Below are positions 1 through 27,265 of a stretch of DNA of 27,265 bases, piece after piece; the first letter of the stretch is position 1; each line of letters opens with the position of its first letter. This stretch comes from a virus: positions 1 through 27,265 of the IMG/VR virus record IMGVR_UViG_3300005613_000341; one strand, written 5' to 3'. The notes under the pieces are model-generated. The model did not search any database. It saw only the letters and a list, made by a program, of their open reading frames with translations, and was not told the origin of the DNA. The position numbers were made by a program, and so were the translations under genes.

Positions 1-45
1 AAATTCCATTGCGTTAACCCCATTCTGTTTGATTGATTAAAAACC

Positions 46-130
46 TCGCCTCGCCCTGCCTTGTCTTGTCTTGCCCCGCCATGCCCAGCCGTGCCCTGCC
101 ATGCCTCGCCGAGCCTCGCCCCGCCGCGTC
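46..130. repeat. Degenerate pentanucleotide tandem array
   Basis: Seventeen consecutive 5-bp units run from 46 to 130 on the plus strand. Most fit N[T/C]GCC (for example TCGCC, CTGCC, TTGCC, ATGCC, GTGCC), with a few drifting to NNGTC or NAGCC. On the coding (minus) strand this reads as GGCNN repeats just past the stop codon of the 185-residue RAMP-like gene. Because 5 is not a multiple of 3 the array is open in several frames, which produces spurious short ORFs. The function is unknown; it could be a slippage-derived intergenic element or a protein/RNA-binding array. Confidence 0.8.
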
Positions 131-140
131 CCGCGACACG

Positions 141-698
141 CTAACTCCAGTTGACTTTTTCGACGGTAAACCGACCGTAAAAGCCATTGTTTCGTGGGCG
201 AAATCGACCGATCCCAATAAACGAACCGGCATCCCGTAAATGCTCGGTAAACACTTCCTCGGTGATGATTTCGTCGAGAATCAGAAACTCAACCGTCCCC
301 TGCCACGATGGAATGAGCGGAAAGCATTTCTCTACACGCGTCGTGCCGCCCCGTCGCCCATCGCTTGGAACGTGCAGCCATTCGCTTTGCAATGTTTCCC
401 TGGTCACATCCAGTTCAAGTGGATCGACCACAAGCACCCCTGCCTCAAAGTGCTTCGTGTACGTTGACTTGCCTTTACCTGGAATCTGAATTGATTTGTA
501 TTTTGCCGCTTCACTCAGGCAGTTCTTAAACGACATTGGTGGAATGTAGACGTTGCCAGCGTCGTTAAAATGGCACCGCAAATGCCACGAGCGTTCCTCA
601 AACACTTGGTGCGTTTCGTCCCGCGTCTTTTTTTCACTGATGTACTTTGACTGAGAATAGGGACTCATCGACTTCAATAGGCACTTTGCACGTTTCAT
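141..698 (-). CDS. Conserved phage protein with RAMP-like C-terminal glycine-rich loop
   Basis: A 185-residue protein. The start is well supported: GGAGG lies about 9 nt before the ATG. Near the N terminus is SPYSQS (12-17); a conserved-looking core GRRGGTTRVEKCFP (114-127) follows; the C terminus holds GIGRFRPRNNGFYGRF (162-177). That last motif looks like the glycine-rich loop that ends the second ferredoxin-like fold of RAMP-superfamily proteins (Cas5, Cas6, Cas7). I recall similar proteins in other phages without CRISPR genes, so the RAMP assignment is an inference from one motif. It closes the same minus-strand gene run that carries csf1-cas11-csf2-csf3. A 7-bp-stem hairpin (722-746) lies just upstream of its ribosome binding site. 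Candidate roles are an RNA-binding or processing protein or a recombination accessory; not proven. Confidence 0.8.
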   Translation of the reverse strand: MKRAKCLLKSMSPYSQSKYISEKKTRDETHQVFEERSWHLRCHFNDAGNVYIPPMSFKNCLSEAAKYKSIQIPGKGKSTYTKHFEAGVLVVDPLELDVTRETLQSEWLHVPSDGRRGGTTRVEKCFPLIPSWQGTVEFLILDEIITEEVFTEHLRDAGSFIGIGRFRPRNNGFYGRFTVEKVNWS

Positions 699-721
699 AA
701 TTTAATCCTCCGCGTTTGTGT

Positions 722-746
722 GCAGCAAACAGATTCGGGTTGCTGC
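722..746 (-). promoter_or_regulatory. Hairpin in the leader of the RAMP-like gene
   Basis: Inverted repeat GCAGCAA (722-728) / TTGCTGC (740-746) with an 11-nt loop, about 24 bases before the start codon at 698. It may affect translation or mRNA stability of the downstream gene. No U-tract follows, so it is not an obvious terminator. Confidence 0.35.
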
Positions 747-796
747 TCCCGAGTGAAAACCTTTTTGTCTTACATTGCCCAGCCACGCCAGTTGTA

Positions 797-937
797 TCAA
801 CTTGCCGCCAGCTCCTTAGCCCGAGCCTTTGTAGCCGCCATAAACTTGCCGTGGAGTAGCTTGATTGGCTCTCGCAGTCCATAATTCCGAATGTCTTCAA
901 CTAGAATAATTGCGGCTGATCCAACAATTCCTTGCAC
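797..937 (-). CDS. Small hypothetical phage protein (46 aa), start uncertain
   Basis: A minus-strand frame ends at 797 with the coding-like sequence VEDIRNYGLREPIKLLHGKF followed by a basic, alanine-rich helix. The furthest useful start is a GTG at 937, inside the preceding 53-aa gene, giving 46 residues; no clear Shine-Dalgarno is seen. Amino-acid composition (charged helix, few rare residues) is much more protein-like than that of the longer 88-aa frame (634-900) over the same DNA. Function unknown. It sits between the 53-aa gene and the RAMP-like gene, in line with the rest of the operon. Confidence 0.45.
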   Translation of the reverse strand: MQGIVGSAAIILVEDIRNYGLREPIKLLHGKFMAATKARAKELAAS

Positions 938-1062
938 GCCAAATCAACCTTTTTCTCTAGCGATTTGGCCCGATCCATCGCCGAGCTTGACCGAGTGCGA
1001 AAAAACTCCTTCTGAGCGTTTCGCATCTCGTTGACCAGTGCTGCCAATTCCTTTGCGTTCAT
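901..1062 (-). CDS. Small conserved phage protein (53 aa)
   Basis: The ATG at 1062 overlaps the TGA of the 190-aa gene upstream (ATGA), a translational-coupling arrangement. The product is a short, highly charged, probably all-helical protein beginning MNAKELAALVNEMR, with KSLEKKVDLACKELL near the end. Small proteins of this look are common beside exonuclease and annealing genes in phages. No domain was recognised. Likely an accessory of the recombination or replication cluster, by context only. Confidence 0.7.
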   Translation of the reverse strand: MNAKELAALVNEMRNAQKEFFRTRSSSAMDRAKSLEKKVDLACKELLDQPQLF

Positions 1063-1631
1063 TCGGCCAGCTCCTTCGCACGCTCTCGAATCACAGCTAG
1101 CACTTTCTCGCCCTCAGCAGGTGGCAGCACTTTCTTGACTCCATCTTCTAGCCGCAGCAGTTCATCGAGTGACTTAGCTTTGCGTGCCAAGTCAATAGCG
1201 TTGCGTGCTCGCTGTGCTGGTGTTGTAGTGTCGAGTTGCAGCGGCGCAATAGTAATCTCGGTCTTCTTGCCGCGCGTTGCCGTCAACAGTAAGCAGTGAG
1301 CCTTGTCGATGTTGGTCATGTGGCTGATACGAATACCGCCGACACGCATCCCACCGAAACGCACCTCAGCATCGCAGTACAACGTCATTGACCGACCGAC
1401 CCATTGAGCCGGTGTGTCGCCCCAAATCGCAATCAGCACTCGCCGCATCGACTTGCACGGCTTATATGGTCGCCCGTCGTAGCCAGCTAGTTCAATCGAT
1501 ACAGGTTGCTCGGCACTTCCTTTCTTTACGCCTGTGACCGTTACCGACACGGGGCCGCTTATAAGATCGTCCGCGTTTAGCTGGTCCGACTTTGGCGTTA
1601 CCGTTGCGAGAATCCAATTGTCATCACTCAC
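1059..1631 (-). CDS. Conserved phage protein beside exonuclease (190 aa)
   Basis: The GTG at 1631 overlaps the TGA of the exonuclease gene (GTGA) and has GAGGTGAT upstream, so I prefer it to the TTG one codon earlier. The first 120 or so residues look beta-rich and contain the recognisable stretch GYDGRPYKPCKSMRRVL and then VGRSMTLY...GGIRISHM; the C-terminal third is helical and charged. I recognise this as a conserved phage family usually found next to exonucleases, but I cannot name a biochemical function. A role in phage recombination or DNA end processing is inferred from position only. Confidence 0.75.
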   Translation of the reverse strand: MSDDNWILATVTPKSDQLNADDLISGPVSVTVTGVKKGSAEQPVSIELAGYDGRPYKPCKSMRRVLIAIWGDTPAQWVGRSMTLYCDAEVRFGGMRVGGIRISHMTNIDKAHCLLLTATRGKKTEITIAPLQLDTTTPAQRARNAIDLARKAKSLDELLRLEDGVKKVLPPAEGEKVLAVIRERAKELAE

Positions 1632-2500
1632 CAAATCACCTCTTCACTTTCCTGGTCGCTCGTGTCTGACCACTCTAAATCGTCTTCAATTTCCAACTCC
1701 CACGGCGGCAAGTAAACCAACATCGATGCACTTCCACCGTCGACGCCAGGCCAAACGCCCGACGCCTTGCATTCTTGATACTGTGCCAGCACTGACCGCA
1801 CTTTTCTAAATGCAACATCGAGAGCCAGCGGAGGCACGTCGTAAACAACCGTGTCATAGTCGCCGCTTGTTTCTTGTGCGATAACCTGCACCGACTCGAT
1901 CTGGTATCCGTTTTGATCCGCCAACTCTCGATAGAATGCCAGCTTAAACGAGTAGTTGAGGTTTCCGTACGTGCGCCCGAATGCTCTCGGCTCAGCGTCG
2001 TTCGTAGTCTTGAGGTCAGCCAGGTAGCCATCACGCACGAGGTCAACGCGGCCCTTGCAAGCTACGCCGTCGATTTCGCCGTACAGCTCAACTTCCTTTT
2101 GGCATGAGTCGATCAAGTTGCTTAGCCCGGGTTTCGCCGCAACCTCTTGAACGCATCGGATAATGCGGTGCATGTCGTATTCAGATAGAATTATCTTGTC
2201 GCTGTTATCCTTTTCAAATTCCTCGACCATCGCTTTGTAATAGCTGGTGGCCTTCGATTTCGTTTGCTTGCCGCCCTGGGTAACATTTGCGCTATCGAGG
2301 TGAAACGCTGGCATGCAAACATAGTTAGCCTGGAACTTTGACGGCTCCAGAATCGCGCAGTGAATTGCCGTCCCTAGTTGCATCGCGTCCGTTGGTTCGT
2401 GTGGCGGTTCGTCGATAATCCGCTTCAGCCGACGCATCGAATGCAGACCGTAAACGAGCGTCGAAACGTTTATTTCGGGCCGCTGTCTATATTCATCCAT
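1628..2500 (-). CDS. PD-(D/E)XK exonuclease, RecE/DUF3799-like
   Basis: A 290-residue nuclease starting at ATG 2500, six bases past the preceding stop; longer upstream reading would enter the previous gene. Visible family marks are the N-terminal LGTAIH (42-47), VELYGEIDG (137-145), KGRVDLV (149-155) with the metal-binding Asp153, and ADLKTT (161-166) carrying the D-x-K of the active site. This is the layout of the PD-(D/E)XK nucleases that pair with single-strand annealing proteins in phage recombination. The C-terminal 30 residues are very acidic. It is transcribed directly after the type IV-B cas genes. The partner annealing protein is not obvious; the adjacent 190-aa protein is a candidate only by position. 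Confidence 0.88.
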   Translation of the reverse strand: MDEYRQRPEINVSTLVYGLHSMRRLKRIIDEPPHEPTDAMQLGTAIHCAILEPSKFQANYVCMPAFHLDSANVTQGGKQTKSKATSYYKAMVEEFEKDNSDKIILSEYDMHRIIRCVQEVAAKPGLSNLIDSCQKEVELYGEIDGVACKGRVDLVRDGYLADLKTTNDAEPRAFGRTYGNLNYSFKLAFYRELADQNGYQIESVQVIAQETSGDYDTVVYDVPPLALDVAFRKVRSVLAQYQECKASGVWPGVDGGSASMLVYLPPWELEIEDDLEWSDTSDQESEEVIW

Positions 2501-2505
2501 ACACT

Positions 2506-2865
2506 TTACTCCGTAGTAAATTCGACACTTACACTTAACACTTGCCCCCGTTGATAGCGTTGAGGGCGGTACGTACACAAAATTCGCTGCTGCGAAGCCC
2601 CGCCGCTCTTCTTCACCCACCGATCCCGATGCGGCTCAAACTCCGCTGCGTTGGCAAATGGGCGATAGTTGGGCTCGGGGGTCGGTGGGATAATTTCGTA
2701 TTCGACCTCACCGACATCGTACAAATAGAGAGTCTTAGTTTTGCCATCCCTGCCATCCTGCACGGCCCATCCGCCCAAGCATGGCCCAATCATTACCCGT
2801 GGCTCGCTCTCGCGATGTCGATAAAACCGTTCACCCGGCTGAATTTCACTTAGCTTTTTTCGCAT
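2506..2865 (-). CDS. Hypothetical phage protein (119 aa)
   Basis: The ATG at 2865 is preceded by GAGGGAG and overlaps the end of the 44-aa membrane protein gene by 16 nt; longer reading to 2904 lacks support. It opens MRKKLSEIQPGERFYRHRES, a pattern seen in small phage proteins with a short beta-barrel-like N-terminal part, followed by a proline-rich middle (PPTPEPNYRP) and a basic C terminus. Function not recognised. It stands between the cas/cysH/membrane-protein genes and the exonuclease. Confidence 0.75.
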   Translation of the reverse strand: MRKKLSEIQPGERFYRHRESEPRVMIGPCLGGWAVQDGRDGKTKTLYLYDVGEVEYEIIPPTPEPNYRPFANAAEFEPHRDRWVKKSGGASQQRILCTYRPQRYQRGQVLSVSVEFTTE

Positions 2866-2984
2866 TTCACTCCCTCTCTTCCTCTTGCAAAGCCACCCAC
2901 CCACTTACTCGGCAACAGCACCAAACCAGCACCGAGGACACACAACAAAACGCCACCAATGACCAGACCAGAAATAACATCCAT
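2850..2984 (-). CDS. Small single-pass membrane protein coupled to cysH
   Basis: A 44-residue ORF below the usual length cut-offs. Its ATG (2984-2982) shares one base with the TGA of the cysH-like gene (TGATG), and its tail overlaps the next gene by 16 nt, so it fills the only gap in the operon. Residues 3-24 form one continuous hydrophobic segment (VISGLVIGGVLLCVLGAGLV and a few more), then a basic tail with KWVGGFARGREGVK, giving a predicted N-out/C-in orientation by the positive-inside rule. No family recognised. It could be a membrane anchor or toxin-like/holin-like small protein associated with the type IV-B module, or simply a phage moron. Existence is supported by coupling, hydrophobicity and lack of other coding use. 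Confidence 0.65.
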   Translation of the reverse strand: MDVISGLVIGGVLLCVLGAGLVLLPSKWVGGFARGREGVKCEKS

Positions 2985-3751
2985 CACACCCTCTTAAACT
3001 CCGTGGTAAATCCAGCGCCCGCGAAGACCTGCATTCTTGCCAGCACGTCACCATAATACTCTTGCTCCCACGCGCCGCGACTCATGCCGCGTCCGCGTTC
3101 GTTGCCAATCGCACTGGTTCGCACCCATTGCCGCTCAAAGCGGCCCCCGCCTTGCATCGCGTAATTCGGATGCACTGGCAAATCGAACAACGCTAGGTAA
3201 GCAAACACGTCCGCACAGGTAAACCTGTGAAACGGTGCGAACGAATGCCGTGTCTCAAGACCATAGGTCTTAAACCTGAGCAGCCGCGTTGACGATTCGT
3301 CTGCGCGAACCCCCGACACATGGATACCATACCGCTTCGCTAAATCGCGAAGCACTTGAAACCATCGCACAGGCTTGCCATCGCGAAACCACGATTCGTC
3401 TGAATCTTTGTAGCTGTACGCGATTTCTTCGTAATCGCAATCGAACCGCCTCAGAAAATCATCTCGCACGTCAACGTCATGCGGATTTTCGTTGTCCAAT
3501 TGCCGCACATGAACAACCTTGCACGGATATTTCAACGCTCGAAAAAAATGCAATAAACACACTGAGTCTTTACCCCACGATGTAGCGACATAGTACGGCT
3601 TTGGCCTTCGATGAAACTGCTGAATCGCTTCTTTAACCGATTGGCATCGCCGCAAAAAACCGCTATCCATTGCATGGACAGAATCAGCCTCTGCTTGTTC
3701 CTGCCATAATCGCAAATCATCTTTCGTGTGTCGTTCGCTCGGAATCAACAT
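2984..3751 (-). CDS. cysH: CysH-like PP-loop protein of type IV-B locus
   Basis: A 255-residue protein of the phosphoadenosine-phosphosulfate reductase/PP-loop ATPase superfamily. The nucleotide-binding PP-loop is TSWGKDS (57-63), and a second conserved patch is SGVRADESSTR (146-156). The C-terminal ECGLH-type catalytic cysteine of true PAPS reductases is absent, as no Cys follows C179, so a classical sulfate-reduction role is unlikely. A cysH-like gene is the recognised ancillary gene of type IV-B CRISPR-Cas loci, where its function is unknown. The start ATG overlaps the csf3 stop (ATGTTGA), so it is translationally coupled to the effector genes. Alternative: a DndC-like or sulfurtransferase-type modification enzyme. 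Confidence 0.88.
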   Translation of the reverse strand: MLIPSERHTKDDLRLWQEQAEADSVHAMDSGFLRRCQSVKEAIQQFHRRPKPYYVATSWGKDSVCLLHFFRALKYPCKVVHVRQLDNENPHDVDVRDDFLRRFDCDYEEIAYSYKDSDESWFRDGKPVRWFQVLRDLAKRYGIHVSGVRADESSTRLLRFKTYGLETRHSFAPFHRFTCADVFAYLALFDLPVHPNYAMQGGGRFERQWVRTSAIGNERGRGMSRGAWEQEYYGDVLARMQVFAGAGFTTEFKRV

Positions 3752-4416
3752 GGAACTGCAATCTCCATGTATCTATCGGGATGCCAATACGGTGGGCAAA
3801 ATCCACCGCACCAACGCTTCCAACCGATGAACTTGTGAATTTCTTCGCACCAAGGAAGAACACGCATCAATAACAATCCTTGCTCGCTTGGTGCGAACCA
3901 AGACCAGTCGTGTTCAACTTCCTCAAATTGCCATTCGGCAATTCGGCCATAGCCTTGGCTTCGCTTTTTGCCGATCGAATGCACAGAGTCAAGCAACGAC
4001 TTTAGCGACCGACGCTTACTGCCACCGATGAACCAGCAAATCTTTTCGACGTTGCTGATTTTCAACGGCAATCGATAACTCTTTGTCCAACTGTTGCCAG
4101 TGGCAACAACTAGCCGCTGATCCTCGCGCAACAGACAAGCGTTTTCAACGCTGATCCGTTTTGCAAAATGCTCATGCCTGACGTTCTCAGGTGCAACGAT
4201 TGGAGCGGAACAACGAGGTATTCCGTTGACTCCGCCGAACTCTCCACGCAAGCACGGTAAGTGAATACTGCCGACTGGCGACGCTGGTTCGCCTCGCTGA
4301 ATTGTGCGGGCCTTGCCGTGACGCTGGGCCATCTCAAATTCAAGCAACGAATCAATGTATGGTGCCTCGCCAGCTAACGGGCTGGAAAGCACCGCGGTTA
4401 CTTTCCAATTAGCCAT
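3745..4416 (-). CDS. csf3: Type IV CRISPR Csf3 (Cas5-like)
   Basis: A 223-residue RAMP-superfamily protein matching Csf3, the Cas5 equivalent that caps the 5' end of the guide RNA in type IV complexes. Visible features: a short first beta strand (NWKVTAVLSSPLAG, 3-16), IHLPCLRGEFGG (51-62), the glycine-rich loop SIGKKRSQGYGRIAEW (147-162), and a C-terminal GGFCPPYWHPDRY (204-216) typical of Csf3-like proteins. Its ATG lies 19 nt inside the end of csf2 and its stop overlaps cysH, so csf2-csf3-cysH are tightly coupled. Confidence 0.85.
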   Translation of the reverse strand: MANWKVTAVLSSPLAGEAPYIDSLLEFEMAQRHGKARTIQRGEPASPVGSIHLPCLRGEFGGVNGIPRCSAPIVAPENVRHEHFAKRISVENACLLREDQRLVVATGNSWTKSYRLPLKISNVEKICWFIGGSKRRSLKSLLDSVHSIGKKRSQGYGRIAEWQFEEVEHDWSWFAPSEQGLLLMRVLPWCEEIHKFIGWKRWCGGFCPPYWHPDRYMEIAVPC

Positions 4417-5327
4417 TGAGCAGCCCCGCCCGCTTTCTGTTTGCTTTTTGCAGACTTCTTTTCTTTCGCCGCTGCTGCCTTAGCGAAGCAATCGTTAAGC
4501 CACGCAACCGCACGATCTTTCACCGCGTCCACATGCTCCACGTATGCATCGACGATTGCGTCATCGTCTTTGCAATCGAGCAGAGACAACTGCAATCGAC
4601 CATGACCAAGCCGAGCATTGCCGCCAATCGTTCCGCCGCTGGATTGCCACAATCGCAAGGACAACAACAGGCAACCAATCTCTAATTCGTTGACGTGCTT
4701 CAAAACAAATCCGTGATGGAACAACGCTCCTCGAGTGACTGCTTGGCCGCTGTAAATCATGAGGTTGGATTGCTCCATCAAATCATCACGCTCTTTTGCG
4801 AGTCCCGTTTTTGTTCCGTCGCCTCGCGTGTATTGGTACGCGCTCAAGAATCGCTCGCTGCTCAACAGTCGCTTGGTTGGCATGTAGCCCAAGGTCTTTT
4901 TGAGGCTGTCGCGGTTTTCTTCGCATACAAGAGTACCACGCCAAACGTCCATTGATCCGGCTAAGATCTGATCTTGCAACGACCCACCGCACAACCGAAG
5001 CATCGGCCACAGTTCGTGCATCTCCGCGATGCGTCGCGTGTTTTCATGTGCGTTGCTCATGGTAAGGTTGCCACCATGCAAAAGAAAATTCAATTGCAGC
5101 AACGACAACTGACCCTTGAGACCGTAACGATCAATCAACCACATTGCCATCGGCTCGCGAACGCATCGATGTCTTAATGCGTTGCCGCTAAGGAATGGAA
5201 TCATCATCACACCACGCTCGGTATGCACCGGCTCGCGTGCGACGATTCCTTCGTTGCCCGCTGTTCCGCTCATGTGCGTGATTGGCGAAACTGCTTCGCT
5301 TAAACATTGGATTGTGTATGTCTTCAT
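4398..5327 (-). CDS. csf2: Type IV CRISPR Csf2 (Cas7-like backbone)
   Basis: A 309-residue protein. The start is ATG 5327, overlapping the cas11 stop as TAATG; the longer reading to 5414 lies wholly in cas11. It matches Csf2, the Cas7-type subunit that polymerises along the RNA to form the helical backbone. Seen in the sequence: THMSGTAGNEGIVAREPVHT (17-36), IPFLSGNALRHR (43-54), and the glycine-rich loop SGGTIGGNARLGHGRLQL (230-247). The last 30 residues form a Lys/Ala-rich tail (about 280-303), an unusual basic extension that could contact nucleic acid. Confidence 0.88.
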   Translation of the reverse strand: MKTYTIQCLSEAVSPITHMSGTAGNEGIVAREPVHTERGVMMIPFLSGNALRHRCVREPMAMWLIDRYGLKGQLSLLQLNFLLHGGNLTMSNAHENTRRIAEMHELWPMLRLCGGSLQDQILAGSMDVWRGTLVCEENRDSLKKTLGYMPTKRLLSSERFLSAYQYTRGDGTKTGLAKERDDLMEQSNLMIYSGQAVTRGALFHHGFVLKHVNELEIGCLLLSLRLWQSSGGTIGGNARLGHGRLQLSLLDCKDDDAIVDAYVEHVDAVKDRAVAWLNDCFAKAAAAKEKKSAKSKQKAGGAAQWLIGK

Positions 5328-5788
5328 TAGCTGCGAACTCCCATGTTGTCCTTGTGAGCGCGACGAGCGTAAACCAAAACTGGAATCAGATGTGTAACCA
5401 AATACTGCAACCAATCCTGTCGCTCTTGCTCTGGCAATCGCTGTAAATCATCGATTGCATCGGTCAATCGTTCGCACGCTACCGCCTTGGCAGGATCGGC
5501 TTTGATGGACTCAAGCACATGCTGCACGAACAAATCCAAGTCACCACTGACCGTCTTGGCGTATCCGCTTTCAATCGCTGCCGCGATCTTGTCCCACATG
5601 GTCATTCGGTCTAAAGATTCGCCAAACACGCTGGGCAGTGAAGCACAAAACTGAATCGCCAAACCTTTGGCAACTTCCGCATACCACTCAGGCTTTTCCG
5701 CTTGCGGATCAATCAAAGAGGCTAGGCGTTGCCGCAACTGCTCTGTGCTTAGGCTTTCGTTCGCGCTGGGTAACTGCTGGGTAGACAT
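5327..5788 (-). CDS. cas11: Type IV-B small subunit (Cas11-like)
   Basis: A 153-residue, predicted all-helical, mildly acidic protein in the position of the small subunit between csf1 and csf2. The start ATG at 5788 has AAAGAGGA nine bases upstream, a strong ribosome binding site, although it lies 80 nt inside csf1. Small subunits diverge too fast for motif recognition, so the call rests on helical content, length and locus position. In known complexes Cas11 copies form the inner belly of the crescent and contact the displaced strand. Confidence 0.7.
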   Translation of the reverse strand: MSTQQLPSANESLSTEQLRQRLASLIDPQAEKPEWYAEVAKGLAIQFCASLPSVFGESLDRMTMWDKIAAAIESGYAKTVSGDLDLFVQHVLESIKADPAKAVACERLTDAIDDLQRLPEQERQDWLQYLVTHLIPVLVYARRAHKDNMGVRS

Positions 5789-6509
5789 TCAGGCATTCCT
5801 CTTTGGCTGGACACAACCAAACCGCCAATCGCGTGAGCGGTTCTGAAAAACAATCTAGCCACGCTGCTAGTACATGATCCGATTCGTAATGCTCGATGAT
5901 TCGCATTTGCGTCTGCGTGCTCATCGGCTCTTTCATCGCTGGCTTACCTGTGGCTGCCGCGATCTGCTTACACAATTGCAGCCGCTCAATCAATTCTTGC
6001 GGCTGGTACGTGATGGCTTCGCCCTCCAACGTCACCGTGATTGTCTCTCGACTGTGATTAACGACTGCACGATAGATGAGATGCTTTTGGCCGCTGTCAC
6101 TAATGCAAACTACAAACGGTGTTGCCGGGGGATTGATGCACGCATCAAGTAATTGCACGCGATGCGATTTTGTACATGCGCTGCGTTCGGTTGCTGTGAT
6201 AATCCATGAATACCCACGCACTTTTTGCCCGTCGCGAGAATCCCCGTCTATCTGTGTTATGTTGATTTTCTCTTGCATTGCATCGACGCACCCAACGCAA
6301 ACCCAATTGGATAAGGTCACTGTATCCAAGCCGGTAAACGACGATTTAACCACGGCTTTTGCCGAGTGCGTCTGATCGCATTGACCACCGCAATAGAAGC
6401 ACGTCTCATCTCCTTGCGGCTCATACCGTGCGAAGAGTTGCGGCGCTGTCAAAGGCCGATGAACAAAATGTTGTACCGGAGTTGCCGGTCTAGTGTTTTG
6501 TGGAATCAT
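5709..6509 (-). CDS. csf1: Type IV CRISPR Csf1 (Cas8-like large subunit, zinc finger)
   Basis: A 266-residue protein with a four-cysteine zinc-binding site in the N-terminal third: C37-x2-C40 and C71-x2-C74, with an additional C44. This arrangement at the head of a cas11-csf2-csf3 cluster is the signature of Csf1, the reduced Cas8-type subunit of type IV complexes. The rest has no recognisable motif. The ATG at 6509 follows ACAGGTCTGC, a modest ribosome binding site. The last 80 nt overlap the start of cas11. No DinG helicase or Cas6 gene is nearby, which with cysH points to subtype IV-B. Confidence 0.82.
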   Translation of the reverse strand: MIPQNTRPATPVQHFVHRPLTAPQLFARYEPQGDETCFYCGGQCDQTHSAKAVVKSSFTGLDTVTLSNWVCVGCVDAMQEKINITQIDGDSRDGQKVRGYSWIITATERSACTKSHRVQLLDACINPPATPFVVCISDSGQKHLIYRAVVNHSRETITVTLEGEAITYQPQELIERLQLCKQIAAATGKPAMKEPMSTQTQMRIIEHYESDHVLAAWLDCFSEPLTRLAVWLCPAKEECLNVYPAVTQRERKPKHRAVAATPSLFD

Positions 6510-6543
6510 GCAGACCTGTTAGTGTTCCGGCTTGCGACCTGAC

Positions 6544-6801
6544 TTAAATCTCAACCAGCGTTGAGACATTCTGCCCGTGCCGACCACGCAACACGATCAC
6601 GCAATCTGACGGTATCTCGTCCGCAAGCCGTAATTCTTCGGCCATCGCTTCCTGCGTCATCTCGCTGCCGCGAACACGATCACAAGCCGCTTCGATGTCT
6701 TCGCACTTCACAAATCCATCGGTACGCACTTCTAGCTCGTAGTAGTCCCACGATCCGTTTATCGGGCACCGTCCGTGGACGGTTGTTGTATGCACAATCA
6801 T
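6544..6801 (-). CDS. Small hypothetical protein between DpdA-like and csf1 (85 aa)
   Basis: The ATG at 6801 is preceded by GGTGGGAGAG; the longer TTG frame to 6864 runs back into the previous gene and is not favoured. The product starts MIVHTTTVHGRCPINGSWDY and ends GRHGQNVSTLVEI, with a helical middle. It looks like a compact alpha/beta protein of a phage family I recognise only by appearance. It lies 40 nt after the DpdA-like gene and 34 nt before csf1. Function unknown; it could belong to either neighbour. Confidence 0.7.
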   Translation of the reverse strand: MIVHTTTVHGRCPINGSWDYYELEVRTDGFVKCEDIEAACDRVRGSEMTQEAMAEELRLADEIPSDCVIVLRGRHGQNVSTLVEI

Positions 6802-6841
6802 GTTCTCTCCCACCTCTGCATTGTTTCGGGTGGCAATCCAT

Positions 6842-7483
6842 TCATGCCGCTTCCTCGCTGTCAAATAGTGTTGGTTCCGGTTCTCCGCTGATCGCTCTCG
6901 CGATCTTGTCTAGCATGTGGTCGTACTGACCAACGCCGTTTCCGTCGCATGTGTCGCATCCAAGTGATGCGTAAGCTTCGTAACGTCGGGGCGTGTTGAC
7001 TCGCCCGACGTGTATTCTTATGTCGCCCAATGCCTTGGCCGTTTTCACGATGTCATACGCAGCTGCCGAATCCTTGAACCGATCCGTTCCGCCGATGAAC
7101 ATCCATTTTCCAAACATCGCGTTCCAATCAATTCGCCTGTCTTCGTGCCCGTCTTGCATGACGTATGCCCATTGTCGCGTGTATGGGTGTGTTCTCGCGT
7201 CCTTCGTGACGTGGAAATACAAGTCATCCGTTCTAAGTGCGTTCCCGACGATGTCGGGAATTGCGACGAACAGACACTGATCTTTGTACGGTTCGTGTTT
7301 CTTCAACACCCGAAACCATGCGTCACGATCCAACCCGCTATATGCTCCGTTGTCGATCGCAAACACGCCGCCCCAATTTTTGTAATTGGTCAACGGGGTA
7401 CACAATTGGCCCTCAACCAAACTGGGGTGCAATTCTCGCTTTCGCTCAACGTCTTTCGGTGATTTGTCGATCAGGAATCGCAT
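6842..7483 (-). CDS. dpdA: DpdA/TGT-like 7-deazaguanine transglycosylase
   Basis: A 213-residue protein resembling phage DpdA-family enzymes, relatives of tRNA-guanine transglycosylase that insert 7-deazaguanine bases into DNA. Markers: FAIDNGAYSG (41-50) with Asp44, IPDIVG (75-80), FIGGTDRFK (129-137), HVGRVNTPRR (158-167) and LGCDTCDGNG (174-183), where Asp177 or Asp180 fits the nucleophile region. ATG 7483 is chosen over an upstream TTG. At this length it matches the short phage forms rather than full-length TGT. No preQ0 synthesis genes (folE, queD, queE, queC) are in the window, so the substrate would come from elsewhere in the genome or the host. The family call is from memory of motifs, so the DNA versus RNA substrate is an inference. 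Confidence 0.72.
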   Translation of the reverse strand: MRFLIDKSPKDVERKRELHPSLVEGQLCTPLTNYKNWGGVFAIDNGAYSGLDRDAWFRVLKKHEPYKDQCLFVAIPDIVGNALRTDDLYFHVTKDARTHPYTRQWAYVMQDGHEDRRIDWNAMFGKWMFIGGTDRFKDSAAAYDIVKTAKALGDIRIHVGRVNTPRRYEAYASLGCDTCDGNGVGQYDHMLDKIARAISGEPEPTLFDSEEAA

Positions 7484-7572
7484 AAGCAGGGGAACAATGG
7501 GTTGCAATGGAGTCGCCGGTCACGTTTTTTCTGACGGTAGGCTCAATGACGGTGACCCATTGAACCCAAGCG

Positions 7573-7995
7573 TTATCCAGACGTAGCGACCTTCGCCACT
7601 TCGCGTCTAGCTGTGTACTGTAGCGGCACATTCTCCTGCCACTTGCGAGGCTTTCCGTCGCGGTATGTTGCGACCGAATCGCCGACTCTCTCGCAGCAGT
7701 AGGTGCCAACCTGTGGATAGTAATCGACCTCGACACCAAACTTACCAACGGGAGTCATATTGTGGATGCCGCCTTCAATCTGTATTGCCATCCCTAGTTT
7801 TTTGTTGTACGAACTCAACTGAGCGTCAGCATTCAGGTAATTGCAATACGCAATGCCGCCTTCGATTGCCATAATCACGGCAACCAATCGTCCGCATGGT
7901 TGTTCAACGTCGTTCAAAATCACGCAATGACCAACGGCAATGTCGCTGGATAACAACACATTGCACGCGAGTTGCGTATCAGCCGTTTCTTTCAT
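7573..7995 (-). CDS. Hypothetical protein (140 aa)
   Basis: The ATG at 7995 is preceded by AGAAAGG. The product is beta-rich with several glycines (AIEGGIAYC, IQIEGGIHN) and a Lys/Arg-rich C-terminal part (RDGKPRKWQ). It contains no motif I recognise, no signal peptide and no membrane segment. It lies between the methyltransferase remnant and the DpdA-like gene. A small hairpin (8009-8022, CACGC/GCGTG) sits just upstream of its ribosome binding site. Confidence 0.7.
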   Translation of the reverse strand: MKETADTQLACNVLLSSDIAVGHCVILNDVEQPCGRLVAVIMAIEGGIAYCNYLNADAQLSSYNKKLGMAIQIEGGIHNMTPVGKFGVEVDYYPQVGTYCCERVGDSVATYRDGKPRKWQENVPLQYTARREVAKVATSG

Positions 7996-8042
7996 ACCAA
8001 ACCTTTCTCACGCAACCGCGTGAATGTGAGCGTTCCCCTGAC

Positions 8043-8282
8043 CTAGAACAACACGCCCTGGGCCAGTCTCTGTTGTGAAATCTCGACGTATTCGGGATTC
8101 ACCTCGATCCCGATGAAACGCCGTCCGTTGTCTTTCGCCATCCTCGCGGTTGTGCCTGACCCGCTAAACGGGTCCAACACCACATCGCCTTCGTTACTCC
8201 AACTCACAATATGATGAACCGCTGGCAAAAAATACGGCGGATCGGTTATCACTGCTCCGATGTCATGCGAGAGCCGCAGCAC
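8043..8282 (-). pseudogene. DNA methyltransferase remnant (DPPY + motif I, no TRD)
   Basis: The 79-residue frame keeps AVITDPPYF (motif IV, catalytic), then jumps directly to NEGDVVLDPFSGSGTT (motif I, AdoMet binding) and an intact-looking end, RRFIGIEVNPEYVEISQQRL. In beta-class N6-adenine or N4-cytosine methyltransferases these two blocks are separated by a target-recognition region of 100 or more residues and preceded by more N-terminal sequence; both are missing. There is only a GTG start, without a ribosome binding site, exactly where the plus-strand zinc-ribbon frame begins. I read it as a deletion remnant. A functional mini-protein is possible but unlikely. Confidence 0.7.
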
Positions 8283-8476
8283 GCATCGAAATCCTCTGCG
8301 AAAATTGTCGTCGCAAAACGAAGAAAACCATCGGATGGATAAAGACGCACAACAAGTTTACCTGCGGATGCGGAACTGAAATCACTCTCGGCGCGAAACA
8401 ATTCAAATCCGAGATCGCCAAGCTCGAACGATCGCTCGCTGATCTTGAGGCGACTCTCAAGAAGCTTGGCAAATAG
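8252..8476 (+). CDS. Zinc-ribbon plus coiled-coil protein, 5' end missing
   Basis: A plus-strand frame (recognisable from 8285, ending TAG 8476) among minus-strand genes. It encodes IEILCENC near its start, then FTCGCGTEITL, giving a C-x2-C / C-x-C zinc ribbon, followed by an amphipathic helix with regular Leu/Ile spacing (FKSEIAKLERSLADLEATL). This resembles small bacterial zinc-ribbon proteins in which such a helix follows the ribbon. No ATG, GTG or TTG precedes the ribbon in frame; the only option is CTG at 8252. The missing start coincides with the truncated end of the methyltransferase, suggesting a recombination junction near 8280. It may be untranslated. The opposite-strand 102-aa frame over the same DNA is its shadow. 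Confidence 0.55.
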   Translation: MLRCHARAAARIEILCENCRRKTKKTIGWIKTHNKFTCGCGTEITLGAKQFKSEIAKLERSLADLEATLKKLGK

Positions 8477-8606
8477 AACGAACGGAGAGCTATCGCACAC
8501 AATTTCAACGGTCGATGATGCCATGATCTTACTCACTCCAAAAAGAGAAATAACCAACCCAAGTTGCCGAGCATGTCGAACTTACTAAATAGATCACCCC
8601 GGCATG

Positions 8607-8957
8607 TCACTCATCATTCGCTCCAATCAACGCTGCAAAGATTTGGTTGCGCATTGTTGCTTTGACGCCTTCGATCACGTTTTCGATGTCCTTGACGTAG
8701 TACGTAACCTCTTTATCCGCTTCCCGCTCAAAAAGCTCCTCAAAGTCAAAAGGCCAATCGTCCGTCAAGTCGTTTGCAATGACCCGACACAACTCTCGCA
8801 CTGCTGCCAAATTTGGTTCGCCGCGGTTGCAGATTTCAATCGATGCAGTTAGCAGCCGCACACCTAAGTCGTGCAAAATACTGGCTAGCATGTGATTGCA
8901 ATGTTCAACCATGTCGCCTTGAACTGCTGCCAGATGGTCTTCTCGTGAAATGCTCAT
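8607..8957 (-). CDS. Hypothetical helical protein (116 aa)
   Basis: ATG 8957 follows AGGATTGATCGAG; the longer reading to 9056 lies within the upstream gene. The product (starting MSISREDHLAAVQGDMVEHC) is predicted largely alpha-helical and acidic, with a segment DDWPFDFEELFEREADKE in the second half. No family recognised. It overlaps the preceding gene by 53 nt. Confidence 0.7.
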   Translation of the reverse strand: MSISREDHLAAVQGDMVEHCNHMLASILHDLGVRLLTASIEICNRGEPNLAAVRELCRVIANDLTDDWPFDFEELFEREADKEVTYYVKDIENVIEGVKATMRNQIFAALIGANDE

Positions 8958-9189
8958 CTCGATCAATCCTAAATGTGTAAACGTCCCCTTCGCTTCCCTT
9001 CCCAGTGCAAATCCAGCGATAGCCGTAGCGCTGGAGCAATAGTTGTGTTCGCACATCCCGCTCGTGAACGTCGACCGTCCAGATTGGAGCGTCCGAGTAG
9101 TACAGGTCCAGTCGCTCGCAGTCGTCGAGGTGATGCGACATTAGCCGACGTGCGTAGGGCTGTTGGTGGATTGTTTTAGCTGTGCTCAC
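8905..9189 (-). CDS. Hypothetical protein (94 aa)
   Basis: I place the start at GTG 9189, with AAGAGG eight bases upstream, just inside the end of the HTH gene; ATG 9141 is an alternative without a good ribosome binding site. The middle reads LLLQRYGYRWICTGKGSEGD, then VYTFRIDRDEHFTRRP, an alpha/beta pattern; the end is Ser/Arg-rich, where it overlaps the next gene. Function not recognised. Confidence 0.6.
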   Translation of the reverse strand: MSTAKTIHQQPYARRLMSHHLDDCERLDLYYSDAPIWTVDVHERDVRTQLLLQRYGYRWICTGKGSEGDVYTFRIDRDEHFTRRPSGSSSRRHG

Positions 9190-9571
9190 GCTGACCACCT
9201 CTTATTATGCTTTTCGATGGCCTGTAACCTTCGTAATCAGCATCAAGGTTGTGGAACAAGTGCTCGCCAGCCTCAAAACGCTTTCGCAGCACTTCGACCT
9301 TGTCGCTTGACCCTGGGATTGCACCCGTTGGCGTTGGGATTTTGGTAGGCTCTGGCAGTTCAAGCGTTTGATGGTTTGCAGTGTTGATGGTGATCGGCGA
9401 AAACTTGACGTAAATGTCTAGGTCCAAGCGAATCAGCAGCCGTTCAATGCGGTTCTTTGAGATTCGGAATTTCTTGGCCAGTCCGTGCCGCGTGTATTCG
9501 CCGCTCATGCACGCGTCGATAAATTCCGCCTCGTCGACGGGTTGCCGCGTAGGATAAATTGGCGATGGCAT
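9176..9571 (-). CDS. Helix-turn-helix-like DNA-binding protein (131 aa)
   Basis: ATG 9571 with AGGGTCAGG upstream. Residues about 14-50 have a helix-turn-helix pattern: EAEFIDACMSGEYTRHGLAK, then KFRISKNRIERLLIRLDL, in which GLAKKFRISKNRIERLL reads as turn plus recognition helix. The rest is a proline-containing linker (ELPEPTKIPTPTGAIPG) and a short basic end. Likely a phage regulator or a terminase-like DNA-binding accessory; the target is unknown. It is the first gene after the inverted-repeat region 9690-9750. Confidence 0.65.
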   Translation of the reverse strand: MPSPIYPTRQPVDEAEFIDACMSGEYTRHGLAKKFRISKNRIERLLIRLDLDIYVKFSPITINTANHQTLELPEPTKIPTPTGAIPGSSDKVEVLRKRFEAGEHLFHNLDADYEGYRPSKSIIRGGQREHS

Positions 9572-9689
9572 CCTGACCCTGTCCTATTGTAAAAAACCGC
9601 CGATCGGCTTATGGGGGGAGATCAGTCCCTGCCACCATCTAGCCAGCGAGCCAGCTAGCGGCTCAGCGGTGTTGTAGCCTGTCAATTTC

Positions 9690-9750
9690 TTGTATACAAA
9701 CCCTGCGACGGTGCGTTTGTCAAAATCGCGAAAGGTTAACCGTCGCAGGG
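9690..9750 (-). terminator. 12-bp perfect inverted repeat plus 10-bp palindrome
   Basis: CCCTGCGACGGT (9701-9712) and ACCGTCGCAGGG (9739-9750) form a perfect 12-bp stem with a 26-nt loop right after the 40-aa gene. On the minus strand the stem is followed by GGGTTTGT, only weakly U-rich, and by the perfect palindrome TTGTATACAA (9690-9699). It could be an imperfect terminator, an operator, or an RNA processing site. A TTGACA hexamer lies in the loop (9718-9723, minus), but no good -10 follows at 17 bp. Confidence 0.5.
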
Positions 9751-9756
9751 AACCAG

Positions 9757-9879
9757 CTACTTCGCTGGTAGTTCGATTGCCGCCATGACTCGGTCGTAAA
9801 GCTCGGTGTAGTCGGCTGATTCGAGCAGTGCGGCTAGCAGTTCGGCGCGCATGTTTGCAAGTTGTTCGCGGTCGGTCAT
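9757..9879 (-). CDS. Tiny hypothetical protein (40 aa)
   Basis: ATG 9879 overlaps the TGA of the 77-aa gene (ATGA). The 40-residue product begins MTDREQLANMRAELLAALLE and ends DRVMAAIELPAK; it is alpha-helical and acidic with good coding character. Coupling and composition support it as a real gene. Function unknown. Confidence 0.6.
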   Translation of the reverse strand: MTDREQLANMRAELLAALLESADYTELYDRVMAAIELPAK

Positions 9880-10109
9880 TTGGCTGCTTTCATTTGCTTG
9901 CGAATCCACTTCAACACATCCTCACGAATGAGCAGATCATGCTCTGCGTTGTAGTCGTAGTAAGCGTTATTGACTCGACAGCCGCCGTAGTGACGAGCGA
10001 CCGAAAGCTGCGTCTGACTGACATTGCCGAAATAAGGCTCGGTTTCGTTGCGCCCAAACTTCGCCTCGATCAGGCTTGCGTTTGTCGTGATCCATTCTGC
10101 GATGTTCAT
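9876..10109 (-). CDS. Hypothetical protein (77 aa)
   Basis: ATG 10109 overlaps the upstream TGA (ATGA). The product starts MNIAEWITTNASLIEAKFGR, contains several aromatic residues (YFGNVSQTQL, NNAYYDYNAEHDLL) and ends with a basic helix, LKWIRKQMKAAK. No known family identified. It is part of a run of four coupled small genes (10565 to 9757). Confidence 0.7.
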   Translation of the reverse strand: MNIAEWITTNASLIEAKFGRNETEPYFGNVSQTQLSVARHYGGCRVNNAYYDYNAEHDLLIREDVLKWIRKQMKAAK

Positions 10110-10351
10110 CGCTTGTTGCCCTCGTAAGCCATAATCACAATCACATGTCCCACCGGCGACACATTACGCCAGCAGCCGTAGAGTTCGTCCCAGGTCATTT
10201 CGACATCGCCCCAGCGCTTGACTGCACGCTCAAGGTCTGCTTGCTGGTCGACTTGCGTCATGCCGCGCTTGCTGTGCCCGATGCGGCGGCTGTTAAAGCG
10301 GATGCGGGTTGGGGCTAGCTTGCGGAGAAGGGTTGTTGTTTGCGTGGTCAT
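10106..10351 (-). CDS. Hypothetical protein (81 aa)
   Basis: ATG 10351 is preceded by AGGAG seven bases upstream, so it is preferred to the frame start at 10462. It overlaps the end of the previous gene by 59 nt. The N-terminal third is very basic (LLRKLAPTRIRFNSRRIG), the rest is acidic and contains WGDVEMTWDELYGCWRNV. It resembles small phage proteins that may contact nucleic acid; function not recognised. Confidence 0.65.
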   Translation of the reverse strand: MTTQTTTLLRKLAPTRIRFNSRRIGHSKRGMTQVDQQADLERAVKRWGDVEMTWDELYGCWRNVSPVGHVIVIMAYEGNKR

Positions 10352-10565
10352 TGGGTGGCTCCTCAAATTGCGATAACTGCTGCCACTCTTGAAAATGCTT
10401 GGACGCCTGCAGCAGCCGCCACAGCTCGCCCGTCCCGAACTCGCTGATGTAGGCTGCCTCATCCGCGGTCAGCTTGACTGACCGCGTTATGTTGCGTGGC
10501 TGCTTGCCAGACGGCTTGAGGCCAGCGCCTGGACGCTTGCCGCCGTGTGTGTTGGTGGTGGTCAT
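10293..10565 (-). CDS. Small DNA-binding-like protein with GGKRPGAG N terminus
   Basis: ATG 10565 overlaps the TGA of the preceding gene (ATGA). The start THGGKRPGAGLKPSGKQPRN is a variant of the GGxRPGAGRKP motif found at the N terminus of many phage and plasmid small proteins. It is followed by ITRSVKLTADEAAYISEFG, which looks like the strand and first helix of a ribbon-helix-helix fold. The C terminus is Asn/Pro-rich and probably disordered. Probable DNA-binding regulator. Confidence 0.65.
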   Translation of the reverse strand: MTTTNTHGGKRPGAGLKPSGKQPRNITRSVKLTADEAAYISEFGTGELWRLLQASKHFQEWQQLSQFEEPPNDHANNNPSPQASPNPHPL

Positions 10566-10789
10566 GCTTGCCATGCTTGAGATTTACCCCCCTGCTTCTT
10601 TTTGGCCCATCGTTTCCTAGCCAACTCGGCAACATTCGGATTGCCTCGCAGGTTGGGCACGTGCTCCACTCCTAGCTGCTGCTCGATGCAGCGGCGGCCC
10701 ATTTCGGTAATGGATACGCAAGCGGCATTGGCGGCGGCTTGGAGCGGTGAGGAGAGGCTGCCGAGGCGGATTGTAATACGGTCGGTCAT
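10562..10789 (-). CDS. Small ribbon-helix-helix-like regulator (75 aa)
   Basis: ATG 10789 begins MTDRITIRLGSLSSPLQAAA, then a helix with SITEMGRRCIEQQLG: one beta strand followed by two helices, as in Arc/MetJ-type dimeric repressors. The tail is very basic (ARKRWAKKKQGG). There is no convincing Shine-Dalgarno; a strong intrinsic terminator ends only 18 nt before this ATG, so expression probably needs read-through or antitermination. Confidence 0.65.
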   Translation of the reverse strand: MTDRITIRLGSLSSPLQAAANAACVSITEMGRRCIEQQLGVEHVPNLRGNPNVAELARKRWAKKKQGGKSQAWQA

Positions 10790-10807
10790 TGATGGTCCGT
10801 CAGCGTT

Positions 10808-10838
10808 AAAAAAGCTACAGTTCGCGCACCGCTGTAGC
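10808..10838 (-). terminator. Intrinsic terminator / attenuator in front of RHH gene
   Basis: On the minus strand GCTACAG and CTGTAGC form a perfect 7-bp stem (10832-10838 with 10814-10820) directly followed by six T (10813-10808): a textbook Rho-independent terminator. It ends the short unit that carries the 66-aa gene and lies just upstream of the start codon at 10789, where it could act as an attenuator. Confidence 0.75.
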
Positions 10839-10865
10839 ACCGGCTAGTCGCCACATCGTCACGGG

Positions 10866-10893
10866 TCGCTAGCGGCAAGTACCACGCTAGCGA
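10866..10893. promoter_or_regulatory. 9-bp inverted repeat (operator or RNA hairpin)
   Basis: TCGCTAGCG (10866-10874) and CGCTAGCGA (10885-10893) are perfect inverted repeats with a 10-bp spacer; each arm contains the 8-bp palindrome CGCTAGCG. This fits either a binding site for a pair of dimers (helical-turn spacing of about 18-19 bp) or a stable RNA hairpin ahead of the terminator at 10808. Confidence 0.55.
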
Positions 10894-10913
10894 TCGTGCG
10901 ACACGGCTACGCA

Positions 10914-11114
10914 TTACTGTTGCGCCAGTCGCTCAACTTGCTCGCCCGCTTCTGGGCGCATGAGCACGATAGCTGCTGCCAATTCCTGATCTGACAAGTA
11001 GGCAGCCCACTCGGCTTCCCCGGCCTCCTGCTCGTCGATTCCCAAGCGGTCGGCTAGGTCAAGTAGTTGCTTGCGGATTGCGTCTTGTGCTGTTGTGTCT
11101 TGTGTTGTCATCAT
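10914..11114 (-). CDS. Small hypothetical protein (66 aa)
   Basis: ATG 11114 (a second ATG follows at once) with GGGAG upstream and a good promoter further upstream (11168-11196). An acidic, helical product: KQLLDLADRLGIDEQEAGEA, then LSDQELAAAIVLMRPEAGEQ. A stand-alone unit between its own promoter and a terminator, typical of a phage early or regulatory gene. No family recognised. Confidence 0.65.
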   Translation of the reverse strand: MMTTQDTTAQDAIRKQLLDLADRLGIDEQEAGEAEWAAYLSDQELAAAIVLMRPEAGEQVERLAQQ

Positions 11115-11167
11115 TTCAACTCCCGGTTAGCGTTTTGTTGGCTCGCACTGTGCTTGCCATGCCCTGT

Positions 11168-11203
11168 ATTGTACATATCGTCTGCCGAATTGTCTACCGA
11201 ATT
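11168..11203 (-). promoter_or_regulatory. Sigma70-type promoter over a 12-bp tandem repeat
   Basis: On the minus strand TAGACA (11196-11191), a 17-bp spacer, then TACAAT (11173-11168). Two tandem copies of GTCTRCCGAATT (plus strand 11180-11203) cover the -35 box and spacer, so a repressor or activator bound there would control it. It drives the 66-aa gene that starts at 11114. Confidence 0.6.
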
Positions 11204-11207
11204 GCAC

Positions 11208-11245
11208 GGGCTAGAGCAAAAGATTTTGGATTTTTTTTCTAGCCC
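11208..11245. terminator. A/T-rich-loop hairpin between small genes
   Basis: GGGCTAGA (11208-11215) and TCTAGCCC (11238-11245) pair perfectly over a 22-nt loop that contains a run of eight T on the plus strand. On the minus strand it follows the 74-aa gene but has no U-tract; on the plus strand ATTTTTC follows. It may be a weak or bidirectional terminator. Confidence 0.4.
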
Positions 11246-11267
11246 ATTTTTCTCGCATGTGAAATTT

Positions 11268-11492
11268 TTACACCGCGACCCCCGCCAGCCACTCTTGGGC
11301 GAACTGGCGGGCCTCTTCGATCGTCTCAAACTCTTCCGTCTGGCAGAGTTGGCGGCAGCTGTAGCAGTCAACCTGGTAGAGGTCACTGGTTGGCTCGCCC
11401 AGTCCGTCGTAGGCATAAGTCCGAAGAGTAATGCGGCAGATGTCGTTGTCTTCGTTAATCAGGTTTTCAATCATCTTGTTTGCGACTAGCAT
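11268..11492 (-). CDS. Small hypothetical early protein (74 aa)
   Basis: ATG 11492 with AAAGGAG seven bases upstream and a strong promoter at 11519-11547. Product MLVANKMIENLINEDNDICR..., beta-rich in the middle with two close cysteines (DCYSCRQLC), then a helix (EEFETIEEARQFAQEWLAG). No recognised family; a small regulated early gene. Confidence 0.7.
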   Translation of the reverse strand: MLVANKMIENLINEDNDICRITLRTYAYDGLGEPTSDLYQVDCYSCRQLCQTEEFETIEEARQFAQEWLAGVAV

Positions 11493-11518
11493 CTTTGTCT
11501 CCTTTGCGTTACTCTAGT

Positions 11519-11547
11519 ATGATACACTAGCGGTACTACTTAATCAA
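11519..11547 (-). promoter_or_regulatory. Sigma70-type promoter for 74-aa gene
   Basis: On the minus strand TTGATT (11547-11542), exactly 17 bp, then TATCAT (11524-11519); AAAGGAG and the ATG at 11492 follow. The -35 box lies inside the first of two direct repeats ATCA(A/G)GAGCTA, which suggests repressor control. Confidence 0.65.
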
Positions 11548-11570
11548 GAGCTATACTTGATCAGGAGCTA
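11542..11570. promoter_or_regulatory. Two direct repeats overlapping the -35 box
   Basis: Plus-strand copies ATCAAGAGCTA (11543-11553) and ATCAGGAGCTA (11560-11570), 17 bp apart and differing at one base. They overlap and flank the -35 box of the promoter at 11519-11547. Likely operator pair. Confidence 0.5.
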
Positions 11571-11614
11571 GATTTTTCCAAAAAAGACTTTGTGCAGAAT
11601 TTCACAAGCTCTAT

Positions 11615-11634
11615 ATAGTTGACATGTAAACTAT
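11615..11634. promoter_or_regulatory. 20-bp operator-like palindrome
   Basis: ATAGTTGACATGTAAACTAT is a 20-bp palindrome with one mismatched pair (nine of ten pairs match). It lies between the late-operon terminator and the early promoter at 11519-11547. Its size and A/T-rich outer arms fit a phage repressor or Cro-type site. A TTGACA on the plus strand inside it has no matching -10. Confidence 0.55.
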
Positions 11635-11640
11635 TTTGGG

Positions 11641-11728
11641 CAAAAGAAAAGCGACTGGCTAAAGCTCCGCTGCGAGTACACCGAAACGCCCACGGTGCGG
11701 GTCTTTCGGCTCACACCCGCCAGTCGCT
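11641..11728 (-). terminator. Large structured terminator of the late operon
   Basis: A 10-bp outer stem AGCGACTGGC/GCCAGTCGCT (11650-11659 with 11719-11728) encloses an inner hairpin with CCGAAA/TTTCGG arms (11681-11686 with 11704-11709) and a CCC/GGG tip. On the minus strand the outer stem is followed by TTTTCTTTTG, a U-rich tract. It stands 10 bases past the last late gene. The branched fold is larger than an ordinary terminator and may also be a stable RNA 3' end. Confidence 0.65.
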
Positions 11729-11737
11729 ACTTGCATT

Positions 11738-12007
11738 TTAACTGGCCGATCGCCGATAGCCCAGCCGCCAAAGAACGCGAGCCATGTCCTCGGCCTGCTC
11801 AGTGATGTGCTGCTCGTCCGCCCGCCAGTCGCAAGCGTGCAGTAGTTCGTGCAAAATGACTTCGAGCTGCTCCTCGTCCTTGAGCCGCTCGTCGATGCGA
11901 ATCTGCTTGCCGCGGATGCTTGGCGGGTCACAGATGCCACGTGCTTGCTCGCGGCCCAGGCGGCAAAATTGCAAGCGGTATCGGCGGCCCATTAGCGTAA
12001 TGTGCAT
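11738..12007 (-). CDS. SprT-like zinc metallopeptidase (89 aa)
   Basis: ATG 12007 overlaps the TGA of the phosphoesterase gene (TGATG). The central motif HELLHACDW (53-61) supplies the HExxH zinc site; the helix that follows (EQAEDMARVL, 70-79) can give a third acidic ligand. Such short SprT/ImmA-like domains are common in phages. The substrate is unknown: a DNA-protein crosslink protease or a repressor-cleaving peptidase are family possibilities. It is the last gene before the large terminator. Confidence 0.75.
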   Translation of the reverse strand: MHITLMGRRYRLQFCRLGREQARGICDPPSIRGKQIRIDERLKDEEQLEVILHELLHACDWRADEQHITEQAEDMARVLWRLGYRRSAS

Positions 12008-12873
12008 CACTTAGCCCGCCGAGCTTCGATTTCGACCTCTCGATGGTCGCCGTCGCGGTAGCACCGCACGTATAGCCACGCAGCCCCAAGATTCTTGGGC
12101 CCTAGCATTCGCTCGACTTCCCAGCCGCTGTCGCCATCGCCCCACGCGTCCTTGTAGCCAGGCACGCGGATATGTAGCTGCTCGTCGTGATACGGACGCC
12201 CGAATCGCGTGACGCGTTGCCTTGGGATCGGCATAACCCATTCGTCGTGCGTGTGACCTGTCAGCACAATATGAGCATCGGGGTGCATGACAGCCAGTCG
12301 GTTAGTCTGGATCGTTCCCCGCGTAACAGGTCCACCACCACCCGTTCCGTGGTAGTGATGTAGCCAAATCGTCTTGTGATGCTTATTAGGCGACTCGATA
12401 AAATTCAGCCGTACGTAGCCGCCGTAGCCGCTACCCTGAACAGGTGAGCCAAACGATTGGAGACGCGACACTAGCCGCTCGGTCAAGTCGGTCTCGTGTT
12501 GCTTGCGGATCGCTGTCTCGTGATTGCCTTTGCCGATGATCGCCCACTGGCTTGCATACGGCTTGTAAAAGTCGGCAGCTTCCTCGACTAGTAGATCAAG
12601 ATAATTGCCGCCTTGGTGCTCTGGTCGCATTGCAGCCTTATCTGAGCGTTTGTCCCACTTGCCTTGCATCGCGCAAAACAAGTCGCCGTTGTCGATGATT
12701 GGTGCGTTTCGTTCCTTGGCTTGCTGTAGGTGTCGCCGCTCCATGTCCCAATCACACTTGGGATTGTCGTGGTGTGCATCTGATCGTAACAGAATCCAAA
12801 ATTCACGCTGTTCGCTTGCGTCGAAATTTAGACTGTAGACGTTTCGATGCATTGGTTCGATTGTCCATCCCAT
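12007..12873 (-). CDS. Calcineurin-like metallophosphoesterase (288 aa)
   Basis: All five metal/phosphate blocks of the calcineurin-like family are visible: SDAHHD (31-36), NGDLF (62-66), GKGNHET (114-120), LHHYHG (171-176) and TGHTHD (205-210). The enzyme would cleave phosphodiester or phosphomonoester bonds with two metal ions; in phages these proteins may act on nucleic acid or nucleotides, but the substrate cannot be read from sequence. ATG 12873 lies 71 nt inside the preceding RHH-like frame. Full length for the family. Confidence 0.88.
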   Translation of the reverse strand: MGWTIEPMHRNVYSLNFDASEQREFWILLRSDAHHDNPKCDWDMERRHLQQAKERNAPIIDNGDLFCAMQGKWDKRSDKAAMRPEHQGGNYLDLLVEEAADFYKPYASQWAIIGKGNHETAIRKQHETDLTERLVSRLQSFGSPVQGSGYGGYVRLNFIESPNKHHKTIWLHHYHGTGGGGPVTRGTIQTNRLAVMHPDAHIVLTGHTHDEWVMPIPRQRVTRFGRPYHDEQLHIRVPGYKDAWGDGDSGWEVERMLGPKNLGAAWLYVRCYRDGDHREVEIEARRAK

Positions 12874-12985
12874 AATGACGCCGTTTCCTTTTTAGGTTAA
12901 TCCCGCGTACTGCCGCCTCTTCAAGCGTTTTACCCAGCGTCTTGCCTTGCTCAATTGCAAGTGCGATAAGCCGCCGATACGTCAC
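12803..12985 (-). CDS. Ribbon-helix-helix-like protein with defective start
   Basis: The GTG at 12985 is the first usual start codon, giving 60 residues (TYRRLIALAIEQGKTLGKTL and on). However, the protein-like sequence extends upstream in frame to 13015 as IAKITIELDSV, which supplies the beta strand expected of an Arc/MetJ-type fold. The codon at 13015 is ATC in the context ACC-ATC-GCA-AAG, where ATG would be natural. Either ATC is used, the short GTG form is made, or the gene is inactivated by one base change. The last 71 nt overlap the phosphoesterase gene. Confidence 0.5.
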   Translation of the reverse strand: MTYRRLIALAIEQGKTLGKTLEEAAVRGINLKRKRRHYGMDNRTNASKRLQSKFRRKRTA

Positions 12986-13002
12986 GCTGTCAAGTTCGAT
13001 GG

Positions 13003-13197
13003 TTATCTTTGCGATGGTGTGGGCTCGCCGGCTAGTTGTTCGTGCTTGTCTTTATGCGGGCACTTTTCGGGAGGGGCTAACCGGCCCTCCCATAGCTTTT
13101 TGGTCGAACACGGCCGCAGATACAGCGAGCAGTACACGCCGCGAATATGCTCGCACTTCAAGCAGATTCGCATCCTGGGTGTTGTCTCTGTGTGCAT
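13003..13197 (-). CDS. Small Cys-rich zinc-binding-like protein (64 aa)
   Basis: ATG 13197, three bases past the upstream TGA (a GTG two codons earlier is possible). Cysteines at C13-x2-C16, C24, C31 and C47 (RICLKCEHIRGVYC, EKCPHKDKH) suggest a zinc-stabilised mini-domain. Small phage proteins of this look often sit near tail or lysis genes, with no known function. Confidence 0.6.
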   Translation of the reverse strand: MHTETTPRMRICLKCEHIRGVYCSLYLRPCSTKKLWEGRLAPPEKCPHKDKHEQLAGEPTPSQR

Positions 13198-13199
13198 TA

Positions 13200-14015
13200 T
13201 CACGCCAAATCAAAATCGGCTCGGCTTACGGCAAACGGGTCAGTGCTAGTCGTCCAAGGCATTTCCATAGAGACCAGCCTGTTAGGGAAAGTGTCCGCAG
13301 TGACTAGCCAGTCTTCAAAAAACATTATGTCTGTGCTATAGTAAGGGCTTACGCTTCTTAGTAATTCCAAATCTGCGCGAATTGGGCGAGCACAGGACTT
13401 TGTCGCCGGGATTGTACGGAAGTGAGCGAGCAGAAACTTGCCTGCAACATTGCTCGAAAACCCAAGGTTGGGCAGCGTGAATTGCGTCACCGTAGCCGTG
13501 CCTGGCAGTGGATCGTGTGTGAGCGTCCCGTACAGCGAAAGCTGTGTCAATCGTCGGCTAGGCGTTCCACCGACGCCTTCGCGAATGCTGACGATTGCGT
13601 CAATGTCATCCCACGTGAACGTGTACGGAATGAAAGAAATCTGAGCGGGCTTTATAACGCCCTCTACCGCATAAAGCTCAACGCTGAGATTAAGAGTGGT
13701 TGAAAGTAATTTGCGATAGCCTATGTCGAACGATTGGCCGCTTAGTTCGATGGTCCCTGGTCCGTCTGAATCTGCCACTAGATCAAATGTGACTGATTGA
13801 GCCCACGCATTGAGTACGGCTATGGCTGTAGCTGCATCCCAGTAGTACCAAAGTGCTCCGCCATAGCCTGTTGACGGTGAAACACCCGCAATACCGGCAT
13901 TCGCGTAGCTATCCTGATCTGCGACCACCACATCATTGATGTTGTATTCCCACTCCAAACCATAATCTCCACAGTTACCAGGTGAACAGCAACATGGAAA
14001 CGGAACCTTGGCCAT
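13200..14015 (-). CDS. Probable minor virion/tail protein (271 aa)
   Basis: ATG 14015 overlaps the upstream stop as TAATG. After a short Cys-rich start (PFPCCCSPGNCG) the protein is predicted beta-rich with many Ser/Thr/Gly/Tyr residues and no transmembrane segment, typical of virion surface proteins. No domain recognised. It is in the late cluster downstream of the tape measure, where baseplate, tip or receptor-binding proteins are expected; a role in the tail tip is inferred. Confidence 0.65.
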   Translation of the reverse strand: MAKVPFPCCCSPGNCGDYGLEWEYNINDVVVADQDSYANAGIAGVSPSTGYGGALWYYWDAATAIAVLNAWAQSVTFDLVADSDGPGTIELSGQSFDIGYRKLLSTTLNLSVELYAVEGVIKPAQISFIPYTFTWDDIDAIVSIREGVGGTPSRRLTQLSLYGTLTHDPLPGTATVTQFTLPNLGFSSNVAGKFLLAHFRTIPATKSCARPIRADLELLRSVSPYYSTDIMFFEDWLVTADTFPNRLVSMEMPWTTSTDPFAVSRADFDLA

Positions 14016-14362
14016 TACGCGGGGCACTCCATTTGCCTAGGAATCCACACTTCGCCAATCGGATCGTAGACGATTTCTACCTTGGCGTTATCGTCGCCCG
14101 ATTCCCAGTCATAGCGGTTCGTCACCGTAAGTGTTGCGGACGCATTGGCGACAGGTGATCCATAGCTGAGGGGAGTAACATTGTCGACCGTGAACGTGGC
14201 TGGCGTGCTACTGAACGCTGCCGATAGCTGTGCCAAGCAACACCACGCAGCAATGGTTAGCGTAGGTTTCATTTCCTCGAATTCAACATCGCCACCGCCG
14301 ATCAACTGCACAAGCTCAGCCGCATCGGACTTGTTGAAGCCGTAGGTGCTTTCGTCTATCAT
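14015..14362 (-). CDS. Hypothetical late protein (115 aa)
   Basis: ATG 14362 overlaps the TGA upstream (ATGA). It opens MIDESTYGFNKSDAAELVQL, then a small hydrophobic/Ala-rich section (TIAAWCCLAQLSAAFSS) and a beta-rich C-terminal half (ATLTVTNRYDWESG, VEIVYDPIGEVWIPRQ). Function not recognised; probably a virion-associated protein by position. Confidence 0.65.
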   Translation of the reverse strand: MIDESTYGFNKSDAAELVQLIGGGDVEFEEMKPTLTIAAWCCLAQLSAAFSSTPATFTVDNVTPLSYGSPVANASATLTVTNRYDWESGDDNAKVEIVYDPIGEVWIPRQMECPA

Positions 14363-14769
14363 GCGATCGTGGCTCCGATGTCATCGATGCCAAGCTTCAT
14401 CGTGGTCGCGTCTACCGCACTTCCGATCTCGACAACAGGCTGACCAGTCGCCAAGTCTGCAAATGGCACGATTTCGCCAGGAGTTGCACCAAGGTAATAC
14501 TTGGCCCCTTCGACCATTGTGGCACCGACGAGCACAACACTGCCGCGGGTCACGAGTACGCCATTGCCACCATCGACGCCAGGGGAAAACGTCAAGCCAA
14601 CAACCGCCCTGGTTGCAGCTGATGCATTGTTGTCGGCTGCCTTGTGCTCTCGATCTGCTGGGTCAAGGTAGACCGGCACGCCAACAGCCAGGGTCGCTCC
14701 GTACTTAACGATTGGTGAAAACGTCGTGTTGTCCGTTGGGCGAATTGCCGTGATGGTTAGTGCTGCCAT
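14359..14769 (-). CDS. Small virion protein, DUF2190/cement-like (136 aa)
   Basis: ATG 14769 with GAGGTAGGC directly upstream. A beta-rich, Gly/Ala/Val-rich chain: VKYGATLAVGVPVYLDPADR, AATRAVVGLTFSPGVDGGNG, VLVGATMVEGAKYYLGATPG. The repeated short strands resemble small phage surface or cement proteins. It lies among tail genes, so it could decorate the tail or be a trimeric fibre-base protein. Family call is by general resemblance only. Confidence 0.55.
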   Translation of the reverse strand: MAALTITAIRPTDNTTFSPIVKYGATLAVGVPVYLDPADREHKAADNNASAATRAVVGLTFSPGVDGGNGVLVTRGSVVLVGATMVEGAKYYLGATPGEIVPFADLATGQPVVEIGSAVDATTMKLGIDDIGATIA

Positions 14770-14771
14770 GC

Positions 14772-15623
14772 CTACCTCAGAATGTTGGTAAAGTCGATTG
14801 AGTTGTACATGTCGAATTCGAGAATGGCTGGCGGGTCGCCGGCTGTACCCTTGGCGCCGCTGCCGTTGAGCGGTCCAAGGATTACGTTGGGAGGCGTGCC
14901 GTTATCGAGATAGGGCTTAAGGTCGCTGCCGTCTAAGAACACAGTGCCCACATCTAGTCGCTTGTGCGTCCACTTGCGAAAGTTCCACTTGAGGCTGTAG
15001 CGGCTTAGTCGCCGCGGCTGTCCGTAGTAGTAGCCAACCACGCTTGACATGACCGTCAGCAATAGCGTCTTGGCTGCTCGCCCGCGAAACGCTGTCGAGT
15101 TCATGGTTTCGTTGCGTGCAATAATCACTTCGTCGGACAGCCCTGCCGATTCGAGCTGGAAAAACTCCCAGCATGGGATGAACCGCGAAACGGTCAAGCC
15201 AGTCTGAAATGGTTGGCCAGCCGAGTTTGAAATGGCAACGTCGCTGTAGTCCTTAGTGACAATTTCTTGCAGCCGCTCAAACTTTGTCTCGTAGATCGGA
15301 ATCCACGTTTCGGGGTCAGTCGATGGATCGGCTGAACTTGTCTGGTCGGCAACTTCGCTACTAAACTCAACAGTCACATCCCAGATGCGTGGATTGCCGT
15401 CGCGCCTGTTGCACCTGACGCCGCGGCACACGCCGACACCACTTGGCGATGGCGTGACGTTGATCGATGGCAGCCCAGGCGTGAGAATGACGTTAGCACG
15501 ATTCTCAAACTCGGTGTCAGATTCAACGATGTAATGCCAAGTCTCTTCGTAAGACGGCATGCCGTTGTTAGAGCGTAGGTAGCCGTCGCCAGATCGAGCT
15601 TCGCCAAGCAGTGTTGTTGCCAT
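14772..15623 (-). CDS. Probable minor tail protein (283 aa)
   Basis: Its ATG directly follows the tape-measure stop (TAAATG). No motif is recognised. The chain is mixed alpha/beta, with a Ser/Asp/Pro-rich stretch (VADQTSSADPSTDPETWIPI) and several aromatic patches (GYYYGQPRRLSRYSLKWNFR). The first gene after a tape measure is usually a distal tail or tail-tip protein, so that is my inference. Confidence 0.65.
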   Translation of the reverse strand: MATTLLGEARSGDGYLRSNNGMPSYEETWHYIVESDTEFENRANVILTPGLPSINVTPSPSGVGVCRGVRCNRRDGNPRIWDVTVEFSSEVADQTSSADPSTDPETWIPIYETKFERLQEIVTKDYSDVAISNSAGQPFQTGLTVSRFIPCWEFFQLESAGLSDEVIIARNETMNSTAFRGRAAKTLLLTVMSSVVGYYYGQPRRLSRYSLKWNFRKWTHKRLDVGTVFLDGSDLKPYLDNGTPPNVILGPLNGSGAKGTAGDPPAILEFDMYNSIDFTNILR

Positions 15624-17588
15624 TTAGCGAATCCTCTTAAATCCGTTTTGCTGCGCAGCCTCAAGTTGTTGCTGCAAAATAGCGAGCATCCGATCCTGCT
15701 TTTGCTCTTGCCTCATTAACGATTGAGCTTGCTTCTTAGCTTCTTCCAAAATACCCTCGTCGGTTGCCTGTGGTCCTTGGATGTCCACCATGCCAGCAAT
15801 GCGTGCGTTAGCCTGTTCAGCCATAAACCGAGCCGCTTCCCCACTGCCAGCTTCCATGCCCGATCCCGCACCCGTGTCCGCGATCGTCTGCCGCATTTGC
15901 ATCTGCCGTTGACGCTCTGACTCGAAGTGTGCCCGTGCGTTTTCTAGTGCCTTTTGTGCAATCTTGGCTCGCGTCTCTTCTTGCTTTTTTAGGTCTGCTT
16001 GGATGCGTTGCTGCTTTTCAATTTCGCTGGTTTGCTTTTGCAGGTTTCGGAACGCTTCGAGCTGTGCCTCTTGCTCGTCGGTGAACGTGTAGGCCAATGC
16101 CGTTGCGCTCATCATTTGGCCAGCCGCAATCATCTCGTCGAAGCGTGCGCGTGCTTGTCGCTGAGTCGCGTCTGACACATCGAACAGATTACGTATAGCG
16201 TCAATTTCTTCCTTCTTTCCTTCGCCAAACGTATTTACTTCAATGGCACTTTGCATCGCGTCTATCTGCGAAGCAAAAGCCGACTCGCTTGCTTTAGCCT
16301 CAGACTGCCAACCCGCGAGAATCTTTTTCATGTTCTCGGCAAACTTACCCGCTGCTGCGCCTGCCTTGCTTGCAGCCCCGGTCGTTGCGTCTCCCATGCC
16401 GGTAAGTGCTTCGCCGGTCGTGTCCGCTGTCTTGCCGATGTTGTTGAGGAGGTCGTTGGTGCGCTCAAACTGCCACGCAAGATCGCCGTTGCCGCTTGCA
16501 AGGTTCGCAAAGGAATCGCTTATATCAACCACAACTGCAACCAGAAAGCCAAGCCCCTCAGCTATGTTGCGGACGATGGCAATCGGCATATCGAGTAGCC
16601 GCACAAGCCGAATAGTCAGGTCCGACAACCCAACAACCAGCGGCGACAGCGCCTCGCCAAGAGACGCGAGAGACTGCTGCAGTTGCGATGTGGCCTGACC
16701 AAACTTGCCGCTAGCGGTGTCGCCTAGCTTGTCCATCATTCCGCTAAACTGACCGCCTTCGCCGGTTGCGGACTGAAACGCCGCCGCAATTTCCTGCGAG
16801 CTAATGGCCCCCGCTTCCATGCGTGTCTTTAACTCAGCCAAGCTTTCGCCCGTCTTGCGGCTGATTTCTTGCAGCGGATTAAAGCCCGCGTCAATCATCT
16901 GCCGTAGGTCTTGTCCTTGCAGCCTGCCGGCTGCCGACACCTGCGCAAAAGCCAACGCCAGCGACTTAAATCGCTCGTTGTCGGCTCCTGTCACATCGCC
17001 AAGCATCTTCAGCGTGCCTGTGACATCTTCAGCAGCAACACCGAAGGATAGTAGCGTACGGGTCGCCTGTATGCCTGCTTCAAACGTTAGCGGGCTTTGT
17101 GCGTCGATGGCTCGCAAGTCTTGTAGCTGTTGCTCAGCCGCTGCAGCCGATCCCATCAGCACCTCAAGCGACGCCTTAGCTCGCTCAATTTCAAAACTCG
17201 CGGTCAGCGACCGTCGTAGCGTTTCGATAATTGCGACAGGACCAGCCAGCCGGCCAGCCAGTGCAACAAACGCACTGCCCGCCGCTGAACTGCCAGCCGA
17301 AACCCCTTTGAGTGAGCCCGACAAGCCGTCTGCAGATTGCTGTGCCTTATGCATCTTGGCCTCGGCGTCTTGCATCAACCGCGTGTAAACCTTGATGTCA
17401 ATGGCGCCAGCACGAAACGCTTTGTCGAGGGTGTTTGTTGACCTAGCCAGTTTTTCGCTTGGATCTCTAGCCGACTCGATCGCTCGCCTAAGCTGTGCAG
17501 TCTCTTGCCGGCTCAGCGAACTATTGCGGATGTAGTCACTGGCGTTAAGCGACAGGCTAACCGAATAGGAGTTAATCGTTGTTGCCAT
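15624..17588 (-). CDS. Tail tape measure protein (654 aa)
   Basis: ATG 17588 has GGAAGG upstream and is preferred to a TTG at 17606. Residues about 110-320 contain the tape-measure N-terminal domain: SFEIERAKASLEVLMGSAAA, LSFGVAAEDVTGTLKMLGDV, GRLQGQDLRQMIDAGFNPLQ, and the end of this block SGMMDKLGDTASGKFGQ. A hydrophobic stretch follows (IVRNIAEGLGFLVAVVVDI), then long Gln/Ala-rich coiled-coil segments up to the C terminus. Length would correspond to a tail of roughly 100 nm by the usual rule of about 0.15 nm per residue. It overlaps the end of the frameshift product upstream. Confidence 0.92.
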   Translation of the reverse strand: MATTINSYSVSLSLNASDYIRNSSLSRQETAQLRRAIESARDPSEKLARSTNTLDKAFRAGAIDIKVYTRLMQDAEAKMHKAQQSADGLSGSLKGVSAGSSAAGSAFVALAGRLAGPVAIIETLRRSLTASFEIERAKASLEVLMGSAAAAEQQLQDLRAIDAQSPLTFEAGIQATRTLLSFGVAAEDVTGTLKMLGDVTGADNERFKSLALAFAQVSAAGRLQGQDLRQMIDAGFNPLQEISRKTGESLAELKTRMEAGAISSQEIAAAFQSATGEGGQFSGMMDKLGDTASGKFGQATSQLQQSLASLGEALSPLVVGLSDLTIRLVRLLDMPIAIVRNIAEGLGFLVAVVVDISDSFANLASGNGDLAWQFERTNDLLNNIGKTADTTGEALTGMGDATTGAASKAGAAAGKFAENMKKILAGWQSEAKASESAFASQIDAMQSAIEVNTFGEGKKEEIDAIRNLFDVSDATQRQARARFDEMIAAGQMMSATALAYTFTDEQEAQLEAFRNLQKQTSEIEKQQRIQADLKKQEETRAKIAQKALENARAHFESERQRQMQMRQTIADTGAGSGMEAGSGEAARFMAEQANARIAGMVDIQGPQATDEGILEEAKKQAQSLMRQEQKQDRMLAILQQQLEAAQQNGFKRIR

Positions 17589-17946
17589 CGCCAAACCTTC
17601 CGCCAAACGCCTTGGCTACCATCGCTAGTTGTTGTGCAAGTGTCACTCGCCGCCGCTTCTGCTGTTGCTTCACGAAACCTGTCGGCAAAAACTCTTCCGC
17701 TTTGCGTGGTTTGATTCGATCCTGCTTTTCTAAGTGCGGGTTCATTACTGCTGCCTGAATCGCCTCTAGCATCGCCATCAACGACGCGTGCCGCTCCCAT
17801 TCGCAAGCCACAGGTTCGACCCGATCGTAAGCCAACCACTGATTCAGCACTTCATCAGGAAGCGACTCGTACCACTCAACTACATCCTCAATACTACGCT
17901 CGCGGGCCAGCCTAAACGCAAGCCTTAGCCCGCGGTTGCCTCGGAT
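17572..17946 (-). CDS. Tail assembly chaperone, -1 frameshift extension (GT part)
   Basis: This is the second frame of the tail chaperone. Read in the -1 frame from the slippery A-run, it gives IRGNRGLRLAFRLARERSIE, then DVVEWYESLPDEVLNQWLAY and on to the stop at 17572. The phrase LPDEVLNQWLAY resembles the minor tail T-type extension of gpGT. There is no good independent start (only GTG at 17850). Fused to 109 residues of the first frame, the long product would be 233 residues. Confidence 0.82.
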   Translation of the reverse strand: MRGNRGLRLAFRLARERSIEDVVEWYESLPDEVLNQWLAYDRVEPVACEWERHASLMAMLEAIQAAVMNPHLEKQDRIKPRKAEEFLPTGFVKQQQKRRRVTLAQQLAMVAKAFGGRFGDGNND

Positions 17947-18272
17947 TTTTTTTCAAGTGCCGCGGCCTCGTCGCTGTCATCAAAACCGCAAACCTCGATA
18001 CACGCCTTGATTAGCGGGCCTGCAATATGTGATGGGACGTCCCAGTCGTTCGGATCGCTCATTACAAGCTTGCCGTCTGCTGGGTCATATACGCATTCTG
18101 AAAGTAATGTCGCTTCCAGCAGTGCGTTGTTCAGTTTGCCCTTCGCCTGGCACTTTTCGACCAACTCGTTTTTGCGGACGCGACTCAAGCCGCGTACAAG
18201 ATACTTGTCGCCGTCAAGTGTAAGTCGCTTTTCCCTTGGCTTTGCTGCTTTCAGCTTTTCACGCAAGCTCAT
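17925..18272 (-). CDS. Tail assembly chaperone, short form (gpG-like, 115 aa)
   Basis: ATG 18272 overlaps the TGA upstream (ATGA). A charged protein with RLTLDGDKYLVRGLSRVRKN near the start, then helical. It lies just before the tape measure, where the G-type chaperone that coats the tape measure during tail assembly is expected. Near its end the codons GAA-AAA-AAA-TCC contain the heptamer A-AAA-AAA, a -1 slippery site, followed a few codons later by the zero-frame stop. Confidence 0.82.
   Translation of the reverse strand: MSLREKLKAAKPREKRLTLDGDKYLVRGLSRVRKNELVEKCQAKGKLNNALLEATLLSECVYDPADGKLVMSDPNDWDVPSHIAGPLIKACIEVCGFDDSDEAAALEKKSEATAG
17946..17953 (-). promoter_or_regulatory. Programmed -1 ribosomal frameshift site
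   Basis: A run of eight A on the coding strand placed so that the zero frame reads GAA-AAA-AAA-TCC; tandem Lys tRNAs can slip one base back on A-AAA-AAA and continue with ATC. The -1 frame is open for 124 codons and has tail-chaperone T character, whereas the zero frame stops six codons later. Confidence 0.82.
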
Positions 18273-18562
18273 TCGTCGTCCTCTTCGAGTTCTTCTTCTT
18301 CCATCGGCACTGGGCTATTTAGCGTGCCGCGCAACTGACCATCAGATGCTTTGACTACCATCTCCACAAACTGCCTTGGATAACCGCGGCTAAGTGGGTG
18401 TAAAATCATGTATTTTTCGTCTTGCGGGTCGGTCATGGTCAGTCCGACCTGTACACCATCGACAAACACTCTCGCTTGGTCGTATGGCTGCTCGATCTGG
18501 TACTCGTTGTGCCCATGCCGATACTTCAGCGTGAGCACCATTGGAACAATTTCGACTTTCAA
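18269..18562 (-). CDS. Hypothetical tail-region protein (97 aa)
   Basis: TTG 18562 is favoured because TAAGGAT lies at good spacing; ATG 18541 is the alternative. The chain is beta-rich (MVLTLKYRHGHNEYQIEQPY, ARVFVDGVQVGLTMTD) and ends in a strongly acidic tail (PMEEEELEEDDE). It sits between the tube protein and the chaperone. Function unknown. Confidence 0.65.
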   Translation of the reverse strand: MKVEIVPMVLTLKYRHGHNEYQIEQPYDQARVFVDGVQVGLTMTDPQDEKYMILHPLSRGYPRQFVEMVVKASDGQLRGTLNSPVPMEEEELEEDDE

Positions 18563-18572
18563 CGCGTCATCC

Positions 18573-18971
18573 TTATGCAGTCTGAGCGGTGAACGTTGGG
18601 CCGGTCACTCCATCCCAGGTGAATGTTGCAGACGCAACTTGCAGCTCGTTGTTTTGCAGGTCAGGAAACTTCTTGTCGGTGCAGATGGCAGTGCCGGCAA
18701 GTGTTGCTGGCGTGCCAGTGCCTGGAAATGTAATTGTCGTACTGACCGCAGCACCGCCGAGCGTAACGTCTGCGTCCGTCGCATCAAAAAGATACTCAAC
18801 CGTAAAACTTCCAGCGTCCGCAAGGTCTGCTGAAATCTTTTCCATAAAACCAGTAGTGGAAATTAGCGACGTATCGAGCAGGTCGATAGTCTGATTGCCG
18901 ATTGTGATCGAGCGGATGTCCACCACGAAACCAGTGCGCGTCAGTGTCGCACCATTACCTGTATCTGCCAT
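18573..18971 (-). CDS. Major tail tube protein (132 aa)
   Basis: ATG 18971 with AGGAG upstream. The N-terminal part holds ITIGNQTIDLLDTSLISTTG, then KISADLADAGSFTVEYLFDA, a pattern typical of siphovirus tube subunits; the rest is beta-sandwich-like with TTITFPGTGTPATLAG. Tube subunits stack as hexameric rings around the tape measure. Position between the terminator protein and the chaperones supports the call. Confidence 0.82.
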   Translation of the reverse strand: MADTGNGATLTRTGFVVDIRSITIGNQTIDLLDTSLISTTGFMEKISADLADAGSFTVEYLFDATDADVTLGGAAVSTTITFPGTGTPATLAGTAICTDKKFPDLQNNELQVASATFTWDGVTGPTFTAQTA

Positions 18972-18977
18972 CTCTCA

Positions 18978-19391
18978 TTACTCCTGGTACGAAACCTTTA
19001 CATCAATCTGGGTCACATAAACGTGATCGTCGCCGCCGTCGTTGTCGTTAATGACGAAGTTGCGTTGCCCGTCGTCCACGGTTACGCCGCGGATATTGAC
19101 GGAGTGCGTTAGTCCCTTCACGGCTGCAATGCCGCTTTTGTAAATCGCCTCAGCCATCGCGTTGCTTGTAAGTCGCGTCGTGCTGTGGCACTCGATCTGC
19201 AGCCGCGTTGCAACAAAACCTGAGCGATTGCTTAATAGGTGGTCGTGTAATTCGGAAACCTTGCTGATAGTCGCTGCTGGTAGCGTTGCTTTTTGCCGCA
19301 GTACGTCAAAGTACATACGCTGGCCGATCAAGTCCGTAACGGACGATTGGTGAAGTAAGTACGACCTGACCGCAGACACGACATCAGCCAC
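18978..19391 (-). CDS. Tail terminator / completion protein (137 aa)
   Basis: GTG 19391 lies inside the end of the upstream gene (GTGGCTGATG over a TGA). Pattern VVSAVRSYLLHQSSVTDLIG, then a mixed alpha/beta core and the C-terminal strand VYVTQIDVKVSYQE: typical of gpU/gp17-like proteins (DUF3168) that cap the tail tube and join it to the head. Placed just before the tube gene, as in HK97-like phages. Confidence 0.78.
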   Translation of the reverse strand: MADVVSAVRSYLLHQSSVTDLIGQRMYFDVLRQKATLPAATISKVSELHDHLLSNRSGFVATRLQIECHSTTRLTSNAMAEAIYKSGIAAVKGLTHSVNIRGVTVDDGQRNFVINDNDGGDDHVYVTQIDVKVSYQE

Positions 19392-19911
19392 GTTCCCAAA
19401 TCTCCTGCATTTTTTGCCGCAACTTCTTTTTCATCGCTGATAGCTGGAGTTGTTTTGTTTCATCGAACGCCTGAACGATCCAGTTGCGAATTGGCACGAC
19501 TGCTCGCCCCGTCCGCGTGCCCCACAACACCTGCTTGCGTCCGCTTGGCGATGTGTTGAAGTAGGCCTTATTGCCCTCGGGCCATTTCGGTCCAACGACT
19601 GACACGCCGCCCGTTCCGTACTTTCGCACAACCAAAGCGATCGTTTTCCACAATGGTTTTTCAGCTTTGCTTCGTGGCGTTCCACCTGTGCCGCCATCGA
19701 CCAGCATTTTCTTGGACCACTTTTTTGCCGATCCGGTTTTGCTTGACCGAGGTGCTAGTTGTCTTGCGCGTTTTGCAATCTCATTGCCGCCAGCCCGCAG
19801 TGTTGCATCAAATACCTTGTTTCGTTCAAGCAATGGCACAGCGTTAAACAGGCGTTTTAGCTCAGCATCGCTCGGAAGCGTCATCTTGATATCGATGCCA
19901 TTGCGTGCCAT
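19384..19911 (-). CDS. HK97 gp10-like neck/tail component (175 aa)
   Basis: ATG 19911 overlaps the upstream TAA (TAATG). Contains NEIAKRARQLAPRSSKTGSA, a helix followed by a flexible basic loop, then VVRKYGTGGVSVVGPKW and a C-terminal amphipathic helix. This is the usual layout of gp10-type neck proteins, which sit between head closure and tail terminator genes. Confidence 0.78.
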   Translation of the reverse strand: MARNGIDIKMTLPSDAELKRLFNAVPLLERNKVFDATLRAGGNEIAKRARQLAPRSSKTGSAKKWSKKMLVDGGTGGTPRSKAEKPLWKTIALVVRKYGTGGVSVVGPKWPEGNKAYFNTSPSGRKQVLWGTRTGRAVVPIRNWIVQAFDETKQLQLSAMKKKLRQKMQEIWERG

Positions 19912-20249
19912 TACTCAGGGATAGCCTTTACGTGTAACTCGATGTAACGCCGCTGCCCGCCCACTGGTTTGACGTACACAACGCCATAAGTCAGTTCGTC
20001 ATGGACAACACGCTGCTCCACGCTGTAACCGTCTCGATAGCCAACCGTGAAGTAGCCTGTTATGCCTGCTTCAACTTGCCTGCCACGGATAACCTCTGCG
20101 CCCGCTGTTGGCGTCCATGCTGCTGGTTCTTTCTTGTAGATTGTCGTCCACGATCGAATAGGCTGCCCACTGCTGTCGTCTGTCGTCGGTGACTGTACGC
20201 TAATTCTGTGGTGCATAGATGCCGTTGCGCCTGTACGTGGTTGCCTCAT
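19911..20249 (-). CDS. Head-tail adaptor / head closure protein (112 aa)
   Basis: ATG 20249 overlaps the upstream TGA (ATGA). After ASMHHRISVQSPTTDDSSGQ comes IRSWTTIYKKEPAAWTPTAG, the small beta-barrel pattern of the SPP1 gp16/HK97 gp7 head-tail joining family. It seals the portal-connector exit after DNA packaging. Confidence 0.78.
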   Translation of the reverse strand: MRQPRTGATASMHHRISVQSPTTDDSSGQPIRSWTTIYKKEPAAWTPTAGAEVIRGRQVEAGITGYFTVGYRDGYSVEQRVVHDELTYGVVYVKPVGGQRRYIELHVKAIPE

Positions 20250-20830
20250 GGGTATGTACTCCGCATGTGACGCGCTACAAGGCTTTCGTACGCTTTCAAA
20301 TCGCTTGGTCGGTCGTCATCGCCACGATTGCCTCGGAACAGGTAGCCGACATAGAGCAGGATTGCTTGCTTGTCGATTCCTGGCACTTGCGACGGTTCGC
20401 TGTGTTCGCCGGCTGTGTAATTGATTTCCCAGGCGTCCCAGCGGTCCGCAAATGATGGCCAAACCTGGTTGTACTTGAGCCTGACCGTTGACGTTAAAGC
20501 GTCAAGCTCGTAAATGTCTGTTGACAGCGTTTCAATCGTCGTCAGCGGATAAAAGCGGATGGATGTAATCGCCGTTACCGGACGCTCAGGAAATCGGAAA
20601 CCGTCGTATATTTCGTGTGTCTTTATCTGCAGCGTGCGGCTAATCAGACACTTGCTCGTGTCGCGCTCCCACTGCTCCCTGGCTGCTTGAATGTGCCCGA
20701 GCAGAATCGCGTCATGGTCAACGTTTGTTGCGGCGAGTTCTACGTGCCTGCGCGCCTCGGCTAGTGCTACTGGCTCCTGCGTTGGCTGCACCGTCACCGT
20801 TGAGCGTGGCACAATCATGTGTCTCTGCAT
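20246..20830 (-). CDS. Head-tail connector, HK97 gp6-like
   Basis: About 194 residues from ATG 20830 (an earlier TTG at 20836 and a later ATG at 20818 are also possible). The N-terminal phrase EPVALAEARRHVELAATNVD is typical of the gp6-like connector family, followed by helices with HIQAAREQWERDTSKCLISR and a C-terminal YVGYLFRGNRG. It forms the ring bound under the portal. The first 110 or so bases overlap the small upstream gene in another frame. Confidence 0.82.
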   Translation of the reverse strand: MQRHMIVPRSTVTVQPTQEPVALAEARRHVELAATNVDHDAILLGHIQAAREQWERDTSKCLISRTLQIKTHEIYDGFRFPERPVTAITSIRFYPLTTIETLSTDIYELDALTSTVRLKYNQVWPSFADRWDAWEINYTAGEHSEPSQVPGIDKQAILLYVGYLFRGNRGDDDRPSDLKAYESLVARHMRSTYP

Positions 20831-20948
20831 CGTCAACGACCTTTGCGACCTGCATCTGCACTAAAAGCTTCGCGACGGGCCTTGGCATGAGCGGGAATCT
20901 GTGACCGACTTGCCACCCCTGCCAAGGCTTGACCAACTCAACCAACAT
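20718..20948 (-). CDS. Small head-region protein (76 aa), long overlap
   Basis: ATG 20948 overlaps the upstream stop (TAATG). The first 45 residues, MLVELVKPWQGWQVGHRFPL and on to KVVDDAETHD, match the small phage proteins that lie just after capsid genes (pattern of KPW-x-GW followed by a helix AKLLV). The remaining 30 residues are low-complexity Ala/Ser/Arg and overlap the gp6-like gene by more than 100 nt, so the C-terminal end may be read-through after loss of an earlier stop. Confidence 0.65.
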   Translation of the reverse strand: MLVELVKPWQGWQVGHRFPLMPRPVAKLLVQMQVAKVVDDAETHDCATLNGDGAANAGASSTSRGAQARRTRRNKR

Positions 20949-21403
20949 TACACTCGCACCAGCGTTTCGCATCCTGCAGCGGTGACGCTTTCAGGTGCAA
21001 CATCGGCTTGCGTCAAAACGCATACGGCACTTGCAAAAGTGCCAGCGGAGCCGTTGCCAGCAGTTGCGACCAAATCGAGGTAACGCTTGCGTCCACGCAA
21101 ATCGACCTGGATCACAATGCAGTTGTTATCGTCGGTCGCACTTGGAAGAGCCGTTGCTGTTCCGTCGATGTCAGTCGCACTCGACAAGTCAGCACCAGCG
21201 ATGTCAACGTAACCACTGCCCGAAATATCTGATTCCTGCAGCTTGAATGCAGTCATCGCGATGTCAGTCGCACCGAGGTTAAAAATAAATGTGGCATAGT
21301 GGAAGCCAGCGGTATCAACCGCGTTGGTCGTAAAGCTTGCGTCGTCCGTAATTGCAGCCGGTGCAATCACCTGGACGAATTTAGCATTGTGTAGCTTGCT
21401 CAT
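20948..21403 (-). CDS. Probable head decoration/structural protein (151 aa)
   Basis: ATG 21403. A beta-rich, Ala/Asp/Thr-rich chain: TNAVDTAGFHYATFIFNLGA, then TAFKLQESDISGSGYVDIAG and VDLRGRKRYLDLVATAGNG. It follows the capsid gene and looks like the small virion proteins that decorate HK97-type capsids. No named family is certain. Confidence 0.68.
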   Translation of the reverse strand: MSKLHNAKFVQVIAPAAITDDASFTTNAVDTAGFHYATFIFNLGATDIAMTAFKLQESDISGSGYVDIAGADLSSATDIDGTATALPSATDDNNCIVIQVDLRGRKRYLDLVATAGNGSAGTFASAVCVLTQADVAPESVTAAGCETLVRV

Positions 21404-21442
21404 ATTTTTGTCACTTTCGTAAGGCTTTGGTTTGTTTGGTAG

Positions 21443-21471
21443 TGCGGGCCAGCCTCAGTGACCGGCCCGCA
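21443..21471 (-). terminator. Hairpin after major capsid gene
   Basis: TGCGGGCC (21443-21450) pairs with GGCCCGCA (21464-21471), an 8-bp GC-rich stem with a 13-nt loop, 12 bases past the capsid stop codon. On the minus strand no U-tract follows, so it is more likely a mRNA-stabilising or partial terminator hairpin than a full terminator. Confidence 0.5.
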
Positions 21472-21482
21472 TCAGGCGACTA

Positions 21483-22838
21483 CTAGGAAGCAGCAGTCTT
21501 GAGAGCAACAATCGGACGAGTGCGAACGGTGTCGCCGGTCTCATGGACGTTAATGGCGACCTTCTGGTCAACCATGATTCCGAGCTGGCGAGTCTCAAAG
21601 TATCGCTCGGTCGAAACCGAGAAGGAAACACCGCGGCGCGTTCCCAGCGTTGCACCGAGTTCAAGGTGTCCGAAGTAGGCAACAATTGTGCTAATCGCAG
21701 CGCCAGCACTCATCACCTGTACGTAGGTCACTGGGTAGCCCATGAACATTGGCTCGTACACACCGCCGAGCGTCTCGATCGTGTTGCCGCCTGCAGCGTT
21801 CATCAAGCGACGCGCCGAGTTCCAGTAGGCGGTCTTGCTCATGTACCAGCGTGGTGTGCTCGTTGCACCGTACTCTGGCAGCGTGCCGACAACCTTTTCA
21901 AAGTCGGTCAGGTCAAGCGTTACAGCAGAAACGTTACCGCTGGCTGCATCAACGATGGCTGCAGAGTTCAGCGCGGACGCTAGACCCTTGGTGCCGCCGT
22001 AGGTTGAGGTGCCGTCACCATTGAAGCCCGCCTGGTCAATCTTGTCGGCCATTGCGTAGCCCGCACTGGTCGTAATCAGATCGCCAATCGAAACAACCGC
22101 TTCCTCGTCGATGTCCTTACTGATCTTGGTCAGCGTGGCGAGGTTGGAGGCGACCAACTTGGCTTGGCCTAGTTCGGCGTCCGACAGGGTAACTTCCTTG
22201 CCTTCACCGACCCAGTAAGCAGTGACATCACCGATCACTCGGTTAATCATTGCCACTTCCGACCCCATCGGGAACACGTTGGCGAACCGAGGGAAAACGC
22301 CGCGCTCGTCACGTAGCCGTACGATTGCGTTGCTCATTTCCTCGGGAACCAGAAAACCACCCTTGAGCCCATCGTTGGTGCTCATGGCGTTTTCGATCAG
22401 CCCATGACCATGCAAAAACTCTTGCGAGCCCTGGCGGCCCATCATGGCCAGTGCGACATGGCCAGCGATGTAAGCATTACGCTCGCCGTCGTGGCTGTTT
22501 TCGTAAGCACGTAGCTGGCGACCACCGCGAGCCTTAGCCGGAACCCTGAGCGTTTCCAGGCTGCTAGTGGGCTGCTCGAAACTTTGAGGCTGAGCGAGGG
22601 TTGGGCCAATCTTGTTGGCGATTTCCTTGACGCGCGACTCGAACCGTACAGCTCGCTCAAGCTCTTGATGCAGGTTGGCAATTTGGCCGGCGTTGTCGCC
22701 TAAACCTTGGATCTCGTCAACAACCTTCTTTTCGTCGTTGTTGAGTTCACGGTCTTCTGCCTGAGCTAGCTCAACGATGGCTTGCACTTTTGCGGACAGC
22801 TCAGCAATTTCTGCCCGAATTTCAATAGACTTTTTCAT
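21483..22838 (-). CDS. HK97-fold major capsid protein (451 aa)
   Basis: ATG 22838 with AGGA upstream. Residues 1-75 form a charged coiled coil (EIRAEIAELSAKVQAIVELA and on), the scaffolding delta-domain expected to be removed by the prohead protease. After a linker, residues about 140-450 show the Phage_capsid (HK97) pattern: ENAMSTNDGLKGGFLVPEEM, RLRDERGVFPRFANVFPMGS, GGTKGLASALNSAAIVD, and the end ERYFETRQLGIMVDQKVAIN. It forms the icosahedral shell. Confidence 0.93.
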   Translation of the reverse strand: MKKSIEIRAEIAELSAKVQAIVELAQAEDRELNNDEKKVVDEIQGLGDNAGQIANLHQELERAVRFESRVKEIANKIGPTLAQPQSFEQPTSSLETLRVPAKARGGRQLRAYENSHDGERNAYIAGHVALAMMGRQGSQEFLHGHGLIENAMSTNDGLKGGFLVPEEMSNAIVRLRDERGVFPRFANVFPMGSEVAMINRVIGDVTAYWVGEGKEVTLSDAELGQAKLVASNLATLTKISKDIDEEAVVSIGDLITTSAGYAMADKIDQAGFNGDGTSTYGGTKGLASALNSAAIVDAASGNVSAVTLDLTDFEKVVGTLPEYGATSTPRWYMSKTAYWNSARRLMNAAGGNTIETLGGVYEPMFMGYPVTYVQVMSAGAAISTIVAYFGHLELGATLGTRRGVSFSVSTERYFETRQLGIMVDQKVAINVHETGDTVRTRPIVALKTAAS

Positions 22839-22859
22839 GGTTGGTCCTGTTTTGCGTCA

Positions 22860-22992
22860 CAGGCCAGCCACGAAAAAACGGCTGGGCCTGCGAACTGGAA
22901 ACGTATGTAAATACGATCCCGGTTTGCCTGCCCAGCCGCTAACCAGTTGCTGAAAACAAAGCGAATCGGTTTGTTAGCTTGTAATTTACATA
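22860..22992 (-). promoter_or_regulatory. Capsid gene leader with competing inverted repeats
   Basis: A 154-bp gap before the capsid gene is dense in repeats. On the plus strand: CAGGCCAGCC (22860-22869) pairs with GGCTGGGCCTG (22880-22890); the latter's CGGCTGGG (22879-22886) can instead pair with CCCAGCCG (22931-22938). A 9-bp pair TATGTAAAT/ATTTACATA (22904-22912, 22984-22992) and a 6-bp pair GCTAAC/GTTAGC surround this. The mutually exclusive stems look like a leader that can switch, or a transcript processing site for high capsid expression. Confidence 0.4.
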
Positions 22993-23664
22993 CTACCTTT
23001 TGAATGTCAAGTGCATCGTTCTATTGCGAATCTCTGCAGCTTGCCGGCTTGTAGGATACTTCGGCACAACGACAGGTGCTGCACTCGCTGCAACGGCCTT
23101 TGGTGCGTTCTTGTACCATGCTGCAACCGCTGGCTCGACGCTTACCGCGTCATCGCCGGCCTCTGTGGCTAGACCAATAGCCAAAGCCTCTTCGCCAGTA
23201 AACCACGTTTCCGCGTCAAGCATCGCCTCGATGTCGTCTGGCGTGCCGACCATGACAGAATCATAGATTTCTAGAATGCTTCGGTCGTATGTTTCCAGCA
23301 CCTCAGCCGCTTTTCGCATTTCCGTAGAGTTACCAAACGCCAGCGACATGGCACGGTGAATCATCCACTTGCCGCCCTTGCTGGTTTTGCGCTTTCGGCC
23401 GGCCGCAGCAATGACCGAGGCAGCAGAAGCAGCCACAGCATCAACGACCGTCGTAACCTCGCCGTCATGCCGCCGAAGTGCGTTGTAGATGGCGATGCCC
23501 TGGTCAGCGACACCACCTGGCGAGTTGATTCGCACCGTGACATCCTGGCCGCGGAACATCGACAGTGCCTCAATCATCAGTTCTGCCGTGATGCCTTCCT
23601 CGAAAAACGATCCGCCAATTGGACCGTATACAAAGATTTCGCGTGTCTCTCGGTCAATTAGCAT
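22993..23664 (-). CDS. ClpP-like prohead protease (223 aa)
   Basis: ATG 23664 overlaps the portal stop by 7 nt. The ClpP/crotonase fold is visible in VRINSPGGVADQG (44-56), AVAASAASVIAAAG (76-89) with Ser80 as the likely nucleophile, and KWMIHRA (99-105) with His103. The acidic residue of the triad falls in LDAETWFTGEEALAIGLA, which is followed by an Ala/Val-rich end. It would cut the capsid N-terminal scaffold and itself during maturation. Confidence 0.9.
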   Translation of the reverse strand: MLIDRETREIFVYGPIGGSFFEEGITAELMIEALSMFRGQDVTVRINSPGGVADQGIAIYNALRRHDGEVTTVVDAVAASAASVIAAAGRKRKTSKGGKWMIHRAMSLAFGNSTEMRKAAEVLETYDRSILEIYDSVMVGTPDDIEAMLDAETWFTGEEALAIGLATEAGDDAVSVEPAVAAWYKNAPKAVAASAAPVVVPKYPTSRQAAEIRNRTMHLTFKR

Positions 23665-25232
23665 TTCATCACCTCAAATTCCTGCACTAGCGAGATGGCA
23701 CGACTAGGCCAGCCCTGTGTTTCCTCTGTAACTGCCGCCCGCAACTGCTCCGTGGTCTGCACACGGTCCGCAATGCTCAAAAGCCTCTCTCTGGACTCCT
23801 CGCAGTGTGCAGTTGCGTAATCTCGATCAATTCCAGCCGATTCCAGCCGATTTGCCAGCGTTTGCTCCCATTTTGCGTAGAATTTCGAGATTTTGTCGCA
23901 AAAATTAGCCGCATTTGTAGCATCAATTACCCGCTTACATTCAACGTTTATCATCTGCTCAACTTGCGATATGCGGGCCTTGTTCTCTGCCATGCCCTGC
24001 GTATCGGTCGCTTGCTCTTGCGTTTGGCCTGGTGCGCCCGTCGTAATCGCTGGATTCTCGAACTCGTCGCCGCCTTCGTAGGGGTTCATTTCAAACCACT
24101 CTCGGACCTCGTTGGGGTTGACTACGCGGGAAGCGATTAACGTCGCGCCAATTGTGGCTGTGGTCTGCTTGTCGGTCCGCAGAATTGCACCGTCGTTGAA
24201 CTTGAAGTAGTAACCGTTTCGTACTTCCGCCTCAGTCAACAACTTGCGTTCGCACTCTTCCTCGATGGTGGTCATCCACGGTCCGAGGCAGTCAACACGG
24301 TAGGTCAGGTTCTTCTGTTCTAAGCTGTTATAGCTGACGCTTGCGTTATCCCCTGGCATAGTCGGCATACTGAACCACAGCATCACATCCTCACGCTGAA
24401 ACTTGCGAGATTCCAGAAATTGTGCGTCACTATTGCTCATACCCTTGACCTCTGCTGTGATGCCTTCACGGAGCAAACCGATTGGGTTTGCATCGTCGCC
24501 GCTGTGGTTCTTCTTAAAGTTCTCAAGAAACTCTTTGGCGTCCTCTTCTTTGCGCAATAAGCCTGCCGGTGCCGACAGCATCAAGCCGCCGTTGTAGCCT
24601 TTTTTCTGCCGGTTGAACTCGGTGGATTCTTGTCCTAGTCCAAGCGACCACGACCGACGCGCCATCTCCACTACTGACTTGCCGACGATGCCATCAAAGC
24701 CGAGCCCATGCCAGTGAATCACCTCACTATCGGCCAGCACGACTACATCCGACTGCCGCCCTTCCTCTCTGGCTTGCCGCAACTCTCGCTCGATGTCTGC
24801 GGCCAGCGATAGCCGTTCATCTCGATGCACCTTGTAGAAATGCACTTTGTCGCCTTCGATCATTTGCGTGAGGCAGCGATCCGGCATAAGCGGAATCAGC
24901 TCGACTTGGCCATTGCCTCGCCAAATGTAGGCCCGAGCGTTACCCCACAGCAAAGCGTGTGTCATCAGTTGCCGCTTAAACACGTATGGCGTCTGGTAGC
25001 GGTTTGGTGCAACACGCAATAGTCGGTAGCCTGCGTGGTTCAATATCTTTTCGTTTCGGTCCCGCGTGATCTTGTGCAGGTTCAGCGGACACTGTGCAAT
25101 GTGCGAGCTGATTTTGTCCACGCAAAACTTAACCGCAGCATACGTGACCGCCTTATCCGCGTTCATGTACGCATTCTGATGTTGGTCAGAGTGCATTGCG
25201 TTTCGGATCAGTTGTGCCAGAAGTGAAAACAT
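23658..25232 (-). CDS. Phage portal protein (524 aa)
   Basis: I choose ATG 25232, four bases after the large-terminase stop, over an in-frame TTG at 25277 that lies inside that gene. Family marks of HK97-type portals: VTYAAVKFCVDKISSHIAQ near the N terminus, RVAPNRYQTPYVFKRQLMTH, LWGNARAYIWRGNGQVELIP, IHWHGLGFDGIVGKSVVEMA, and RKFQREDVMLWFSMPTMPG. It forms the dodecameric DNA channel at the capsid vertex. The C-terminal 140 residues are helical and may extend into the head. Confidence 0.92.
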   Translation of the reverse strand: MFSLLAQLIRNAMHSDQHQNAYMNADKAVTYAAVKFCVDKISSHIAQCPLNLHKITRDRNEKILNHAGYRLLRVAPNRYQTPYVFKRQLMTHALLWGNARAYIWRGNGQVELIPLMPDRCLTQMIEGDKVHFYKVHRDERLSLAADIERELRQAREEGRQSDVVVLADSEVIHWHGLGFDGIVGKSVVEMARRSWSLGLGQESTEFNRQKKGYNGGLMLSAPAGLLRKEEDAKEFLENFKKNHSGDDANPIGLLREGITAEVKGMSNSDAQFLESRKFQREDVMLWFSMPTMPGDNASVSYNSLEQKNLTYRVDCLGPWMTTIEEECERKLLTEAEVRNGYYFKFNDGAILRTDKQTTATIGATLIASRVVNPNEVREWFEMNPYEGGDEFENPAITTGAPGQTQEQATDTQGMAENKARISQVEQMINVECKRVIDATNAANFCDKISKFYAKWEQTLANRLESAGIDRDYATAHCEESRERLLSIADRVQTTEQLRAAVTEETQGWPSRAISLVQEFEVMKC

Positions 25233-25236
25233 ATCC

Positions 25237-26937
25237 TTACCCAATATACAGGCTTCCTGTTGCTCGCTCAGGAGCAACGCAACACATCCGAAACGCCATC
25301 ACTACCGCGACAATCGCGTCGATTTTTTCGTTTGACTCCCGCTTATCAAACATCCATCTGTCGTTTCTGTCCCTTGCAATTACAGCATTATTGACGCACC
25401 AACGCAAAACCGGATTGCCATCGTGTGTAATGCGTCCATCTTTGAGCGCCTGCAGAAAATCGCGGATAGCTTCGTTGAAATTGGCTTGGTTTTGTGCCAT
25501 CCGAGCTGCAACAATACCCTCGCTGGCTAAACTCTCAGCAAGTTGTTGCCCGTTGTACGGGTCGTAGGCTACAGCATGCGGTTGGTATTCAGTGCAATCC
25601 TCGACAAGATCGGCAGTCAGTTCGGCCAGCGGGAATCGCCTTTTGCGTAGTTGCTCGTTGTAAATCCAGTTGCAAAACGGCTGCTGAGTTAAGTCACGCT
25701 TTGAATCGTCGACAATGTAGGCTTGTGCGCGAATCTCGTATCTGTAAACCGTCTTGCCATCGACCTCAGCAAACGGGAATCGAGCCACGCAAGCCTTAGC
25801 CGCAAAGTCGTCGCGCGCGCCGAGGTCAGCACCCGCACCGACAGCATCAGCGGTTGCCCAGTCGCTCAGCTCTCCGTGGCATGCGTCCCACTGCTGAAGG
25901 TCAAACGCTTTTTCTGTCGAGGTTACAAGCCGGTTGCCGTGGTAACGAGTGAATCGGTTAACACCGATTGGCGTCGTCCGCATTTCCCGTGCTTGCTGTC
26001 GTAGAAAGTCGATCGAAACGCTAACGCCTAAGTTTGGGTTGGCTTTGAGCCAGTTCGATTCGTCAAACGGGTCGTCGTCCTCGTCCAGTTCGGCAATGAA
26101 AGCGAAATACTCGCTATCTTCGATCAAACCAATGGCAACACCCTTGGCGTAATCGTACACCTCCCGCCATAAATAGCTTTTGTCGTCGCCGGCTGTGGTG
26201 ATGTAGCTCAGCAGTGGTTGATCGCGGGAACCTGATCCGGTCGTCATTGTGTCGTGAAACGGACGATGGAACTCGCGCCATGCGTGCAGCTCGTCCATAG
26301 TCACGCTGCTAGGGTTGAGTCCGTCGTATGGCTTGTCGCTTCCGACTGCCACGATTTCGCCGTCGTTGTGGTCGAACTTCATTTCTTTGTTAACGAAGCG
26401 ACTTTTACTGGCTATGTTTGGCGAGCGAGCCCGCATTCGGACGCACTCGGCCAGCACAACTTTTGCGGCTTGCTCGCGCTTCGTAGCCGATAGCACCACT
26501 TGCGACACTGCCTCGGGCTTGCCGGTGTTCGGGTTGACATCAAACCCAGCAAGAAAAATAGACTCAGCCGCGGCCCAACTTGACTTGCCGTTCTTTCGGG
26601 CCATTGTTCGGTACGTCTTGCGAAATCGCCGCGTGTTGTCTGCGTCTCGCTTCCATCCAAACAGGTTGGCGGTACAAAACGCTTGCCACGGTGAAAGCTC
26701 AAACGGCAGGCCAACATAGCGCCCGATCGAGTGGCGAATTACTGACGGATAAAACCGAATGCACTTGGCGGCCCAGTCGCCGTCGAAGTGGTACGGGAAC
26801 TCCTCGCTAGACTGATTGCCTAGATCACGCACGTAACGCTCAACAGCACCGCGTACAGCCTTAGAAACGGTGATATGCCCAGCGAGCACCCCGTCTACAT
26901 AGTCTGCAACAATGTTGAGCGTTCCATCAGCAATCAT
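25237..26937 (-). CDS. terL: Terminase large subunit (566 aa)
   Basis: ATG 26937 directly follows the small-terminase stop (TAAATG). ATPase domain: Walker A-like ARKNGKSS (113-120), Walker B VTMDE (212-216), coupling motif YITTAG (245-250). Nuclease domain (RNase H-like): GAGADLGARDDF and AVAYDPYNGQQLAESL carry the acidic metal ligands. It cuts concatemers and pumps DNA through the portal. Family Terminase_1, as in HK97-like and P27-small-subunit phages. Confidence 0.95.
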   Translation of the reverse strand: MIADGTLNIVADYVDGVLAGHITVSKAVRGAVERYVRDLGNQSSEEFPYHFDGDWAAKCIRFYPSVIRHSIGRYVGLPFELSPWQAFCTANLFGWKRDADNTRRFRKTYRTMARKNGKSSWAAAESIFLAGFDVNPNTGKPEAVSQVVLSATKREQAAKVVLAECVRMRARSPNIASKSRFVNKEMKFDHNDGEIVAVGSDKPYDGLNPSSVTMDELHAWREFHRPFHDTMTTGSGSRDQPLLSYITTAGDDKSYLWREVYDYAKGVAIGLIEDSEYFAFIAELDEDDDPFDESNWLKANPNLGVSVSIDFLRQQAREMRTTPIGVNRFTRYHGNRLVTSTEKAFDLQQWDACHGELSDWATADAVGAGADLGARDDFAAKACVARFPFAEVDGKTVYRYEIRAQAYIVDDSKRDLTQQPFCNWIYNEQLRKRRFPLAELTADLVEDCTEYQPHAVAYDPYNGQQLAESLASEGIVAARMAQNQANFNEAIRDFLQALKDGRITHDGNPVLRWCVNNAVIARDRNDRWMFDKRESNEKIDAIVAVVMAFRMCCVAPERATGSLYIG

Positions 26938-27265
26938 TTACTGCCACTCTTCCTCTGTTTCTTGTTCATGCTGCTCAATCTTCATTCGTCGGCGATCAAT
27001 TGGGCCCAGTCCAAACACTGGACTGAGCCTCTGTATCTGCTGCACCGTTCGGATGTAGTGACTGAACACGGTCTTATCGAGCGGGTCGTCTGCCAACACC
27101 TCGTAAAGCCGATCGCGCAACGCCAAGCACTCGCAAAGCGTTCGCAATTGGTGCGAATCGACTCGCCGCAATAGGTCGTTGGGGATTTGGTCTAAGAGCG
27201 TTGTCCAATACTCGTTCACAGATAAGCTCGCCGGCCGCGACGGAAGCCCATCCTTCGGAAATGTG
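26938..27265 (-). CDS. terS: Terminase small subunit, P27-like (partial)
   Basis: The frame is open to the edge of the window, so the gene is 5'-truncated here. The upstream part reads FPKDGLPSRPASLSVNEYWT before continuing, which matches the P27-family N terminus (Lys/Pro-rich stretch, then LPxxPxxLS followed by a helix). So the GTG at 27219 is not the true start. The end, VFGLGPIDRRRMKI, matches the family C terminus (GLxPxSRxR). It binds the packaging site and recruits the large subunit. Confidence 0.82.
   Translation of the reverse strand, partial: TFPKDGLPSRPASLSVNEYWTTLLDQIPNDLLRRVDSHQLRTLCECLALRDRLYEVLADDPLDKTVFSHYIRTVQQIQRLSPVFGLGPIDRRRMKIEQHEQETEEEWQ

Follow-up and report, generated by a model that had tools for sequence, protein, structure and literature searches.

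A tailed phage carries, immediately ahead of a type IV-B CRISPR operon, two small genes that form a conserved unit. The first, dpdL, encodes a 213-aa protein best interpreted as a shortened relative of DpdA, the DNA-guanine transglycosylase; the second, queF-L, encodes an 85-aa protein that sequence profiles and a structure model identify as a homologue of archaeosine synthase QueF-Like. The pair probably modifies DNA and functions separately from the csf genes beside it. This reading provides a testable function for phrog_15826, so far listed as of unknown function, and for a small gene that lacks Pfam matches, and it points to a cassette of two genes that could place a deazaguanine base in DNA, drawing on a precursor made by the host or imported. 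It likewise does away with an attractive though weak connection of DNA modification with type IV-B CRISPR systems.

Gene layout of the window

The window, which denotes here the whole stretch of DNA analyzed, is an IMG/VR virus record of 27,265 bases that may be a fragment of a phage genome; it contains terminase, portal, protease, major head and tape-measure genes, and is a tailed phage. Its minus strand carries, in this order, dpdL, the 85-aa gene, csf1, cas11, csf2, csf3 and a CysH-like gene (Table 1). The genes are co-directional, with gaps of 40 bases between dpdL and the 85-aa gene and of 34 bases between the latter and csf1, and the resulting total of 74 bases agrees with the figure of about 75 given in the first-pass annotation. 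The dpdL/queF-L pair and the csf operon may lie on one shared transcript; a promoter scan returned none, fewer than in shuffled sequences. The start methionine of DpdL is the same in the L001 and L002 homologues, and an alternative TTG start upstream would yield a protein of 221 aa. As had been reported from the sequence, genes for preQ0 synthesis are absent from the window: profiles for QueC, QueD (PTPS), FolE and QueF had no match, and neither had the Vut_1 profile, a result that holds for this 27-kb record, possibly a fragment, and does not imply absence from the phage as a whole.

Table 1. Features of the dpdL/queF-L pair and the adjoining csf operon, in window coordinates
Feature	Position	Strand	Basis
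dpdL, putative 213-aa short DpdA/TGT-like transglycosylase	6842..7483	-	profile, model, conserved aspartates, context
queF-L, 85-aa T-fold protein, archaeosine synthase QueF-Like homologue	6544..6801	-	profile, model
csf1 (type IV Cas8-like)	5709..6509	-	profile; neighbour of the pair, probably a separate module
cas11 (type IV small subunit)	5327..5788	-	profile
csf2 (type IV Cas7)	4398..5327	-	profile
csf3 (type IV Cas5)	3745..4416	-	profile
CysH-like (PAPS reductase domain), type IV-B accessory gene	2984..3751	-	profile

Two further features were observed in the record. A 79-aa methyltransferase piece, probably a DNA methyltransferase remnant, lies upstream of dpdL (8043-8282, minus strand), with DPPY running directly into the C-terminal N6_N4_Mtase part (profile positions 173-220 of 221), and short G/C-rich tandem repeats occur at window positions 72-120, near the record end.

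DpdL as a compact relative of DpdA

The motifs from which the first-pass annotation had read a DpdA-like enzyme (DNGAYSG, GRVN and GCDTCDG) are all found in the 213-aa protein, and that identity is sustained by a match to a phage DpdA profile, a barrel model, invariant aspartates and the presence of que neighbours. DpdL matches phrog_15826 with an E-value of 5.5e-27, and pattern scans for its relatives recovered 68 IMG/VR loci, plus one locus in a Novosphingobium genome; the phrog match and the 68 related viral loci together make the observation more than chance. Searches with tblastn further retrieved 24 phage records, several of them annotated 'DpdA-like tRNA-guanine transglycosylase', and 45 plasmid records. 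Ten residues do not vary across 41 of 41 aligned sequences: D44, N45, G46, D77, Q110, G132, H158, R161, D180 and G181. They cover the DNG and DG motifs as well as the H and R of HVGR, and D44, D77, Q110, H158, R161 and D180 are still invariant in a 12-row alignment with distant plasmid members.

In profile-to-profile comparison (hhalign), DpdL aligns with a phage DpdA profile built from 8 proteins, several of which are encoded next to annotated folE, queD or queC genes, at E 9.4e-7 and probability 91; the unrelated csf2 profile, used as a control, gave E 0.47. The alignment places D44 of DpdL on D63 of DpdA, D180 on D206 and H158 at H187, and the catalytic roles of the two aspartates are known from TGT. 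DpdL matched no Pfam family at E ≤ 1, the TGT family (PF01702) included, and PF01702 had no match anywhere in the record; the DpdA homologue that R29Z carries (L094) likewise went unmatched in Pfam at E ≤ 0.01. The canonical DpdA profile did not match the window's DpdL, a sequence search of the PDB gave no clear match (7ui4 at E 0.63, amid noise), and hhalign against the single Vibrio phage nt-1 DpdA2 sequence gave E 0.52.

The QueF-L partner and the predicted product

The gene linking dpdL to csf1 had been described as unknown, a label that no longer fits, given that its product matches QueF-Like best in the whole PDB by both profile and model and is the actual partner of the transglycosylase. 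Searched on its own, the sequence matched nothing in Pfam, and tblastn found no relative in phages. A whole-PDB profile search with 8 relatives ranked QueF-Like first (E 2.5e-6), and with 13 relatives the QueF-Like match reached E 1e-7, followed by GTP cyclohydrolase I, of the same T-fold, at E-values of at least 0.016. The structure model (pLDDT 92.4) has a beta-beta-alpha-alpha-beta-beta arrangement; its best 13 Foldseek hits are all QueF-Like, and VIA superimposes it on QueF-Like with Z 12.6 and 1.6 Å over 82 of 85 residues, and on QueF reductase with Z 9.2. In the alignment, C12 and D19 correspond to C21 and D28 of Pyrobaculum calidifontis QueF-Like (5jyx), whose Cys21 has been identified as the cysteine that forms the thioimide (PMC5485725). 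This cysteine is kept in 13 of 13 relatives, and 10 of the 13, like the protein of the window, also have the general-acid aspartate. The other three (L081, L082, L083) carry Asn in its place, and their chemistry may differ.

Relatives of the 85-aa protein, sought within the loci collected, are present in 14 other contigs, 13 of which have dpdL immediately upstream. Eight of these contigs came from looking near dpdL, and the fair sample is therefore the six new contigs, among which dpdL is immediately upstream in five; the sixth (L080) carries a DpdA homologue (profile E 3.1e-16) and a radical-SAM gene. The two genes are thus a conserved unit. In three records (G025, G027, G047) a transporter gene follows the pair, which suggests a salvage version of the pathway. 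For phages that encode QueF-L and DpdA, it had already been noted that their hosts cannot synthesize preQ0 and yet possess the YhhQ transporter (PMC6884629). The parts are of known kinds, and the pairing of a short DpdA with QueF-L appears undescribed, no account of a compact transglycosylase and a mini QueF-L as a unit having been found in the open-access literature searched.

In the proposed mechanism, the pair makes up a minimal cassette for 7-deazaguanine modification of DNA. Its preQ0 would be supplied by the host or by uptake, and DpdL would exchange guanine in phage DNA for preQ0 through the aspartate mechanism of TGT, as its fold, its aspartates and its context suggest. The QueF-L cysteine would then attack the nitrile of DNA-bound preQ0. 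Because QueF-L has no recognizable NADPH motif, the resulting thioimide would most likely be resolved by ammonium to yield 2'-deoxyarchaeosine (dG+), as inferred from P. calidifontis QueF-L, with preQ1 as the second choice. By analogy with other deazaguanine phages, in which the modification guards DNA against restriction enzymes (PMC6884629), restriction evasion is the default reading, and the modified base would shield the phage DNA. The same source reports the DNA of Mycobacterium phage Orion, which has a DpdA gene, to be unmodified.

The same pair might instead yield DNA carrying dPreQ1, if the small protein reduced preQ0 to preQ1, an outcome that we consider unlikely. The product of the window pair is uncertain in this respect because Streptococcus phage Dp-1 encodes a QueF-L lookalike and yet has dPreQ1 and no dG+ in its DNA (PMC6884629). 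The 85-aa profile also aligns with a phiSM protein annotated as QueF (E 2.2e-5), but the 85-aa protein is nearer, in both structure and sequence, to QueF-Like than to the QueF reductase, as the Z scores given above indicate. Nothing in the aligned part of the 85-aa protein corresponds to the phiSM stretch ELKSLKYY, which we take to be the NADPH motif, and the region of QueF that holds this motif is thus not conserved there. As the product, dG+ is preferred over dPreQ1.

Neighbourhoods, substrate and fold of DpdL

Whole-record counts were made on 51 of 72 records, consisting of 49 with dpdL (the window included), some of which are related to one another, and two with csf only (L005 and L074); the remaining 21 were near-duplicates, short pieces or L004. 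Among the 49 dpdL records, QueC occurs in 9, PTPS/QueD in 10, the Vut_1 transporter family in 7 and FolE in 3, and at least one of these is present in 21 of the 49 and in neither csf-only record. A QueC, QueD or Vut_1 (queuosine-precursor transporter) gene lies within 600 bases of dpdL in 18 of the 49, whereas in 23 the families covered, which included QueC, QueD, Vut_1 and FolE, turned up no deazaguanine partner. Weak matches to PF14489 (QueF) in three records overlap the FolE matches there and were set aside uncounted as T-fold cross-hits.

The canonical DpdA profile matches only 3 of the 51 records, and on a larger scale a tblastn match to the DpdA of phage phiG7 was obtained in only 230 of 50,697 phage records. 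Record G016 (L020, contig positions about 3963-6644) has QueD, DpdL, a radical-SAM gene at the position of QueE, QueC and FolE in a row. Since the canonical DpdA profile has no match there, no candidate other than the short enzyme was seen, which suggests that DpdL can serve as the sole transglycosylase of a full pathway and makes G016 the best system in which to test it. In Vibrio phage R29Z, an intact dpdL is clustered with QueD, FolE and a DpdA homologue.

Several dpdL homologues show other arrangements. In Escherichia phage phiG7 (L004, 13244-13836), which also has a canonical DpdA, the homologue is split into two overlapping frames beside the DNA polymerase gene, as a frameshift, a pseudogene or a programmed shift might each explain, and in SHIN8 it is likewise in two pieces. 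On a Streptomyces plasmid the homologue adjoins a VUT (queuosine salvage) gene, and on Paraburkholderia and Burkholderia plasmids homologues lie near genes of the PAPS-reductase family (plasmid loci L099, 4405-5573; L100, 4806-7509; L102, 2533-5642). A tie between DpdL and the latter genes was rejected: a comparison of the window's CysH-like protein with the plasmid stretches gave one match, at E 0.18, with no real similarity.

A pair acting on RNA, be it tRNA or small RNAs bound by the Csf complex, instead of on DNA is quite improbable, even if TGT acts on tRNA, P. calidifontis QueF-Like acts on preQ0-tRNA (PMC5485725) and a type IV-B complex binds heterogeneous small RNAs (PMC8175902). The DpdL family is spread over phages and plasmids, and csf genes are absent from the other dpdL records tested. 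The zinc site of tRNA-type TGT consists of a cluster of cysteines plus a histidine, and the 41 DpdL rows contain no invariant Cys column (at best 35 of 41) and DpdL no CxCxxC. A protein of 213 aa would leave no room for the C-terminal part of TGT, which binds zinc and RNA. DpdL is also closer to phage DpdA than to E. coli TGT, with which it aligns only around DNG/DSG at E 0.045, although this sets a profile against a single sequence and is an uneven contest.

The AlphaFold (AF2) model of DpdL is a barrel with pLDDT 93.4. VIA places TGT first (Z 13.0), with pyruvate kinase at Z 12.8 and DpdA (7ui4) at Z 12.7, and the Foldseek list is headed by transaldolases; with unrelated barrels scoring level with TGT and DpdA, the fold supports kinship to these enzymes and does not prove it. 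The same scores would suit a different small TIM-barrel enzyme with no part in guanine exchange, a reading rendered very unlikely by the recurrence of queC, queD, transporter and queF-L neighbours and by the DpdA profile match.

The adjoining type IV-B operon

The csf1, cas11, csf2, csf3 and CysH-like genes were recognized with profiles from PADLOC, NCBIfam and Pfam, with strong PADLOC matches and NCBIfam scores below their cut-offs, and this gene set is that of a type IV-B operon; no CRISPR repeat array was found within the 27-kb record. Relatives of the window's csf genes are present in three records: G004 (L005; csf2 83% identical), G050 (L074; 74%) and G057 (L111; csf3 42%). The G004 contig is probably complete, its ends overlapping and being nearly identical, and G057 has the full csf1-cas11-csf2-csf3-CysH order, in a further type IV-B operon (L111, 1-4461) of the 58-kb virus record IMGVR_UViG_2671180531_000003. 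Searches for csf2 yielded nothing in genome contigs, 3 distant archaeal records among plasmids and 1 distant record among phages. Repetitive-looking translated stretches were seen in two of the csf-bearing relatives (L074, about 214-1161; L005, 1-100).

The first-pass annotation had suggested testing whether the order of dpdA, the 85-aa gene and csf1 is conserved, and had raised self/non-self marking for the type IV-B complex. The survey of relatives supports neither. The DpdL profile, which did match dpdL-bearing records in a separate search, had no match in any of the three csf relatives over their whole records, of which G057 ends at csf1, with the upstream neighbour beyond the record. Conversely, type IV Cas7 was found in none of the 48 other dpdL records or of 13 further ones (including 7 of the 45 dpdL-bearing plasmids), that is, in 0 of 61. 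On these counts a conserved csf neighbour relation was rejected: it is absent from all relatives examined, which the first-pass annotation had itself named as a refuting outcome, and the adjacency of dpdL and csf has been seen in one phage only. The neighbourhood looks accidental, with the csf operon a separate module that landed alongside.

The close, co-directional spacing of the genes and the suggestion that the CysH-like accessory of type IV-B is a nucleic-acid modifier (PMC8175902) would suit a deazaguanine that serves as a self label on phage DNA, with the phage's own complex sparing labelled DNA or hitting only unmarked DNA, but the counts, in which one of the csf relatives is a contig with overlapping ends, make this highly improbable. 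Equally remote is a single system in which DpdL and QueF-L introduce archaeosine-like bases into phage DNA, or into Csf-bound RNA, and the Csf/CysH complex uses their presence or absence to distinguish phage from other nucleic acid; no paper tying DpdA to type IV-B was found in the open-access literature searched.

Comparison with known systems

The closest counterpart of DpdL is the DpdA of 7-deazaguanine phages such as 9g and CAjan (7ui4, 'DNA preQ0 insertase DpdA'), with which it shares the D(S/N)G and DS/DG aspartates, a conserved histidine between them, que neighbours and, by its model, probably a TIM barrel. DpdL is, however, much shorter, at 213 aa against 306 in phiG7 and 436 in 7ui4, and in phiG7 its profile matched only the split dpdL homologue and not the phage's DpdA. 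The 'DpdA-like tRNA-guanine transglycosylase' of Mycobacterium and Arthrobacter phages (for example Phegasus gp54 and Sonali gp81) is a direct homologue of DpdL, with 32-35% identity, whose function there is an annotation. QueF-L shares with the QueF-Like of P. calidifontis (5jyx, 5k0p; about 100 aa) the fold, the catalytic Cys and Asp and the lack of an NADPH motif, but it is phage-borne, 85 aa long and about 21% identical, and it presumably acts on DNA, whereas the archaeal enzyme acts on preQ0-tRNA. Lastly, the type IV-B operon resembles those of the Mycobacterium sp. JS623 plasmid and of Fuxivirus, which likewise combine csf1-cas11-csf2-csf3 with a CysH-like gene and show no array, and it differs from them in lying in a tailed-phage record with a deazaguanine cassette alongside.
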